DNA from: Sphingomonas mollis
Lineage (GTDB): Bacteria > Pseudomonadota > Alphaproteobacteria > Sphingomonadales > Sphingomonadaceae
Direction of reading: 5' to 3'
Assembly (NCBI RefSeq): GCF_016427505.1
Contig: NZ_JAELXS010000004.1
Span: 310,001-374,000 of the forward strand
DNA length: 64,000 bases
Position numbers and translations under genes: made by a program. This document shows, piece after piece, positions 1 to 64,000 of this stretch. A model generated the notes under the pieces. That model ran no database searches, was not told the DNA's origin, and saw only the letters and a list, made by a program, of their open reading frames with translations. Position 1 is the first letter of the stretch, and each line of letters opens with the position of its first letter.

Positions 1-2613
1 CATGCCGAAGTTCTTCAGGAACCCCGGCAGGAAGGTGAACGGCACCTGCGCATTGATCTCGACGCCCTCCAGGGGACCGCCCGGCGTATTGAACGGCTGC
101 GACACGGTGAACAGCTCGGTCGGCAGCGTGTTGGAATTCTCCAGCAGCGCGTCGGGCAGGCCCAGCTGGTTGAACGGAATCTGGCTGTTGACGCTCTGGA
201 TGAAGCTCTTGATGTTCTTGCGGAAATACGCCGCCGACAGCAGCGATCCCGGTCGGAAATACCATTCGATCGCCGCGTCGAACGTGTCCGCCCGGATCGG
301 GTCGAGGAACGGGTTGTTGACGTTGCCGACACGCGTGACGGGATTGACGCCGCTGGTGGGCGTCAGCAGCCCCAGTTCCGGCCGCGCCAGCACCTTGGCG
401 GCGGACAGACGCACGATCAGGTTCTGCATGGGTTCGATGACGAAGTTGGTCGATGGCAGCCAGTCGTCATACGCGTTGTTTGCGACGGCGTACTGACCGA
501 CCAGATTGGTCGGCGACGTCACGCCCGCCGGCGGGGCCACCGCGATGATGCCGGACGCGCGCATGTCCGTCTTGATGTAGCGGACGCCGACATCGCCGCG
601 GATGCCGACGCCGAACCGGTCGCCCAGATCGAACGTGCCCATCACATAGGCGCTCTTGATCTCTTCCTTCACCCGCGAGCGACCGCCGCCGCACTCGATC
701 CCGCAGTAACGGACCGAGTTGAACCCGAACGTGTCCGCCCATTTGTCAGGATCGATCGCCGCCCAGCTGTTCGGCGCGCCCGATCCCCAGAGATCGCCGA
801 CCCCGGTGATCTGCCGCGTGATGCTGGCGAGCGTCGTGCCGGCGGGCAACGCACGGACCACCGTGTCGGCGCTGTAGGGTCGCAGGAACGTGCTGAGGAA
901 ATCGCTCTCGCGATATTGGCCGCCGGCCTTGATCGTCAGGTCCTCGCCGACCTTCCACCCGACATTGACCTCGCCGGTCATGTTCTTGGTATCGTTGCGC
1001 GACGGCTTGCCCTGAAAGCTGAAGCCGCCAAGAACCGTGCCATCGGACAGGCTGGGCGCGTAGCTGAAGGCGTTGGGATCGGACACGTCGAAGCCGAAGC
1101 CGATCGCCGGGGTCGATCCGTTGCGGTTGTCGATCGTGAAATTGTCGCTGTCGATCACGTCCATGAACGTCTGCAACCGCTTGCGGCCATCCCAGACGGA
1201 CTGGTTCAGGCCGACCAGGCCGCTGATCTCCAGCGCGTCGGTGAAGCGGTGTTTCCAGTTCAGGTTCGCCTGCTTGAAGCTCGACACGAAATGGTCGACC
1301 AGCCCCTCGGATCGCACATCGACGCCGTCGAACGTGCCGTTCACCAGCGAACCCTTGTCGTCGAAGGCGATGTCGCGCACCGACGTCATCGGCTGGCCGT
1401 TATTGGCGATCGACCGGGCGAAGGAGACGCCGGCGATGTAGTTGTCGCGCCTGGTCACGTCGAACCGCGAATAGAGCAGGTCGAGCGAGATGTCGGTGTC
1501 GGCATCCGGCCGGAATTGCAGCGTGACGGTGCCGCCGATGCGCTCCTGATCCTGTTCCGAATTCAGGTAACGCGGCAGGCGCGGCAGGAACGCGCCGCTG
1601 CCCGCCGTATTGGGCAGGTCGGCGCGGCGCAGGTTCTGGATCGTGTTGTACGCGGCGGTCGTGCTGGTACGCGGATTGCCGGTGCTGCACAGCGCCGCGG
1701 TCGATCCCTTCGCGCCGATGGCGGGATTGACGGGCGTGTAACCGACCGGCGAACAGAAGCCGCCATTGGTATTGGCCGACAGGATATCGACCGCCGAATA
1801 GCCGACCTCGCGGATGTTGCGCTTCTGATAGGCGACCGATCCCAGAATGCCGAAGCCGCTGTCGCCGAATTTCTTGGACACCAGCAGCGAGGCGCGCGGG
1901 TCGACCTTCTTCGACAGTTCGTTATAGATTCCGCGTCCCGTCGCCGACAGGACGAAGTCCTCGCGGTTGTCCATCGGCTTGGGCGCGGTCAGATCGACGG
2001 TGGCACCCAGCGACCCTTCCTCGACATCGGCGGACGGCGTCTTGCGTACCGACAGCGACGAGAAGATTTCGGTCGGGAACACGTTGAAATCGAAACTGCG
2101 CCCGTTGTTGCCGGCGCCATAGATGTCGGACGATCCGGTCTGCGCCGTACCCTCCATGCCGTTGATGCGGACGCGGGTGAAACCGGCGCCGAGACCACGG
2201 ACCGAGATGTTCCGCCCTTCGCCACCGTCACCGCGTGCCAGCGCCACGCCGGGAATGCGCTGCATCGATTCAGCGAGGTTCGAATCCGGGAATTTGCCGA
2301 TGTCTTCGGCCACGATGCTGTCGATCGCCGCGGTCTCCAGTCGCTTCTGGTTCAGGGCGCTCGCCAGCGAGGCACGGAAGCCGGTGACGATGATGTCGTC
2401 GCCCTCGACCGATTCCGGCACGCCGGTGTCGTTGCTGGACGATGTCGTCTGACCGACGGGTACGGGAGCGTTGGCCTGTTCGACGGCGCCGGCCGGCGGG
2501 GCGGGCGGTGTCGTCGCGGTCTGGGCGATGGCCGGCGCGGTCATCATCCCCAGCGCCAATACGGCCCCCGATGCGCCACGACGCCAAACCGAAAGAGCAA
2601 CAGCCTTCGACAT
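1..2613 (-). CDS. TonB-dependent receptor, C-terminus cut by window edge
   Basis: Outer-membrane active transporter that takes up a substrate using energy passed on by TonB. Seen: 871 residues from an ATG preceded by a GAGGAGA ribosome site and still open at base 1, so the last part of the barrel is missing. A signal peptide ends near residue 30 (AIA|Q), followed by a Pro/Ala-rich spacer, a TonB box (DDIIVTGF, 72-79) and a plug domain with the blocks KFPDSNLAESMQRIPGV and ISVRGLG. These plug blocks are typical of the large receptor family expanded in Caulobacter, Xanthomonas and sphingomonads. The substrate cannot be read from sequence. It lies 230 bp from the aromatic degradation operon on the same strand, which allows but does not prove a role in uptake of related compounds. 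Confidence 0.93.
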   Translation of the reverse strand, partial: MSKAVALSVWRRGASGAVLALGMMTAPAIAQTATTPPAPPAGAVEQANAPVPVGQTTSSSNDTGVPESVEGDDIIVTGFRASLASALNQKRLETAAIDSIVAEDIGKFPDSNLAESMQRIPGVALARGDGGEGRNISVRGLGAGFTRVRINGMEGTAQTGSSDIYGAGNNGRSFDFNVFPTEIFSSLSVRKTPSADVEEGSLGATVDLTAPKPMDNREDFVLSATGRGIYNELSKKVDPRASLLVSKKFGDSGFGILGSVAYQKRNIREVGYSAVDILSANTNGGFCSPVGYTPVNPAIGAKGSTAALCSTGNPRTSTTAAYNTIQNLRRADLPNTAGSGAFLPRLPRYLNSEQDQERIGGTVTLQFRPDADTDISLDLLYSRFDVTRRDNYIAGVSFARSIANNGQPMTSVRDIAFDDKGSLVNGTFDGVDVRSEGLVDHFVSSFKQANLNWKHRFTDALEISGLVGLNQSVWDGRKRLQTFMDVIDSDNFTIDNRNGSTPAIGFGFDVSDPNAFSYAPSLSDGTVLGGFSFQGKPSRNDTKNMTGEVNVGWKVGEDLTIKAGGQYRESDFLSTFLRPYSADTVVRALPAGTTLASITRQITGVGDLWGSGAPNSWAAIDPDKWADTFGFNSVRYCGIECGGGRSRVKEEIKSAYVMGTFDLGDRFGVGIRGDVGVRYIKTDMRASGIIAVAPPAGVTSPTNLVGQYAVANNAYDDWLPSTNFVIEPMQNLIVRLSAAKVLARPELGLLTPTSGVNPVTRVGNVNNPFLDPIRADTFDAAIEWYFRPGSLLSAAYFRKNIKSFIQSVNSQIPFNQLGLPDALLENSNTLPTELFTVSQPFNTPGGPLEGVEINAQVPFTFLPGFLKNFGM

Positions 2614-2660
2614 CTCAATCTCCTCGCCTGTCTCGTCCCGCTCTTTACGAGCAGCAACGT

Positions 2661-2685
2661 CCACAATGTGGAATTATCTTCCACA
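2661..2685. promoter_or_regulatory. Palindromic operator candidate upstream of the receptor gene
   Basis: Two overlapping symmetric sites lie about 50-70 bp before the receptor start. CCACA-A-TGTGG (2661-2671) is a perfect odd palindrome. TGTGGAA-N5-TTCCACA (2667-2685) is a perfect 7+7 inverted repeat that shares its left arm. The AT-rich spacer reads GATAAT on the minus strand and could be a -10 element, which would place a bound protein over the promoter. No cognate regulator is identifiable here. Confidence 0.5.
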
Positions 2686-2845
2686 AAGTACCAAGAGGAG
2701 GGTGATTCGGCTACAGTAAAACGACATACGTCATGCCCGATCACGCACGGACCGCGCTATTTTGGGACATATAAGGAAAAGATGTTGCTCAGCCGGCTGA
2801 TTTAACGACGAATTATCCGGCGATGGCGCAATATTCGCTAAACCG

Positions 2846-4048
2846 TCACACTCGCTCGATGAGCAGTGCGATGCCCTGCCCCACGCCGATGCACATGAAG
2901 GCCATCGCATAGCGCCCGCCGGTCCGCTGCAACTCCTCGACCGCGCTCATCGTGATCCGCGCGCCCGACATGCCGAGCGGATGGCCGAGCGCGATGGCGC
3001 CGCCGTTGCGGTTGACGCGATCGTCGGCGGGATCGACGCCCAGATCGCGCAGCGTGGCGATCGCCTGGCTGGCGAACGCCTCGTTCAGTTCGATCACATC
3101 CAGGTCCGCCATCGCCAGTCCCGTCCGCGCCAGCAGCTTGCGCGCCGCCGCGACCGGGCCGATGCCCATCACGCGCGGCGCGACACCCGCCGCCGCCATG
3201 CCGATCACCCGCGCGCGGGGCGTCAGGCCATGGCGGGTCGCGGCCGCCGCCGATGCGACCAACATCGCCGCCGCGCCATCATTTAATCCCGACGCATTGC
3301 CCGCCGTCACCGTGCCGTCCGCCCGCACGACGGGCTTCAGTCGCGCCAGTGCCGCCGGATCGGTCGCACGCGGATGCTCGTCGGTGGCGAAGAGGATCGG
3401 CTCGCCTTTACGCTGCGGCACCGACACCGGCACGATCTCTGCCGCCAGCCGACCGCTGGCCTGCGCCGCCGCCGTCTTGCGCTGGCTGGCAAGCGCAAAG
3501 GCATCCTGATCCTCGCGGCTTACCCGCCATTCCGCCGCGACGTTCTCGGCGGTTTCCGGCATCGAATCGACGCCGTACGCGGCCCGCATCGCCGGGTTGA
3601 CGAAACGCCAGCCCAGTGTCGTGTCCTCCAGCGCCTGCGCCCGGTCGAACGCGCCCTGCGCCTTGCCCAGCACATAGGGCGCCCGCGTCATGCTCTCGAC
3701 CCCGCCGGCAATCATCAGGTCGGCATCGCCGCACCGGATCGCCCGCGCCGCCGAACCGACCGCATCCAGCCCGGAACCGCACAACCGGTTCAGCGTCGCG
3801 CCCGCGACCTTGTCCGGCAGGCCCGCCAGCAACGCCGCCATCCGCGCGACGTTGCGATTGTCCTCGCCCGCCTGATTGGCGCAACCGAGGATGACGTCGT
3901 CCACCGCCTGCCAGTCGACCCGTGGATTGCGCTCCATCAGCGCGTGGATCGGCAACGCGGCGAGATCGTCCGCGCGGATCGTCGCCAGCGATCCACCCAG
4001 CCGTCCGATCGGGGTACGGATCGCATCGCAGATGAAGGCGTCGGTCAT
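2846..4048 (-). CDS. pcaF: 3-oxoadipyl-CoA thiolase (beta-ketoadipyl-CoA thiolase)
   Basis: Last step of the beta-ketoadipate pathway: cleaves 3-oxoadipyl-CoA with CoA to succinyl-CoA and acetyl-CoA in the cytoplasm. 400 residues, the usual length. Thiolase landmarks are all present: nucleophile Cys90 in LCGSG, catalytic His356 in GHPLG and Cys386 in CIGVGQG near the C-terminus. The start [15 protein letters not shown] is chosen because it gives the family N-terminus and an ATGA overlap with the stop of the upstream gene. A general acetyl-CoA acetyltransferase would look similar, but its place as the last gene of a complete pca operon supports PcaF. Confidence 0.93.
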
Positions 4049-5226
4049 TCCGGTATCCCATCCAGTTCCGCGATGATGCGGCCAGCCTCGGCAAAGGCGG
4101 TGTTGGCGGCCGGCACGCCGGCATAGATCGCGGTCTGCATCAGCACCTCCTTCAACTCGTCGCGCGTGAAGCCGTCGCGCGCCAGCCCGGTCCTGACATG
4201 CAGGACGAACTCCTCCCAACGGCCCAGACTGGCGGTGATCGCCACCACCAGCAAACGGCGGGTCCGATCGTCCAGCCCCGCCCGGCCCCAGATCTCGTGC
4301 CACGCGATGCGCGTTATCATCGACTGGAAATCGGCATTGAACGGCGTGCGGTTCGCCAGACTGCGATCGACCCATTCGTCGCCCAGCACCCGGCGGCGGT
4401 TGGCCAGTCCCGCCGCGAACAACGTCACGGCCGCGTCTCCTGCCGGATCGTCGGCCAGAAATCGTCGCAGCGTCGATGCCAGCGCGGCCGGCGTCTCGAT
4501 CGGCGCCAGATGCGCGGTATCGAGATGGACGACGGTCGCCCCCGATATCGCCGCCGCGATCCGGTCGCCATGGCCGACGAACGGCGTCGAGGTATCGCGG
4601 TCGCCCGCCACCAACAGCACCGGCAGCGTCAGCGACGGCAGCCGGTCGATCACCGCCATGTCACGGATCGCCGCGCCTGCGCCGGCATAGCCATCCGCCG
4701 GCGTCGCCACCAATCCCCGACGCAACCCATCGGCGACGTCGCCATGCGTTCGCGCGAACCGCGGCGACAGGAACCGGCCCATCGCCACATCGGCGATCGC
4801 CGCCACGCCGCCCGCGCGGACCGTGGCGATCCGGTCCGCCCATGCCGCCCGGTCCATCGCCGCCGACGTGCAGATCAGCGCCAGCACCGTCACCCTGTCC
4901 GGCGCGTCAAGCGCGAGTTGCATCGCGATCATCCCGCCAAGCGACACCCCCGCCACCGCCGCCTGTGCGACCCCCGCCGCGTCCATCACCGCGACGACAT
5001 CCGCGGCCAGCATCGACAGCGTATAGTCACCCGCCGTCACATCGGACGCACCGTGGCCGCGCGTATCGATCCGCAAGACCCGGAACGCCGGCAGCAGGGA
5101 CGGGACGGTCGTATCCCACAACCCCATGTCGGTGCCGATCGAGTTGAGCAGCACCAGCACCGGCCGCGCCGCCGCGCCGTCCATCTTCCAGTATATCCGT
5201 ACGCCATCGCGCATCGCGAAGGGCAT
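4045..5226 (-). CDS. pcaDC: Fused 3-oxoadipate enol-lactonase / 4-carboxymuconolactone decarboxylase
   Basis: Bifunctional enzyme for two consecutive steps: decarboxylation of 4-carboxymuconolactone and hydrolysis of the resulting enol-lactone to 3-oxoadipate. Residues 1 to about 255 form an alpha/beta hydrolase with nucleophile Ser95 in GVSLGG, a late acid in GDRDTSTP and a His in DTAHLAP. Residues from about 265 to 393 match 4-carboxymuconolactone decarboxylase (GDEWVDR..., [37 protein letters not shown]). Such fusions are known (PcaL of Rhodococcus and Streptomyces). It overlaps the next gene by ATGA and the previous one by a shared TGATG, so translation is coupled. Confidence 0.93.
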
Positions 5227-6359
5227 CAGCCATCCTCCTTCAGCAGCGCCGCGACCAGCGCCACGCTCTCGCCGATATCGTCACCGATGCCGGCGCTCGC
5301 CAGATTGCGCGCGATCGCCGCTTCGTCGATCTCCAGCCCTTCGGCCACCACCGCCATCGCCGCCAGCGCGCCCGACGCGATCAGCGCCAGATCGGCGAGC
5401 ATCGGCCCCTCCGCCTGCCAGCCGCCCAGGCCACGCTCCTCCTCGCCGGCCATCGCGGCGAGTACGCCCGCAACAAGCCCCGACGCCCGCGTCGCGGCGG
5501 CGAGCGTCACCTGACAGCCTGTCGGATTGCGCTTGTGCGCCATCGCCGACGATCCGCCGCGCCCGGCGATCACCGGTTCGCGCACCTCGCCGATCGCGTT
5601 CTGCGCCAGCAGCGATATGTCGCGTGCCATCTTCGCCGTCGCGCCGATCAGGATGCCGACCGCGCTGGCGACCATGGCGGTCGCGGTGCGACGCGCGTGC
5701 CACGGCGGTCCGGCCGCGATCCCGAGTGTCGCCGCCATCCGGCCGGCCACCGCTTCGCCCCGCCCCGCCATGCCGCACCGCGTACCGGCCGCGCCGCCCA
5801 GTTGCAGCGTCAGGCCGGCCGCCGCCGCCTCTACCTGCGCCGCCGCCGCCGCGATCCCCGCCCGCCACTGGGCGATGCGCAGGCCGAAGCCGATCGGCAA
5901 CGCGTCCTGCAATAATGTCCGCCCTACCGCCGGGCGATCCGCATGGGCCACGGCGTGAACCTTCAGCGCGCGCGTGATCCGCGCGGCATCGGCGATCAGC
6001 AATGCCGCCGCATCGCGCAGTTGCAGGACCAGCACCGTGTCCGCCACATCCTGACTGGTCGCGCCCCCATGCACCTGCCCGCCATCGTCACCCATCGCCG
6101 CGCGCAGGTGACGAACCAGCGGGATCGCCATCGTGCCCGCCAGCGCCACCTCCTCGGCCAGCATCACCGGATCGATCGTCAGCGCCCTTGCCACGGCCGC
6201 GATCCGCGTGGCGACATCGGCCGCGATCAGACCCTCCGCCCCCTGCGCCTCCGCCAGCGCCGCCTCGAACGCCAGCGCATGGCGGATGGTCGCCGCGTCG
6301 CTCCACACCTCCAGCATCGCCGGCGTCGCGGCCGGGCGTTGGCGCAGCCAGTCGCTCAC
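5226..6359 (-). CDS. pcaB: 3-carboxy-cis,cis-muconate cycloisomerase
   Basis: Converts 3-carboxy-cis,cis-muconate, the ring-cleavage product, to 4-carboxymuconolactone. Belongs to the fumarase/aspartase superfamily. The signature loop appears as GSSAMAHKRNP, and GGATSQDVADT carries the second conserved block. I chose the GTG at 6359, which overlaps the pcaG stop as GTGA and gives 377 residues, matching coupling elsewhere in the operon; an ATG at 6410 is possible but would sit 55 bp inside pcaG. Bacterial PcaB proteins are often longer (up to about 450 residues), so the C-terminal domain here is compact. Confidence 0.9.
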   Translation of the reverse strand: MSDWLRQRPAATPAMLEVWSDAATIRHALAFEAALAEAQGAEGLIAADVATRIAAVARALTIDPVMLAEEVALAGTMAIPLVRHLRAAMGDDGGQVHGGATSQDVADTVLVLQLRDAAALLIADAARITRALKVHAVAHADRPAVGRTLLQDALPIGFGLRIAQWRAGIAAAAAQVEAAAAGLTLQLGGAAGTRCGMAGRGEAVAGRMAATLGIAAGPPWHARRTATAMVASAVGILIGATAKMARDISLLAQNAIGEVREPVIAGRGGSSAMAHKRNPTGCQVTLAAATRASGLVAGVLAAMAGEEERGLGGWQAEGPMLADLALIASGALAAMAVVAEGLEIDEAAIARNLASAGIGDDIGESVALVAALLKEDG

Positions 6360-7048
6360 AGGTCGAAAAACACCGTCTCGCCCGGTCCCTGCAACACGAT
6401 GTCCAGCCACCAGCCGCCGACCCGCGCCTCCGCGATCAGCGTTCCCCGCCGTGCCACCGGCACCGCCGCCAGCACCGGATCGGTATCGTTGCCCTCACCA
6501 TCCGCGAAGTACAGCCGCGTCGCCAGCCGCTTGATGAGGCCCCGCCCGAACACCGACAGCGCCAGATGCGGCGCCTGCCACGCGCCGTCCGGCCCCGGCA
6601 CCCGGCCCGGCCGGATCGTGCGGAACCGCCAGACCCCGCCATTGTCGGTCGACGCCCGACCGAAACCGACGAAGTGCGGATCGACCGGCACCGCCTCGCG
6701 GCGATCGTCGGCGCTGCGATAACGGCCCGCGGCATTCGCCTGCCACAGTTCGATCATCGCATCGGGCACCGGATCGCCATTGCCGTCGATCACCCGGCCC
6801 GCCACCTCGATCACCTTGCCCAGCGGCGTGCCGGTCGGTGCCGACAGGTTGAGGACATAATGCTCCTCGCCGAACAGTTCCGCCCGCGCACCCATGTCGG
6901 ACCGGCCGACCAGATCCGCGCCGCCCTTCCACGGCAGGCCATAATGAAAGAACGGCCCGACCGTCTGTGACGGCGTCTGTCCGAATATATCGGAATGCTG
7001 GTTGTCGAGGCGTTCGGCGGGGATACGATCGGCGACGTCAATGGTCAT
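6356..7048 (-). CDS. pcaG: Protocatechuate 3,4-dioxygenase, alpha subunit
   Basis: Structural subunit of the iron(III) dioxygenase that opens the protocatechuate ring by intradiol cleavage. 230 residues. SQTVGPFFHYGL at the N-terminus and [12 protein letters not shown] are family blocks. The region matching the iron-binding segment of the beta subunit reads GRVPGPDGAWQAPHLALS and lacks the Y...HIH ligand set, as expected for alpha. Of two ATGs (7054 and 7048) the second lies 6 nt after an AGGAGG and is preferred. The start is inside the 3' end of pcaH, so alpha and beta are made together. Confidence 0.92.
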   Translation of the reverse strand: MTIDVADRIPAERLDNQHSDIFGQTPSQTVGPFFHYGLPWKGGADLVGRSDMGARAELFGEEHYVLNLSAPTGTPLGKVIEVAGRVIDGNGDPVPDAMIELWQANAAGRYRSADDRREAVPVDPHFVGFGRASTDNGGVWRFRTIRPGRVPGPDGAWQAPHLALSVFGRGLIKRLATRLYFADGEGNDTDPVLAAVPVARRGTLIAEARVGGWWLDIVLQGPGETVFFDL

Positions 7049-7754
7049 GCGCATCCTCCTCGAACGGCGTCTGCTCGCGCCCCTTCAGCACCACGTCGAA
7101 GCGATAGCCGAGCGCCCGGTTCGGCTCTGTGACGCTCATGTCGAACCGGCTGACCAGCCGCTGGCGATACGGCATCGGCACCGCATTGGCGATCGGGTCG
7201 ATCTCGATCAGCGGGTCGTCGGGGAAATAGAGTTGCGTCACCAGCCGCGTCGCAAAGGCGGGGCCGAGCAGCGACAGATGGATATGCGCCGGCCGCCACG
7301 CATTGCGATGATTGCCCCAGGGATAGGCGCCCGGCCGCACCGTGACGAAGCGATACCGCCCCTCGCCATCGGTGACGACCCGTCCCGCGCCGGTGAAGTT
7401 CGGGTCGAGCGGCGCGTCCCATTGATCCTTTACATGCACGTACCGCCCGGCGGCATTCGCCTGCCATATCTCCATCACCGTATCGGGCACCGGCAGCCCC
7501 CGTTCGTCGAGGACGCGGCCGGTGACGATGATCCGCTGGCCGAGCGGCGGCGCCCGGTGCTGCGTCGTCAGGTCCGCCATCGCCGGCCCCATCAACCGGT
7601 CCCAGCATCCCGTGGGCCCCGTCGTCTCCGTCAGGGTCGCCGGGATGCGTACCAGCGGCTCGCGCGGGGATCGCGGCACCGTCGATCGATAATCGGCGAC
7701 CAGCGATGGCGGCGCGCCCGCATCCTCGCGCGCATAGGGTATGACCGCGCTCAT
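7038..7754 (-). CDS. pcaH: Protocatechuate 3,4-dioxygenase, beta subunit
   Basis: Catalytic subunit of the protocatechuate dioxygenase; gives 3-carboxy-cis,cis-muconate. 238 residues. All four iron(III) ligands of the family can be placed: Tyr105 (AAGRY), Tyr144 (PGAYPWGN), His157 and His159 (RPAHIH). The start ATG at 7754 overlaps the pcaJ stop (ATGA); its last bases supply the ribosome site and start region of pcaG. The order H then G is the usual one. Confidence 0.95.
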
Positions 7755-8392
7755 GCCGCCATCTCCGCCAGCGGCGCGCCGGTCTTCGCCCGCAATTCGT
7801 CCAGCGTGACGCCCGGCGCCAGCTCCACGACGCGCAGGCCGGGCCTGTCGCACGCGATCACCGCCAGATCGGTGACGATCAGGTCGACGCATCCCTTGCC
7901 CGTCAGCGGCAGCGTGCATTCGGGCAGTATCTTGGGTTCGCCATGCTTGCTGACATGGTCCATCACGACGACGACCCGCTTCACGCCCGCGACCAGATCC
8001 ATCGCGCCGCCCATGCCCTTCACCATCTTACCGGGGATGGTCCAGTTGGCGATGTCGCCCGCCGCCGACACCTCCATCGCGCCCAGGATCGTCAGGTCGA
8101 TATGCCCGCCGCGGATCATCGCGAAGCTGTCCGCGCTCGAGAAGAAGCTGGAAGTCGGCAGCGCTGTGATCGTCTGCTTGCCGGCATTGATGAGGTCCGG
8201 GTCGGCCTCTCCCTCGAAGGGGAACGGCCCCATGCCCAGCATCCCGTTCTCCGACTGCAACGTCACGTCGATGCCGGGGGGAATGTAATTGGCCACCAGC
8301 GTCGGAATGCCGATGCCCAGATTGACGTAGAATCCGTCCCGCAATTCCCGCGCGGCGCGCGCCGCCATCTGTTCGCGCGTCCAGCCCATCAT
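7751..8392 (-). CDS. pcaJ: 3-oxoadipate CoA-transferase, subunit B
   Basis: Beta subunit of the transferase that moves CoA from succinyl-CoA to 3-oxoadipate. 213 residues. The family motif SENG is present with the predicted catalytic Glu48, followed by G-rich segments ([22 protein letters not shown]). A homologous succinyl-CoA:3-ketoacid (acetoacetate) transferase is the main alternative; the operon context favours oxoadipate. Starts at an ATG overlapping the pcaI stop. Confidence 0.93.
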
Positions 8393-9099
8393 GCATTCTC
8401 CCGGCTGCGCACGGTCAGCTTCTCGATCCGCTTCTCGTTAATGGTCGAGAGCACGATGCGGTCGACATAGATGCCCGGCGTATGGATGCAGTCGGGATCG
8501 AAGCTGCCCGCCGGCACGATCTCTTCCACCTCCGCCACCGTCACCTTGCCCGCCGTCGCCATGTTCGGGTTGAAGTTGCGCGCGGTCTTGCGGAACATCA
8601 GGTTGCCGGCCGGATCGGCCCGCCACGCCTTCACGATCGACAGGTCGGCGCGCAGCCACGTCTCGCGGACATACTCCTCGCCATCGAACGTCTCGACCGG
8701 CTTGCCCTCCGCCACGACGGTGCCGACCCCGGTCTTCGTATAGAAGGCCGGAATACCCGCGCCGCCCGCCCGGATGCGTTCGGCCAGCGTCCCCTGCGGC
8801 GTCAGTTCCAGCGCCAGTTCGCCGTTCAGATATTGCTGCTCGAACAGCTTGTTCTCCCCGACGTAGGACGCGATCATCTTGGCGATCTGCCGACTTTCCA
8901 GCAGCATCCACAATCCGAACCCGTCCGCGCCGGCATTGTTGGAAATCACGGTCAGCCCGCCCACCCCGATCGCGCGTATCTCCGGGATCAGGCTTTCGGG
9001 ATTGCCCGACAGGCCGAAGCCGCCCGACATGATCGTCATGCCGTCGAACAACAGGCCGTCCAGCGCGGCGGCGGGGCTGTCATAGACCTTGTTCTTCAT
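8389..9099 (-). CDS. pcaI: 3-oxoadipate CoA-transferase, subunit A
   Basis: Alpha subunit partner of PcaJ. 236 residues; glycine-rich CoA-binding region near the N-terminus ([15 protein letters not shown]) and the conserved block [11 protein letters not shown]. Preceded by GGAGCGGG at good spacing, and 13 nt after the pobA stop. IJ precede HG, so CoA activation, which acts late in the pathway, is encoded before ring cleavage. Confidence 0.93.
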
Positions 9100-9112
9100 G
9101 CTGCCCGCTCCT

Positions 9113-10790
<1,678 letters not shown>

Positions 10791-10802
10791 CGATCACTCC
10801 TC

Positions 10803-10829
10803 ACCGGCAGTTCTCAGCGACTGTCCGGT
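10803..10829 (-). promoter_or_regulatory. Stem-loop in the leader of the pob/pca operon
   Basis: On the minus strand ACCGG-A-CAGT and ACTGCCGGT form a 9-bp stem with one bulged A and an 8-nt loop. It ends immediately before the GAGGAG ribosome site of the first gene. It could bind a regulator as DNA or modulate ribosome access as RNA; the sequence does not decide which. Confidence 0.4.
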
Positions 10830-10930
10830 GCAGATGTGCCTCCGCTTTGGCATTCGTGTAAAATACTAAGATGCAATGGATCGATAGGATAACACTATGC
10901 CCGTAATCGGTACGGCATGGGCAAACTGCC

Positions 10931-10950
10931 CCGCTCTCAATCCAGAGCGG
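10931..10950 (-). terminator. Possible hairpin terminator after tRNA-Leu
   Basis: Perfect 7-bp stem CCGCTCT / AGAGCGG with a 6-nt loop, about 60 nt beyond the tRNA 3' end. There is no clear U-run on the minus strand (GGCAGTTTGCC follows), so termination is uncertain. Confidence 0.3.
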
Positions 10951-11007
10951 CCGACAGCCATATCGATGTCATATGAGACCGGACGTTCGCCACGTCGATC
11001 GAGATAT

Positions 11008-11091
11008 TGGTGCGGGCGGTCGGACTCGAACCGACAATCCTTGCGGAACCGGATTTTGAGTCCGGCGCGTCTACCATTTCACCACGCCCGC
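11008..11091 (-). tRNA. tRNA-Leu (anticodon CAA)
   Basis: Acceptor stem GCGGGCG / CGCCCGC with discriminator A and an encoded CCA end. The anticodon stem CCGGA/TCCGG encloses loop CT-CAA-AA, reading UUG leucine codons. The T arm contains GGTTCGAGTCC. A long variable arm (GTTCCGCAAGGAT) marks it as a class II tRNA, as expected for leucine. Total 84 nt including CCA. Confidence 0.95.
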
Positions 11092-11205
11092 ACACCGGTC
11101 GGCGCCCCTTGCTGGCCACCGATCAATGAGCGGCAAGCCTATATGCAAGTCGCCCCGAGTTTTCAAATCGGATTTTGGGGGTTCGACCCGCTGGGTCGTG
11201 TCGCC

Positions 11206-11472
11206 CTATTTCGGTGTGCTGGAACCTCGACCGATCCGATACGGCCCAGCCCGCGTGTCGAGTGCGTCACCCTTCCAGCTCAGCCGGACCAGTCCTTCGG
11301 CAACCAGTCTGTCGACCGCCGCGTGGACGATGGGCATCGCATCCCGCCAATCCGTCGCCGTCGTCCCGGCCTCGCTGGCCGTAGCGAGTGCGCGAGCGAC
11401 TTCGCTGGGACAGATCGTCGCCCCCGGCGCACGGGCGGCGAGCAGGGCCAATGTCAGACTTCGAGCATCCAT
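11206..11472 (-). CDS. DUF3253 family protein
   Basis: Small cytoplasmic protein of 88 residues. The order LALLAARAPGATICPSEVARAL, WRDAMPIVHAAVDRLVAEGLV and KGDALD...GPYRIGRG matches the uncharacterised DUF3253 family, which has a winged-helix-like look: helices followed by a short strand pair rich in basic residues. Function unknown. Stands alone between tRNA-Leu and the YifB gene, same strand as both. Confidence 0.8.
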   Translation of the reverse strand: MDARSLTLALLAARAPGATICPSEVARALATASEAGTTATDWRDAMPIVHAAVDRLVAEGLVRLSWKGDALDTRAGPYRIGRGSSTPK

Positions 11473-11600
11473 ATCCCCGGCCTTCTGTTTCCTCGGTCAG
11501 TTCGTCACGTAATCGTTCCCCGCCGCGCGGATCGGAGCGACGAGTGCGGCCGGATTGGCCACCCCCGCCCCTCGCCAGATCGATCGCCCAACCTTCGCCA

Positions 11601-13109
11601 TCAATTACGCGGCGGTTGCCGCCGATAACTCAGCGCCTCGGCGATATGGATGCGGCCCACTTCCCCGGCACCGGCCAGATCGGCGATCGTCCGCGCCACG
11701 CGCAGGATGCGGGTATAGCCGCGCGCCGTCAGCCGCATCGCCTCCGCCGCCTGTGCCAGCAGTGTGCGCCCCGCCTGATCCGGCGTCGCCACCGCATCCA
11801 GCAGCGGCCCGTCCGCCTCGGCATTGGTGCGCACCGGATGGTCGCGATACCGCGCCGTCTGCACCGCCCGCGCCGCCGCGACCCGTGCCGCGACCTCTGT
11901 CGATCCCTCGACCGGTGGCGGCAGCACCAGTTCCGCCGCCGTCACCGCCGCGACATCGACATGCAAGTCTATCCGGTCGAGCAACGGCCCCGACACCTTC
12001 GCCTGATAATCCGCCGCACAGCGCGGCGCCCGCGCGCAGGCGAGGCCGGGATCGCCCAGATGCCCGCACCGGCACGGGTTCATCGCCGCGATCAACTGCA
12101 CGCGCGCGGGAAACGTCACATGCGCGTTGGCCCGCGCCACGCTGACCGTTCCCGTCTCCAGCGGCTGGCGCAGCGAATCGAGCACCGCCCGCCCGAATTC
12201 GGGTAACTCGTCGAGGAACAGCACGCCCAGATGCGCCAGACTCACCTCGCCCGGCTTCACCTTCAACCCGCCGCCGGTCAGCGCCGCCATCGACGCCGAA
12301 TGATGCGGGCTGCGGAACGGCCGCGTCCGCGTCAGCCGGCCGTTGGTCAGCGTGCCGGCGACCGACTGCACCATCGACACCTCCAGCGCCTCCGCCGGAT
12401 CGAGCGGCGGCAGGATACCCGGCAGGCACGCCGCCATCAGCGACTTGCCCGCCCCCGGCGGACCACAGAGCAGCAGGTTATGACCGCCCGCCGCCGCGAT
12501 CTCCAGCGCGCGCTTCGCCGTTTCCTGCCCCTTCACCTGTCGCAGGTCGGGGCCGTGCGAAACCTCCTCCACCTCGCCCGGCTGCGGCATCGCCAGCAGG
12601 CCATGGCCCTTGAAGTGGTTGATAAGCGACAACAGGTCGGGGCCGGCGACCACCTCGACCGATCCGGCCCACGCCGCCTCCGCCCCCTGCGCGCCCGGAC
12701 AGATCAGGCCCTTGCCCGTCTCCGCCGCGTGCAGCGCCGCCAGCAGGACGCCCGGCGACGACGCCACCCGCCCGTCCAGCGCCAGCTCGCCGACGACGAC
12801 ATAACCGGCCAGCGTCTCGACATCGACCACACCCATCGCCCCCAGCAAGGCAAGCGCGATCGGCAGGTCGAAATGCGATCCCTCCTTGGGCAGGTCGGCC
12901 GGCGACAGGTTCACCACGATCCGCTTGGGCGGCATCGCCAGCCCCATCGCCGCGATTGCGCCGCGCACCCGCTCGCGGCTCTCGCCCACCGCCTTGTCGC
13001 CCAGACCCACCACGTTGAATGCCGGCAGGCCGGGGATGAGTTGCACCTGCACCTCGACCGCGCGCGCCTCCAGCCCCAGATACGCCACTGTCGATACGAT
13101 CGCCGCCAT
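11601..13109 (-). CDS. comM: YifB/ComM family Mg-chelatase-like AAA+ ATPase
   Basis: 502 residues. N-terminal Lon-protease-like fold region (GLPAFNVVGLGDKAVGESRERVR), then an AAA+ core with Walker A GPPGAGKS at 216-223, FRSPHHSAS and a Walker B-like LFLDELPEF, and a C-terminal Mg-chelatase-type domain ending with the characteristic ...ARTIADLAG...IAEALSYR. In naturally competent bacteria ComM is a hexameric helicase that promotes branch migration during transformation; in others the role is unproven. Starts at ATG, divergent from rpmH with 190 bp between them. Confidence 0.93.
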   Translation of the reverse strand: MAAIVSTVAYLGLEARAVEVQVQLIPGLPAFNVVGLGDKAVGESRERVRGAIAAMGLAMPPKRIVVNLSPADLPKEGSHFDLPIALALLGAMGVVDVETLAGYVVVGELALDGRVASSPGVLLAALHAAETGKGLICPGAQGAEAAWAGSVEVVAGPDLLSLINHFKGHGLLAMPQPGEVEEVSHGPDLRQVKGQETAKRALEIAAAGGHNLLLCGPPGAGKSLMAACLPGILPPLDPAEALEVSMVQSVAGTLTNGRLTRTRPFRSPHHSASMAALTGGGLKVKPGEVSLAHLGVLFLDELPEFGRAVLDSLRQPLETGTVSVARANAHVTFPARVQLIAAMNPCRCGHLGDPGLACARAPRCAADYQAKVSGPLLDRIDLHVDVAAVTAAELVLPPPVEGSTEVAARVAAARAVQTARYRDHPVRTNAEADGPLLDAVATPDQAGRTLLAQAAEAMRLTARGYTRILRVARTIADLAGAGEVGRIHIAEALSYRRQPPRN

Positions 13110-13207
13110 TCACATTCCCCCGGTTCGGCCCTAATAACCGCTTTCGGCCATGTGCAAATGGGGGTAAGAGCAAGGGAAGGTGTGGCGCAGGCCGTGGCCG
13201 CGACGCG

Positions 13208-13236
13208 TTGACTTGAACGCCCGTCCCGCGTATGCG
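13208..13236 (+). promoter_or_regulatory. Sigma-70-type promoter for rpmH
   Basis: TTGACT (13208-13213), a 17-nt spacer, then TATGCG (13231-13236). It predicts transcription from about 13243, giving a leader of about 60 nt before the rpmH start. Confidence 0.55.
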
Positions 13237-13247
13237 CCGCCCCGCAA

Positions 13248-13272
13248 GGCCGTCCTCCGGGCGGCCGTTTTT
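13248..13272 (+). promoter_or_regulatory. Terminator-like hairpin in the rpmH leader
   Basis: GGCCG / CGGCC stem with a 9-nt loop, then G and five T residues. It begins only a few nucleotides after the predicted transcript start and 30 nt before the rpmH start. It may act as an attenuator for the ribosomal protein operon, or merely isolate it from upstream read-through. Confidence 0.45.
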
Positions 13273-13301
13273 ATTACACGACGATCTTCGAGGAATGAAC
13301 G

Positions 13302-13436
13302 ATGAAGCGCACCTTCCAGCCGAGCAACCTGGTGCGGGCACGCCGCCATGGCTTCCGTTCGCGGATGGCGACCGTCGGCGGCCGTGCGGTAATCCGCGCC
13401 CGTCGCGCCCGCGGCCGCAAGAAGCTGTCGGCCTGA
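13302..13436 (+). CDS. rpmH: 50S ribosomal protein L34
   Basis: 44 residues: [18 protein letters not shown]..., ending GRKKLSA, the near-invariant sequence of L34. Large-subunit protein that contacts 23S rRNA. A GAGGA ribosome site precedes the ATG. First gene of the conserved rpmH-rnpA-yidD-yidC-engB cluster. Confidence 0.98.
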
Positions 13437-13441
13437 TCGTG

Positions 13442-13795
13442 ATGTCGCGCCGCCGGGATTTCCTGGCGGCCAATGCGGGCAAGCGTGCACCGATGCCGGG
13501 ATTCGTCCTGCTGGTGCACCCCCGCAACGACGGTGACGCCGCGATGCGCGTCGGCTTCACCGTCACCAAGAAAATCGGCAACGCCGTGGTCCGCAACCGG
13601 ATGAAACGCCGGCTGCGGATGCTCGCGCGCGAGCTGCTGCCTGCTGGCGGCACGGCCGGTGCCGACCACGTGCTGATCGGTCGCAATGGCGGCATCGAAC
13701 GCGATTTCGCGCTGCTGCGGACCGAACTGACGAAAGCATTGCGCAAGGCGGCACCGGGCAACGCGGCGACGGCCCATCGGTCGCCTGCGCCTTGA
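13442..13795 (+). CDS. rnpA: Ribonuclease P protein component
   Basis: Protein cofactor that helps the RNase P RNA bind and cleave precursor tRNAs. About 117 residues. The signature RNxxKR appears as [11 protein letters not shown], preceded by [13 protein letters not shown]. The ATG at 13442 is preferred; a GTG directly before it is also possible. Five nt after the rpmH stop. The RNA partner (rnpB) is not in the window. Confidence 0.95.
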
Positions 13796-14004
13796 TTGCC
13801 CGGCTCCTGATCCTGCTGGCCCGTGGCTGGCAGATCGGCCCCTCGGCCATCCTGCCGCCGACGTGCCGCTATGATCCCAGCTGTTCGGCCTATGCAATCA
13901 CCGCCCTTCGCCGCTATGGCGCGATGAAGGGGGGCTGGCTCGCGCTGAAGCGGATCGCGCGCTGTCATCCCTGGGGTGGGTTCGGGCCGGACCCGGTCCC
14001 CTGA
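13792..14004 (+). CDS. yidD: Membrane protein insertion efficiency factor YidD
   Basis: 70 residues. Family blocks [11 protein letters not shown] and [18 protein letters not shown] are clear, with an amphipathic N-terminal helix. YidD assists YidC-dependent membrane insertion. Starts at TTG overlapping the rnpA stop (TTGA); no better start exists in this frame, so a rare TTG start is inferred. Confidence 0.93.
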
Positions 14005-14041
14005 CCCACTACTATCACGCCCAAACGGGAATACAGACGCC

Positions 14042-15745
14042 GTGAGAGACGATCGCCAGAATTTCGTGCTGTTCGCGGTGATCGCGGCGCTGATCCTGTT
14101 CGGATGGCCGCTGATCCAGAATCGCTTCTTCCCGACCGCCAATCCGCCCGCGACGAAGATCGTCGACGGCAAGCAGGTCGCCCTGCCGAAGCCGGGTGCC
14201 GATCCCACCGCCGACAGCCCCGCCGCGATCCGCGATCGCCAGCTGGTGCTGCGCGAATCGCCGCGCGTCAGGATCGAGACGCCAACGCTGCGCGGCTCGA
14301 TCAACCTGCGCGGGCCGCGGATCGATGACCTCGTGCTGGTCGGCTATAACGAAACCGTCGCCAAGAATTCCGCACCGATCCGACTGTTGTCGCCCGCCGG
14401 CGCACCGGAAGCGTATTTCGCCGGCTTCGGCTGGCGCGCGGACGGTCTGGCGCCGCCTGCCGCCGATGCGACCTGGACGGCATCGTCCGATGTCCTCGCC
14501 CCCGGCCGCCCCGTCACGCTCGACGCCGCCAATGCGACCGGCCAGCGTTTCCGCATCCAGATCGCGATCGACGACGGTTATCTGTTCACGATCAAACAGA
14601 CGGTCCTGAACGCCGGCACCGCCGCCGTTCCCGTCGCTCCCTATGGCTTCGTCAATCGCGTCGGCGTGTCGAAGGACCCGGATAGCTGGACGATCCACAC
14701 CGGCCCGATGTCCGTCAACAACGGTGCCGCGCACTATGACCCGAACTTTACCGACGTGGACGAGGCCCCGCAGCGTTTCACGACGCAGGGTGGCTGGCTG
14801 GGCTTCACCGACAAATATTGGCTGACCGCACTGTCGCCCGATGCCACCCAGACGTTCGACGGCCAGTTCCGCGCCGGCGCCAACAAGGCGTATCAGGCCG
14901 ACTATATCGTCCAGCCCAAGGTGCTCCAGCCCGGCCAGTCGCTCGCCACCAGCGCGCGATTCTTTGCCGGTGCCAAGGAAGTGCGGCTGCTCGATCATTA
15001 TTCCGACGATGGTTTCATCGCCAAGCTCGACTATGCGATCGACTGGGGCTGGTTCCGCCTCGTCGAAAAGCCGATCTTCTATTATCTCGACTGGCTGTTC
15101 CGCATGGTCGGCAATTTCGGCGTCGCGATCATCCTGTTGACGCTGACGATCCGCGCCGTCCTGTTCCCGATCGCCCAGCGCCAGTTCGCCTCGATGGCGG
15201 CGATGCGCGCGGTGCAGCCCAAGATGAAGGCGCTGCAGGAGCGGTACAAGGACGACAAGGTCCGCATGCAGCAGGAGGTTATGGCCCTCTACAAGCAGGA
15301 AAAGGTCAATCCGCTGGCCGGCTGCCTGCCCACGCTGATCCAGATTCCGATCTTCTATGCGCTCTACAAGGTGCTGCTGCTGACGATCGAAATGCGCCAT
15401 CAGCCGTTCATCCTGTGGATCAAGGATCTGTCGGCGCCCGATCCGGCGACCGTGCTGAACCTGTTCGGCTACATCCCCATCACGCTACCGCATTTTCTGG
15501 CGATCGGCGTGGTGCCGGTGCTGCTCGGCATCTCGATGTTCTTCCAGTTCCGCCTCAATCCGCAGGCGATGGACGAGACCCAGAAGCAGGTGTTCCAGTT
15601 CCTGCCATGGGTGCTGATGTTCGTGATGGCGCCGTTCGCGGTCGGCCTTCAGGTCTATTGGATCACCACCAACTGCGTCTCGATCCTGCAGCAGAAGCTG
15701 CTCTACGCCCGCCATCCGGGCCTCAAGCAGGCGGCAGAGAAGTGA
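14042..15745 (+). CDS. yidC: Membrane protein insertase YidC
   Basis: 567 residues from a GTG start (VRDDRQNFVLFAVIAALILFGW). An N-terminal membrane anchor is followed by a large periplasmic beta domain (about 45-340) and the conserved Oxa1/YidC core of five helices (from WGWFRLVEKPIFYYLDW onward, including NPLAGCLPTLIQIPIF). Inserts membrane proteins alone or with SecYEG. The GTG has no strong ribosome site and sits 37 nt after yidD; starts further downstream would remove the first helix. Its stop overlaps the next start as GTGA. Confidence 0.96.
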   Translation: MRDDRQNFVLFAVIAALILFGWPLIQNRFFPTANPPATKIVDGKQVALPKPGADPTADSPAAIRDRQLVLRESPRVRIETPTLRGSINLRGPRIDDLVLVGYNETVAKNSAPIRLLSPAGAPEAYFAGFGWRADGLAPPAADATWTASSDVLAPGRPVTLDAANATGQRFRIQIAIDDGYLFTIKQTVLNAGTAAVPVAPYGFVNRVGVSKDPDSWTIHTGPMSVNNGAAHYDPNFTDVDEAPQRFTTQGGWLGFTDKYWLTALSPDATQTFDGQFRAGANKAYQADYIVQPKVLQPGQSLATSARFFAGAKEVRLLDHYSDDGFIAKLDYAIDWGWFRLVEKPIFYYLDWLFRMVGNFGVAIILLTLTIRAVLFPIAQRQFASMAAMRAVQPKMKALQERYKDDKVRMQQEVMALYKQEKVNPLAGCLPTLIQIPIFYALYKVLLLTIEMRHQPFILWIKDLSAPDPATVLNLFGYIPITLPHFLAIGVVPVLLGISMFFQFRLNPQAMDETQKQVFQFLPWVLMFVMAPFAVGLQVYWITTNCVSILQQKLLYARHPGLKQAAEK

Positions 15746-16392
15746 GCTTCACCGACGAACAGTTAGAGGCCGCGCGGAAGATATTCTCCGGCCCGATCGC
15801 CTTCCTGAAATCGGCGCCCAGGCTGGAGCATCTGCCCGAACCCATCGTGCCGGAGGTGGCGTTCGCGGGTCGGTCCAACGTCGGCAAGTCGTCGCTGCTC
15901 AACGCGCTGGCGAACCGCAACGGGCTCGCCCGCACGTCGAACACGCCGGGCCGGACGCAGGAACTGAACTTCTTCGACGTCGGCGGCGGCGGGGGCCAGC
16001 CGCCGAGCGTCCGCCTCGTCGACATGCCCGGCTATGGCTTCGCCAAGGCGCCCAAGGACATGGTCCGCCAGTGGCGTTTCCTGGTGAACGACTTCCTGCG
16101 CGGGCGCGACGTGTTGAAGCGCGCACTGGTGCTGATCGATTCGCGACACGGTATCAAGGACGTCGATCGCGAGATTCTTGGCATGCTCGACAAGGCGGCC
16201 GTCAGCTATCGCATCGTCCTGACCAAGGCCGACAAGGTGAAGGCCACCGACCTGGCCACCGTAACTCAGGCGACCGCCGACGAGGCCCGCCAGCGCCCCG
16301 CCGCGCATCCGGAGATCATCACCACCTCGTCGGAGGGCGGCATGGGGATCGCCGAACTGCGCGCCGCCGTGATGGAAGCCGTCACCGTCTGA
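15742..16392 (+). CDS. engB: Ribosome biogenesis GTP-binding protein YihA/YsxC
   Basis: 216 residues. G1 loop GRSNVGKS at 43-50, G2 region TPGRTQ, G3 DMPGYGFA and G4 TKADK. GTPase needed for late assembly of the large ribosomal subunit. GTG start coupled to the yidC stop. End of the rpmH cluster; 19 bp later a gene of opposite orientation ends. Confidence 0.95.
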   Translation: MSFTDEQLEAARKIFSGPIAFLKSAPRLEHLPEPIVPEVAFAGRSNVGKSSLLNALANRNGLARTSNTPGRTQELNFFDVGGGGGQPPSVRLVDMPGYGFAKAPKDMVRQWRFLVNDFLRGRDVLKRALVLIDSRHGIKDVDREILGMLDKAAVSYRIVLTKADKVKATDLATVTQATADEARQRPAAHPEIITTSSEGGMGIAELRAAVMEAVTV

Positions 16393-16411
16393 CCCGCGAC
16401 GGGCCGGCGCC

Positions 16412-17227
16412 TCAGCTGGCCTTGGCGGGCAGCTTGATGTCGATCGGCACGTCGAACCTGACGGGGACGATCACCGGCAGATCCTCGACCGCGGATCCGC
16501 GGGTCACGGGCTTCATCCGGAACAACCGCGACATTTTCACTGCGGACGAACCGAACCCGATCCCTTGGGGATGTTCGTGAATGACCGAGCATCGACGGGG
16601 TGGCCCTGGTCGCGGCACGATGCAGGCCAGGATCACCCGCCCCGCGATGCGCTCGCGACGGGCGCGGACCGGCCAATAGGGTTCCATCTCGGGCACTGTC
16701 GGCATCCTGATCCACAGCGCCCGCGCAAGGCCGACACCATCGCCGCTACCCGTGCCGCTGCCACGACCATTTCCGCTGCCGCCTGCGCCGCCCCGCTCGG
16801 CCCCGCCGCCGTTCCCGACCGCGATATCGGGCAAAGCCAACAGGTCGGCGGATATCGGACGACCCTGCGGCGACACCAACGGCGGTTCTTCCACCAGCAT
16901 CGCCGCGCGTACCGATGGCGTCGGTGCCTGCGCCATGGCGGCCCGCGGCAATGTCCGCGCCCGACCCGGCGACCCGCCGGCATCCGGATGCGGTCGCTCG
17001 CGGACGGGTGGCGGCGGGACCGGTAGGGGAGCAGGTGGCGGTGGCAAGGAGACATCGAACACCGTCAGCGCCGTCGTCACCGGTGACACGACCGTCTGCG
17101 TACCCCGCCCGGACAGGATTATCAGCAACAGGACGGCATGGACCAGTATCGTCGCGGCCATCGCCGCCACCCGCCGTCGCGCCGCATGAGGAATACCAAC
17201 ATGACCGGGTGATGATTCGATGGCCAT
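16412..17227 (-). CDS. TonB-family energy transducer (periplasmic-spanning)
   Basis: 271 residues. One membrane anchor (about 24-42), a Pro-rich segment (PPPPAPLPVPPPP), then a Gly-rich stretch (GNGGGAERGGAGGSGNGRG), and a C-terminal region resembling the TonB domain (YWPVRARRERIAGRVILACIV...IPVRF type end). This is the layout of proteins that pass proton-motive energy to outer-membrane receptors. The C-terminal domain is divergent: GDPPR-like spacing is altered and an extra Cys pair is present. No ExbB/ExbD nearby. Start MAIESSPGH at 17227 is chosen because it places the anchor near the N-terminus. Confidence 0.7.
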   Translation of the reverse strand: MAIESSPGHVGIPHAARRRVAAMAATILVHAVLLLIILSGRGTQTVVSPVTTALTVFDVSLPPPPAPLPVPPPPVRERPHPDAGGSPGRARTLPRAAMAQAPTPSVRAAMLVEEPPLVSPQGRPISADLLALPDIAVGNGGGAERGGAGGSGNGRGSGTGSGDGVGLARALWIRMPTVPEMEPYWPVRARRERIAGRVILACIVPRPGPPRRCSVIHEHPQGIGFGSSAVKMSRLFRMKPVTRGSAVEDLPVIVPVRFDVPIDIKLPAKAS

Positions 17228-17324
17228 GCGCTCCCTTCCAGACACGATCCTATGCCAGGCTCCCGCCCCCGGCAAAGCCGAAGCCCGGTTGCCCCCACCG
17301 GTCGCCTCGCCTAGTCCGTGGGCC

Positions 17325-17999
17325 ATGAAGCTCATCATCGGCAACAAGGCCTATTCGTCCTGGTCGCTCCGCGGCTGGCTCGCCTGCAAGCAATCGGGCC
17401 TGCCCTTCGAGGAGGTCGTCGTCCCGCTCTACGACGCCGAATGGGATCGCCGCCGTCAAGGCGACGAGTTCGCTCCCTCGTCGGGCAAGGTGCCGATCCT
17501 GTGGGATGGCGACGCGGTGGTGTGGGACAGCCTCGCCATCGTCGATTATCTGGCGGACAAGGTCGGTCGCGACGTCTTCTGGCCGGCCGACGACGCCGCC
17601 CGCGCGATGGCCCGGTCGATGGCGGCCGAAATGCACTCGTCGTTCCAGAATTTGCGCCGCAAGCACGCGATGAACATTCGTCAGGTGTTCCCCGCTCAGC
17701 GCCCCGACGACGACGTCATCGCCGAACTGGCGCGCATCATGGAATTATGGGCGCAGGCGCGGGCCCGGTTCGGCGGCGACGGCGACTTCCTGTTCGGGGC
17801 ATTCGGCGCGGTCGACATCATGTACGCGCCGGTCATCACCCGGATCGTCACCTATCAGCTACCCGTCGCCCGTTTCGCTACCGCCTATATGCAGGCGGTG
17901 CTGGAGCATCGCTGGATGCAGGACTGGATCGCCGCCGCGCAGGAAGAGGAATGGGTGATCCAGCAATACGAACAGACGCCGGAGATCAGGGGCCAGTGA
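17325..17999 (+). CDS. Glutathione S-transferase family protein
   Basis: 224 residues. Thioredoxin-like N-terminal domain (KLIIGNKAYSSWSLRGWLACKQSGLPFEE; GKVPILWDGDAVVWDSLAIVDYLAD, which carries the glutathione-binding cis-Pro and Ser-type residues), followed by the helical GST C-terminal domain. The substrate is unknown; the SSWSLR start resembles a widespread proteobacterial subfamily. Its stop overlaps the dapE start as GTGA. Confidence 0.9.
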   Translation: MKLIIGNKAYSSWSLRGWLACKQSGLPFEEVVVPLYDAEWDRRRQGDEFAPSSGKVPILWDGDAVVWDSLAIVDYLADKVGRDVFWPADDAARAMARSMAAEMHSSFQNLRRKHAMNIRQVFPAQRPDDDVIAELARIMELWAQARARFGGDGDFLFGAFGAVDIMYAPVITRIVTYQLPVARFATAYMQAVLEHRWMQDWIAAAQEEEWVIQQYEQTPEIRGQ

Positions 18000-19117
18000 T
18001 CGACGTGGCGACCGATCCCGTCGCGCTCGCCGCGGCGTTGATCCGCGCCGACAGCGTCACCCCCGCGCGCGGATCGGTGTTCGACGTATTGGAAGCGGCG
18101 CTGCTCCCCCTCGGCTTCGCGGTCGACCGCTTCGTTATCGGCGAAGCACCTGACGGCCCCGTCGAGAACCTGCTCGCCACCCGCGACGGTCAGGGCCGTC
18201 ACCTCGCCTTCGCCGGGCATGTCGATGTCGTGCCGGCCGGCAATGGCTGGGCCGGCTCGCCCTGGTCGGGCGAGGTGCGCGGCGACCTTCTATACGGTCG
18301 CGGCGCGGTCGATATGAAGGGCGCGGTCGCGGCCTTCATCGCCGCCGCCGTCCGCGCGCCGGGCGCGCCGCTGACGCTCGTCATCACGGGCGACGAGGAA
18401 GGACCGGCGACCTACGGCACGCTGTCGCTGATCGATCGAATGGCCGCACGCGGGATCGCGCCCGACCTGTGTCTGGTGGGCGAACCCACCTCCGCCGTTC
18501 GCCTCGGCGACATGGTCAAGATCGGCCGGCGCGGATCGGTCAATATCTGGATCGAGGTCGCCGGCCGTCAGGGCCATGTCGCCTATCCGCATCTGGCCGA
18601 CAATCCCGTCCCCCGCCTCGTCGCCTTGCTGGCGGCGATCGATGCGATCGTGCTCGATCATGGCAATCGCTGGTTCCAGCCATCGAATATCGAGATCACG
18701 GAGATCGAGGTCGGCAACCCCGCCACCAACCTCATCCCCGCCGCCGCCCGCGCCCGCCTGTCGATCCGTTTCAACGACGAACAAAGCGGTGCGGCGCTGG
18801 TCGATCGCATCCGCGCCTTCGCCGCCCCCTACCGCGCCACCGTGACCGGCCGCATCTCGGGCGAAGCGTTCCTGACCCGGCCGGGCGACTGGTCGCGGAT
18901 CATCACCGATGCGATCGTAGCCCGAACCGGCGTCGTGGCGGAACTGTCCACCACCGGCGGCACCTCCGACGCCCGCTTCCTGTCGCGGCTCTGCCCGACG
19001 GTCGAATTCGGCCTGCTGAACGCGACGATGCACAAGGTGGACGAGGCGGTGGCCGTGGCCGACCTCCACGCCCTGACCGACATCTACGCCGACATCATCC
19101 GGCGCGTGGCCGCCTGA
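17996..19117 (+). CDS. dapE: Succinyl-diaminopimelate desuccinylase
   Basis: Hydrolyses N-succinyl-LL-diaminopimelate to LL-diaminopimelate in lysine and peptidoglycan synthesis. 373 residues from a GTG start. M20 metallopeptidase landmarks: FAGHVDVVPAG (metal His and Asp), GRGAVDMKG (bridging Asp), GDEEGPATYGT (catalytic and metal Glu) and TTGGTSDARF near the C-terminus. Other dap genes are not in the window. Its end overlaps the convergent Smr gene by 23 bp. Confidence 0.95.
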   Translation: MIDVATDPVALAAALIRADSVTPARGSVFDVLEAALLPLGFAVDRFVIGEAPDGPVENLLATRDGQGRHLAFAGHVDVVPAGNGWAGSPWSGEVRGDLLYGRGAVDMKGAVAAFIAAAVRAPGAPLTLVITGDEEGPATYGTLSLIDRMAARGIAPDLCLVGEPTSAVRLGDMVKIGRRGSVNIWIEVAGRQGHVAYPHLADNPVPRLVALLAAIDAIVLDHGNRWFQPSNIEITEIEVGNPATNLIPAAARARLSIRFNDEQSGAALVDRIRAFAAPYRATVTGRISGEAFLTRPGDWSRIITDAIVARTGVVAELSTTGGTSDARFLSRLCPTVEFGLLNATMHKVDEAVAVADLHALTDIYADIIRRVAA

Positions 19118-19664
19118 GCACGATATAAAGCGCGCCCAGCCCGCCATGGCGCGGATGGGCGCCGCGCACCGCCGCGATGGCATCGGCATGGCGCGATCCC
19201 GCCAGCCAGTCCGCCACCGCCGCCCTGATCGCGCCCCGCGCGTGCGGCCGCTCGCTCTCCGGCCGCGGCGGCTTGCCCGTGACGAGCAACAGCACCCGGT
19301 CGCCCCGCCGGATCGCCCGGTCGATCCCTGCATCCAGCATCGCATGCGCCGATGCCAGCGTATGGCCGTGCAGATCGATCGAACTGTCCGGGATCACCGC
19401 GCCCCGCCCTAGCTTGCGATCCCAGGACGCATCCAGATTGTTCTGTACCGTACGGGCGGGCGACGGCTTCGGTACCGCGACGGGCGGTGGCGGCGGCACC
19501 CTGCCTGCCTTACGCGTCATCACCACGACCGGTTTCGGCAGCACTGCCGCCTTGGCCGCCACGACAACCGGCACCGGCGCCCTGGCGACCGGCACCCGGA
19601 TCGGCCTGACGGTGGCCATCACCCGGCCCCATGCCAGCGCTTCGTCAGGGTTGAGGCGACGCAC
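19095..19664 (-). CDS. Smr (small MutS-related) domain protein
   Basis: 189 residues. Basic, Pro/Val-rich N-terminal half of low complexity, then a Smr domain: DLHGHTLASAHAML, RVLLLVTGK and GGLGALYIVLRR. Smr domains nick or cleave nucleic acids, and stand-alone proteins of this kind occur in RNA and DNA quality control; the exact role is unknown. Start at 19664 lies 20 bp inside the mltA 3' end, so the two are probably translated from one message. Confidence 0.88.
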   Translation of the reverse strand: MRRLNPDEALAWGRVMATVRPIRVPVARAPVPVVVAAKAAVLPKPVVVMTRKAGRVPPPPPVAVPKPSPARTVQNNLDASWDRKLGRGAVIPDSSIDLHGHTLASAHAMLDAGIDRAIRRGDRVLLLVTGKPPRPESERPHARGAIRAAVADWLAGSRHADAIAAVRGAHPRHGGLGALYIVLRRPRAG

Positions 19665-20952
19665 CCGCGACCCCCGCGCTCAACCGCGCAAGCGTACCCA
19701 CCGGCAGCAACAGGAACGCCGCGCCCCGCGCCGACATACCGCCGGCAGTCGCCTCCGCGCCGGCGCCGGCACCCCAGAACGTGTCGAAGCGGTTCGCGCC
19801 CTTGATCGCGCCACCCGTATCCTGCGCCACCCACAGACCCGTCGCGTCCGCCCGATCGACCGAAAGGAACACCGGCGCACCGAGCGGCACGAATTTCGGA
19901 TCGGTCGCCGCGCTGACCTGCCCCGTCACCGCATAACCCATCGCGCCCTGCGGCGGACCATCCAGCTCGCGAAAGAACACGAAGCTCTTGTTCTCGCGCA
20001 TCAGCGCCCGCCCCTGTTCGGGGTTCGCCCGCAACCACGCGACGATGCCCTGCATCGACGCCTGCCCCGGCTGGAGCAGGCCGCGCTGGCGCATCAGGCT
20101 GCCGATCCCGGTATAATCACGGCCGTTCTGCGTATCATATCCGATCCGCAGCACGGACCCGTCCGGCAACCGCAGGCGGCCCGATCCCTGGATCTGCAGG
20201 AAGAACATCTCCACCGGATCGGCCGCCCAGGCGATCACCGGCGCGCGATTCGCCAACGCGCCCTCCTCGATCTGGGTCCGGTCGAAATACGGCACAAGAT
20301 TGCCGCCGTTCACCCGTCCACGAACGCGCTTACCCTTCAGCGCGTCGGAGAACTGGCCCAGATCGACATCGACCAGATCGGTCGGCCGGCCATAGACCGG
20401 CACGTCATATCCCGGCCGGCGATCGAGCGACCCGCGTATCTCCGGCTCGTAATACCCCGTCGCGAACGCCTTGCCGTCGCCGACCTGCACCGCCTCGAAC
20501 TGGCTGGCGAAGAACCCGCGCGCATCGCCGCCCATCGCCGCCGCGGCACAGGCCGCCTGCCAGTCGGTCCCTCGCGTCAGTCCCGACGTATCGACCCGCC
20601 GCATCAGCCCCGGACAAGACCGCGCGAATGCCGCCCGCGCCGCCACCGCCTGCACATCGGTCATCGGCAGCGTCGCGACCGGTGGCCCCGCCACCACGCC
20701 AGCCGCTGCCGCCGTAGCGGCACCCACCGGCACGGTGACGAACTGCGGGATCATCGGCACGGCCGCCACGATCCGCCCATCTGCCTGCCGCACGTTCACC
20801 GGCACATCGCCCCGCGTCAGATGATGCGTAGCTTTGGCGGGCGAGGAAGGCGGAAGCGACGACCCGGAAACGGGCGCGGGCGGCACCAGCCGCCCGCCGC
20901 ATGCGCTCAATACAAGCGCCAGCGCCATTCCCCCGATCAGGCGCACCTTCAC
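19645..20952 (-). CDS. mltA: Membrane-bound lytic murein transglycosylase A
   Basis: 435 residues from a GTG that overlaps the upstream stop (GTGA). A lipoprotein signal ends in LSAC with lipidated Cys18. The mature part has MltA and 3D domains: GYYEPEIRGS, YFDRTQIEEGALANRAP, GSGRLRLPDG, VFFRELDG and a C-terminal 3D segment (VAQDTGGAIKGANRFDTFWG) with the catalytic Asp pair region. Cleaves peptidoglycan glycan strands to 1,6-anhydromuropeptides at the outer membrane. Confidence 0.94.
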   Translation of the reverse strand: MKVRLIGGMALALVLSACGGRLVPPAPVSGSSLPPSSPAKATHHLTRGDVPVNVRQADGRIVAAVPMIPQFVTVPVGAATAAAAGVVAGPPVATLPMTDVQAVAARAAFARSCPGLMRRVDTSGLTRGTDWQAACAAAAMGGDARGFFASQFEAVQVGDGKAFATGYYEPEIRGSLDRRPGYDVPVYGRPTDLVDVDLGQFSDALKGKRVRGRVNGGNLVPYFDRTQIEEGALANRAPVIAWAADPVEMFFLQIQGSGRLRLPDGSVLRIGYDTQNGRDYTGIGSLMRQRGLLQPGQASMQGIVAWLRANPEQGRALMRENKSFVFFRELDGPPQGAMGYAVTGQVSAATDPKFVPLGAPVFLSVDRADATGLWVAQDTGGAIKGANRFDTFWGAGAGAEATAGGMSARGAAFLLLPVGTLARLSAGVAGASPQP

Positions 20953-21623
20953 GCCTCGTCGGTGTCCGCGAGCTTCCAGTTCGGATCGCCGCTCTTCAGC
21001 GTCCGGGTGAACGTCCATACGTCATGCGTCTCGACGGCATCGGTCAGCGATCCGGCAATCATCTGCCCTTCGCCGTTGCGCGTCACCGCGGCGATATCGG
21101 CATCGAACCGCACCGTGATCCGCGCCTCGCGACCGGCCAGCTGCGCATCGGCGATCACCGCCCTCTCGATCGTGACCAGCCGGTTTTCCAGTGTCTCACC
21201 AGCGGCGTTGCGCGCCGCGATCGCCTCGGCGAACGCCGCGCAGACATCCGGCTCGGCCAGCTCGGCAAGCGTCTGCTCGTCGCCCTTCCAGAATGCCTCC
21301 AGCGTCATGCGATAGGCGCCCTTGGCACCCTGCAGGAACTGGCCGACATCGAACCCCGGCTCGCCGGCGACGATCGCGCGGAGACCCTGTTCGGCGCGGG
21401 TGTCGATATTTCGGTTGGCGGGTTCCCGCACCTCGGCCACGGCATCCACCGTTCGTGGCGCGGATGGCACTGCCGCCCGCTCCTCCGCCGCACGCGGCAG
21501 GGGCTGCTGCTCCTGCCCGGTGCGCTTGCCCAGCACCCCGTACAGTCTCAGCGCCAGGAAGGCGGCAATCATCGCAAACACTACAACGTACAGCACCAGG
21601 CCTCCGATCTTCCCGTTCAACAT
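20949..21623 (-). CDS. Tim44-like/TimA family adaptor protein
   Basis: 224 residues. One N-terminal membrane segment (MLNGKIGGLVLYVVVFAMIAA...), a variable linker, then a Tim44-like domain (GAKGAYRMTLEAFWKGDEQTL... to SGDPNWKLADTDEA). Alphaproteobacterial homologues of the mitochondrial import protein Tim44 are proposed to act at the inner membrane, but the function is unsettled. An in-frame TTG at 21647 is possible; the ATG at 21623 is preferred. Divergent from secB with about 140 bp between them. Confidence 0.85.
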   Translation of the reverse strand: MLNGKIGGLVLYVVVFAMIAAFLALRLYGVLGKRTGQEQQPLPRAAEERAAVPSAPRTVDAVAEVREPANRNIDTRAEQGLRAIVAGEPGFDVGQFLQGAKGAYRMTLEAFWKGDEQTLAELAEPDVCAAFAEAIAARNAAGETLENRLVTIERAVIADAQLAGREARITVRFDADIAAVTRNGEGQMIAGSLTDAVETHDVWTFTRTLKSGDPNWKLADTDEA

Positions 21624-21658
21624 AGGCGCAAGCACGCTGCGATTCAAACCCGCGCCCG

Positions 21659-21687
21659 TTGAAACCGTTCCGACGCACTGCTAGGCG
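21659..21687 (+). promoter_or_regulatory. Candidate promoter for secB
   Basis: TTGAAA, 17-nt spacer, TAGGCG, predicting a leader of about 75 nt. The -10 element is a weak match, so this is tentative. Confidence 0.3.
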
Positions 21688-21767
21688 CGCTTCATCGGAC
21701 CGATGGCGCGGGGGATCGCCCGCCCCGGCCTCCCGCCTCACGCTCCCTTTCAGTCAAGGATATGAAC

Positions 21768-22268
21768 ATGGACGATCAGGACAACGCCGCCAACGAGCCC
21801 GTCGGCAACGGCACCGATACCGCCCCGGCGGCAGGTCTGATCTCGCAATATGTGAAGGATCTGTCGTTCGAGAATCCGAACGCGCCCGCGATCTTCCAGT
21901 CGCAGACGCCGCCGGCGATCGACGTGCAGTTCAACATCGGCGCCAGCCAGGTGGCCGACGAAGTGCACGAACTGGTCCTGAAGATCGACGTGCGCGCCGA
22001 TGTCGATGGCCAGACCGCGTTCATCGTCGACCTGTCGTTCGCCGGCCTGTTCGGTTTCCGCAACGTGCCGGTCGACCAGATCCAGCCGTTCCTGCTGGGC
22101 GAGGCACCGCGCCTGCTGTTCCCGTTCGCCCGCCGCGTGCTGGCCGATGCGGTGCGCGACGGCGGCTTCCCGCCGCTGCTGCTGGAGCCGATCGATTTCG
22201 GCCAGCTCTATCTGCAACAGGCATCGCAGCAGGGTCAGCCGACCACGACCGAGGTCGGTCACGCCTGA
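21768..22268 (+). CDS. secB: Protein-export chaperone SecB
   Basis: 166 residues. SecB blocks QYVKDLSFENPNAP, VDQIQPFLLGEAPRLLFPFAR and GGFPPLLLEPIDF are all present. Holds preproteins unfolded and hands them to SecA. Of two close ATGs, 21768 lies 7 nt after AAGGA while 21762 is only 1 nt from it, so 21768 is taken. Long acidic N-terminal tail. Confidence 0.96.
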   Translation: MDDQDNAANEPVGNGTDTAPAAGLISQYVKDLSFENPNAPAIFQSQTPPAIDVQFNIGASQVADEVHELVLKIDVRADVDGQTAFIVDLSFAGLFGFRNVPVDQIQPFLLGEAPRLLFPFARRVLADAVRDGGFPPLLLEPIDFGQLYLQQASQQGQPTTTEVGHA

Positions 22269-22320
22269 TCCCAAGGCCTGCTGATACCCAGGCACTGATA
22301 ACCCAGGCAGCGGACGATAG

Positions 22321-23886
22321 ATGAACCTCACCAAGGCACTCGGCTCGGTCGGCGGGCTTACGCTGGCCAGCCGGGTGCTGGGGTTGGTGCGCGACGCCCT
22401 GTTCGCGCGCTTCGTGGGCGCGAACTTCGCGTCGGACGCGTATCAGATCGCCTTCCGCCTGCCGAACATGTTCCGCGCCCTCTTCGCGGAGGGTGCCTTC
22501 TCCGCCGCCTTCATCCCGCTGTTCAATAAAAAGGTCGCGGACAAGGACGGCAACGGCCTGCCCGACGGCATCGCCTTTGCCGAGGATGCGCTGTCGGTGC
22601 TGCTGCCGATCCTGATCGGCATGACGGTGCTGATGGAGGTGGCGGCCTATCCGGTCACCTGGGCGCTGACGCTGGGTTTCGGCGATGCGACGAACGATCA
22701 GTTCGCCTTCGCCGTCGGCCTCGCCCGCCTGACCTTCCCCTATCTGCTACTTATCAGCCTCGTCTCGCTGCTGGGCGGCATCCTCAATTCGCTGCACCGG
22801 TTCTGGATCGCCGCCGCGGCGCCGATCCTGCTCAACCTGACGCTGATCACCGCGCTGCTGCTGTTCCATCACGCCGACCCGATGCTCACCGCCCGTAACC
22901 AGGCGATCGCCGTCACCGTATCGGGCGTGCTGCAACTGTTATGGCTCTGGTATGCGTGCCGGCGGGCGGGCGTGACGTTGCGGCTGAAGCTGCCGCGCCT
23001 TGGCCCCGACGTCCGCCGGTTGATGAAGCTGATCTGGCCCGCCGCCGCCGGGGCGGGCGCGGTCCAGATCAACCTCGTGATCTCGACCGCGCTCACCGCC
23101 AAGCTGCTGCCGACCGGATCGGTGTCGTACATCTATTATGCCGATCGGCTGAACCAGTTGCCGCTGGGTCTGATCGGTATCGGTCTCGGCACCGTGCTCC
23201 TTCCCACCATCTCGCGCCTTCTCGGCCGGGGTGAGGAGGCGCAGGCGATGGAGACGCAGAACCGGGGCATGGAGCTGGCGCTGTTCCTGACCCTGCCCGC
23301 CACGATCGCGCTGATCGTCTGCGGCACACCGATCGTCGCCGCGCTGTTCCAGCACGGCAAGTTCGGTGCGATGGAAAGCCTGCTGACGGCGCAGGCGCTG
23401 GCGGCGTTCTCGGTCGGGCTGCCGTCCTACATCCTCGTGAAGGTGCTGACGCCGGGTTATTATGCGCGCGGCGATACACGCACGCCGGTGCGCTATGCGA
23501 CGATCTCGATCGCGGTCAATCTGGTGCTGAACCTGATCCTGATCGTGCCGTTGCGCCACATGGGGCCGCCACTGGCAACCGCGATCGCCAGCACGGTGAA
23601 CGTCGCATTGCTCTATCGCACGCTGGCGAAGCGGGGCCATTTCCTGCCGGATGCACAGCTTCGCCGCCGCACGCCACGGTTGGGTATCGCTGCGGTGATG
23701 ATGGGCGTGACGATGTGGTTCCTGAACATCCTGTTCGAACCATATGTCACCGGCACCAGTCTGGAACGATGGCTGGCGCTCGCCGTGCTGGTCGGCACCG
23801 GCTGTCTCGTCTATGCGGCCGCCACCGTGCTCACCGGCGCGGTCCGTATCGCGGACCTGAAGAAACTGGTCCGCCGCTCCGCCTGA
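22321..23886 (+). CDS. murJ: Lipid II flippase MurJ
   Basis: 521 residues with about 14 hydrophobic segments. The N-terminus MNLTKALGSVGGLTLASRVLGLVRD and the blocks FAEGAFSAAFIP, PYLLLISL and YARGDTRTPV are typical of MurJ/MviN. Moves lipid-linked peptidoglycan precursor across the inner membrane. About 50 bp after secB and 11 bp before trpS on the same strand, a likely operon. Confidence 0.95.
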   Translation: MNLTKALGSVGGLTLASRVLGLVRDALFARFVGANFASDAYQIAFRLPNMFRALFAEGAFSAAFIPLFNKKVADKDGNGLPDGIAFAEDALSVLLPILIGMTVLMEVAAYPVTWALTLGFGDATNDQFAFAVGLARLTFPYLLLISLVSLLGGILNSLHRFWIAAAAPILLNLTLITALLLFHHADPMLTARNQAIAVTVSGVLQLLWLWYACRRAGVTLRLKLPRLGPDVRRLMKLIWPAAAGAGAVQINLVISTALTAKLLPTGSVSYIYYADRLNQLPLGLIGIGLGTVLLPTISRLLGRGEEAQAMETQNRGMELALFLTLPATIALIVCGTPIVAALFQHGKFGAMESLLTAQALAAFSVGLPSYILVKVLTPGYYARGDTRTPVRYATISIAVNLVLNLILIVPLRHMGPPLATAIASTVNVALLYRTLAKRGHFLPDAQLRRRTPRLGIAAVMMGVTMWFLNILFEPYVTGTSLERWLALAVLVGTGCLVYAAATVLTGAVRIADLKKLVRRSA

Positions 23887-23897
23887 AGGAAGTCATC

Positions 23898-24890
23898 GTG
23901 CGCGTCGTCTCCGGCATCCAGCCCACCGGCAATCTCCACCTCGGCAATTATCTGGGCGCGATCCGGCAATGGGTCGCCATGCAGCATCAGGCCGAATCGC
24001 TGTTCTTCCTCGCCGATCTCCACGCGCTGACCGTCGCGATCGACCCGAAGGAACTGGCCGCCAACACGATCGAGATGGCCGCGACCCTGCTCGCCGCCGG
24101 GATCGATCCGGACAAGGCGATCCTGTTCAATCAGGCGCGCGTCCCCGCCCATGCCGAGTTGTGCTGGCTGTTGCAGGGCACCGCCCGCATGGGCTGGCTG
24201 AACCGCATGACGCAGTGGAAGGACAAGGCGGGCAAGAACCGCGAGGGCGCCTCGGTCGGCCTGTTCACCTATCCCGTCCTGCAAGCCGCCGACGTGCTGG
24301 CCTATCAGGCGACGCACGTTCCGGTCGGCGACGACCAGCGTCAGCATCTGGAACTGGCCCGCGACATCGCCACCAAGTTCAACCTCGATTTCGGGGTCGA
24401 GCTGTTCACCCTGCCCGAACCGTTCATCTCACCCGCCGCGCCGCGCGTCATGTCGCTGCGCGATGGCACCGCCAAGATGTCGAAGTCCGATCCGTCGGAC
24501 GCGTCGCGGATCAACCTGATCGATTCGGACGACGCCATCGCCCAGAAACTGCGCAAGGCGCGCACCGATGCCGAACCGCTGCCCGACACGATGGCGGCGC
24601 TGGCCGAGCGGGCGGAGGCGCGCAATCTGGTCACGATCTATGCCGCGCTGGCAGAGACCGGGGCCGATGCGGTGCTGGCGCAATATGCGGGACAAGGCTT
24701 CGGCGCGTTCAAGCCCGCGCTGGCCGATCTGGCGATCGCGGTTCTGTCGCCGATCCGCGAGCGGCTGACGCGGCTGCTCGACGATCGGGCCGCCGTGGCG
24801 ACGGTGCTGGAACAGGGCGGCGAGCGGGCGCGTGGGCTGGCGGCGCCGACGCTGCTGGCCGCCCAGCGTGCGATGGGGCTTCATGTCTAG
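23898..24890 (+). CDS. trpS: Tryptophanyl-tRNA synthetase
   Basis: 330 residues from a GTG with GAAGGAAG five nt upstream. Class I signatures: the HIGH-like TGNLHLGNYLG and KMSKSDPS. Also PVLQAADVLAYQATHVPVGDDQRQH, which forms the tryptophan site. Charges tRNA-Trp. Last gene of the secB-murJ-trpS run. Confidence 0.97.
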   Translation: MRVVSGIQPTGNLHLGNYLGAIRQWVAMQHQAESLFFLADLHALTVAIDPKELAANTIEMAATLLAAGIDPDKAILFNQARVPAHAELCWLLQGTARMGWLNRMTQWKDKAGKNREGASVGLFTYPVLQAADVLAYQATHVPVGDDQRQHLELARDIATKFNLDFGVELFTLPEPFISPAAPRVMSLRDGTAKMSKSDPSDASRINLIDSDDAIAQKLRKARTDAEPLPDTMAALAERAEARNLVTIYAALAETGADAVLAQYAGQGFGAFKPALADLAIAVLSPIRERLTRLLDDRAAVATVLEQGGERARGLAAPTLLAAQRAMGLHV

Positions 24891-24907
24891 GGCATCAAGC
24901 GCTTGAC

Positions 24908-24986
24908 TGACCCCGTTCGTGCTGAGCGCAGTCGAAGCACTTTGGGGAAAGGAGGCCTTCGACTTCGCTCAGGCCGAACGGTCAGG
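24908..24986. repeat. REP-like imperfect inverted repeat after trpS
   Basis: Left arm 24908-24940 contains CGTTCG...CTGAGCGCAGTCGAAG; right arm 24956-24986 contains CTTCGACTTCGCTCAG...CGAACGG. The arms match on opposite strands with few changes, so the segment can fold into a long hairpin. Short elements with these CTGAGCGAAGTCGAAG-type arms are, to my knowledge, common between genes in sphingomonads. It fills the first half of the 295-bp trpS-dnaA gap; the rest holds the element at 25131-25172. Confidence 0.6.
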
Positions 24987-25130
24987 GGTGGATCCGATTT
25001 CACGCAAATTGCTCTAACTAACCAGCGGTGTCGGCACCACGACCGGCGATGTCCTACATCGCCGCGTTCGATTATACCCGTCCGACACCGCTCTTTCTCA
25101 CCGTCTGTCAGCCACCCAGAAACGATTCCT

Positions 25131-25172
25131 CGCGTGCGCACGCGTGCGTAGGTGTGACTTTTGAGACTTTCC
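25131..25172 (+). repeat. CG-rich palindrome plus conserved 22-nt tail, copy 1
   Basis: A perfect palindrome CGCGTGCGCACGCG (25131-25144), GCGTAG-type bases, then GGTGTGACTT, T, TGAGACTTTCC at 25151-25172. The same tail, differing at one base and again following a CG-rich hairpin, is found at 39623-39661 on the other strand. Here it lies just past the 3' end of dnaA and downstream of trpS. Confidence 0.55.
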
Positions 25173-25185
25173 GGCCCGCCCGCCC

Positions 25186-26616
25186 TCAGGCCTCAAGCTC
25201 GCGCATCAACACCCGGACGGCATTGTCGATCTCGCGGTCCTGATCGCGCAGTTCCTCGATCTTGCGGACGGCGTGGATGACCGTGGAATGGTCGCGACCG
25301 CCGAACTTGCGGCCGATCTCGGGCAGCGAGCGTGTCGTCAGGCGCTTGGACAAGTACATCGCGATCTGGCGCGGCCGGGCCACCACGCGGGACCGGCGCG
25401 CGGACACCATGTCGAGCGGCTTCAGGTCGAAATGCTGCGTCACCAGCTTCTGGATGTCGTCGATCGTCACCCGCCGCTGCGTACCGCGCAGCACATCGCC
25501 CAGCGTCTGCACGGCGAATTCCAGATCGACGCGTTCGCCGGTCAGCTGGGCATAGGCGGCGACGCGGTTTAGCGCGCCCTCCAGTTCGCGAATGCTGAAA
25601 TGGATGCGCGCCGCGATCAGGTCGAGCACCTCGGCCGGGATCGGCACGCCCGGCAGCTCGGCGGCCTTGCGGACCAGGATGGCACGGCGCAGCGCCAGAT
25701 CGGGCGCCTTGATGTCCGCGACCAGACCGGCACCCAGTCGCCCGATGATCCGTGGCTCGACCCCGTCCAGCGACTGCGGGCTGCGGTCGGCGGAAATCAC
25801 CAGCCGTTTACCCATGCCGACGATCTCGTTGATCGTGTGGAAGAACTCTTCCTGCGTCGCATCCTTGCCGGCGATGAACTGAAGATCGTCGATCAGCAAC
25901 AGGTCGGACGACCGCAGCCGCGCCTTGAACGCATAGGTGTCGCGCGCCCGCATCGACGCCACGAAATCGAACATGAAACGCTCGGCCGACATGCACAGCA
26001 CCGCCGCATCCGGCACCGCCGCCAGATAGGCATGGCCGATCGAGTGCATCAGATGCGTCTTGCCCTGCCCCGTGCCGCTGTGGAGGAACAAGGGCGAGAA
26101 GCGCGGTACGCCCGGCTCGGCCAGCAAGCGCGATGCATTGAACGCCACCCGATTCGACTGATCGACGACGAACCGGTCGAAGGTCAGCTTCGGATCGAGC
26201 GTCGGCCGTTCGATCGTGATGCCGGCCATCGCCCGTACCGCGACGGGGGACGGCATGGCCGCGGCGAGTTCCGCCGACAGGGGGATATCCGCCAGCGCCG
26301 GCGATTCGGCGGTCAGCGCGACGGTGGGCGCACGCGGCGCGCGGGTCTCGACGACGACGCTGTTCACCGCGGGCAGCAATTGCTGAAATTCGAAGCTCAG
26401 CCGGTCCGCATAATGGCTGCGCACCCAGTTGGTCATGAACGCCGATGGCAGCGACAGGCGGACGGTGTCGGGATCGCCGTCCTCGACCAGTTCCATCGGT
26501 TTGAGCCATTGATCGAACAGGCGGGCGCCGGCCTGTTCCTTCAGCGAGGCACGCACGACGGCCCAGGCATTCGCCTGCTCGCTCGTCGATCCTGCCTCCC
26601 AATTCGTCACGCGCAC
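25186..26616 (-). CDS. dnaA: Chromosomal replication initiator protein DnaA
   Basis: 476 residues. Domain I about 15-85, variable linker 90-135, AAA+ core from 140 with Walker A GTGQGKT at 181-187 and Walker B LLLIDDLQF, and C-terminal DNA-binding domain IV with LPEIGRKFGGRDHSTVIHA. Binds DnaA boxes at the origin and melts it. GTG start (VRVTNWEAG). Beside rpsT as in many alphaproteobacteria. The long gap upstream contains AT-rich DNA but no clear DnaA boxes. Confidence 0.97.
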   Translation of the reverse strand: MRVTNWEAGSTSEQANAWAVVRASLKEQAGARLFDQWLKPMELVEDGDPDTVRLSLPSAFMTNWVRSHYADRLSFEFQQLLPAVNSVVVETRAPRAPTVALTAESPALADIPLSAELAAAMPSPVAVRAMAGITIERPTLDPKLTFDRFVVDQSNRVAFNASRLLAEPGVPRFSPLFLHSGTGQGKTHLMHSIGHAYLAAVPDAAVLCMSAERFMFDFVASMRARDTYAFKARLRSSDLLLIDDLQFIAGKDATQEEFFHTINEIVGMGKRLVISADRSPQSLDGVEPRIIGRLGAGLVADIKAPDLALRRAILVRKAAELPGVPIPAEVLDLIAARIHFSIRELEGALNRVAAYAQLTGERVDLEFAVQTLGDVLRGTQRRVTIDDIQKLVTQHFDLKPLDMVSARRSRVVARPRQIAMYLSKRLTTRSLPEIGRKFGGRDHSTVIHAVRKIEELRDQDREIDNAVRVLMRELEA

Positions 26617-26814
26617 ACTTTCCCGTCAGCGAAAGCATCGCGCCTTCGCCTGTTTTATTCGTTCAAGGCAAAAGCCCCCATTGGCCACCCAGCGGGTGTC
26701 CGGCTCCTACTCCGTCTGTTTATGACGCCGCGATGAGCATCGCCGGCGTGGGTCCAGTTATGAAGAGACGGGGGGTTCGATCAACCCCGCTTCCGGCCAC
26801 AAAAATGAAATAAA

Positions 26815-26905
26815 CCGGATTGACAGACCATGGTTGGCGGAAATGCGTCAAACTTTCTTATAAGCTATTGATATCGTTATATTAACTTATCGTTTTTAGC
26901 GATAC
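26815..26905. other. AT-rich stretch in the dnaA-rpsT gap
   Basis: Within the 434-bp gap between dnaA (start 26616) and rpsT (stop 27051), this segment is far richer in A and T than its surroundings, with runs such as CTTATAAGCTATTGATATCG and TTATATTAAC. It may hold the dnaA promoter or a DNA-bending site. I found no TTATCCACA-type DnaA box, so it is not called as oriC. The rest of the gap holds only the rpsT terminator. Confidence 0.4.
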
Positions 26906-26994
26906 GCCGATGCGGAATCCCCGCAAATCCGCGACTTAGGCGGCTATCAGTCCGGGCATCGATTCAGTTCCTCCACCGGTCGCATCCGGGCACG

Positions 26995-27026
26995 AAAAAA
27001 CCCGCCGGAGCGGTTGCTCCAGCGGG
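26995..27026 (-). terminator. Rho-independent terminator of rpsT
   Basis: On the minus strand an 11-bp stem (CCCGCTGGAGC with GCTCCGGCGGG, one mismatch) closes an AACC loop and is followed by six U residues. It starts 24 nt after the rpsT stop. Confidence 0.85.
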
Positions 27027-27050
27027 CTTCGTATTCGTGTCTGCGACCGC

Positions 27051-27314
27051 TCAGGCGAGCGAGGACAGCGCCTTGGTCAGCCGGGCGAACTTGCGGCTGG
27101 CGGTGTTGCGGTGAAGGACGCCGCGTGCCACGCCGCGCGCCAGTTCAGGCTGCACCGCTGCCAATGCTTCGGTCGCGGCCGGCTTGTCGCCCGACGCCAG
27201 AGCCGCTTCGACCTTCTTCACGAAGGTACGGATACGGCCGACGCGGATGCCGTTGATTTCGGCGCGACGCTCGTTGCGACGGATACGCTTCTTGGCTTGC
27301 GGCGTGTTCGCCAT
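27051..27314 (-). CDS. rpsT: 30S ribosomal protein S20
   Basis: 87 residues: [17 protein letters not shown]..., with the usual Lys/Arg-rich helical sequence and the block [16 protein letters not shown]-like end. Binds 16S rRNA early in small-subunit assembly. Start at 27314; an upstream in-frame ATG would add 32 non-conserved residues. Confidence 0.97.
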
Positions 27315-27440
27315 GCTGGATCGGTCCTTGAATTCTTTTCGATGGATTGGGAAGCGCCGGGAACACCCTGCGTCTCTCGAAGGTGCGGCCCTTAGCGATT
27401 GATCCCGCACCGGTCAACCAATTGGTCTTCGCCCGGGCGA

Positions 27441-28256
27441 TCACCCACGCTGGCAACGCGGGCACCAGAAGGTCGATCGCCCCGCCTCCACGCGGCGTTT
27501 GACGACGCCGCCACAGGCACAGGGCTGACCCTCCCGGCCATAGACCAGGAACTGCTTGGAGAAATAGCCCAGCTCGCCATCCGGCGCGGCGAAATCGCGG
27601 AGGGTCGATCCGCCCGCCTCGATCGCCGACAACAGCACCGTGCGAATCGCCTCGACCAGCCGTTCCAGCCGATACAGCGCGATCCTGCCCGCCGCCCGCG
27701 ACGGCGCGATCCGGGCGATATGCAACGCCTCGCACACATAGATATTGCCCAGCCCCGCGACGATTCGCTGATCGAGCAGCATCGCCTTGATCGGCGCCGC
27801 CCGCCCCGCCAGCGCGTCCAACAGGTAATCGGCGGTCAGGTCCGGCCCCAACGGCTCCGGCCCCATCGCCATGAACGGCGGATAGGTGGGCAACGCATCG
27901 GTCGGCACCAGATCGAGGAAACCGAATCGCCGGGGATCGTTCAGCGCCAGCCGCCGCCCCGCCGCCGTCTCGATCACCAGATGGTCGTGCGCGATCAGGT
28001 CCCCCGGATCGACCCGCCAGCGCCCCGACATGCCCAGGTGGAAGATCATCGTGTCGCCGCGATCGGTGTCGATCAGTCCATATTTGGCACGCCGGCCCAG
28101 CGACGTCACGGTCGCCCCCTGCATCCGCTGGCGCAGATCGACGGGGATCGCCTTGCGCAGATCGGCACGACGCGGTTCGACCAGCGTCAGGCGCTGATGA
28201 TGGAGGACGGGGGTCAGGCCCCGGACGGTGGTTTCGACTTCGGGGAGTTCGGGCAC
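27441..28256 (-). CDS. mutM: Formamidopyrimidine-DNA glycosylase (Fpg)
   Basis: 271 residues. N-terminal PELPEVET with the catalytic Pro2 and Glu3, the conserved Lys in GRRAKYGLI, the helix-two-turn-helix block KAMLLDQRIVAGLGNIYVCEAL, and a C-terminal zinc finger CACGG...CPRCQ. Removes oxidised purines such as 8-oxoguanine and cleaves the strand. Divergent from ubiE with about 50 bp between starts. Confidence 0.97.
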   Translation of the reverse strand: MPELPEVETTVRGLTPVLHHQRLTLVEPRRADLRKAIPVDLRQRMQGATVTSLGRRAKYGLIDTDRGDTMIFHLGMSGRWRVDPGDLIAHDHLVIETAAGRRLALNDPRRFGFLDLVPTDALPTYPPFMAMGPEPLGPDLTADYLLDALAGRAAPIKAMLLDQRIVAGLGNIYVCEALHIARIAPSRAAGRIALYRLERLVEAIRTVLLSAIEAGGSTLRDFAAPDGELGYFSKQFLVYGREGQPCACGGVVKRRVEAGRSTFWCPRCQRG

Positions 28257-28306
28257 GGCAATCAGCTAGGTTGCGTTTGCCCCCGCCACAAGCCGCCGCT
28301 AGGGCC

Positions 28307-29044
28307 ATGAACATGACCGATACCGTCTCCTTCGGCTACGAAGACGTCGCCCCCACCGAAAAGACTGAGCGCGTCGGTGGCGTGTTCACCAGCGTCGCCT
28401 CCAGCTACGACCTGATGAACGACGCCATGTCCGGCGGGATGCACCGCCTGTGGAAGGACCGCTTCGTGCGCCGCGTGAAACCGCGCAGCCACGAACAGAT
28501 CCTGGATATGGCGGGCGGCACCGGCGACATCGCGTTCCGCCTCGCCGAATCGGGGGCGTCGATCACCGTCGCCGACATCAATCCGGCGATGCTGGAAGTG
28601 GGCATGGGCCGTGCCGCCAAGCGCGGCATCGACGGCCTCGTCTGGACCGAGGCGAATGCCGAGGTGCTGACCTTCCCCGACCGGTTCTTCGACGCCTATA
28701 CGATCGCGTTCGGCATCCGGAACGTGACCGACATCCCCAAGGCGCTGCGCGAGGCACATCGGGTGCTGCGCCGGGGCGGGCGGTTCTTCTGCCTGGAATT
28801 CTCGACCGTCGAATGGCCGGGGTTCGCGGAGGTGTACGACGTCTATTCGCACAGGCTGGTGCCGAAACTGGGCCAGCTGCTGGCGCGCGATGCGGACAGC
28901 TATCGCTACCTGATCGAATCGATCCGCCGTTTCCCGCCGATGTCGCAGTTCCAGTCGATGATCGGCGAGGCCGGCTTCATCAACACGACGGTCGAGCCGA
29001 TCATGGGCGGGCTGGTCGCGATCCACAGCGGCTGGAAGATCTGA
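28307..29044 (+). CDS. ubiE: Demethylmenaquinone/ubiquinone methyltransferase UbiE
   Basis: 245 residues. SAM-binding motif I reads LDMAGGTGDIAFRLAE; FGIRNVTD and FCLEFSTV are UbiE/COQ5 signature blocks. Performs the C-methylation in ubiquinone synthesis. ATG at 28307 or 28313 are both possible. Seven nt before ubiB. Confidence 0.96.
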   Translation: MNMTDTVSFGYEDVAPTEKTERVGGVFTSVASSYDLMNDAMSGGMHRLWKDRFVRRVKPRSHEQILDMAGGTGDIAFRLAESGASITVADINPAMLEVGMGRAAKRGIDGLVWTEANAEVLTFPDRFFDAYTIAFGIRNVTDIPKALREAHRVLRRGGRFFCLEFSTVEWPGFAEVYDVYSHRLVPKLGQLLARDADSYRYLIESIRRFPPMSQFQSMIGEAGFINTTVEPIMGGLVAIHSGWKI

Positions 29045-29051
29045 TCGCCCC

Positions 29052-30587
29052 GTGACCAGTTCCGTCACCCATGTCTGGCGGCTCCTGAAATGGGGCCGCA
29101 TCCTCGCGCGGTACGGGGCGCTGAGGGGTATCGAGCGCGATCCGAACACGCCCGCACCGGTGCGCCGCCTCGCCCGCATTGCCCGGCTCGGCGCGCGGGT
29201 GCCGGCGGTGCCGCGCTATGCCGATGCGTTCCAGGCGATCGGGCCGGCGGCGATCAAGCTGGGGCAGTCGCTCGCCACCCGGCCCGATCTGGTCGGCGAG
29301 GAAGCGACGCACGACCTGTTGCGGTTGCAGGACCAGTTGCCGGCCATCCCGTACGAGACGATTCACGAGGCGATGCGTGCCGGGCTGGGCCGCGATCCCG
29401 CGTTGTTCTTCAGCAGGATCGAGGAAACGGCGGTGGGCGCCGCCTCGATCGCGCAGGTCCACCGCGCCGTCACCACCGAGGGCCGGCAGGTCGCGGTGAA
29501 GGTGCTGCGGCCCGGCGTGGAGGAAGAATTCGCCCGCGCGATCGACACCTATCAATGGGCCGCCGCCCAGCTGGAGGCGATGAGCCCCGAGGCGCGGCGC
29601 CTGCGCCCGCGCCTGACGATCGAGAACTTCCGCCGCTGGACGCTACGAGAGCTGAATTTCCGGCGTGAGGCGGCATCGGCATCGGAACTGGCGGAAGCGA
29701 TGACCGCCGAGCCGGAATTCGTGATCCCGAAGGTCGACTGGGCACGATCGACCGCCAAGGTACTGACGATCGAGTGGATAGACGGCATCAAGCTGTCTGA
29801 TCGCCCCGCGCTGATCGCCGCCGGATACGACCTGCCGAAACTGGCGCAGACGCTGATCCGCGCGTTCCTGCGCCAGGCCATCGCGGAAGGTTTCTTCCAT
29901 GCCGACATGCATCAGGGAAACCTTTTTGCATTGCCCGGCGACCGGATCGCCGCGATCGATTTCGGCATCATGGGCCGGATCGACCGTCGCGCGCGGGTGT
30001 GGCTGGCGGAGATCCTCTACGGCCTGATTACCGGCAACTATAAGCGTGTCGCGGAAATCCATTTCGAGGCGGGATATGTGCCGGCGCACCACAACGTCGC
30101 CGAATTCGCCACCGCCCTGCGCGCGGTCGGCGAGCCGATGCGCGGGTTGCCTGTGAAGGATATGTCGATCGGCATGATGCTGGACGGCCTGTTCTCGATC
30201 ACCCGCGATTTCGACATGGTGACGCAGCCGCATCTGTTGCTGCTCCAAAAGACGATGGTGATGGTGGAGGGCGTGGCGACCAGCCTCGATCCCGACATCA
30301 ACCTGTGGGACTCGGCGGCACCGTTCGTGCGCGAATGGATACGCACCGAGTTGGGACCGGAGGCGGCGATCGCCGACCGGCTGATCCTCGATTTCCGCAC
30401 ACTGGCGTGCCTCCCCGATCTCGTCCGCCGGATCGAGGCGCATTATCCCGCCCCCGGTGGTGAGCCCCCCGCCCTGCCGATGAAGGAGGTCGAGGTCGTG
30501 CGGATCGGCGGTAGCTGGCGTTATGCGGTGGTCGCGGGTCTATCGGCCGCGGCCGGCGTCGCCGCTACCTTCGGCCTGCTGCACTAG
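29052..30587 (+). CDS. ubiB: Ubiquinone biosynthesis kinase-like protein UbiB
   Basis: 511 residues from GTG. ABC1/ADCK family: the KxGQ motif (AIKLGQSLATRPDLVGEEATHDLLRLQD), an Ala-rich nucleotide loop (VGAASIAQVHRA), a catalytic-like HADMHQGNLF and a metal-binding IDFGIMG. Two hydrophobic segments at the C-terminus (YAVVAGLSAAAGVAATFGLL) anchor it. Atypical kinase/ATPase that supports ubiquinone assembly at the membrane. Confidence 0.96.
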   Translation: MTSSVTHVWRLLKWGRILARYGALRGIERDPNTPAPVRRLARIARLGARVPAVPRYADAFQAIGPAAIKLGQSLATRPDLVGEEATHDLLRLQDQLPAIPYETIHEAMRAGLGRDPALFFSRIEETAVGAASIAQVHRAVTTEGRQVAVKVLRPGVEEEFARAIDTYQWAAAQLEAMSPEARRLRPRLTIENFRRWTLRELNFRREAASASELAEAMTAEPEFVIPKVDWARSTAKVLTIEWIDGIKLSDRPALIAAGYDLPKLAQTLIRAFLRQAIAEGFFHADMHQGNLFALPGDRIAAIDFGIMGRIDRRARVWLAEILYGLITGNYKRVAEIHFEAGYVPAHHNVAEFATALRAVGEPMRGLPVKDMSIGMMLDGLFSITRDFDMVTQPHLLLLQKTMVMVEGVATSLDPDINLWDSAAPFVREWIRTELGPEAAIADRLILDFRTLACLPDLVRRIEAHYPAPGGEPPALPMKEVEVVRIGGSWRYAVVAGLSAAAGVAATFGLLH

Positions 30588-30604
30588 AGCGCGCGAGTCC
30601 GGAC

Positions 30605-31675
30605 ATGCGCCGCCGTCCACTCCTGTTGATCCAGCCCACCAGTCTGGCCGGCCTCGGACGATCGCCGGCCCGGATATTGCTCGGAACGCTGCTCGCGCTC
30701 GTTCTCGTCATACTGATGATGGGCGGTATCACGGCGCTCGACCTGACCGATCGACTGGTGTTCGACGAGACGCTGGTCGAGCGGGTGCGCCATGGCGGCA
30801 CCTTTTACTCGATGGCCGCCGATACGCTGCGCGGTGAGGGTTCGCCGTTGCGGCCTGCGTTGTTCTTTCCGGTGCCGACGCTGCCGATGATCGCCGCGAT
30901 GGTGCCAACGTTCCTGTTGATCGCCGCACTGTGGATACTGGCAGCGGCGACGGTGGCGGCGTGGAGCGCCCGGTTGGCGCCATTGTGGATCGGGCTGCCG
31001 GGGCGCGCGGTGACGCTGGCGCTGCTGATCGCCGGGGTCGCCAGCGCGGTGCGTGCCGATCTGGCGGTGATGCCGGAGGTGTGGGCCGGCCTGTTGATCG
31101 CGCTGTCGCTGGCCGTCCGCCATCCGGGTCGCTGGCTGGAGGCGGCAGCGCTGGGGCTGGCCGCGGCGCTGCTCCACGGCGTTGCGGCGCTGTACCTGAT
31201 CGTCATGGCGGCCTGGGCTTGGCGGGACCATGGCCGGCGGGAGGCGATCGGCTGGGTGCTGGCGATCGCGGCGCTGCTGCCGGTCCTGGCCCTGCACGGC
31301 CAGGCGGCGGCGGCGGTCGTCGGGCCGCTCGATACCGCGACGATGTTCTGGCAGGCGATGGTCAATCCGGTCAATGCGCTGGGAACCCTCGCCGCGATGA
31401 CCTATGCGGCCGCCCTGCCGGCCGGGGTCGGCGCGGTGCTGGTGCTGGTGTCGCTGATCGGCTGGACGACGTGGCGCGATGACGCGGCCCGGCGGGTGGC
31501 GACGACGCTGGTGGTATTCATCGCCGTCGTGATCGTAGGCGGCAGTGCGGCGACCGCGCTGCTGGTCGCGCCGGTCGCGCTGCTGGGGCTGGCGTTCGTG
31601 CCCGACCTGCTCCGCGAACTCATGACGGTCGCCCTCGACAGGCGGCGCATCACCGTGACAAGGATGTTCCGGTGA
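30605..31675 (+). CDS. Unknown polytopic membrane protein between ubiB and coaBC
   Basis: 356 residues, not recognised. About eight to nine hydrophobic segments (near 27-46, 95-118, 130-148, 158-170, 178-200, 215-235, 262-285, 300-320). The loop after the first helix (about 47-93) includes FDETLVERVRHGGTFY. The layout, with a large first loop holding acidic residues and FYSMAADTLR, resembles GT-C type membrane glycosyltransferases, but this is a resemblance only. Its TGA overlaps the coaBC GTG start (GTGA), so it is firmly part of the ubiE-ubiB-coaBC-dut transcript. Confidence 0.75.
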   Translation: MRRRPLLLIQPTSLAGLGRSPARILLGTLLALVLVILMMGGITALDLTDRLVFDETLVERVRHGGTFYSMAADTLRGEGSPLRPALFFPVPTLPMIAAMVPTFLLIAALWILAAATVAAWSARLAPLWIGLPGRAVTLALLIAGVASAVRADLAVMPEVWAGLLIALSLAVRHPGRWLEAAALGLAAALLHGVAALYLIVMAAWAWRDHGRREAIGWVLAIAALLPVLALHGQAAAAVVGPLDTATMFWQAMVNPVNALGTLAAMTYAAALPAGVGAVLVLVSLIGWTTWRDDAARRVATTLVVFIAVVIVGGSAATALLVAPVALLGLAFVPDLLRELMTVALDRRRITVTRMFR

Positions 31676-32844
31676 AGCGCATCCTGCTCATCGTCGGGGG
31701 CGGCATCGCCGCCTACAAGGCGTGCGAGCTGATCCGCCTGCTGCGCCGTCGCGGTCACGCGGTACGCTGCGTCCTGACCGAGGGGGGCAGCCACTTCGTC
31801 ACGCCGATGACGCTCGCCGCGCTGTCGGGGGATCAGGTCTATACCTCGCTGTGGGATCTGAAGGACGAGGCGGAGATGGGCCATATCCAGCTCAGCCGCG
31901 AGGCGGATCTGGTCGTCGTCGTGCCCGCGACCGCCGACCTGCTCGCCCGCATGGCGAGCGGGCAGGCAGGCGATCTGGCGACGACGCTGTTGCTGGCGAC
32001 CGACAAGCCGGTGCTCGCCGCGCCGGCCATGAACGTGCGGATGTGGCGCCATGCGGCCACCGTCCGCAATGTCGTCACGCTGCGCGCGGACGGCGTCACG
32101 ATCATGGAGCCGGACGAAGGCGACATGGCGTGCGGTGAATATGGTCCCGGACGCCTGCCCGATCCCGCCGTCATCGCCGATACGATCGACCGCCATCTGG
32201 GCATCGGCCATCGCCCCTTGAGCGGCCGGCACGCGCTCGTGACTGCCGGTCCGACGCATGAGCCGATCGATCCCGTCCGCTATCTCGCCAACCGCTCCTC
32301 CGGCCGGCAGGGCTTCGCCATCGCCGGGGCGCTGGCCGCGTTGGGTGCGCGAGTGACGCTGGTCGCAGGACCGGTGACGCTGCCCACCCCATTCGGCGTC
32401 GATCGCATCGACGTCCAGACCGCGCGCCAGATGGCAGCGGCAGTCGCTACCGCCCTGCCCGCCGACGTCGCCGTCATGGTCGCGGCAGTCGCCGACTGGC
32501 ATGTCGCTGCGGCACCGCAGAAGATGAAGAAGGGAGACGCGCCGGCATCGCTGACGCTGGTGGAGAACCCGGACATCCTTGCCGCGCTGTCGCAAGGGCC
32601 GGACCGTCCGCCGCTGGTCATCGGCTTCGCGGCCGAGACCGAACGGGTGATCGAACACGGCGTCGCCAAACGCATCCGCAAGGGTTGCGACTGGATCGTC
32701 GCCAACGACGTGTCGGGCGACGTGATGGGCGGTCCCGACAACAGCGTGCATCTCGTCACCGCCGACGGTGTAGAAAGCTGGGATAACCTGCCCAAGGAAC
32801 AGGTCGCCGCGAGGCTCGCGCAACGTATTGCCGATACGCTATAG
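31672..32844 (+). CDS. coaBC: Phosphopantothenoylcysteine decarboxylase/synthetase
   Basis: 390 residues from GTG. CoaC half: [16 protein letters not shown], the PAMN motif and the substrate lid with Cys ([14 protein letters not shown]). CoaB half: [32 protein letters not shown] and VANDVS. Makes 4'-phosphopantetheine in coenzyme A synthesis by coupling cysteine to phosphopantothenate and then decarboxylating. Confidence 0.97.
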
Positions 32845-32852
32845 GCCACGCC

Positions 32853-33296
32853 ATGACGACGATACGCATCGCGGTAAAGCGACTGCCGAACGGCCTGGAC
32901 CTGCCACTGCCTGCCTATGCCACCAGCGGTGCAGCGGGAATGGACGTGGTCGCAGCCGAGTCCCTGACGCTACAGCCGGGCGGACGGGCCGCCATCGCGA
33001 CAGGCTTCGCCCTTGCCATTCCCGAGGGGTATGAGGTTCAGGTGCGCCCGCGATCGGGACTGGCGCTGAAGCATGGCATCACCTGCCTGAATACGCCCGG
33101 CACGATCGATCACGATTACCGGGGCGAGGTGAAGGTCATCCTGACCAACCTCGGCGACGAACCCTTTGCCGTGGTGCGGGGCGAGCGAATCGCACAACTG
33201 GTCCCGGCCGTTGTCCAGCGTGCCGCGCTGGTCGAGGTGGCCGAACTGGACGACACCGTTCGGGGATTGGGCGGCTTCGGATCGACCGGGCGATGA
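32853..33296 (+). CDS. dut: dUTP diphosphatase
   Basis: 147 residues. The five trimeric dUTPase motifs are present, including [28 protein letters not shown] and the C-terminal GGFGSTGR that closes over the active site. Removes dUTP and supplies dUMP. Nine nt after coaBC. Confidence 0.97.
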
Positions 33297-33676
33297 TCGC
33301 CGCCCTGCTCCTCGCCGCGACGCAAGCGGCACTGTCGCCCCCGCCGGTCGCCGACTGGGACCGATTGCCGGCGTTCCCCGTTCCGCGCGCCGCCGACATC
33401 GTCGATGGCGCGGCATTCGTCAGAGGCGAAATCGAATCGGGGCATTGCCATCCGGTGCCGGCCCCCGCCACGGGCGGCGTCCGGTTAATCGCGCCTGTCG
33501 CGATCCTGGTGGGGCCGACCGGTATCGTCCGTCAAATCGTGCCACAGGCAATCGGTTGCCCTACGATCGAGCAGTATACGGTAGGGTATCTGTTGTCGTT
33601 GACCCGCACCGGCGCTGGAGCCGCACCATCGCCCGAACCCGGCTGGTACAGGCTGGTCGTCAGTTATCGCTGGTAG
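33293..33676 (+). CDS. Hypothetical exported protein coupled to dut
   Basis: 127 residues, not recognised. A short N-terminal hydrophobic segment ([15 protein letters not shown]) suggests export. The middle ([41 protein letters not shown]) has the strand-helix feel of TonB C-terminal-like domains, followed by [12 protein letters not shown]. Two Cys (HCHP and GCPT) could pair. The start overlaps the dut stop (ATGA). Confidence 0.65.
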
Positions 33677-33795
33677 ACGGCAATCTGACCCGATGGCCTC
33701 GTTACTGCCGAAAACACGCCGGAACGACGCAAAACATGACTTTCGCTAACCCTGTTTCATCGGTTAGAAGCCAGATGCGGTGCCGCGAAAGTGTT

Positions 33796-33830
33796 GCAGT
33801 ACTGCATCGCCGCAAAACACTTTTGCGGCG
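33796..33830. promoter_or_regulatory. Two adjacent palindromes before the small membrane peptide gene
   Basis: GCAGTACTGC (33796-33805) is a perfect 10-bp palindrome. It is followed by a perfect 10-bp inverted repeat CGCCGCAAAA-CAC-TTTTGCGGCG (33808-33830). Both lie 75-110 bp upstream of the gene at 33904. They may be operators or a leader hairpin. Confidence 0.4.
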
Positions 33831-33903
33831 TGCCGTATTGTCGGGTTGTCTTGCATGCCGTTGTATGTAAGGGGGTTCGGCGAGATTATTAAGGGAGTTC
33901 AAC

Positions 33904-34149
33904 ATGCGTCTTGGGAAGTATCTCATGGCTGCCGCTGCAGCCACTCTGGCCGTTGCGCCTGCAATGGCCGCTCCGGTCAATGCCGCTTCGAGCCTGTCGG
34001 TTGCCAAGTCGGCTCGCGCCGGTTCGGCTTCGGCGAAGAAGAACGAGCTCGCCGGTGGCGGCATCATCGTTGCGATCATCGCAGCGGCTGCCGTTGTCGC
34101 AGGCATCGTGATCGTCGCTGACGAAGACGACAACGCCGACAGCAACTAA
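33904..34149 (+). CDS. Small Gly/Ala-rich membrane or exported peptide
   Basis: 81 residues, unknown. Signal peptide MRLGKYLMAAAAATLAVAPAMA, a short polar part with basic residues (AKSARAGSASAKKNELAGG), one long hydrophobic helix (GGIIVAIIAAAAVVAGIVIV) and an acidic tail ADEDDNADSN. The gene has its own GGGAG ribosome site and its own strong terminator, so it is expressed alone. Topology would leave the acidic tail outside the helix. I know similar short proteins only as hypotheticals in sphingomonads. Confidence 0.75.
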   Translation: MRLGKYLMAAAAATLAVAPAMAAPVNAASSLSVAKSARAGSASAKKNELAGGGIIVAIIAAAAVVAGIVIVADEDDNADSN

Positions 34150-34171
34150 GTCTCGACTTAGCTGTTAGAGA

Positions 34172-34199
34172 ATAGCGGTCTTCGGGCCGCTATTTTTTT
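34172..34199 (+). terminator. Rho-independent terminator
   Basis: ATAGCGG / CCGCTAT stem with a TTCG-containing loop, followed by seven T residues, 22 nt after the stop of the small peptide gene. Confidence 0.9.
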
Positions 34200-34258
34200 G
34201 CCTGCCGCCATTCAGGGCGGTCGGTTGCGGACGGGCCACACGCCTCTATAGCGGCAGC

Positions 34259-35017
34259 ATGCTCTCAGACGCGGAACTCGAACGCTACGCCCGCCATATC
34301 GTGCTGCGGGAAATCGGTGGGGCCGGGCAATTGCAACTGAAGCGCTCCACCATCGTCATTATCGGCGCCGGTGGTATCGGCTCTCCAGCCATCCAGTATC
34401 TCGCCGCTGCGGGTATCGGCCGACTGGTGCTGATTGATGACGACGTCGTCGAGCCATCGAACCTTCAGCGGCAGACCATTTTTGCCACAGCCGATCGCGG
34501 CCGACCAAAGGTAACGGCCGCCGCCGATCGCGCGATGGCGATCAATCCCCAGGTCGCCGTGGATATTCACCAGCGTCGCGTTGCCGCCGACAATGTCGCT
34601 GCGCTGATCGCCGGCGCGGATGCAGTCATCGATGGCTGCGACAATTTCGAAACCCGCTTGCTGGTGGCCGATGCGACGCAGGCGGCGAAGGTGCCGTTGA
34701 TCTCCGCGGCGGTCGATCAGTTCGAGGGGCAGCTGGCGGTGTATCGCGGGTGGCAGGCCGACAAGCCCTGTTACCGGTGCTTCGTCGGCGACGACCCGGC
34801 ACGCGCGGATCGCAGTTGCGCCGATGTCGGCATCCTCGGCCCGGTCACCGGCATATTGGGCAGCCTCGCCGCGCTGGAAGCGATCCGTGCGGTGGTGCCG
34901 TTCGGGGAGGACAGCGCCGGCACCATGTTGCTGGCCGACCTGCTCTCCCTCCGTTTCCGGACGCTGCGGCTGCCGAAGGATCCGGGGTGTTCCGCCTGTG
35001 GTCAGTCGGCGGTGTAG
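34259..35017 (+). CDS. moeB: Molybdopterin-synthase adenylyltransferase (MoeB/ThiF family)
   Basis: 252 residues. Nucleotide-binding GAGGIGS at 36-42, the E1-like block LIDDDVVEPSNLQRQ, Cys187 in the SCADVGILGPV segment, and a zinc site formed by Cys171/Cys174 and Cys244/Cys247. Adenylates the C-terminus of a small sulfur-carrier protein (MoaD or ThiS). No rhodanese domain. The partner is not nearby, so ThiF is an alternative name. Ends 16 bp inside the convergent epimerase gene. Confidence 0.88.
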   Translation: MLSDAELERYARHIVLREIGGAGQLQLKRSTIVIIGAGGIGSPAIQYLAAAGIGRLVLIDDDVVEPSNLQRQTIFATADRGRPKVTAAADRAMAINPQVAVDIHQRRVAADNVAALIAGADAVIDGCDNFETRLLVADATQAAKVPLISAAVDQFEGQLAVYRGWQADKPCYRCFVGDDPARADRSCADVGILGPVTGILGSLAALEAIRAVVPFGEDSAGTMLLADLLSLRFRTLRLPKDPGCSACGQSAV

Positions 35018-36000
35018 GACCGATACCAGTCGACGAACCGGGGAACGCCCGTGTCGATCGGCGTGGTCGGCGCGAACCCCAGATCTCGGATCGTGTCGTC
35101 GATATCGGCAAAGGTCGCCGGCACATCGCCCGGTTGCATCGGTTGCAGGTCGCGGATCGCCGGGCGGCCACACGCCGCCTCGATCACGTCGATCAGACGG
35201 CCGAGCGGTTCGGATCGATTATTGCCCAGATTATAGATCGCATGCGGTGCGCCGCTGCCGCCCGGCTTCACCCGGTCATCGTCCAGCGGCGGCCGATCGA
35301 GCGCCGCCACGATGCCGCTGACGATGTCGTCGATATAGGTAAAGTCGCGCTGCATCCGTCCCTCGTTGAAGACACGGATCGGCTTTCCTTCGAGAATAGC
35401 CTGCGTAAACAGCCAGACGGCCATATCCGGTCGCCCCCACGGACCATAGACGGTGAAGAAGCGCAGCCCCGTCTGCGGCAGGCGATAAAGATGCGCGTAG
35501 CTTTCGCTCATCAACTCGTCCGACCTTTTGGTTGCGGCATAGAGCGAAACGGGCAGATCGACGGGATTGCCCACCTTGAACGGCATCGTCGTGCTGCCGC
35601 CATAGACCGAGGATGACGAGGCATAGACCAGGTGGCCGACCCGCCGCCGGCGCCCGAGTTCCAGCAGGTTGAGGTGCCCGACGATGTTCGCCCGCGCATA
35701 GGCATGCGGATTCTCGATCGAGTACCGCACGCCGGGTTGCGCGCCGAGATGGACGATCCGGTCGATCGTGGAGGACGCCAAGGCTTCCTCCAGCGCCGCC
35801 TGATCGGCAAAATCGACGGGCACGAACCGCACGCGGCCGCTATGACGGCGGTCGAGATCCGCCAGTCGTGCCCGCTTCAGTGCGGGATCGTAATAATCGT
35901 TCAGGTCGTCGACACCGATTACCGTCTCGCCCCGCGTGGCGAGACGATCCGCCACGTGATAGCCGATGAACCCGGCGACGCCCGTGACGAGGGTAGTCAA
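35002..36000 (-). CDS. NAD-dependent epimerase, UDP-glucuronate 4-epimerase type
   Basis: 332 residues, extended short-chain dehydrogenase. NAD site GVAGFIG at 7-13, VDDLNDYYDPALKRARL (a block typical of UDP-glucuronate epimerases), catalytic YAATK at 154-158 and the RFFTVYGPWGRPDMA motif. Would interconvert UDP-glucuronate and UDP-galacturonate for surface polysaccharide. Its start overlaps the galU stop, and ugd at 46327 could supply UDP-glucuronate. Confidence 0.88.
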   Translation of the reverse strand: MTTLVTGVAGFIGYHVADRLATRGETVIGVDDLNDYYDPALKRARLADLDRRHSGRVRFVPVDFADQAALEEALASSTIDRIVHLGAQPGVRYSIENPHAYARANIVGHLNLLELGRRRRVGHLVYASSSSVYGGSTTMPFKVGNPVDLPVSLYAATKRSDELMSESYAHLYRLPQTGLRFFTVYGPWGRPDMAVWLFTQAILEGKPIRVFNEGRMQRDFTYIDDIVSGIVAALDRPPLDDDRVKPGGSGAPHAIYNLGNNRSEPLGRLIDVIEAACGRPAIRDLQPMQPGDVPATFADIDDTIRDLGFAPTTPIDTGVPRFVDWYRSYTAD

Positions 36001-36857
36001 CCGAGCAATGTCCGGGCGAATTCGCGCACCGCGGGGCCGATATCCTCGCGGGCCAGTGCCAGCGCCAGATTTGCCTGGATGTACCCGGTCTTGTCGCCGC
36101 AGTCGTACCGCTTGCCGTCAAAAGTGAAGCCATGGAACGGCTGACGACCGATCAGCTTGGCCATCGCGTCGGTCAGCTGGATCTCACCGCCAGCGCCCGG
36201 CTCCTGCACGTCGAGGATGTCCATCACCTCGGGCTGTAGGATGTAACGGCCGGGGATCATCAGGTTGGACGGCGCCTTGCCCTTCGGCTTTTCGACCAGC
36301 GCGGTCACCTCGGTCAGGCGGCCGTCGACCTTGCCCGGCGAGATGATCCCGTATTTGTCGGTTTCGCTGTCCGGCACTTCCAGCGCGCCGATCACGTTGC
36401 CGCCGACTTCGTTATAGGCCTCGACCATCTGGCGGAGGAAGCCGCCGACCATCAGTTCGTCGGGCAACAGCACCGCAAAGGGCTCGTCACCTACGATCTC
36501 CCGCGCGCACCAGACGGCGTGACCGAGACCCAGCGGTTCTTGCTGCCGGACATAGACCGGGCTGCCCGGCCGCTGACGGATACCCTCGATCAGCGCCATG
36601 GACTTGCCGCGCGCCTTCATTGTCGCTTCCAGTTCGTAGGAAACGTCGAAATGATCCTCCAGCGCGCTCTTGCCGCGGCCGGTGACGAAGATGATCTGCT
36701 CGATTCCCGCCTCGCGCGCTTCCTCGACCGCATACTGGATCAGCGGCTTGTCGACGACGGTCAGCATTTCTTTCGGCATTGCCTTGGTCGCCGGCAGGAA
36801 CCGCGTTCCAAGTCCAGCGACAGGCAACACTGCCTTACGTACCGGCTTGATCGACAT
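35997..36857 (-). CDS. galU: UTP-glucose-1-phosphate uridylyltransferase
   Basis: 286 residues. Nucleotidyltransferase N-terminus KAVLPVAGLGTRFLPATKAMPKEML, then VVDKPLIQYAVEEA and PDELMVGG. Makes UDP-glucose, the precursor for UDP-glucuronate and for surface glycans. Start at 36857 (MSIKPVRKAV) is the family N-terminus. Divergent from wecB with about 105 bp between starts. Confidence 0.95.
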   Translation of the reverse strand: MSIKPVRKAVLPVAGLGTRFLPATKAMPKEMLTVVDKPLIQYAVEEAREAGIEQIIFVTGRGKSALEDHFDVSYELEATMKARGKSMALIEGIRQRPGSPVYVRQQEPLGLGHAVWCAREIVGDEPFAVLLPDELMVGGFLRQMVEAYNEVGGNVIGALEVPDSETDKYGIISPGKVDGRLTEVTALVEKPKGKAPSNLMIPGRYILQPEVMDILDVQEPGAGGEIQLTDAMAKLIGRQPFHGFTFDGKRYDCGDKTGYIQANLALALAREDIGPAVREFARTLLG

Positions 36858-36962
36858 GTGTTGACGTCCTTCTGGTCTGCGGTGCACCCGCGATCCGCGG
36901 CTGCCCTTTAATTCTCCTATGTTGAGCTCTTGTTAAACAGCAATCCTCTATCGCCCAAAACC

Positions 36963-38132
36963 ATGCGGTCGCGCCGGATTCTCGTCGTGTTGGGTACACG
37001 GCCCGAAGCGATAAAGCTGTTTCCCGTGATCCGCGCCTTGTCCGCACGGCGAGAGCTGAGCGTCCGTACCTGCGTGACCGGCCAGCATCGCGGATTGCTG
37101 GATCAGGTGCTGGCGATTGCCGATCTGGTGCCGGATATCGACCTGGACCTGATGGCCGCCGGGCAGAGCCTGGATGAACTGACCGCCCGGATGGTCGTGG
37201 CGCTCGGCCGGGTGATGGATGCGGAGCGGCCAGATCTTGTCATCGTACAAGGCGATACCACCACTGCCTTTGTCGGCGCGCTGACCGCGCATTACCGGGG
37301 TATCCATGTGGGGCATGTCGAGGCCGGGCTGCGCTCTGGCAATCTCTGGCACCCCTGCCCCGAGGAAGCGAATCGCCGGATGATCGGGCGGATCGTACAG
37401 CATCACTGGGCGGCTACCGATTCGGCGGCGGCGGCGCTGATCGCGGAGACGACCGATCCTGCGACGATCCATGTGACGGGCAATACCGTGATCGACGCCC
37501 TCCACTGGATGCGCGACCGGATTGCCGCCACGCCATCGCTGGCGGCGGGACTCGATCCCATCGTGGAGCGCATCGCCGGCCGGCGCATGGTGCTGGTGAC
37601 GACGCATCGGCGGGAGAATTTCGGCGAGGGTATGGCATCGATCGCCATGGCGATTCGCCGGATCGCCGAGCGGGATGACGTCGCCGTCCTGTTTCCGATG
37701 CATCCCAATCCACAGGTTACCGGCCCGATGGACGCGTTACTAAGCAACGCGCCGAACATCATCATTACGGCGCCCCTCGATTACCCGCATTTCGTTCGCG
37801 CGCTGGCACTGGCGCATATCGTTCTGACCGATTCGGGCGGCGTGCAGGAGGAAGCGCCCGCGTTCGGCAAGCCGGTGCTGGTGATGCGCGAGACGACGGA
37901 GCGGCCCGAGGGGATCGCGGCCGGCACTGCACGGCTGGTCGGCACCGATGCGGATCGCATCGTCGCGGCGGTAACCGATCTGATGGACGACAAGGCCGCC
38001 TATGCACGGATGGCGCGGGCGCACAGTCCGTTCGGGGATGGCCATGCGGCGGCGCGGATCGCCGATCTGGTGGTGGCCGCTCTTCAAGTGATTGAGGGCA
38101 ATGACACACGAGGTTGCGGCGGCGCAGCGTGA
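36963..38132 (+). CDS. wecB: UDP-N-acetylglucosamine 2-epimerase (non-hydrolysing)
   Basis: 389 residues. Blocks VLGTRPEAIKLFPVI, VTGQHRGLLDQVL, VQGDTTTAFVGAL, HVEAGLRSGNLWHPCPEEANRR and TDSGGVQEEAPAFGKPVLVMRETTERPE are those of WecB/MnaA. Interconverts UDP-GlcNAc and UDP-ManNAc. ATG at 36963 is preferred over an upstream TTG. No UDP-ManNAc dehydrogenase (WecC) is nearby, so the final sugar is unknown. Confidence 0.94.
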   Translation: MRSRRILVVLGTRPEAIKLFPVIRALSARRELSVRTCVTGQHRGLLDQVLAIADLVPDIDLDLMAAGQSLDELTARMVVALGRVMDAERPDLVIVQGDTTTAFVGALTAHYRGIHVGHVEAGLRSGNLWHPCPEEANRRMIGRIVQHHWAATDSAAAALIAETTDPATIHVTGNTVIDALHWMRDRIAATPSLAAGLDPIVERIAGRRMVLVTTHRRENFGEGMASIAMAIRRIAERDDVAVLFPMHPNPQVTGPMDALLSNAPNIIITAPLDYPHFVRALALAHIVLTDSGGVQEEAPAFGKPVLVMRETTERPEGIAAGTARLVGTDADRIVAAVTDLMDDKAAYARMARAHSPFGDGHAAARIADLVVAALQVIEGNDTRGCGGAA

Positions 38133-38165
38133 AGTTTATAGGCCCCTGACCCTGGGACCCCATCT

Positions 38166-38942
38166 ATGCTTCGCAAATTGTTCGTCCGCGGCGCTCGCAA
38201 GGGCGCGGCCTCTTCCGCCGTTCCGCCGGGACAGCGCGTCTATGCGATCGGTGACATCCATGGTTGCCTGATTCAGCTTGAGCAGTTGCTGGCGATGATC
38301 GCCGCCGATGAGGCGGCGCGGGGCGAGGCCGATACCGTGCTGATCTTCGTCGGCGACATCGTCGATCGCGGTCCCGATTCGGCCGGCGTCATCGAACGCC
38401 TGATGCGGTTGGCGACGGAGCGGCCGGAGACGCGGTTTCTGTGCGGCAATCACGAAGAAATACTGCTGCGGACGCTGGACGGCGAGGACAAGTCGTTGCG
38501 GATGTTCTGCCGGGTCGGCGGTCGGGAAACCGCGATCAGCTATGGCATCGACGACGAGACCTATAACGGTCTGGGCTTTGCCGAACTGCAGGAGTTGCTG
38601 GTTCGGACCGTCCCGGCCGGGCATCGCGCATTCCTGGAAGGGTTCGAGGATCTGATCTCGATCGGCGACTACACCTTCGTCCATGCCGGCGTGCGGCCGG
38701 ACCTGCCGCTGGCGGAGCAGTCGCGATCCGATCTGCGGTGGATGCGTGAGCCGTTCATCTCGTCACGCAAGCCGCTGGAACAGATGATCGTCCACGGCCA
38801 CACCATCACCAACGATGTCGAACAGACCCCTGCCCGCATCGGTATCGACACGGGCGCCTATGTCACCGGGGTGCTGAGCGCGATCGGGCTGGAAGGCACC
38901 GATCGCTGGGTCTTGCAGACGCCACGCACCGCCGAAGGGTGA
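38166..38942 (+). CDS. Metallophosphoesterase, Ser/Thr phosphatase type
   Basis: 258 residues. All PPP-family metal motifs: GDIHGC, GDIVDRGPDS, GNHEE, HAGVRPDLP and HGHT. Basic N-terminal tail (MLRKLFVRGARKGA). Substrate could be phosphoprotein or a diadenosine-type nucleotide; a fold-level assignment only. In sphingomonads such genes often sit with polysaccharide genes, as here. Confidence 0.88.
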   Translation: MLRKLFVRGARKGAASSAVPPGQRVYAIGDIHGCLIQLEQLLAMIAADEAARGEADTVLIFVGDIVDRGPDSAGVIERLMRLATERPETRFLCGNHEEILLRTLDGEDKSLRMFCRVGGRETAISYGIDDETYNGLGFAELQELLVRTVPAGHRAFLEGFEDLISIGDYTFVHAGVRPDLPLAEQSRSDLRWMREPFISSRKPLEQMIVHGHTITNDVEQTPARIGIDTGAYVTGVLSAIGLEGTDRWVLQTPRTAEG

Positions 38943-38950
38943 CACGCGAA

Positions 38951-38973
38951 CCGGTCGCCTTTCGGGCGACCGG
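38951..38973. terminator. Hairpin between convergent genes
   Basis: Perfect 9-bp stem CCGGTCGCC / GGCGACCGG with a TTTCG loop in the 42-bp gap between the phosphatase gene and the FKBP gene, which converge here. Only a short T-rich tail, so efficiency is uncertain. Confidence 0.5.
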
Positions 38974-38984
38974 CGATCGTTTCG

Positions 38985-39563
38985 TTAGCGAGGAGGCTGG
39001 CCGGGGATGCCGCCGGGCATACCACCCGCCGCCCCGCCGCCCTGCATCATCTGCTGCTGCATCTGCATCTGGCGGACCTGCGCTTCGGGCAGGAAGTCGA
39101 TCAGTTCGACATCGAACGCCAGCGTCGAATTGGCCGGGATCGGGCCGGATGCCTTGTCGCCGTAACCAAGGCTGGGCTTGATCCAGATACGGTACTTCGC
39201 ACCCTTCGGCATCAGCTTCAGCGCTTCGGAGAAGCCGGGGACGACCTGCGCCACGGGCATGGGCGTCGGCTGCTGCGACTTGTCGAAGGTGGTGCCGTTC
39301 AGCAACTTGCCCTCATAATTGATGAGCGCGACGTCGGCATCGGTCGGCTTTGGCGCGCCGCGCTGGCCGGGGTCGAGCACCTTGTACTGAAGGCCGGACG
39401 GCGTCGTCATCACGCCGGCGGCACGGGCGTTGCGCGTCAGGAAATCGTCGCCCTGCTGGGCCAGCACGAAGGCGGCGATCGCCGACAGCGCCAGGCCGAT
39501 CCAGATATAGACGAGGTAGCGGCGATTGACCGGGCGAAGGGGTACGGCGGTGATGGTCGACAT
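38985..39563 (-). CDS. Membrane-anchored FKBP-type peptidyl-prolyl isomerase
   Basis: 192 residues. One N-terminal membrane anchor (about 15-32), then an FKBP domain: TPSGLQYKVLDPG, VALINYEGKLLNGTTFDKS, VVPGFSEALKLMPKGAKYRIWIKPSLGYGDKASGPIPANSTLAFDVELIDF. The C-terminal tail is Gln/Met/Gly-rich (QMQMQQQMMQGGGAAGG). Acts as a periplasmic folding catalyst. Start at 39563; an in-frame ATG at 39578 is possible. Confidence 0.9.
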   Translation of the reverse strand: MSTITAVPLRPVNRRYLVYIWIGLALSAIAAFVLAQQGDDFLTRNARAAGVMTTPSGLQYKVLDPGQRGAPKPTDADVALINYEGKLLNGTTFDKSQQPTPMPVAQVVPGFSEALKLMPKGAKYRIWIKPSLGYGDKASGPIPANSTLAFDVELIDFLPEAQVRQMQMQQQMMQGGGAAGGMPGGIPGQPPR

Positions 39564-39622
39564 GGAGGCACCTGACATGCTGGATGCGGGGCCGGATGTC
39601 GATCCGATCGCCACCACCTGAT

Positions 39623-39661
39623 GGAAAGTCTCGAAAGTCACACCCGCGCTACGCGCGCGGG
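39623..39661 (-). repeat. CG-rich hairpin plus conserved 22-nt tail, copy 2
   Basis: On the minus strand a perfect 7-bp stem CCCGCGC / GCGCGGG (loop GCGTA, 39643-39661) leads into GGTGTGACTT, T, CGAGACTTTCC (39623-39644). The tail matches the copy at 25151-25172 in 21 of 22 bases, while the palindromes differ. It lies directly after rpsU. Confidence 0.55.
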
Positions 39662-39677
39662 CGTGTACGCGCGGGAA

Positions 39678-39884
39678 TTACCGGGCGCCGTCACGCTCCA
39701 GACGCTTGCGCTCGACCTTGCGCGCGCGACTTACCGCAGCGGCACGCTCACGGGCGCGCTTTTCCGATGGCTTCTCGTAATGCCGACGGAGCTTCATCTC
39801 GCGATACACACCTTCCCGCTGCAACTTCTTCTTCAGCGCGCGGAGGGCTTGGTCGACATTATTGTCGCGAACGATGATCTGCAT
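39678..39884 (-). CDS. rpsU: 30S ribosomal protein S21
   Basis: 68 residues: [39 protein letters not shown]..., the typical alphaproteobacterial S21, with a highly basic tail. Contacts the anti-Shine-Dalgarno region of 16S rRNA. Divergent from the response regulator gene with about 200 bp between starts. Confidence 0.97.
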
Positions 39885-40087
39885 AAACCGAATCGGCTCC
39901 AATAGGAAAAGCGGCCGTGGAACGCATCCCAGCCGTGTTGACCGGCCGCCTAACAGAACGCCCCCTTGTTGACAACCCGATGCGACTCTGCGCAGCACCT
40001 GTTGCCCTGACGCCACAGCCAGCCGTCAATCGTCATTTGTTGCAGCATTGCAATGCGAGCGATACGCAGGGGAACCATCGTTTTCCC

Positions 40088-40843
40088 ATGCACCGACTGG
40101 CCGACATCTTGAATCTGGAAACCCGCCTTCTCATCGTCGACGACGATCCCGGCATCCGCGAGCTGACCGCGCAGTTCCTGGCGACGCATGGTTATGTCGT
40201 GGATACGGCCGAGGATGGGGCGACGATGCGCGCGGCGCTGGAACGCCACAGCTATGCGCTGATCGTGCTGGACGTGATGATGCCGGGCGAGGACGGACTG
40301 ACCATCCTGCGGTCGCTGGACCGGGCATCGGCCCCGGCGATCATCATCCTGTCGGTGATCGGCGAGGAGGTCGACCGCATCGTCGGGCTGGAAATGGGCG
40401 CCGACGATTATGTCGCCAAGCCAGCGAACCCCCGCGAACTGCTGGCCCGTATCCGGTCGGTGCTGCGCCGGCAGGGAGAGCGCAGCGAACCGCGGCTGGT
40501 GGCGGTGCCCACCGCCCGGCGCTTTCAGCGGTTTGCCGGCTGGCGACTCGATCCGCAGGCGCGACAGTTGTTCGATCCGGACGAGGTGGTCATCAACCTG
40601 TCCGACGGCGAGTTCCGGTTGCTGATGGCCTTCGTCGATCATCCCCGCCGCGTGCTGACCCGTGATTTCCTGCTGGATCAGTCACGTGGCGCCAATGCCG
40701 AACATTTCGATCGAGCCATCGACGTGCAGGTCAGCCGGTTGCGCCGCAAGCTGGCCCGGCAGGATGGCCGCACCGGCGACGACCTGATCCGCACCGTCCG
40801 CAACGAAGGCTATATGTTCGCGGCCGATGTCGAGCTTCGCTGA
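40088..40843 (+). CDS. OmpR-family response regulator
   Basis: 251 residues. Receiver domain with acidic pocket VDDDPG, phospho-acceptor Asp62 ([10 protein letters not shown]) and conserved Lys in [11 protein letters not shown]-terminal winged-helix DNA-binding domain ([33 protein letters not shown]). Chosen start MHRLADILN at 40088; an upstream extension lacks conserved sequence. Overlaps the partner kinase gene by 17 bp. Targets unknown; the divergent genes and the downstream dioxygenase are candidates. Confidence 0.93.
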
Positions 40844-42110
40844 TCCGCTGCGCACGCGATCGATCGCGTGGCCGATCTTCGCGCTGGTGATCGTGTCGGT
40901 GGTGGTCGCCACACTGGTGATCTTCGTCGTCACCTTCAACGGCCCGCCGCCGCGCATGGCGCCGGGCGCCAGCGCGAATGTGGTGCAGATGCTGCGGACC
41001 GGTGCGGCGCCGGCGGATGTCGGGTCGCGGCTGGCGTTCGACCGGCGGGCCGCCGCGCCGTCACCGGGGGGCGGCTTCCATCCCGATCCCGCCGCCGCGC
41101 GCGGACTGGCCGCCGAACTCGGCGTACCGGTGAGCGACGTCGCCGCCTTCACGATGCGGCCACCGGAGCAGGACCGCAGCGCCTTTGGCCGCGATTTCGT
41201 GCTGGGATGGCGGACGAACGGCGAATGGCGTGTCGTGGAGACGCCCAGCCCTTTCCTGGCGCCGTGGCATATGAAGACGCTGGCGGCGATGCTGATCGCG
41301 ATCGTGGCGCTGGCGGTGCCGGCCTGGGCGCTGGCGCGGGCGATCTCGCGCCCTTTGGCCGAAGTGGCACGCGCGGCGGAGCAGGCGCGGGCCGGCACCA
41401 CGCTCCCCACCCTGCCCAGCGGTGGCGCGCGCGAGGTGCGCGTGCTGTCGGGCGCGGTCGCGGCGATGCATGCGCGGCTGGCGGCGCACGCGGCGGGGCG
41501 CACGACGATGCTGGCGGCGATCGCGCACGACATGGGCACCCCCCTGTCGCGACTGTCGTTCCGGGTCGAACAATTGCCCGAGGCGTCGCGCGATCGTGCC
41601 GCCGCCGACATCGCCGAAATGCGCGCAATGATCGCCGCCGCCCTCGCCTTCGCGCGTGACGAGACCAGCGACATCACCCCCCGGCTGGATCTGGGCAGCC
41701 TGATCGAAAGCCTGGTCGACGACATGGTCGATGCCGGCGCACCGGTAACGATCGTCACCGGGCCGCGTGCGGTAATACGCGGCGATTCCGCGGCCTTGCG
41801 CCGGTTGTTTACCAATTTGCTGGAGAATGCGATCCGCTATGGCGAGCAGGCGACGATCGGCTGGCACGTGACATGGGGCAATGTGGAGGTGACGGTGGAC
41901 GACCACGGTCCCGGCATCGATCCCGCGACGGTGGAGCGGCTGTTCGAGCCCTTCGTGCGCGGCGACCCCTCGCGCAATCGCGCCACGGGCGGCACCGGGC
42001 TGGGGCTGGCCATCGTGCGGTCGATCGCGAACCGGCATGGTGGCGAGGCGGTGCTGGAGAACGGCCCGACCGGCGCCCGCGCTCGGGTTACCCTGCCGCT
42101 GGCGAGCTGA
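40827..42110 (+). CDS. EnvZ-type sensor histidine kinase
   Basis: 427 residues. First membrane helix about 13-36, a periplasmic sensor region of about 110 residues, a second helix about 151-170, a HAMP linker ([17 protein letters not shown]), phospho-acceptor His234 in [13 protein letters not shown], and a catalytic domain with N box (LLENAIRYG), DHGPGID and GTGLGLAIV. Cognate partner of the overlapping response regulator. The signal is unknown. Confidence 0.93.
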
Positions 42111-42147
42111 CGCGGCTGGCACTGGCTTCGCAGATGGGGATTTCCCT

Positions 42148-42220
42148 CGTTGTGAGCGTAGCGAAGCAATCCAGGGCGGCGCACGGAACACCGGTTTGCT
42201 TCGTTGCGCTCGCCATGACG
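42148..42220. repeat. REP-like imperfect inverted repeat
   Basis: Left arm 42148-42172 (CGTTGTGAGCGTAGCGAAGC...) and right arm 42193-42220 (...GCTTCGTTGCGCTCGCCATGACG) match on opposite strands with a few changes. Elements with GCGAGCGTAGCGAAGC-type arms are common intergenic repeats in sphingomonads to my knowledge. It follows the kinase gene stop by 38 bp. Confidence 0.6.
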
Positions 42221-42341
42221 GACTCGTTCGGATGGATAAAGCCAGCCTGACACATGGCGTAACAATAAGACGATCGGCGGACATATCCCGGTGACGCGGT
42301 ACGGCGAGAAGCCGGTCATCGAGATACAGGGACACGCCACC

Positions 42342-43271
42342 ATGACCGACCATCACCTGAACGAACCCGAGCATGGTCACAGCCTGGCCGAAGACATGAA
42401 GCTGATGCAGGCGATGGTCGCTCGTCGCCGCGCGCTGAAATGGTTCGCCGGCGCCGGTACCGCCGCCATGGTGGCCGGATGCGGCGGCAGTGGCAGCAGC
42501 GATGCATCGTCCAGCGTCAGCGTCGTCAGCGGTGCGACGCCGACGCCGACCGCGACGGCCACCACCGCCACGCCGACGCCGACCCCCACGGCGACCGCCA
42601 CCGCCACGACGGGTTGCGTGGTCGATCCGACCGAAACCGCCGGCCCATATCCGGCGGACGGAACGAATACGTCTGCCGGCGCGACGTCGAACGTCCTGAC
42701 GGTCAATGGCGTGGTCAGGAGCGATATCCGCCCCAGCTTCATATCGACCACGACGGTCGCGACGGGGGTGCTGGTGACGATGACCCTGACCGTCGTCAAC
42801 GTGAACGCCACCTGTGCGCCGCTGGCGGGGTATGCCGTCTATCTGTGGCATTGCGACCGGGGCGGCAATTATTCGCTGTACGGCAACGCCGCGTCGGAAA
42901 GTTACCTGCGCGGTGTGCAGGTGACGGATGCCAACGGGCAGGTGACGTTTACGACCATCTTCCCCGCCTGTTACGACGGGCGCTGGCCACATATGCACTT
43001 CGAGGTGTTTTCCACGCTGGCGAACGCGCTCAGCGGACGATATTCGGTGCTGACCTCCCAGCTGGCGATGCCGACGGCGATTTGCACCGCGGTGTTCGCC
43101 GACACGACGACCTATGCCGGCAGCGCGACGCGATTTTCGCGGGTATCACTGTCGAGCGACGGCATCTTCGGCGACAACACCGCGGCGCAAGTCACGCAAC
43201 AGACGCCTGTTTTCACCGGAAGCCCCAGCGCGGGCTATACGGCGACGGCGTTGATCGGCATTGCCCGGTAA
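42342..43271 (+). CDS. Exported lipoprotein intradiol dioxygenase
   Basis: 309 residues. Twin-Arg-like signal (RRRALKWFAGAGTAAMVAGC) ending in a lipobox Cys, a Ser-rich then Thr-Pro/Thr-Ala repeat linker (about 65-88), and a C-terminal intradiol dioxygenase domain. Predicted iron ligands are present: Tyr in GGNYSLYG, Tyr in ACYDGRWP and the two His in PHMHFEV; TETAGPYPADG matches the family entry block. Unlike PcaHG it is predicted outside the cytoplasm. Substrate unknown (a catechol or protein-bound phenol are possibilities). Confidence 0.85.
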   Translation: MTDHHLNEPEHGHSLAEDMKLMQAMVARRRALKWFAGAGTAAMVAGCGGSGSSDASSSVSVVSGATPTPTATATTATPTPTPTATATATTGCVVDPTETAGPYPADGTNTSAGATSNVLTVNGVVRSDIRPSFISTTTVATGVLVTMTLTVVNVNATCAPLAGYAVYLWHCDRGGNYSLYGNAASESYLRGVQVTDANGQVTFTTIFPACYDGRWPHMHFEVFSTLANALSGRYSVLTSQLAMPTAICTAVFADTTTYAGSATRFSRVSLSSDGIFGDNTAAQVTQQTPVFTGSPSAGYTATALIGIAR

Positions 43272-43288
43272 ACCAGTTTCACGAGATG

Positions 43289-43478
43289 CGCGGCGCTCCC
43301 CCCTGTCGCCGCGCTGCTCCGGCCGGCCCCCCGTCCGGTCGGAGCCCCTGTCGGGCGTCGCCTCCTGTTTCACGCGACGCCCCACCCCATGCGTGGCGCC
43401 TCCCCTGTCGCCACGCCGCCCCGGCCGGACACCTCCGCCGGTCGGGGCCCCCTTGGCGGGCCGCCGCTTGCGCGGCTA
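43289..43478. repeat. Two-copy GC-rich repeat with matching hairpins
   Basis: Two diverged copies spaced exactly 101 bp apart. Each contains CCCCTGTCGCC(G/A)CGC, then a stem-loop: GCTCCGGCCGG / CCGGTCGGAGC (43317-43346) and GCCCCGGCCGG / CCGGTCGGGGC (43418-43448), each with one G-T type mismatch at the same place. It fills the 217-bp gap between the dioxygenase and cysS. Confidence 0.6.
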
Positions 43479-43488
43479 AGGCACCGGC

Positions 43489-44910
43489 ATGGCCAACCTC
43501 ACCCTCTTCAACAGCCTGTCGCGCGCGATGGAGTTGTTCGAACCGATCGATCCCGACAATGTGCGCGTCTATTCGTGCGGGCCGACGGTCTATAACTATG
43601 CGCATATCGGCAATCTGCGCGCCTATGTGTTCACCGACACGCTGTCGCGCGTGCTGCGGTGGAAGGGGTGGCCGCTGACGCATGTCATCAACATCACCGA
43701 TGTCGGCCACCTGACGTCGGATGCGGATGCCGGCGACGACAAGATGGAGGCGGCGGCCAGGGCGAGCGGTCAGGATATCTGGGCGATCGCAAGACATTAT
43801 ACCGATGCCTTCAAGCAAAATCTGCGCGACCTGAACATCGACGACCCCAGCCGCTTTCCGCTGGCGACCGAGCATGTCGAGGGTATGATCGCATGGGGGC
43901 AGGCGATCGAGGCGCGGCATTGCTATCGCCTGCCCGACGGCTTGTACTTCGATACGGCAACGGTGCCCGACTATGGCCGGCTGGCACGCGCCGGGATGGA
44001 CGAGCGCGAGGGCCGGATCGACGCGGTCGAGGGCAAGCGGCAGGCGGAGGACTTCGCGATCTGGCGCACCTCCGCGCCGGGCGAAAATCGGCAGATGGAA
44101 TGGGATTCGCCCTGGGGCCGCGGCGCGCCGGGCTGGCATCTGGAATGCTCGGTGATGAGCCGCGCCTATCTGGGCGAGCGGTTCGATATCCATACCGGCG
44201 GCATCGACCATCGCGAGATCCACCATCCCAACGAGATCGCCCAGAACCAGGCGATGAGCGGCACTGCCGACACGGGCGCGAATTACTGGCTTCACAACAA
44301 CTTCCTGGTACTTCGTGATACGAAGATGTCGAAGTCGTCGGGCGAGTTCATGCGGTTGCAGACGCTGGTCGATCGCGGTTTCCATCCGCTGTCCTATCGG
44401 ATGATGTGCCTGCAGGCGCAGTACCGGTCGGAGATGGAGTTTTCGTGGGAGGGACTGGCCGCCGCGCAGACGCGGCTGAAGCGGCTGGTGCAGGCGGTCG
44501 AGACGCTGAAGGCCCGGCCGGCGGTGGCGTCTGCGGGCAGTGCGGCAGCCTATCGCGAGCGGCTGGATGTGGCGGTGTCGGACGATCTGGCGACGCCCCG
44601 CGCGCTGACCGCGCTCGACGAATTGCTGGCGGACAAGCGCGTGTCGCCCGCCGATCGGCTGGCGGCGCTGGCCGATTTCGATGCGGTGCTGGGATTGGGG
44701 TTGGCGACGCTGACCCGCGAGGCGCTGCGGGTGCGGCCGGTATCGGCGACGATCGACGAAGACGCGATCGCCGCCCGCTTGGCGGAACGGCGCGAGGCGC
44801 GGGCGGCGAAGGAGTTCGCCCGGTCGGACGCGATCCGCGACGAGCTGGCGGCGGCGGGGGTCGAGGTGATGGACGGCGACCCGATCGGCTGGGACTGGCG
44901 CCTCAGCTAA
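43489..44910 (+). CDS. cysS: Cysteinyl-tRNA synthetase
   Basis: 473 residues. Zinc ligand Cys30 in SCGPTVYNYAHIGN, the HIGH-like HIGN at 39-42, GWHLECSVMS with the second zinc ligand, HTGGIDHREIHHPNEIAQ and KMSKS at 279-283. Charges tRNA-Cys. The last 8 bp overlap the convergent peptidase gene. Confidence 0.97.
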   Translation: MANLTLFNSLSRAMELFEPIDPDNVRVYSCGPTVYNYAHIGNLRAYVFTDTLSRVLRWKGWPLTHVINITDVGHLTSDADAGDDKMEAAARASGQDIWAIARHYTDAFKQNLRDLNIDDPSRFPLATEHVEGMIAWGQAIEARHCYRLPDGLYFDTATVPDYGRLARAGMDEREGRIDAVEGKRQAEDFAIWRTSAPGENRQMEWDSPWGRGAPGWHLECSVMSRAYLGERFDIHTGGIDHREIHHPNEIAQNQAMSGTADTGANYWLHNNFLVLRDTKMSKSSGEFMRLQTLVDRGFHPLSYRMMCLQAQYRSEMEFSWEGLAAAQTRLKRLVQAVETLKARPAVASAGSAAAYRERLDVAVSDDLATPRALTALDELLADKRVSPADRLAALADFDAVLGLGLATLTREALRVRPVSATIDEDAIAARLAERREARAAKEFARSDAIRDELAAAGVEVMDGDPIGWDWRLS

Positions 44911-45904
44911 GCGGCTGGTCGCGGGTGTCGAGCAACGGCGGGCGGTAGAGGATGGCGCGGTCGGCGGGCATCTTGGCTACCTCCGCCGCGATCGCGTCGG
45001 CGCGGGCCTTGGACGACGGATGCGTGCGGCTGCGGAACAGGCCGCCATCGACGTCGCCGCCATGGTCGCGCCAGAACCGCACGGCGATCTGCGGATCGTA
45101 ACCGGCGTTGCGCATCAGCGCGGCGCCGAGCAGGTCCGCCTCCTCCTCGGTGCGGCGGAACAGGCGACCGTTGCGGCCGAACTCCGCCAGCAACCCCCAT
45201 TTGACACCGGCCGCTTCCAGCCGGGCGCGGTGGCGCAGGACGGTGTGGGCAAGCTCGTGCGCGACGACGGCCGCGACCTGTTCGTCGGTATAGCGTTCGA
45301 AGAAGCGGACGCCGATCTGGATGACCCGGCCGTCCGACGACGCCTCCATCTTCGGGCCAAGCATCACCTCGAATGACGATCGGCAGCCGGCCGGTGCGGT
45401 GACGGTCAGCGTGCGCTCGGCGCCCCCGCGTGACACGCGCCAACGCATCGGCGTGCCGACCGGCTGCGCGGCGATGATCGCCAGCGCCGCGTCGCGGGTG
45501 GCGGCGCTGGTCGCCTTCGGATCGGCGGGGGTAGGCATCGGGCGGTCGGCGACGGCGAGCACACCGTCATTGGCGATCAGCCCGGCCTTCGCGACGGGAG
45601 CATCCGGCACGACGGCTTCGACAGACACCGGCTCAGCGAAGGCGAACACCTGTTTCGCGGCGGCGCGCGAGCCGGTGTCGTACTGGTCGATCGCATGAAC
45701 GACGGCGCCGGTCGCGGGTTGCAGGTCGCTGCACAGCGGCGCGTTGGCGGTGACCAGCCGGTGGCCGATCGTCGCCAGCCGCAGGTCGATACCGCGCAGC
45801 GCCTCATATCCGGCCGCATCGATCTGTTGCGCGGATGCGGGTAAGGCTGTGGTGATAAGGATGCCGAGGGCGATCGGGATGGCGCGTATCATGGGCGCGG
45901 TCAT
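44903..45904 (-). CDS. Exported M48-type zinc metallopeptidase
   Basis: 333 residues. Signal peptide ending at ASA|QQ. A PDZ-like middle region (PDAPVAKAGLIANDGVLAVADRPM) precedes the zinc motif AHELAHTVLRHRA (HExxH) and a downstream EADLLGAALMRNAGYDP that supplies the third ligand Glu, as in M48 proteins such as BepA. Likely periplasmic quality control of outer-membrane proteins; the exact role is inferred. Start MTAPMIRA at 45904, or MIRA at 45892. Confidence 0.88.
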   Translation of the reverse strand: MTAPMIRAIPIALGILITTALPASAQQIDAAGYEALRGIDLRLATIGHRLVTANAPLCSDLQPATGAVVHAIDQYDTGSRAAAKQVFAFAEPVSVEAVVPDAPVAKAGLIANDGVLAVADRPMPTPADPKATSAATRDAALAIIAAQPVGTPMRWRVSRGGAERTLTVTAPAGCRSSFEVMLGPKMEASSDGRVIQIGVRFFERYTDEQVAAVVAHELAHTVLRHRARLEAAGVKWGLLAEFGRNGRLFRRTEEEADLLGAALMRNAGYDPQIAVRFWRDHGGDVDGGLFRSRTHPSSKARADAIAAEVAKMPADRAILYRPPLLDTRDQPLS

Positions 45905-46105
45905 AGCGGCTCGGGCACTATGTGTGCAGCCGGCTTTCCGCATTCGGCGGGGCGGCTTGTGTCGAATGGCTCGATTGGGTAGCGTAACTCCCCTACGTCA
46001 AGCATGACGGAACGGAGGGGCAGATGCCGGCCCGGCGCATTCAGCGCCAGTCGACATCCTATGTTATCTACCGGATGTCGATGCCAGCAATACCGGGATA
46101 ATTCT

Positions 46106-46249
46106 GTGGAATCGCGACTGTTGATTGCCTTTGGCCTGATTGCCGTATGCGCCGTGGGCGGCAGCATCTTCGCGTGGGTCACGCTGAAGCGTCGGGCCAG
46201 CCGCCGGCGGCGGTTGCGCGGGATCAAGGATTACAACAGCGGTCGGTGA
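46106..46249 (+). CDS. Possible small single-helix membrane protein
   Basis: 47 residues from a GTG: VESRLLIAFGLIAVCAVGGSI..., one hydrophobic helix then a strongly basic cytoplasmic tail (KRRASRRRRLRGIKDY). No family recognised. The helix-plus-basic-tail pattern is unlikely by chance, but the start and ribosome site are weak. Lies alone between the M48 gene and ugd. Confidence 0.4.
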   Translation: MESRLLIAFGLIAVCAVGGSIFAWVTLKRRASRRRRLRGIKDYNSGR

Positions 46250-46326
46250 CGCTCGCCACTGGTCAAATCGGCCTCGATGGATAGAGGACCGGTCTTCCTC
46301 ATCCTGCAACGGAAAGTGCCACGACC

Positions 46327-47628
46327 ATGCGTATCGTGATGATCGGCTCGGGCTATGTCGGCCTGGTATCGGGGGCGTGCTTCGCCGATTTCGGGCATGA
46401 CGTGGTGTGCGTCGACAAGGATGCCGGCAAGATCGCGGCGTTGCAGGCCGGGCGGATGCCGATCTACGAACCCGGTCTGGAGCAACTGGTCGCCTCGAAC
46501 GTCGCGGCCGGGCGGCTGGCGTTCACCACCGACCTGACCGAGGCGGTGGCGGGTGCCGATGCGATCTTCATCGGCGTCGGCACGCCGTCCCGGCGTGGCG
46601 ACGGTCATGCCGACCTGTCCTATGTCTATGCCGCGACCGAGGAGATCGCGGGCGCGCTGACCGGCCCGACGGTCGTCGTGACCAAATCGACCGTACCGGT
46701 CGGCACCGGCGACGAGGTGGAGCGCATCCTGCGCGAGAAGCGGCCGGAGATCGACGTCGCGGTCGTCTCCAACCCCGAATTCCTGCGCGAGGGCGCCGCG
46801 ATCGGCGATTTCAAGCGGCCCGACCGCGTGGTGATCGGCACCAACGACGAACGCGCCCGCGCCGTGATGCGCGAGGTGTACCGCCCGCTCTACATCAACG
46901 ACAACCCGATCCTGTTCACCAGCCGCCGCACATCCGAGTTGACCAAGTACGCCGCCAACGCGTTCCTCGCGACCAAGATCACCTTCATCAACGAGATCGC
47001 CGACCTGTGCGAGGCGGTGGGCGCCGATGTGCAGGACGTGTCGCGCGGCATCGGGCTGGACAACCGGATCGGCCGCAAGTTCCTGCACGCCGGTCCCGGC
47101 TATGGCGGGTCGTGCTTCCCCAAGGATACGCTGGCGCTGTTGAAGACCGCCGAGGATTTCGAAAGCCCGGTCCACATCGTCGAGGCGGTGGTGAAGGTGA
47201 ACGACAGCCGCAAGCGAGCGATGGGCCGCAAGGTGCTGGCCGCGCTGGGTGAGAGTGCGCGGGGCAAGACGGTCGCGCTGCTGGGCCTGACGTTCAAGCC
47301 CAACACCGACGACATGCGCGACGCGCCCAGCATCGCGATCGCCACCGCGCTGGCCGATGCCGGCGTATCGGTGCGCGGGCACGATCCCGAGGGGACCGAG
47401 CAGGCGCGGCAGGTGATGCCGGACCTGACCTATTGCAGCGATCCGTACGACGCGGCCACCGGTGCCGACGCGGTAGTCATCGTGACCGAATGGGATGCGT
47501 TTCGGGCGATCGACCTGAAGCGGCTGAAGGGCGTGATGGCCGGCGACGTGCTCGTCGACCTGCGCAACATCTATCGCCGCGAGGCCGCCGCGCAGGCGGG
47601 CTTCGCCTATACCGCGGTCGGTCGCTGA
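46327..47628 (+). CDS. ugd: UDP-glucose 6-dehydrogenase
   Basis: 433 residues. NAD site GSGYVGLVSGACFADFGHDV at the N-terminus, catalytic Cys263 in GPGYGGSCFPKDT, and LGLTFKPNTDDMRDAPS. Oxidises UDP-glucose to UDP-glucuronate for surface polysaccharide, upstream of the epimerase at 35002. TGATG overlap with the next gene. Confidence 0.96.
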   Translation: MRIVMIGSGYVGLVSGACFADFGHDVVCVDKDAGKIAALQAGRMPIYEPGLEQLVASNVAAGRLAFTTDLTEAVAGADAIFIGVGTPSRRGDGHADLSYVYAATEEIAGALTGPTVVVTKSTVPVGTGDEVERILREKRPEIDVAVVSNPEFLREGAAIGDFKRPDRVVIGTNDERARAVMREVYRPLYINDNPILFTSRRTSELTKYAANAFLATKITFINEIADLCEAVGADVQDVSRGIGLDNRIGRKFLHAGPGYGGSCFPKDTLALLKTAEDFESPVHIVEAVVKVNDSRKRAMGRKVLAALGESARGKTVALLGLTFKPNTDDMRDAPSIAIATALADAGVSVRGHDPEGTEQARQVMPDLTYCSDPYDAATGADAVVIVTEWDAFRAIDLKRLKGVMAGDVLVDLRNIYRREAAAQAGFAYTAVGR

Positions 47629-48566
47629 TGCGCGCCGTGCTGCCCGCGGCGGCACGGCCGCTGCTCGAACCGCATCTGCCCGCCGACCTGAACGTGGCGT
47701 GGTTCGCCACGCCGGACGAGGCGAAGGCGGCGATCGCGGAGGCGGAGATCGCCTGGGTCGACATGCAGCCGACCGATCTGGTCGCCGACGCCATCCGCGC
47801 GAGCGGCCCGGCGCTGCGCTGGGTATCGACGATCTATGCCGGGCTCGACGCCTTCCCTCTCGACCTGCTGCGCGAACGGGGCGTGACAGTGACGAACGGC
47901 GCCGGCATCAACGCGGTGACGGTCGCCGAATATGCGGTCATGGCGGTGCTGGTCGCAGCGAAGCGGCTGGACGAGGTTGTCCGCGCCTATGACCGGCGGG
48001 AATGGCCCCGCGATGCGCCCGGCAAGATCGAACTGCCCGGCACGCGGGCACTGGTGATCGGATACGGCACGATCGGCCGGTTGATCGGTGAGCGGCTGGC
48101 GGCGTTCGGCGTCGAGGTGATGGGCGTGACGCGGTCGGGGCGCGACGGCACGCTGGGCCCCGACGCATGGCGGTCGCGGCTGGGCGAAACGGACTGGGTG
48201 ATCCTGGCGGCACCGTCCACCGGCGACACCCGCGCAATGATCGGCGTGGAAGAATTGGCGGCGATGAAACCGGGCGGCTGGATCGTGAACGTGGCGCGCG
48301 GCGACATGATCGACGACGACGCGCTGGTCACCGCACTGACCGAGCGGCGGATCGGCGGCGCCGTACTGGACCCCGCTCATCCCGAACCACTGCCGGCCGA
48401 CCATCCGTTATGGCGCACCCCCAACACGCTGCTGACGATGCACCTGTCGGGCCGCAGCCAGAACACGATGTTCCAGCGTGGCGCGGCGCTTTTCCTGGAA
48501 AACCTGACCGCGTGGCGGGAGGGTCGGCCGATGCGTAACCAGGTCGACCTGAACGCGGGATATTGA
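47628..48566 (+). CDS. D-2-hydroxyacid dehydrogenase family protein
   Basis: 312 residues. Rossmann NAD motif ALVIGYGTIGRLIGERL, catalytic Arg in VNVARGDMIDDDAL, acidic residue in LDPAHPEPLP and catalytic His in LTMHLSGRSQN. N-terminal half is a permuted substrate domain (ATPDEAKAAIAEAEIAWVDM). The substrate is unknown. Its start shares the ugd stop codon base, so it may act on a sugar-acid, though this is only an inference from position. Confidence 0.88.
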   Translation: MRAVLPAAARPLLEPHLPADLNVAWFATPDEAKAAIAEAEIAWVDMQPTDLVADAIRASGPALRWVSTIYAGLDAFPLDLLRERGVTVTNGAGINAVTVAEYAVMAVLVAAKRLDEVVRAYDRREWPRDAPGKIELPGTRALVIGYGTIGRLIGERLAAFGVEVMGVTRSGRDGTLGPDAWRSRLGETDWVILAAPSTGDTRAMIGVEELAAMKPGGWIVNVARGDMIDDDALVTALTERRIGGAVLDPAHPEPLPADHPLWRTPNTLLTMHLSGRSQNTMFQRGAALFLENLTAWREGRPMRNQVDLNAGY

Positions 48567-48606
48567 CGGGCGTTCGCACGTTGATCGCTTCCAGGAGGAA
48601 GAGGTC

Positions 48607-48810
48607 ATGGAGAACATCGGCGGGATCATCAACGAATCCCTCGTCATCGATCACGACACCGATCTGGGCGGCATCGTCGCCGGTGACGTGACGGTCAATC
48701 CGGGCTGTCTGTTGCGGCTGGGCGGTATCGTCGGCGGCGATGTGATTCTTCAGCCCGGCGCGCGCCTGCACATGACCGGCATCCTCAACGGACGCGTCGT
48801 CCACGCCTGA
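48607..48810 (+). CDS. Small beta-helix-like protein
   Basis: 67 residues. The sequence repeats a hydrophobic-Gly pattern: [49 protein letters not shown], split here only by reading. This alternation (GGIV-GDV-V-PG) is that of bactofilin-like left-handed or right-handed beta-helix turns, but at three to four turns it is too short for a known bactofilin. AGGAGGAAGAGG ribosome site upstream. Function unknown. Confidence 0.65.
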
Positions 48811-48881
48811 AGCCCTGTATCGGAACGATTGCGAACCGAACCGAATTGGCGCATGGCCCGTCGCGATCAAGCGAGGACATT

Positions 48882-50255
48882 ATGGCTGCCAACTGGGCCC
48901 CCGATAGCTGGACCGCCGCCGAGGCGCGCCAGATGCCCGATTATCCCGACACCGCGGCGCTGACCGCCGCCACCGACACGCTGGCCACCTATCCCCCGCT
49001 GGTGTTCGCCGGCGAGGCGCGCAGCCTGACGCGCGAGCTGGGCGAAGTGGCCGCGGGCCGTGGCTTCCTGTTGCAGGGTGGCGATTGCGCCGAGAGCTTT
49101 GCCGAGCATAGCGCGAACAACATCCGCGATACGTTCCGCGTCATCCTGCAGATGGCGGTCGTGCTGACCTGGGCATCGAAGCTGCCGGTGGTGAAGGTCG
49201 GCCGGATGGCGGGCCAGTTCGCCAAGCCGCGTTCGACCCCGACCGAGACGATCGATGGCGTCGAGTTGCCGTCCTATCGCGGCGACAACGTCAACGACAT
49301 CGCCTTCACCCCCGAATCGCGGCATCCCGATCCGCAGCGGATGATCCGCGCCTATGCGCAGGGTGCGGCGACGCTGAACCTGCTGCGTGCCTTCGCGCAG
49401 GGTGGCTATGCGAACCTGCATCAGGTGCATCGCTGGACGCACGACTTCATGGGCCGCAGCCCGTGGACCAAGAAATATGCCGAGACCGCCGACCGGATCG
49501 GCGAGGCGCTGGAATTCATGGCGGCATGCGGGATCGACCCCGAAACCGTGCCGCAGCTGGCGCAGACGCATTTCTACACCAGCCACGAAGCCCTGCTGCT
49601 GCCGTTCGAACAGGCGCTGACCCGGCAGGATTCGCTGACCGGCGACTGGTACGACACCTCCGCGCACTTCCTCTGGATCGGCGACCGTACCCGGTTCGAG
49701 GGGTCGGCCCATGTCGAATTCCTTCGCGGCATCGGCAACCCGATCGGCGTGAAGTGCGGCCCCAGCCTGGAGCCGGACGCGCTGTTGCGGATGCTGGACA
49801 CGCTGAATCCCGGCCGCGTGCCGGGCCGAATGACGCTCATCACCCGCTATGGCTATGACAAGATCGAGGCGCATTTGCCCAAGCTGGTCCGCGCCGTGAC
49901 GCGCGAGGGACATCCGGTGGTGTGGAGCTGCGACCCGATGCACGGCAACACGGTGAAGGCGACGACCGGCTATAAGACGCGGCCGTTCGACCGCATCCTG
50001 GCTGAAGTGCGCGGCTTCTTCGCCGTCCACCGTGCCGAGGGCACGCATGCCGGCGGCATCCATGCCGAAATGACCGGCCAGAACGTGACCGAATGCACCG
50101 GCGGCGCCGTCGATGTGACCGAGCAGTCGCTGGCCGATCGTTACCACACCCATTGCGATCCGCGCCTGAATGCCGGCCAGAGCCTGGAGCTGGCATTCCT
50201 GCTGGCGGAAATGCTCAACGCCGAGATGGCCGAGCGCCGGCTGGTCGCCGCCTGA
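48882..50255 (+). CDS. aroG: Class II 3-deoxy-7-phosphoheptulonate synthase (DAHP synthase)
   Basis: 457 residues. Plant/mycobacterial-type class II blocks: [60 protein letters not shown] and [15 protein letters not shown]. First step of the shikimate pathway from phosphoenolpyruvate and erythrose-4-phosphate. Start ATG at 48882 has GAGGA seven nt upstream. Confidence 0.94.
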
Positions 50256-50258
50256 CAG

Positions 50259-50305
50259 TTTATCCGGCGGGGCCGCTTGACGGCAGCCCCGCCCCCGGAT
50301 AAACG
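50259..50305 (+). promoter_or_regulatory. Hairpin with embedded tRNA-Glu promoter
   Basis: TTTATCCGG...GGGGC and GCCCC...CCGGATAAA form a long inverted repeat (50259-50303) directly after aroG. Inside it TTGACG (50277-50282), a 17-nt spacer and TAAACG (50300-50305) form a promoter that would start about 12 nt before tRNA-Glu. The same DNA may end aroG transcripts and start the tRNA. Confidence 0.5.
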
Positions 50306-50323
50306 CCCGCTTCCACTGCATAC

Positions 50324-50398
50324 GGCCCCTTCGTCTAGCGGTTAGGACGACGCCCTCTCACGGCGTAAGCACGAGTTCGATTCTCGTAGGGGTCACCA
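50324..50398 (+). tRNA. tRNA-Glu (anticodon CTC)
   Basis: 75 nt with encoded CCA. Acceptor GGCCCCT / AGGGGTC with discriminator A; anticodon stem ACGCC / GGCGT around loop CT-CTC-AC; T arm GAGTTCGATTC. Reads GAG codons. Confidence 0.95.
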
Positions 50399-50560
50399 GT
50401 CAAGCGCGCTATCGCGTTGATCTTGGCTGACAAGTGGCAGGTTATCCGGACTTGCACCACGGAGTGCCCACATTTTGCTTGGGTCATGATGGTATGATTC
50501 GGGATATGACGGGACTGGTTGCGGCTATCGGCCGCCCCCGATCGCGTATGGTGGCGCGTC

Positions 50561-50710
50561 TCATTCTGAGAAATGTGCATTGACCGCCGGTCCGCACGAC
50601 CCACTGAACAGCCGATTGTCTCGCCCGCTACGCCCCGGGACAGACGGCTTGTCCAGACAATGCAGTTTCATCTTCGCCCGTTGGGCGTTCGTCAGAATAT
50701 TGCGATCCAT
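50561..50710 (-). pseudogene. Decayed IS5-family transposase N-terminus
   Basis: From an ATG at 50710 the minus strand encodes MDRNILTNAQ...KPSVPGRSGRDNRLF (to 50606), which matches the start of IS5-family transposases (LTDAQW..., PG-x-PGRSGRDNRLF). The expected continuation (EAVLWIARTG) is absent; the frame runs 14 unrelated residues to a stop. In the 545-bp gap between tRNA-Glu and the porin gene nothing else codes, except a possible second scrap (HLSAKINAIA, minus strand near 50405-50440) resembling the later G-L-S-x-K-I-H block. Confidence 0.65.
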
Positions 50711-50944
50711 CCAAAGCGTGAATCACATCCAGGCCTAAATATGGATCCCCACACTCCCTGGTCCAGACGACGGCTCCACATCGTATCGTGGGATCGACTC
50801 TCAGGCAGCGAAAAAAATGCGTCATCTATATGCGCGCTATATGCCTTTTCCTGAAATCGATCTCGAATTGCTACGCTGGATGCGCCTAATCGCACATCCC
50901 TGAAGGCATCGTCGTGTGACGAGCGCCGCTCAAGGGGTGCAACA

Positions 50945-51823
50945 ATGAAGTTCCTTCATGCGGCCGTGGTCGTCGCGATTGTGGGTTTTCCGATCACCGC
51001 GCAGGCACAATCGACGGCAAACGATAAGGCCGAAGCTGCCAACGCCGCTGCATCATCCTCGACGCTGACCGTCAGCGGATCCGCTTCGATCGCGTCCGAC
51101 TACCGGTTTCGAGGTGTGTCGCAGTCGGATCAGGAGATGGCTGTGCAGGGCGGCATCACCATCGTGCACGAGAGCGGCCTTTACGTCGGCACATGGGCAT
51201 CGAACCTCGCCGGCTGGGGCACCTTCGGCGGAGCGAACATGGAGCTCGACCTGATCGGGGGCTACAAGGCGAAGCTCGCCGACGATGCGGCGCTCGACAT
51301 CGGCCTGACCTGGTACATGTATCCGGGCGGCGCCGACAGGACCGACTTTGCCGAACCCTATGTGAAGCTGACCGGGACATCCGGTCCTGCGACACTCACC
51401 GCCGGCGTCGCCTATGCGCCCAGGCAGCAGGCGATCGGCAAATGGTACGACACCGGTATTGATGCCGCGAACGGCATCTTCAAGAATCCCGGCGACAAGG
51501 ACGACAACCTCTATCTGTGGGGCGATGGCGCGATGGCGCTTGCCGGTACGCCGGTTACCGCCAGGGTACATGTGGGGCATAGCTGGGGTCAGGATGGCCT
51601 GGGGCCGAATGCGACCGCAGTCGCGCCGACCGGCGAATACTGGGACTGGTCGCTCGGTGCCGATGCCACCTACAGGAATCTGACGTTCAATGTCAGCTAC
51701 ATCGACACCGACATTTCGAACCGGGAGGCGACGTACCTCCGCCCCAGCTTCAGCAAGGGTCAGGACGGCACCGGCAATATCGCTGGCGGCACGGTCGTGC
51801 TCTCGCTGACGGCTGCCTTCTGA
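50945..51823 (+). CDS. TorF family outer-membrane porin
   Basis: 292 residues. Signal peptide ends at AQA|Q. The mature N-terminus LTVSGSASIASDYRFRGVSQSD is the hallmark of the TorF putative porin family; alternating strand-like segments and a terminal aromatic Phe (LSLTAAF) fit a beta-barrel. Substrate unproven. It is 20 bp ahead of two micropeptide genes and the kdp genes, so it is probably part of the potassium-uptake transcript, where it could ease ion entry through the outer membrane. Confidence 0.85.
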   Translation: MKFLHAAVVVAIVGFPITAQAQSTANDKAEAANAAASSSTLTVSGSASIASDYRFRGVSQSDQEMAVQGGITIVHESGLYVGTWASNLAGWGTFGGANMELDLIGGYKAKLADDAALDIGLTWYMYPGGADRTDFAEPYVKLTGTSGPATLTAGVAYAPRQQAIGKWYDTGIDAANGIFKNPGDKDDNLYLWGDGAMALAGTPVTARVHVGHSWGQDGLGPNATAVAPTGEYWDWSLGADATYRNLTFNVSYIDTDISNREATYLRPSFSKGQDGTGNIAGGTVVLSLTAAF

Positions 51824-51842
51824 CCTTCTGAAAGGACATCTG

Positions 51843-51926
51843 ATGCAGGACTTGCTCTGGATCGCGATCATGGTCGGGCTGGTGGCGCTTACGCTCGCCT
51901 ATGTCCGCCTGTGCGACAACGCCTGA
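51843..51926 (+). CDS. Unnamed 27-residue membrane peptide before kdpF
   Basis: MQDLLWIAIMVGLVALTLAY then VRLCDNA: one transmembrane helix ending in a short polar tail with Arg, Cys and Asp. Too short for automatic gene calls. It sits between the porin stop (20 nt) and kdpF (11 nt) with AAAGGA upstream of its ATG, so it is likely translated. It is not KdpF, which follows. I recall comparable short helices ahead of kdpF in other high-GC bacteria, usually unannotated. Confidence 0.7.
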   Translation: MQDLLWIAIMVGLVALTLAYVRLCDNA

Positions 51927-51936
51927 GGACACGGCG

Positions 51937-52026
51937 ATGACCCTCGACCTTTGGCTGGCGGCGCTCACTGCGCTTGGCCTCCTCGCCTACCTTGTGGCGG
52001 TCCTGATCCGCCCCGAACGCTTTTGA
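51937..52026 (+). CDS. kdpF: Potassium-transporting ATPase subunit F
   Basis: 29 residues: [20 protein letters not shown] then AVLIRPERF. One helix with the typical (L/I)xPE(R/K)F ending of KdpF, which stabilises the KdpABC complex. Thirteen nt before kdpA. Confidence 0.92.
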
Positions 52027-52039
52027 CGGAGGCGGACCG

Positions 52040-53743
52040 ATGACATTCCAGGGCTGGTTCCTGATCCTTGCCTTTATCGGCATCCTGCTCGCACTGGCGA
52101 AACCGGTCGGCCTGTGGCTTTTCGCTCTGTATGAGGGGCGGCGCACGCCGCTCCACATCGTGCTTGGCCCGGTCGAACGCGGCTTCTACGCGCTGTCCGG
52201 CATCGACCCGAACGAAGAGCAGGGCTGGCGCCGCTACGCGGTGCATATGTTGCTCTTCAACGCCATCCTCATGGCGTTCACTTATGCGGTGCTCCGTTTG
52301 CAGGGGGTGCTGCCGGGGAACCCGCAGGGGCTCGCCGGGGTGGGCGAGCATCTGTCGTTCAATACCGCGATCAGCTTCACCGCCAACACCAACTGGCAGA
52401 GCTATGGCGGCGAGAGCACCATGTCGAACCTCAGCCAGATGCTGGGGCTGACGATCCACAATTTCCTGTCGGCCGCGACCGGCATCGCGCTCGCTTTTGC
52501 GCTGTTCCGCGGCTTCGCCCGACGCGAGACAAAGGCGATCGGCAACTTCTGGGCCGACATGACCCGGATCACGCTCTACCTGTTGCTGCCGCTCTGCGTC
52601 GCGCTGACGATCTTCTATATCGCCAGCGGCGTGCCCCAGACGCTTGCCGGCGTCGTCGAGGTACAGACGCTGGAAGGTGCGCGGCAGTCGATCCTGCTCG
52701 GGCCGGTCGCGAGCCAGGAAGCCATCAAGATGCTTGGTACGAACGGTGGCGGCTTCTTCAACGCGAACAGCGCGCACCCGTTCGAGAATCCGACGGCGCT
52801 GACCAACTTCATTCAGATGCTGTCGATCTTCGTGATCGGCGTCGGCTTGACCTGGACCTTCGGCAAGGCAGTCGGCAACACCCGCCAAGGGTGGGCGATC
52901 CTGTCCGCCATGATGATCCTGTTCCTGGCCGGCACCACGGCCACCTACTGGGCCGAGGCAGCCGGCAATCCGGTGCTGCACAGTCTCGGCGTGGCGGGCG
53001 GTAACATGGAAGGCAAGGAGGTACGCTTCGGCATCGCCGCGTCCGCCCTGTTCTCGGTCGTCACCACCGCCGCGTCGTGCGGTGCTGTGAATGCCATGCA
53101 CGACAGCTTTACCGCTCTCGGTGGCATGATCCCGCTGTTCAACATGCAGTTGGGCGAGGTCGTCATTGGCGGTGTCGGTGCCGGCATCTACGGCTTCCTG
53201 CTGTTCGCCGTCCTCGCGGTGTTCGTCGCCGGTTTGATGGTCGGTCGCACGCCCGAATATGTCGGCAAGAAGATCGAGGCTCGGGAAGTGAAGCTTGCGG
53301 TGCTCGCGATCGCGGTGCTGCCGTTGACGATACTCGGCTTCACCGCGCTCTCGTCCGTCGTGGGTCAGGGCCTCGCGGGTCCGCTCAACAAGGGGCCGCA
53401 TGGCTTCTCGGAGATTCTCTACGCCTTCACCAGCGCGGTCGCGAACAACGGATCGGCCTTTGCGGGTCTTACCGCCAACACACCCTATTACAACGGGTTG
53501 CTGGGCGTCGCGATGTGGATCGGCCGCTTCTTCATCATCGTGCCGATGCTGGCCATCGCCGGCAGCCTGGCTGCGAAGAAATATACGCCGGAAAGTGCGG
53601 GCTCGTTCCCGACGACAGGCGGCCTCTGGGTGGGGCTGCTGGTCGGCATCATCCTGATCCTGGGCGGTCTGACCTTCCTGCCGAGCCTCGCGCTCGGTCC
53701 CATCGCCGATCATCTGATGATGATCCGCGGGCAACTCTCGTAA
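52040..53743 (+). CDS. kdpA: Potassium-transporting ATPase, channel-like subunit KdpA
   Basis: 567 residues, about ten membrane helices. The four selectivity-filter regions are visible: [39 protein letters not shown] and [10 protein letters not shown]. Binds K+ from the periplasm at high affinity and passes it to KdpB. GGAGG ribosome site upstream. Confidence 0.97.
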
Positions 53744-53754
53744 GGGCGCCGGAC

Positions 53755-55806
53755 ATGGCCCAAGACACCCAGAAACGCTCCCAGACCAAGAGCCTGTTCA
53801 CCGCCGACCTCGTCGTGCCGGCGATCAAGGCCTCGTTCCTCAAGCTCAACCCACGCGAACTCGTTCGCAACCCGGTGATGTTCGTTACCGCCGCCGTCGC
53901 GGCGCTGATGACCGTCCTGCTCGTGATCGGGCAGGACGATCTGTCGGTCGGCTTCAAGCTGCAACTGGTGATCTGGCTGTGGCTGACCGTCCTGTTCGGC
54001 ACGTTTGCGGAGGCTCTCGCGGAAGGACGCGGCAAGGCGCAGGCGGCATCCCTGCGCGCCACCAAGGCGGAACTGACCGCCAAGCGCCTAAAGGGCGACG
54101 GTCGCCAGTTCGACGCCGTGCCTGCCAGCCAGCTCAGGGTGGGCGACATCGTGCTGGTGGAGACGAACGATCTGATCCCGTCGGACGGCGATGTCGTCTC
54201 GGGCGTTGCCTCCGTCAACGAGGCGGCGATCACCGGCGAGAGCGCGCCGGTGATCCGCGAGGCGGGCGGGGATCGATCGGCGGTGACCGCGGGTACGCGC
54301 GTTATCTCCGACGAAATCCGCGTCAAGGTGACGGTCGAGCCCGGCAAGGGCTTCCTCGACCGGATGATCGCGCTGGTCGAAGGCGCCGAGCGACAGAAGA
54401 CACCTAACGAGATCGCCCTCACGCTGTTGCTGGTCGGCCTCACGATCATCTTTCTGATCGCGGTCGGGACCATCCCCGGCTTCGCCACCTATGCCGACGG
54501 ATCCATACCCGTGGCGATCCTGGCGGCACTGCTCGTCACGCTGATCCCGACAACGATCGCGGCGCTGCTGTCGGCGATCGGGATTGCCGGGATGGATCGT
54601 CTGGTAAGGTTCAACGTGCTCGCCAAGTCGGGCCGCGCGGTGGAAGCGGCAGGCGACATCGACGTGCTGTTGCTGGACAAGACCGGCACGATCACGATCG
54701 GCGACCGCCAGGCGAGCGAATTCCGGTCGGTGTCCGGAACCAGCACTCAGGAACTGGCCGAGGCCGCGCTGGTAGCCAGCCTCGCCGACGAAACGCCGGA
54801 AGGCCGCTCGATCGTGCTGCTTGCCCGCGAACAATTCCACGTCGCGACCGCCGAGCTGGCCGTCGGTGCCGAGATCATCCCGTTCACGGCGCAAACCCGT
54901 ATTTCGGGCGTGAAGGTTGGTGGATCGCTGATCCAGAAGGGCGCGGTGGATTCGATCCTGCGCGCCAATCCGGGGTCGGGTGAAACGGCGGTCGCGACCG
55001 AACTGCGCCGCATCACCGACGAGATCGCGCGTGCAGGCGGTACGCCGCTCGCGGTCGCGCGGGACGGCCGTCTGCTCGGTGCGATCTTCCTGAAGGACGT
55101 GGTGAAGGCTGGCATTCGCGAGCGTTTCGGCGAGCTGCGCGCCATGGGCATTCGCACGGTGATGATCACCGGCGACAATCCGCTCACCGCCGCGGCGATC
55201 GCGGCAGAGGCGGGGGTGGACGATTTCCTCGCCCAGGCCACGCCCGAGGACAAGCTGGAGCTGATCCGCAAGGAGCAGACCGGCGGGCGGCTTGTCGCGA
55301 TGTGCGGCGACGGCACCAACGACGCGCCGGCGCTGGCGCAGGCCGATGTCGGCGTCGCGATGAACACCGGTACGCAGGCGGCGCGCGAAGCCGGCAACAT
55401 GGTGGATCTCGACAGCGATCCTACCAAACTGATCGAGGTCGTCGGCCTCGGCAAGCAGTTGCTGATGACGCGGGGGGCGCTGACGACCTTCTCGGTCGCC
55501 AATGACGTGGCGAAATATTTCGCCATCATCCCGGCGATGTTCGTCGTCCTTTATCCGGGGCTCGGCGTGCTGAACGTGATGCGGCTGGGATCGCCTGAAA
55601 GCGCGATCCTGTCGGCGATCATCTTCAACGCCGTCGTCATTCCGTGCCTCGTCCCACTGGCGCTCCGCGGTGTTGCCTACAAACCGATGGCAGCCGGACC
55701 ACTGCTCGCCCGCAACCTCGCGATCTACGGCCTTGGTGGTCTGATCGCCCCGTTCATCGGCATCAAATTCATCGACCTCGTGGTCGGTGGCCTCGGTCTC
55801 GCGTAA
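53755..55806 (+). CDS. kdpB: Potassium-transporting ATPase, catalytic subunit KdpB
   Basis: 683 residues, P-type ATPase. Phosphorylated Asp308 in DKTGTIT, actuator motif TGESAPV, hinge [10 protein letters not shown] and [11 protein letters not shown]. Helices around 35-80, 215-275 and at the C-terminus. Hydrolyses ATP to drive K+ uptake. Eleven nt after kdpA. Confidence 0.97.
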
Positions 55807-55818
55807 GGAAAGAAAGAC

Positions 55819-56418
55819 ATGGGCAAGGATTTCTCCTCCGCACTGCGGCCCGCGATCGTCATGACGATCCTGTTCGCGGTCCTTCTCGGACTCGTCTATC
55901 CGCTTGCCATGACCGGCATCGGCCAGACGCTCTTCCCCGCTCAGGCGAACGGCAGCCTGGTGCGGGACGCACGTGGCACGGTCGTCGGCTCGAGCGTATT
56001 GGGTCAGGCATTCACGGCAGACCGTTATTTCCAGACCCGGCCATCGGCCGCCGGCAAGGGCTATGATGGTCTGGCATCGTCAGGTTCGAACCTTGGTCCG
56101 GCAAGCCAGGCCCTCGTCGACCGCGTGAAGCCGGACGTCGCGAAACGTCGTGCCGAAGGCGTGCCCGGCCCCGTACCGGTCGATCTGGTCACCGCCAGCG
56201 GTTCTGGCCTCGACCCCGATCTCTCACCGGCTGCCGCACTGACCCAGGCGCCGCGTATCGCCCGCGTTCGCGGCGTGCCGGTCGACCGGGTTCGCACGCT
56301 GGTGGCCGATGCAACCCAGGCGTCCATCCTGGGTGACGCCCATGTCAACGTACTGGCCCTCAACCGTGCTCTCGACACGCTGTCAGGGGCCAGCACCGCC
56401 GGCGCACGCCCGCGCTGA
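55819..56418 (+). CDS. kdpC: Potassium-transporting ATPase subunit C
   Basis: 199 residues. One N-terminal helix (IVMTILFAVLLGLVYPLAMTGI), then the periplasmic domain with FTADRYFQTRPSAAG, SGSNLGP and ASGSGLDPDLSPAAA, all KdpC hallmarks. Stabilises the complex and supports ATP binding. Stop shares bases with the kdpD start (TGATG). Confidence 0.97.
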   Translation: MGKDFSSALRPAIVMTILFAVLLGLVYPLAMTGIGQTLFPAQANGSLVRDARGTVVGSSVLGQAFTADRYFQTRPSAAGKGYDGLASSGSNLGPASQALVDRVKPDVAKRRAEGVPGPVPVDLVTASGSGLDPDLSPAAALTQAPRIARVRGVPVDRVRTLVADATQASILGDAHVNVLALNRALDTLSGASTAGARPR

Positions 56419-59093
56419 TGCCTGTCTCGGGCGCTAAACGACCTGACCCGGACGCCCTTCTGCGCGCAGCCGCGCAGGAGGGAAGAGGGCGCTTCAAGAT
56501 TTTCCTTGGCGCCGCTCCCGGAGTCGGCAAGACGTTCGAGATGCTGTCCGAGGGCGCCGCGCGTAAACGGGACGGCGTCGATGTCATCGTCGGCGTGGTG
56601 GAAACCCACGGTCGTGCGGAAACCGAGGCGCTGACCCGCGGTCACGAGATCATACCCCGGCGAGCGATAGACTATGAAGGCCGGACGCTTCGGGAAATGG
56701 ACCTGGACGCGATCCTTGCACGATCACCCCGCCTCGTCCTTGTCGACGAACTTGCCCATACAAATGCGCCGGGCAGTCGCCATCCGAAACGCTATCAGGA
56801 CGTCGAGGAACTGCTGGTCGCCGGCATCGATGTCTATTCGACCGTCAACATCCAGCACGTCGAGAGCCTGAACGATGTCGTCGCCAGTTTCACCCGCGTG
56901 CGGGTGCGGGAAACCGTACCGGACAGCGTCCTGGAAATGGCCGAGATCGAGGTCGTCGACATTCCGCCCGACGAATTGATCGAGCGGCTGCGGGCCGGCA
57001 AGGTCTATCTGCCGCATGAAGCGACGCGCGCGTTGTCGCACTTCTTCTCCAAATCAAACCTGTCGGCACTGCGTGAACTGGCGTTGCGGCGCGCGGCGCA
57101 GGCGGTCGATGCCCGGATGCTCGACGACGTCCGCGCGCTGGGACTTGGCGGCACCTGGGCGGGCAGCGACCGGATCGTCGTCGCGATCAACGAGTTGCCC
57201 GGCGCCGACACGCTGGTGCGCGCCGCCAAGCGGGTAGCGGATGGCCTGCGCGGTCCCTGGACCGCCGTCTTTATCGAAACCCCGCGCGCGGCGCATTTTT
57301 CCGATGCCCAGCATCAGCGCGTCGCCGCCGCCATGACGCTGGCGACGCAGCTCGGCGCTGCCGTTGCGACCGTTCCCGCGACCGATGTCGTGGAGGGTAT
57401 CCAGAACTTCCTCGCCGACGCCCGGGCGACCCAGCTGGTCATGGGCAAGTCGCGGCGGTCGCGCTCGTTCGAATTCCTGCACGGCTCCGTCGTCGATCGG
57501 GTGATCCGCAACACCCCGGGCGTTACCGTCCATGTCTTGCCCGTCGTGTCCGATCAGGCCGACCGGGACCGTGGTCGACGCAGACCCGCGCGATGGGGCA
57601 CGCCCGCCGGCTATGCGATCACCACCGCGCTTGTCGCCGGCATCACCGGCATCGCCAGCGCGCTGTTCCACGTGCTCGACCTAGGCAACGTCGCGCTTCT
57701 GTATCTCTTGCCGGTGATGGCGGCTGCGAGCCTGTATGGTCTTCGCACCGGCCTCTACGCCGGCATCGCCTCAAGCCTGGCCTATAATTTCTTCTTCCTG
57801 CCGCCCGTCGGTACGCTGAGCATCAGCAATCCCGAAAACCTGATCTCGGTCGTTGTCCTTCTCGGCATCGCGATCGCCACCAGCCAACTGACCTCGCGCG
57901 TCCGGGCACAGGCCGATCTGGCGGCGGCCAGCGCCCGGACGAATGCGACGCTGGCCGGCTTCCTTCGCCAGATCACGAGTGTCAACGACATCGACGTCGC
58001 CGCGCAGATGATCTGCGACGATGTGCGGGGTCTGCTCGACGTGCAGGTGGTACTGCTGGTGCGCGGGGCGGGCACGGGCCTCGACATCCTCGCGACGAGC
58101 GACGCCGCCTATCGTCTCGGCACGATGGACACCGCGGCTGCCACATGGGCGCTGGACACCGGCATGCCGGCTGGAAAAGGCTCCGGCACCCTCGCGGCGT
58201 CGGAGTGGCTGTTCCAGCCGTTGAAGGCAGGCGGCCGGGTCCTCGGCGTCCTCGGCATCGCCAAGGATACGACGGCCGACCCGGTGCGGGCCGATCAGTT
58301 GCCTTTGCTCAGCAGCCTGCTCGATCAATCCGCGCTCGTGCTCGAACGGCTGCGGCTGGAGGTCGAAATGCGCGACGTCGAGACGGTGCGAACCCGGGAT
58401 CGCTTGCGCGCTGCGCTTCTATCTTCGGTCAGTCACGACCTGCGGACGCCGCTTACGGCCGTCATCGCGGCAGCCGCGCAGCTGCACCATGGCGCCACCC
58501 CCGAACTGATCGGCACGATCGAAAGCGAGGCCGCCCGCCTTAATCGCTTTGTCGCCAACCTCCTCGACATGGCCCGCGTCGAGGCGGGGGCATTGAAACT
58601 GAAGATCGAGGCGACCGACCTTGAGGAAGCGGTCACCGGCGCCGCGCACGATGCACGGCGCGCGTTGGAAGGTCATGCCCTCCGGCTCGATGTTCCGCCT
58701 GGCCTCCCGCTGGTCCGGGCCGACCCGCAGCTTCTCCATCACTGCCTGCTTAACCTGCTCGACAATGCCGGTCGCTATGCCGATCCGGGTACCGACATCG
58801 TTATCGAAGGCAGCAATCGCTTTGGGGAGCTTCGCCTGGTCGTCATGGATCACGGGCCGGGCTTGCCGCCCGGGCGGGAGAAGGAGGTATTCGAGACGTT
58901 CCGGCGGCTTGAGGGCTCCGATCGGGCCATCGGTGGTACGGGCCTCGGTCTGGCAATCGTCAAGGCGTTTGCCGAGGCAATGGGCATGACGGTCGAAGCT
59001 GCGAACCGGGGTGACGGCGCGGGTGCCGCTTTCACGCTGGTCTTTCCCCCCGGCCTCATCGTCCGTGATCCCGCACCGGAAGGTCTGACCTGA
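56418..59093 (+). CDS. kdpD: Sensor histidine kinase KdpD
   Basis: 891 residues. N-terminal KdpD domain with Walker A GAAPGVGKT at 31-39 and HTNAPGSRHPKRYQDVEELL, a universal-stress-like domain (about 245-365), four helices (about 395-500), a GAF region, phospho-acceptor His673 in SSVSHDLRTPLTAV and an ATPase domain with [10 protein letters not shown]. Senses low K+ or osmotic stress and phosphorylates KdpE, which activates kdp transcription. Confidence 0.96.
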   Translation: MPVSGAKRPDPDALLRAAAQEGRGRFKIFLGAAPGVGKTFEMLSEGAARKRDGVDVIVGVVETHGRAETEALTRGHEIIPRRAIDYEGRTLREMDLDAILARSPRLVLVDELAHTNAPGSRHPKRYQDVEELLVAGIDVYSTVNIQHVESLNDVVASFTRVRVRETVPDSVLEMAEIEVVDIPPDELIERLRAGKVYLPHEATRALSHFFSKSNLSALRELALRRAAQAVDARMLDDVRALGLGGTWAGSDRIVVAINELPGADTLVRAAKRVADGLRGPWTAVFIETPRAAHFSDAQHQRVAAAMTLATQLGAAVATVPATDVVEGIQNFLADARATQLVMGKSRRSRSFEFLHGSVVDRVIRNTPGVTVHVLPVVSDQADRDRGRRRPARWGTPAGYAITTALVAGITGIASALFHVLDLGNVALLYLLPVMAAASLYGLRTGLYAGIASSLAYNFFFLPPVGTLSISNPENLISVVVLLGIAIATSQLTSRVRAQADLAAASARTNATLAGFLRQITSVNDIDVAAQMICDDVRGLLDVQVVLLVRGAGTGLDILATSDAAYRLGTMDTAAATWALDTGMPAGKGSGTLAASEWLFQPLKAGGRVLGVLGIAKDTTADPVRADQLPLLSSLLDQSALVLERLRLEVEMRDVETVRTRDRLRAALLSSVSHDLRTPLTAVIAAAAQLHHGATPELIGTIESEAARLNRFVANLLDMARVEAGALKLKIEATDLEEAVTGAAHDARRALEGHALRLDVPPGLPLVRADPQLLHHCLLNLLDNAGRYADPGTDIVIEGSNRFGELRLVVMDHGPGLPPGREKEVFETFRRLEGSDRAIGGTGLGLAIVKAFAEAMGMTVEAANRGDGAGAAFTLVFPPGLIVRDPAPEGLT

Positions 59094-59094
59094 C

Positions 59095-59781
59095 ATGCCT
59101 GCCAAAATTCTTGTGGTGGACGATGAACTCGCCATCCGCCGTCTGCTGCGCAACACACTCGTCCGGGCCGGTTACACCGTCGTCGAGGCCGAAGACGGCC
59201 GGCAAGCCCTGCATCAGGCAGCGGCCGAACACCCCAGCGCCGTACTGCTCGATCTCGGCCTGCCGGACCGTGACGGATTGACGCTCATTCCCTTGCTGCG
59301 GACGCATGGCGACGCCGTCATCCTGGTGGTGTCCGCACGCGACGCGGTCGACGAGAAGGTGACCGCGCTCGACCTCGGCGCAGACGATTTCGTCTGCAAG
59401 CCGTTCGACACCGACGAGCTGCTCGCACGGCTTCGCGTAGCCCTTCGCCATCACGGCTTGTCCGAGACGATGCAGAAGATCGTGCGACGCGGTGACATCA
59501 GCATCGATCTCGATCGTCGGGTCGTTCTTCGCGGGACCCAGGAACTGCATCTCACCCGCAAGGAATATGACGTGCTCGCCGTGCTGACCCGACATATCGG
59601 CCGGGTTGTGACGCATGAACGCGTACTGGCGGCTGCATGGGGAGGAGACGACGAGCCACGCGTCGAGTATCTTCGCATTGTAATCCGCAACCTTCGTCAG
59701 AAGCTGGAACACCCGGGCCCGGTCGGCAGCGTGATCGCCAACGAACTCGGTGTAGGCTATCGTCTTCGCTCCGACGTATGA
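59095..59781 (+). CDS. kdpE: Response regulator KdpE
   Basis: 228 residues. Receiver with VDDELAIRRLL, phospho-acceptor Asp53 (LLDLGLPDRDG), FVCKPFDTDEL, and an OmpR-type winged helix (LHLTRKEYDVLAVL, YLRIVIRNLRQKLE, ELGVGYRL). One nt after kdpD. It should bind upstream of the porin-kdp transcript, but I could not identify its site. Confidence 0.95.
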   Translation: MPAKILVVDDELAIRRLLRNTLVRAGYTVVEAEDGRQALHQAAAEHPSAVLLDLGLPDRDGLTLIPLLRTHGDAVILVVSARDAVDEKVTALDLGADDFVCKPFDTDELLARLRVALRHHGLSETMQKIVRRGDISIDLDRRVVLRGTQELHLTRKEYDVLAVLTRHIGRVVTHERVLAAAWGGDDEPRVEYLRIVIRNLRQKLEHPGPVGSVIANELGVGYRLRSDV

Positions 59782-59972
59782 CGGAACTTCCGTTTTCAGA
59801 AGCAGGGCGGCGCCTATCCATTTGCAGTCGTTAGGGGCACTCTTCGGGCTCCCGAGCTTGACCGGCTGTCTGCATGGCTTGAGGTGGCGACTGGCTCGCG
59901 GCTTGTTTAAGCGGAAGATGCAAACAGCCGATCCTCGTTCCCGTCGGACCCGTCACCGTTCAAATGTCGCGC

Positions 59973-62561
59973 TCACCCTGCCGCCTTGCGCAGGATGCGG
60001 GATAATTGCTCGACGGAATAGGGTTTGTGCAACAGCTCGAAACCATGGGTTCCGTCCTGGGCAAGCACGTTGCTGTAGCCCGAGGTCAGTACCACCGGCA
60101 AATCAGGGTAGGTTGACCGGATCACCTTTCCGAATTCGATCCCGTTCATGCCGGGCATCATGACATCGGAGAAAACGATGTCGAACCGCGACGCATCGCT
60201 GGCCAGTTCGGCCAGGGCCTCCTGCGCATCGGCAGCCCACACCGTCTCATAGCCCAGTTCGGCAAGTGATTGGGTCGTGAATATTCCGACATCCCTGTTG
60301 TCCTCGACCACCAGGACGCAGGTACCATGACCATCTGCCAGGGCTTCCAGCGCAGCGCCGCCTGCGGCGACCCCTCCCCCGTTGGCGCTCGGCAGATACA
60401 GCGTGAAGGTGGTTCCGTGCCCGACTTCGCTCTCTACCAGAATCTCGCCATCAGACTGCTTGGCAAATCCGAACACCTGGCTGAGACCAAGACCGGTTCC
60501 CTGGCCGACACCCTTGGTGGTGAAGAATGGCTCAAAGATGCGCTCCAGCCTGTCAGGTTCGATGCCTGACCCCGTATCCGTCATCGAGATCGCTACATAC
60601 TGCCCTTCGACGGCGGGATGCGAACGAACCGCAGGGATGAATGAAGCGGGCCGGACCGCGATATCGATACGCCCGGCGCCGTCCATCGCGTCGCGCGCGT
60701 TCACGGCCATGTTGACCAACGCCGTATCGAGCTGGCTGGTATCGACGTTCGTGAAGCAAGGTACCTCTGGCAGATCGATATCGATCGTTATCCTTGAGCC
60801 GGTCAACGTTCCCAACATGTCCGATATCACCCGCAGGCTCTGACCCACGTCGATAACCTCAGGCCGCAAGGCCTGACGCCGTGCAAAGGCAAGCAGCTGG
60901 CCGGTGAGCTTGGCGGCACGATCGGCGGTGTCGGAGATCGCATCGATGTACCGCGCCTGCCGCTCCGGGCTGAGACCCGGGCGCTTCAGGAGATCCGTGG
61001 CCGACCGGATTACGGTCAAAAGATTGTTGAAGTCGTGTGCGACCCCCCCGGTAAGCTGGCCGACCGCCTCCATCTTTTGCGATTGCCGGAGCGCGTCTTC
61101 GGCGTGTTGCAGTTCTCCGGTCCGGGCAATCACCTGTTGTTCGAGAGACGAGGCCAGCGCTGCCAATGCCTGTTCCGTCCGACGACGCTCCGTGGCGATC
61201 CTGGTCCGCTCGGCCACCTCTCGCGCGAACATGGTCTCGTCCGAACGCCAGCGCCGCGCCCGGCCGCTGCCGAGGTAGAGCATCGCCACCAGCTGGCCGT
61301 TCTCCATGATCGGCATGTTGATGATGGCACGCGCGTCGACCGCCTCGAGGGCATCGACCGTTGGCGCGGTGCGCGGATCGAGGCGGGCATCTTCGATACA
61401 GACTTCATCGCCACGCTTCAGGTCATCGATATATGATCCGAAGTCCCGCAGGTTGAAGGTGCCTGAGAGCTGACTGACGCCCGGCGCGGTCCAGTCACGC
61501 GTTACGGTTATCGTCTCGGTCACGGGATCGATCTCGCCGTAACCGACCCTGCTCAGATCGACGGTGCGGCCGATGATCGCAGCAGCGGCAAGGCTGATGT
61601 CCTCGGGGCAATCCGTGTCGCGGAACATGTCACCCAGCTCGACCAGAGCGACACGCATGATCTCGTTGCGACGCTGATCGGTAATGTCGGTCGAAACGCC
61701 GGAAATGCGCAGTGCCCTGCCCTCGGCATCGAAGAAGGGCTGGCCCCGCGATCCGATCCAGCGCAGTTCACCATCCGCGCGGAAAATCCGGTAGATGACG
61801 TCATAGTCGGTCCCCTCTTCGACGCAGCGTCGGACTTCGGCAATGCTGATCGCACGGTCGTCAGGATGGATCGCAGCCAGCCGCTCGGCATAGCTGAACG
61901 GCTCATCGATCGGTCGGCCGAAGATTTCCTTGCAGGTTTCGGACGCCGTTAGCTGCCTTGTCTCGATCTCGAGGCTCCAGGTGCCAAACCGGGCAGCTTT
62001 CAGCGTGAACGCCAGTTCGCGTTCCTGTTCCTGCTGCAGGCGCAGTCGATCGGTGAGTTCGGCCATGAGCGAGGCATTGCTCGTCTCCAGCCCCTTCAAT
62101 CGCTCTCGCTCAAGGGTCACATCGACCTGGCTGGCAAAGAAATAGGCCAGAACACCCTCGGTATCGTACACCGGCGCCATCAGCAGCCGATTCCAGAATG
62201 ACTCCCCGTCCTTGCGATAATTTTGGATGTCGATCTCGATCGACTCCACCCGCCGCACGGCTTCGCGGATTTTCCTCACGGTATCCGGATCCGTGTCCGG
62301 CCCTTGCAGAAAGCGACAATTACGCCCGAGGATCTCCTCCCGCCCGTAGCCCGTCAGGCGACAAAACGAGTCATTGGTGAATACGACAGGATTGTCCGAC
62401 AGTCTGGGATTGGTGATGATCATCGGCATGCGCGTGGCGCGCACGGCCGCCACAAACGGATCGGTTCCAAGATCCTCACCGATCAGTTCCGACGCGATCC
62501 GTTCCGCGTCAGCGGTCAACGGCCGCACGTCCTCGAACGCGCGATCAATCATATCAGTCAA
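59973..62561 (-). CDS. LOV-domain hybrid sensor histidine kinase
   Basis: 862 residues, soluble. N-terminal LOV domain (about 38-150) with the flavin-adduct motif GRNCRFLQ (Cys82), NYRKDGESFWN and a final strand, the full blue-light-receptor signature. A second PAS domain (about 185-295), a GAF-like domain (about 305-455), a dimerisation helix with phospho-acceptor His509 (GGVAHDFNNLLTVI), an ATPase domain (GTGLGLSQVFGF) and a C-terminal receiver with Asp799 (FSDVMMPGMNG) and Lys846. No DNA-binding output, so it must signal to another protein. Convergent with kdpE; 190 bp of non-coding DNA lies between. Confidence 0.94.
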   Translation of the reverse strand: MTDMIDRAFEDVRPLTADAERIASELIGEDLGTDPFVAAVRATRMPMIITNPRLSDNPVVFTNDSFCRLTGYGREEILGRNCRFLQGPDTDPDTVRKIREAVRRVESIEIDIQNYRKDGESFWNRLLMAPVYDTEGVLAYFFASQVDVTLERERLKGLETSNASLMAELTDRLRLQQEQERELAFTLKAARFGTWSLEIETRQLTASETCKEIFGRPIDEPFSYAERLAAIHPDDRAISIAEVRRCVEEGTDYDVIYRIFRADGELRWIGSRGQPFFDAEGRALRISGVSTDITDQRRNEIMRVALVELGDMFRDTDCPEDISLAAAAIIGRTVDLSRVGYGEIDPVTETITVTRDWTAPGVSQLSGTFNLRDFGSYIDDLKRGDEVCIEDARLDPRTAPTVDALEAVDARAIINMPIMENGQLVAMLYLGSGRARRWRSDETMFAREVAERTRIATERRRTEQALAALASSLEQQVIARTGELQHAEDALRQSQKMEAVGQLTGGVAHDFNNLLTVIRSATDLLKRPGLSPERQARYIDAISDTADRAAKLTGQLLAFARRQALRPEVIDVGQSLRVISDMLGTLTGSRITIDIDLPEVPCFTNVDTSQLDTALVNMAVNARDAMDGAGRIDIAVRPASFIPAVRSHPAVEGQYVAISMTDTGSGIEPDRLERIFEPFFTTKGVGQGTGLGLSQVFGFAKQSDGEILVESEVGHGTTFTLYLPSANGGGVAAGGAALEALADGHGTCVLVVEDNRDVGIFTTQSLAELGYETVWAADAQEALAELASDASRFDIVFSDVMMPGMNGIEFGKVIRSTYPDLPVVLTSGYSNVLAQDGTHGFELLHKPYSVEQLSRILRKAAG

Positions 62562-62778
62562 GGCCGTCGCTCGTTGGTTGCCGCTAAGTCACTGACATCT
62601 AGGTCATGATCCGGTTGACGGCAACGTCGGGCCTGGGGTGGGTTGCAATCGGTGCCTACGCGACGATTTTAGCCTATTCGACCTTGCCATGCGGCAACGG
62701 AATAGCGTCGCCCGGTGATCCGCAACAAGAATGGCGTAACTTTAGTGGTCGTCGAACGGCGTACTCTCGTCAGCGTCG

Positions 62779-63078
62779 TTAGCCATGGCTGGTCGAAGAT
62801 GGCGCATCCGCGTCCAGCGAAAGCGTGCGGGCGATGACGCGTAGCAAGTCGCCAACCGGATCGTCCGCTTGATCCGTGCACTGCGCCAGTGCGATCTGAC
62901 CGGCCGTATCGGTCGCGATCTCGACGACGGCGATGGCTCGATCGAGGGGAAGCCGTCCATTTGCCACCAATTCGTGGATCAGGCTTTCCACCAGCAAGAG
63001 CGCCGCCTGCCCGGCCGAGGCGGTAATGCCCGGAGCCGCATCGCCCTCATGCAAACCATATTTGCGCATCGCGGCCAT
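62779..63078 (-). CDS. Small conserved-looking hypothetical protein
   Basis: 99 residues, unrecognised. Two amphipathic helical stretches (AGQAALLLVESLIHELVANGRLPLDRAIAVVEIA and GDLLRVIARTLSLD); no signal or membrane helix. Acidic. Start at 63078, or the third codon Met (MRKYGLHEG) at 63069. Same strand as the LOV kinase, 217 bp upstream of it, so possible but unproven co-expression. Confidence 0.6.
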   Translation of the reverse strand: MAAMRKYGLHEGDAAPGITASAGQAALLLVESLIHELVANGRLPLDRAIAVVEIATDTAGQIALAQCTDQADDPVGDLLRVIARTLSLDADAPSSTSHG

Positions 63079-63154
63079 TCCAAGCAGCAGGCGAAGGCAT
63101 GAACCTCCAGCCGTCGTTGCCTGTTACAGTGTCGACGATTGGGCATAGATAACG

Positions 63155-63246
63155 GTAAATTCCGAGCAACGCCATTTCTGATATTAATTTCTTATAATAT
63201 TCATATACAATATTTTTGCTGCTGTTTCTGTATAGTTTTGATCGCG
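63155..63246. promoter_or_regulatory. AT-rich promoter region of the Crp/Fnr gene
   Basis: A sharp drop in GC: TGATATTAATTTCTTATAAT, ATTCATATACAATATTTTTG and so on, against a high-GC background. It contains several TATAAT-like hexamers (TATAAT, TATACA), so an exact -10 cannot be picked. It may also bind nucleoid proteins. Confidence 0.5.
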
Positions 63247-63984
63247 ATGACTAATCGCTTTATCACCAAGCTGAACGGCTTTGTCGATTTGACGGCGGAT
63301 GAGGTGTCGGCGCTGCGCGAGGCGACCGCCTTTCCCCGCCGTTTTGACGCCCGTCAGGACCTCATTCGAGAAGGCGATACGCCGGGACCGGTATTCGTCG
63401 TGCTCGACGGCTGGGTATGCCGCTACAAGATCCTGCCCGCCGGTACGCGCCAGATCATCGCATTCCTGTTGCCGGGTGATGCCTGCGATCTGCACATGGG
63501 CATGTTTCCGGAGATGGATCACAGCATCCAGGCGCTGACACCGGCACGGGTGGCGGTGATCCCACAAGCCGACATGAACGGGATGATGGAAAAGCATCGC
63601 GGCATCGCCCGCGCCATGTACATGGCGCAGTTGGTCGACGAGGCGACCTTGCGCGCCTGGATCGTCAGCATGGGCCGGCGCAGCAGCGCGGAACGCGTCG
63701 CGCACCTGGTATGTGAGCTCTATCTCCGCGCCCAGGGCAGCGGGCTGGCCACCGGCAGCGAGTTCGCCTTGCCACTCTCCCAGATCGTCCTGGCCGACAC
63801 GCTGGGAATGACGCCTGTGCACATCAACCGGGTGCTGAAGGAGTTGCGTCTCGCCGGCACCATGAAACTGGCCCGTGGCAGTCTGACGATCATCGACCCG
63901 ATCCGGCTCGTCCAGATCGCCGGCTTCGATGAGAACTACCTGCACCGCCGGCTTGGTCGGTCGGTCGCGGCGGAGGAAAAATGA
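63247..63984 (+). CDS. Crp/Fnr family transcription regulator
   Basis: 245 residues from ATG at 63247 (MTNRFITKLNGFVDLT). Cyclic-nucleotide-type beta-barrel (REGDTPGPVFVVLDGWVCRYKILPAGTRQIIAFLLPGDACDLHMG), dimer helix, and a C-terminal helix-turn-helix (LSQIVLADTLGMTPVHINRVLKELRLAG). The barrel lacks an obvious cAMP-binding RxSA motif and has no Fnr iron-sulfur Cys cluster, so the effector is unknown. An in-frame upstream extension encoded by the AT-rich region is not protein-like. Ends 16 bp from the window edge. Confidence 0.9.
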   Translation: MTNRFITKLNGFVDLTADEVSALREATAFPRRFDARQDLIREGDTPGPVFVVLDGWVCRYKILPAGTRQIIAFLLPGDACDLHMGMFPEMDHSIQALTPARVAVIPQADMNGMMEKHRGIARAMYMAQLVDEATLRAWIVSMGRRSSAERVAHLVCELYLRAQGSGLATGSEFALPLSQIVLADTLGMTPVHINRVLKELRLAGTMKLARGSLTIIDPIRLVQIAGFDENYLHRRLGRSVAAEEK

Positions 63985-64000
63985 ACAAATTAAAGGTCGG

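Follow-up and report, generated by a model that had tools for sequence, protein, structure and literature searches.

Structural papers on the Kdp pump, going by the excerpts cited, use the E. coli complex (PMC6255902, PMC8385062). The described protein closest to the peptide reported here is KdpF (PF09604, TIGR02115), which resembles it in size, in its one helix, in its place just before kdpA, in its likely orientation and in the pump to which it belongs. KdpF carries Y-L and a (R)PE(R)F end, whereas the peptide has no PERF tail and conserves its own D3, F14 and C24; in E. coli, KdpF is present and the peptide absent. Other tiny hydrophobic helices on a large membrane protein are AcrZ of AcrB (PMC7267776, excerpt) and CydX of cytochrome bd (PMC4325964, excerpt). 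They are like the peptide in this respect but have another partner and belong to another family, and binding of the peptide is predicted. Membrane peptides acting on sensor kinases have been the frame for the discussion of mycobacterial KdpF (excerpt of PMC3618439).

No description of the peptide appeared among the matches listed by our search of the open-licence literature. The excerpt of PMC9239096 treats kdpFABC of S. fredii CCBAU 45436, a strain with a plasmid that encodes the peptide, and leaves the peptide unmentioned; that of PMC11364881 only cites KdpF, and that of PMC8552747 places a structured 5′UTR about 100 nt before the Caulobacter kdpF. The Deinococcus gene SEP068184 (PMC9650054, excerpt) was considered as the peptide and rejected as a different gene.

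A 27-residue frame ahead of kdpF

The window, the whole stretch of 64,000 nucleotides of Sphingomonas mollis DNA that was analysed, encodes on its forward strand, in this order, a porin, the peptide, kdpF, kdpA, kdpB, kdpC, kdpD and kdpE. The first gene of the unit (50945-51823, 292 residues) encodes a putative outer-membrane porin that matches Pfam Gcw_chp (7.5e-48, 164 bits, cut-off 24) and NCBIfam TorF (TIGR02001; 3.4e-36, 125 bits, cut-off 47.15), and thus belongs to the TorF family porins (TIGR02001, PF09694). The peptide follows at 51843-51926, its ATG at 51843 closely preceded by a ribosome-binding-like AAAGGA; its sequence is MQDLLWIAIMVGLVALTLAYVRLCDNA (27 residues, a single hydrophobic stretch) and it has no family name. 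Next come kdpF (51937-52026, 29 residues; Potass_KdpF 1.5e-10) and kdpA (52040-53743; KdpA 8.6e-240), both identified with Pfam. The intergenic gaps are 19 nt from porin to peptide, 10 nt from peptide to kdpF and 13 nt from kdpF to kdpA. The earlier note had described this succession of TorF-family porin, 27-residue single-helix peptide and 29-residue KdpF, which the frames and the Pfam and NCBIfam matches confirm; its gaps of 20 and 11 nt are each one too large. Downstream lie kdpB (53755-55806, ATG at 53755), whose 683-residue translation matches KdpB in 251 loci, kdpC (55819-56418; KdpC 2.1e-65, Pfam), kdpD encoding a full-length sensor kinase (56418-59093; KdpD 1.3e-95, HisKA, HATPase_c), and kdpE encoding a response regulator (59095-59781; Pfam Response_reg and Trans_reg_C). 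For the latter product KdpE was the top NCBIfam match, under the cut-off of that model.

The peptide frame is almost certainly a real gene. Among sphingomonad copies, third codon positions take most of the differences, and pN/pS was 0.34 for 19 disjoint pairs (Fisher p 8e-22) and rose to 0.48 when all 296 were used, as against 1.09 and 1.54 in the two alternative frames. The corresponding values for kdpF were 0.28 (20 disjoint pairs) and 0.31 (588 pairs). The sample was restricted to loci with full-length matches (47 peptides, 48 KdpF). The sphingomonad frame is therefore under purifying selection.

Relatives of the peptide follow the consensus m.Dl..la....fFal..ay...Cdrl. The best conserved positions are D3 (94%), C24 (82%), F14 (75%), D/E25 (72%) and R/K26 (69%), position 20 being Y, F or L; residue 3 is acidic in 216 of the 223 rows examined. 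The (R/K)LC(D/E) tail given in the earlier note is the local form, the general end being a looser C-(D/E)-(R/K)-L. Charged residues account for only 7 of 2977 letters at positions 7-19. In 216 peptides, positions 1-6 hold 217 acidic versus 6 basic residues, and 359 basic versus 203 acidic residues are found from position 21 on. By the positive-inside rule, this acidic N-terminal and basic C-terminal end lead one to expect an N-out, C-in helix.

This conserved gene is missing from the family databases that we searched. The window peptide matched no Pfam family, and NCBIfam returned only an unrelated hit (E 0.19). For 37 aligned relatives, no Pfam or NCBIfam family fitted and KdpF was not matched at E 0.1; families matched by single members reached E 0.016 or worse, and the one Pfam family matched by two members had a best value of 0.062. 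Among solved-structure sequences, neither the peptide nor the porin had a convincing relative. Descent of the peptide as a KdpF paralogue was considered and rejected: profile homology was not detected (hhalign of 212 peptide rows versus 253 KdpF rows, probability 0.9%, at low power for such short helices) and no curated KdpF model was matched.

The earlier note had expected automated annotation to miss the small helix, and gene tables bear this out. The table of a Sphingomonas NY01 plasmid lists the porin and kdpF and leaves unlisted the peptide encoded between them, and in the Rhizobium johnstonii, Acetobacter, Azospirillum and Streptomyces tables it is likewise unlisted at its place; these plasmid tables are incomplete, so that an unlisted peptide may be annotated in the original record. 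In Arthrobacter, the peptide lies inside a longer hypothetical frame. A 34-residue relative from Mycetohabitans (WP_212667346.1) is named ‘potassium ABC transporter ATPase’ by NCBI, an uninformative name because 34 residues are too few for such an ATPase. In the copies scanned, which include its first 26 residues as a member of the 37-member alignment, no family model was found behind this name.

The porin and a candidate KdpE site

The E. coli KdpE sites consist of two 6-bp half-sites, TTTATA-N5-TTTACA, with a 5-bp spacer before the operon (PMC3264566, excerpt). A KdpE-like direct repeat, CTATAT-N5-CTATAT, lies in the window at 50826-50842 on the forward strand, 102 nt 5′ of the porin start, with an 11-nt period; it is the single match in the window on both strands. 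It agrees with the E. coli sites in spacing and place, but its half-sites read TATATG twice and do not keep the second T, which is invariant in the excerpt of PMC3264566. A relaxed form of the repeat occurred 23 times in 386,123 nt from 53 sphingomonad loci (a few genomes being present twice), always within 1.3 kb upstream of the operon, with no occurrence on the other strand and three in a shuffle; these figures are descriptive, the pattern having been built from the same loci. It was missing from 30 of the 53 loci, including 9 of the 14 marked as porin-linked. Where present, it usually stands ahead of whichever gene leads the operon: 97-133 nt before the peptide in nine porin-less loci, 983-1056 nt before it and ahead of the porin in five porin loci, and, at seven further loci, 359-531 nt before it, six of these loci having a gene of about 105 residues in between. 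In some sphingomonads (L006, L014, L017, L018, L020 and L109), a conserved, partly hydrophobic frame of about 101-105 residues was seen between repeat and peptide, at −453 to −135 relative to the peptide in L006, where it occupies the place of the window porin.

Between 50256 and 52100, a simple terminator scan found none, with 1.3 expected by chance, and an uninformative sigma-70 promoter scan also found none. The 19-nt gap, this terminator result and the position of the repeat suggest that the window porin probably belongs to the same transcription unit as kdp. The putative KdpE-like repeat ahead of the porin, with its E. coli-like spacing, would probably also place the porin under shared K+ control. 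Peptide, porin and kdpFABC would probably form one KdpE-driven unit in the window.

The earlier note had seen in this arrangement a potassium-uptake unit reaching from the outer membrane inward. In a survey with a profile grown from the window porin, most loci being seen over 1.5 kb only, a TorF porin lay directly upstream in the same orientation at 9 of 35 sphingomonad kdp loci (7 of 15 in the same genus), and in divergent orientation at L034, whereas TorF-family matches were present in 217 of 246 sphingomonad genomes. A porin also stands beside a peptide-less kdp operon at L030 and, by partial matches, at L228 and L234; kdp loci of Massilia and of certain other proteobacteria have one too, whether they encode the peptide or not (L177, L201). 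A sphingomonad-wide link between porin and kdp was therefore rejected. The link is real but confined to a lineage, and the outer-membrane-inward unit may apply to a sub-clade; porin and peptide were gained or lost separately, since the porin occurs beside peptide-less kdp and at only these 9 of 35 loci. No K+ role for a TorF-family porin was found among the matches listed by the open-licence search, and the word potassium does not occur in the paper that it gave. One locus with the porin-peptide-kdp layout, L110, comes from a record titled Arthrobacter sp. TPD3018 (QDFQ01000002.1); its KdpA is 86% identical to that of the window, and the record is probably a mislabelled sphingomonad.

Distribution of the peptide among kdp loci

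Loci with kdpA were drawn from the order, class and phylum to which the window belongs, 80 named genomes, plasmid records and E. coli, and further from the phyla that include a Ktedonospora, a Melainabacteria and an Acidobacteria record; we take these phyla to be Chloroflexota, Cyanobacteriota and Acidobacteriota. The 450 nt upstream of kdpA were searched on the coding strand, at 8 bits or more, with peptide profiles trained on kdp loci. This search found a relative in 224 of 308 distinct loci (identical regions removed), spread over nine phyla by record names. Before deduplication 229 of 313 regions were positive; on the opposite strand none of the 313 reached 6 bits and two reached 4 bits.

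The peptide was found in 30/35 loci of the Sphingomonadales sample, 27/29 of Alphaproteobacteria, 47/85 of the phylum set, 17/20 of Chloroflexota, 7/11 of Acidobacteriota, 7/29 of Cyanobacteriota, 13/20 of plasmids and 0/1 of E. coli. The value for named genomes (76/78) is biased upward, these loci being the closest to the window KdpA, and the sample as a whole is tilted to relatives of the window, with no Bacteroidota, and with Actinomycetota and Bacillota from a few plasmid records only. Carriers include Myxococcus, a Gemmatimonadetes, Spartobacteria, Pedosphaera, Deinococcus radiodurans, Nonomuraea, Arthrobacter and, at 12 bits only, Streptomyces. No peptide was found in the 450 nt before kdpA of E. 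coli, Lactiplantibacillus, Enterococcus, Halobacterium, Trichormus, Tsukamurella, Deinococcus sp. AJ005 and Sphingosinicella soli, nor at loci with an enterobacterial- or Pseudomonas-like KdpF, as judged from the KdpF letters. Absences are somewhat overcounted: at least L154 and L258 were missed by the 450-nt search, and L312 and L321 by the profile.

Genome-wide searches link the peptide to kdpA. KdpA is present in 35 of 246 Sphingomonadales genomes, and a profile of 37 peptide sequences gave 29 matches in these 246 genomes, one in each, all about 200-270 nt before the KdpA match; none fell in the 211 KdpA-less genomes. The genome of the window holds a single match, the window copy. Six KdpA-positive genomes had no profile match, of which one (G047) carries a divergent copy of 20 bits; in the five others no peptide was found. 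Thus, in the Sphingomonadales genomes searched, the peptide is encoded with kdpA and absent without it, and the 27-residue frame is conserved, as the earlier note required, by profile in 29 of the 35 KdpA-positive genomes. In 11 genomes of other phyla searched in full, the best match had an E value of 4.4e-4 or better in ten and there was none in one; several showed weaker second matches. One genome from the Ktedonospora phylum, that of Ktedonospora formicarum (G836, locus L170), was seen to match KdpA three times at near full length and to have an in-frame TAG within a KdpD-domain match.

In 220 of the 222 loci holding both, the peptide precedes kdpF, with a median distance of 10 nt between its stop codon and the beginning of the KdpF match. 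Other arrangements are kdpF-peptide-kdpA (L223, L225), porin-kdpF-kdpB-peptide-kdpA-kdpC (L035) and, at two Cyanobacteriota loci (L272 being one), peptide-kdpA with no kdpF found upstream. These orders argue that the peptide belongs with kdpA more than with kdpF. L035 is one of four sphingomonad loci (L032, L033, L034, L035) that represent a divergent type of kdp operon, in which kdpF and kdpB stand ahead of kdpA; the other three are without the peptide, and kdpC after kdpA was seen at L035. Of the Cyanobacteriota loci (L272-L301), 20/29 have neither peptide nor kdpF in the 450 nt before kdpA, and Trichormus has a longer KdpF between kdpB and kdpC.

On a KdpA tree of 247 sequences (FastTree, root not inferred, L154 and L258 scored as peptide-positive), presence of the peptide changes state 14 times, as compared with 42.5 in shuffles, none of 500 being as low. 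The E. coli KdpA falls in a starred group with those of the peptide-bearing Mycetohabitans, Variovorax, Roseateles and Massilia, and the simplest reading of this unrooted tree is a loss of the peptide in the E. coli line.

Covariation with KdpA and the proposed place in the pump

The two KdpA columns, out of 277, that best track the presence of the peptide are Tyr82 and Arg86, numbered as in the window and separated by one turn. Peptide-bearing rows have Arg86 in 97% of cases and peptide-less rows in 15%; for Tyr82 the shares are 96% and 26%. The E. coli equivalents are Phe78 and Leu82 (numbering of the matched row). Seven loci scored as peptide-less keep Arg86, two of which, L312 (−307 to −226 from kdpA) and L321 (−201 to −108), encode divergent peptides in the right place. 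With these two taken as peptide-bearing, 307 rows divide into 217 with peptide and Arg86, 76 with neither, nine with the peptide only and five with Arg86 only (L041, L098, L263, L309, L313).

Residue 3 of the peptide (codon 51849-51851, forward strand) varies together with position 86 of KdpA (codon 52295-52297, forward strand). In the discovery set of 200 peptide-bearing rows, an acidic residue 3 was accompanied by Arg86 in 194 and not in one, and all five peptides with a non-acidic residue 3 face a KdpA without Arg86. A second set comprised 60 genomes whose KdpA had never been compared before, although the peptide profile had been trained in part on their upstream regions. There, Arg86 was found in 20/21 loci with an acidic residue 3, Leu instead of Arg86 in 2/2 loci with a non-acidic residue, and Arg at position 86 in 0/37 peptide-less loci. 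An acidic residue 3 without Arg86 occurs at L267 and L383.

Relatedness inflates these counts. On well supported branches residue 3 changed three times, each time with Arg86 (3/3, median p 0.25); over all branches there were six residue-3 pairs, direction not reported. Presence of the peptide gave seven changes, four in the same way, none opposite and three with no difference (median p 0.125). Independent events are thus few, and neither test reaches p<0.05 alone. Mutual information ranked the pair 3-86 first of 15,255 peptide-KdpA pairs, and third the pair 10-78, which would fit an antiparallel register. In the controls, however, a KdpB column came close to the score of the pair 3-86 (z 28.7) from a single variant row, KdpC pairs went up to z 14, and eight KdpF-KdpA pairs lay at z about 22.8. 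As nearly invariant columns inflate this score, it was discounted as proof of a 3-86 contact, and weight was put on the counts in unused genomes. Taken as sequence comparison, the covariation with position 86 is established, and residue 3 appears to co-evolve with it over few independent events.

In a KdpA model built with 25 sequences (overall mean pLDDT 76.5), Arg86 ends a helix that spans residues 63-86; a loop, a helix 103-114 and the filter motif come next. Mean pLDDT is 95, 91 and 88 for residues 61-70, 71-80 and 81-90. In the M1-P-M2 fold of K+ channels, the corresponding helix end is extracellular, which agrees with an N-out peptide. We consider it likely that the peptide is a single-helix accessory membrane subunit of the Kdp pump, the fifth, docked on KdpA. 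It would span the membrane with a periplasmic N-terminus and a cytoplasmic C-terminus and pack on helix 63-86, which is the outer one in the first pore repeat. The acidic residue 3 of the peptide, Asp3 in the window, would pair with Arg86 where that helix ends on the periplasmic side, beside the loop to the selectivity filter. So bound, the peptide would most likely stabilise the KdpA-KdpB assembly or tune KdpA at its outer mouth.

Linkage to kdpA and covariation would equally be expected of an assembly factor that binds nascent KdpA transiently through Asp3-Arg86, aids its insertion or the joining of KdpB or KdpF, and is absent from the mature pump; its coding place ahead of kdpF (220/222 loci) would suit such a role. 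No computed result separates a transient factor from a permanent subunit, but the conserved residues at both helix ends and the pattern of loss along KdpA lineages fit a permanent partner at least equally well, and we regard the transient factor as unlikely. Translation of the frame might, on the other hand, only couple or control that of kdpF or kdpA, the product being irrelevant, as the shortness of the frame, its frequent place near the start of the unit and its median distance of 10 nt from the KdpF match would allow. Amino-acid selection, the conserved D3, F14 and C24, covariation with a KdpA residue and the loci in which the frame follows kdpF or separates kdpB from kdpA speak against this leader, which we hold to be very improbable indeed.

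The earlier note had left open whether a second small helix would be a subunit or a regulator of KdpABC. A membrane regulator of KdpD, sensing the state of the pump or reporting it to the kinase, would agree with the kdpDE genes in the same operon of the window and with KdpD-domain matches in 37 of the 38 genomes from other phyla that carry the peptide, 36 of them over the cut-off. In 19 of these 36, however, the only KdpD frames over the cut-off have 473 residues or fewer, too short by domain layout for a membrane and a kinase part, and the peptide covaries with KdpA. We consider such a regulator a distinctly doubtful reading. The second helical component thus stands, and the evidence favours a subunit on KdpA and not primarily a regulator of KdpD.

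The comparisons argue that the peptide is an overlooked part, probably a structural one, with a single helix, in the Kdp systems of many bacteria. It is not universally required, since work on the E. coli pump has been done in its absence. The E. coli and Pseudomonas kdp lineages would have lost it, and we lean towards the view that the usual bacterial Kdp pump has five subunits, the E. coli complex being a reduced form in which a conserved helix, placed where the first pore repeat of KdpA ends towards the periplasm, was lost and Arg86 replaced. A subunit on KdpA would explain the KdpA arginine that is missing from E. coli. If this is true, the structures now available do not include a component by which many lineages shape the entry of K+ or keep KdpA attached to the pump. 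A component present in about three quarters of the sampled loci would change the definition of this textbook ion pump and show how parts of 27 residues can escape notice in well studied complexes.
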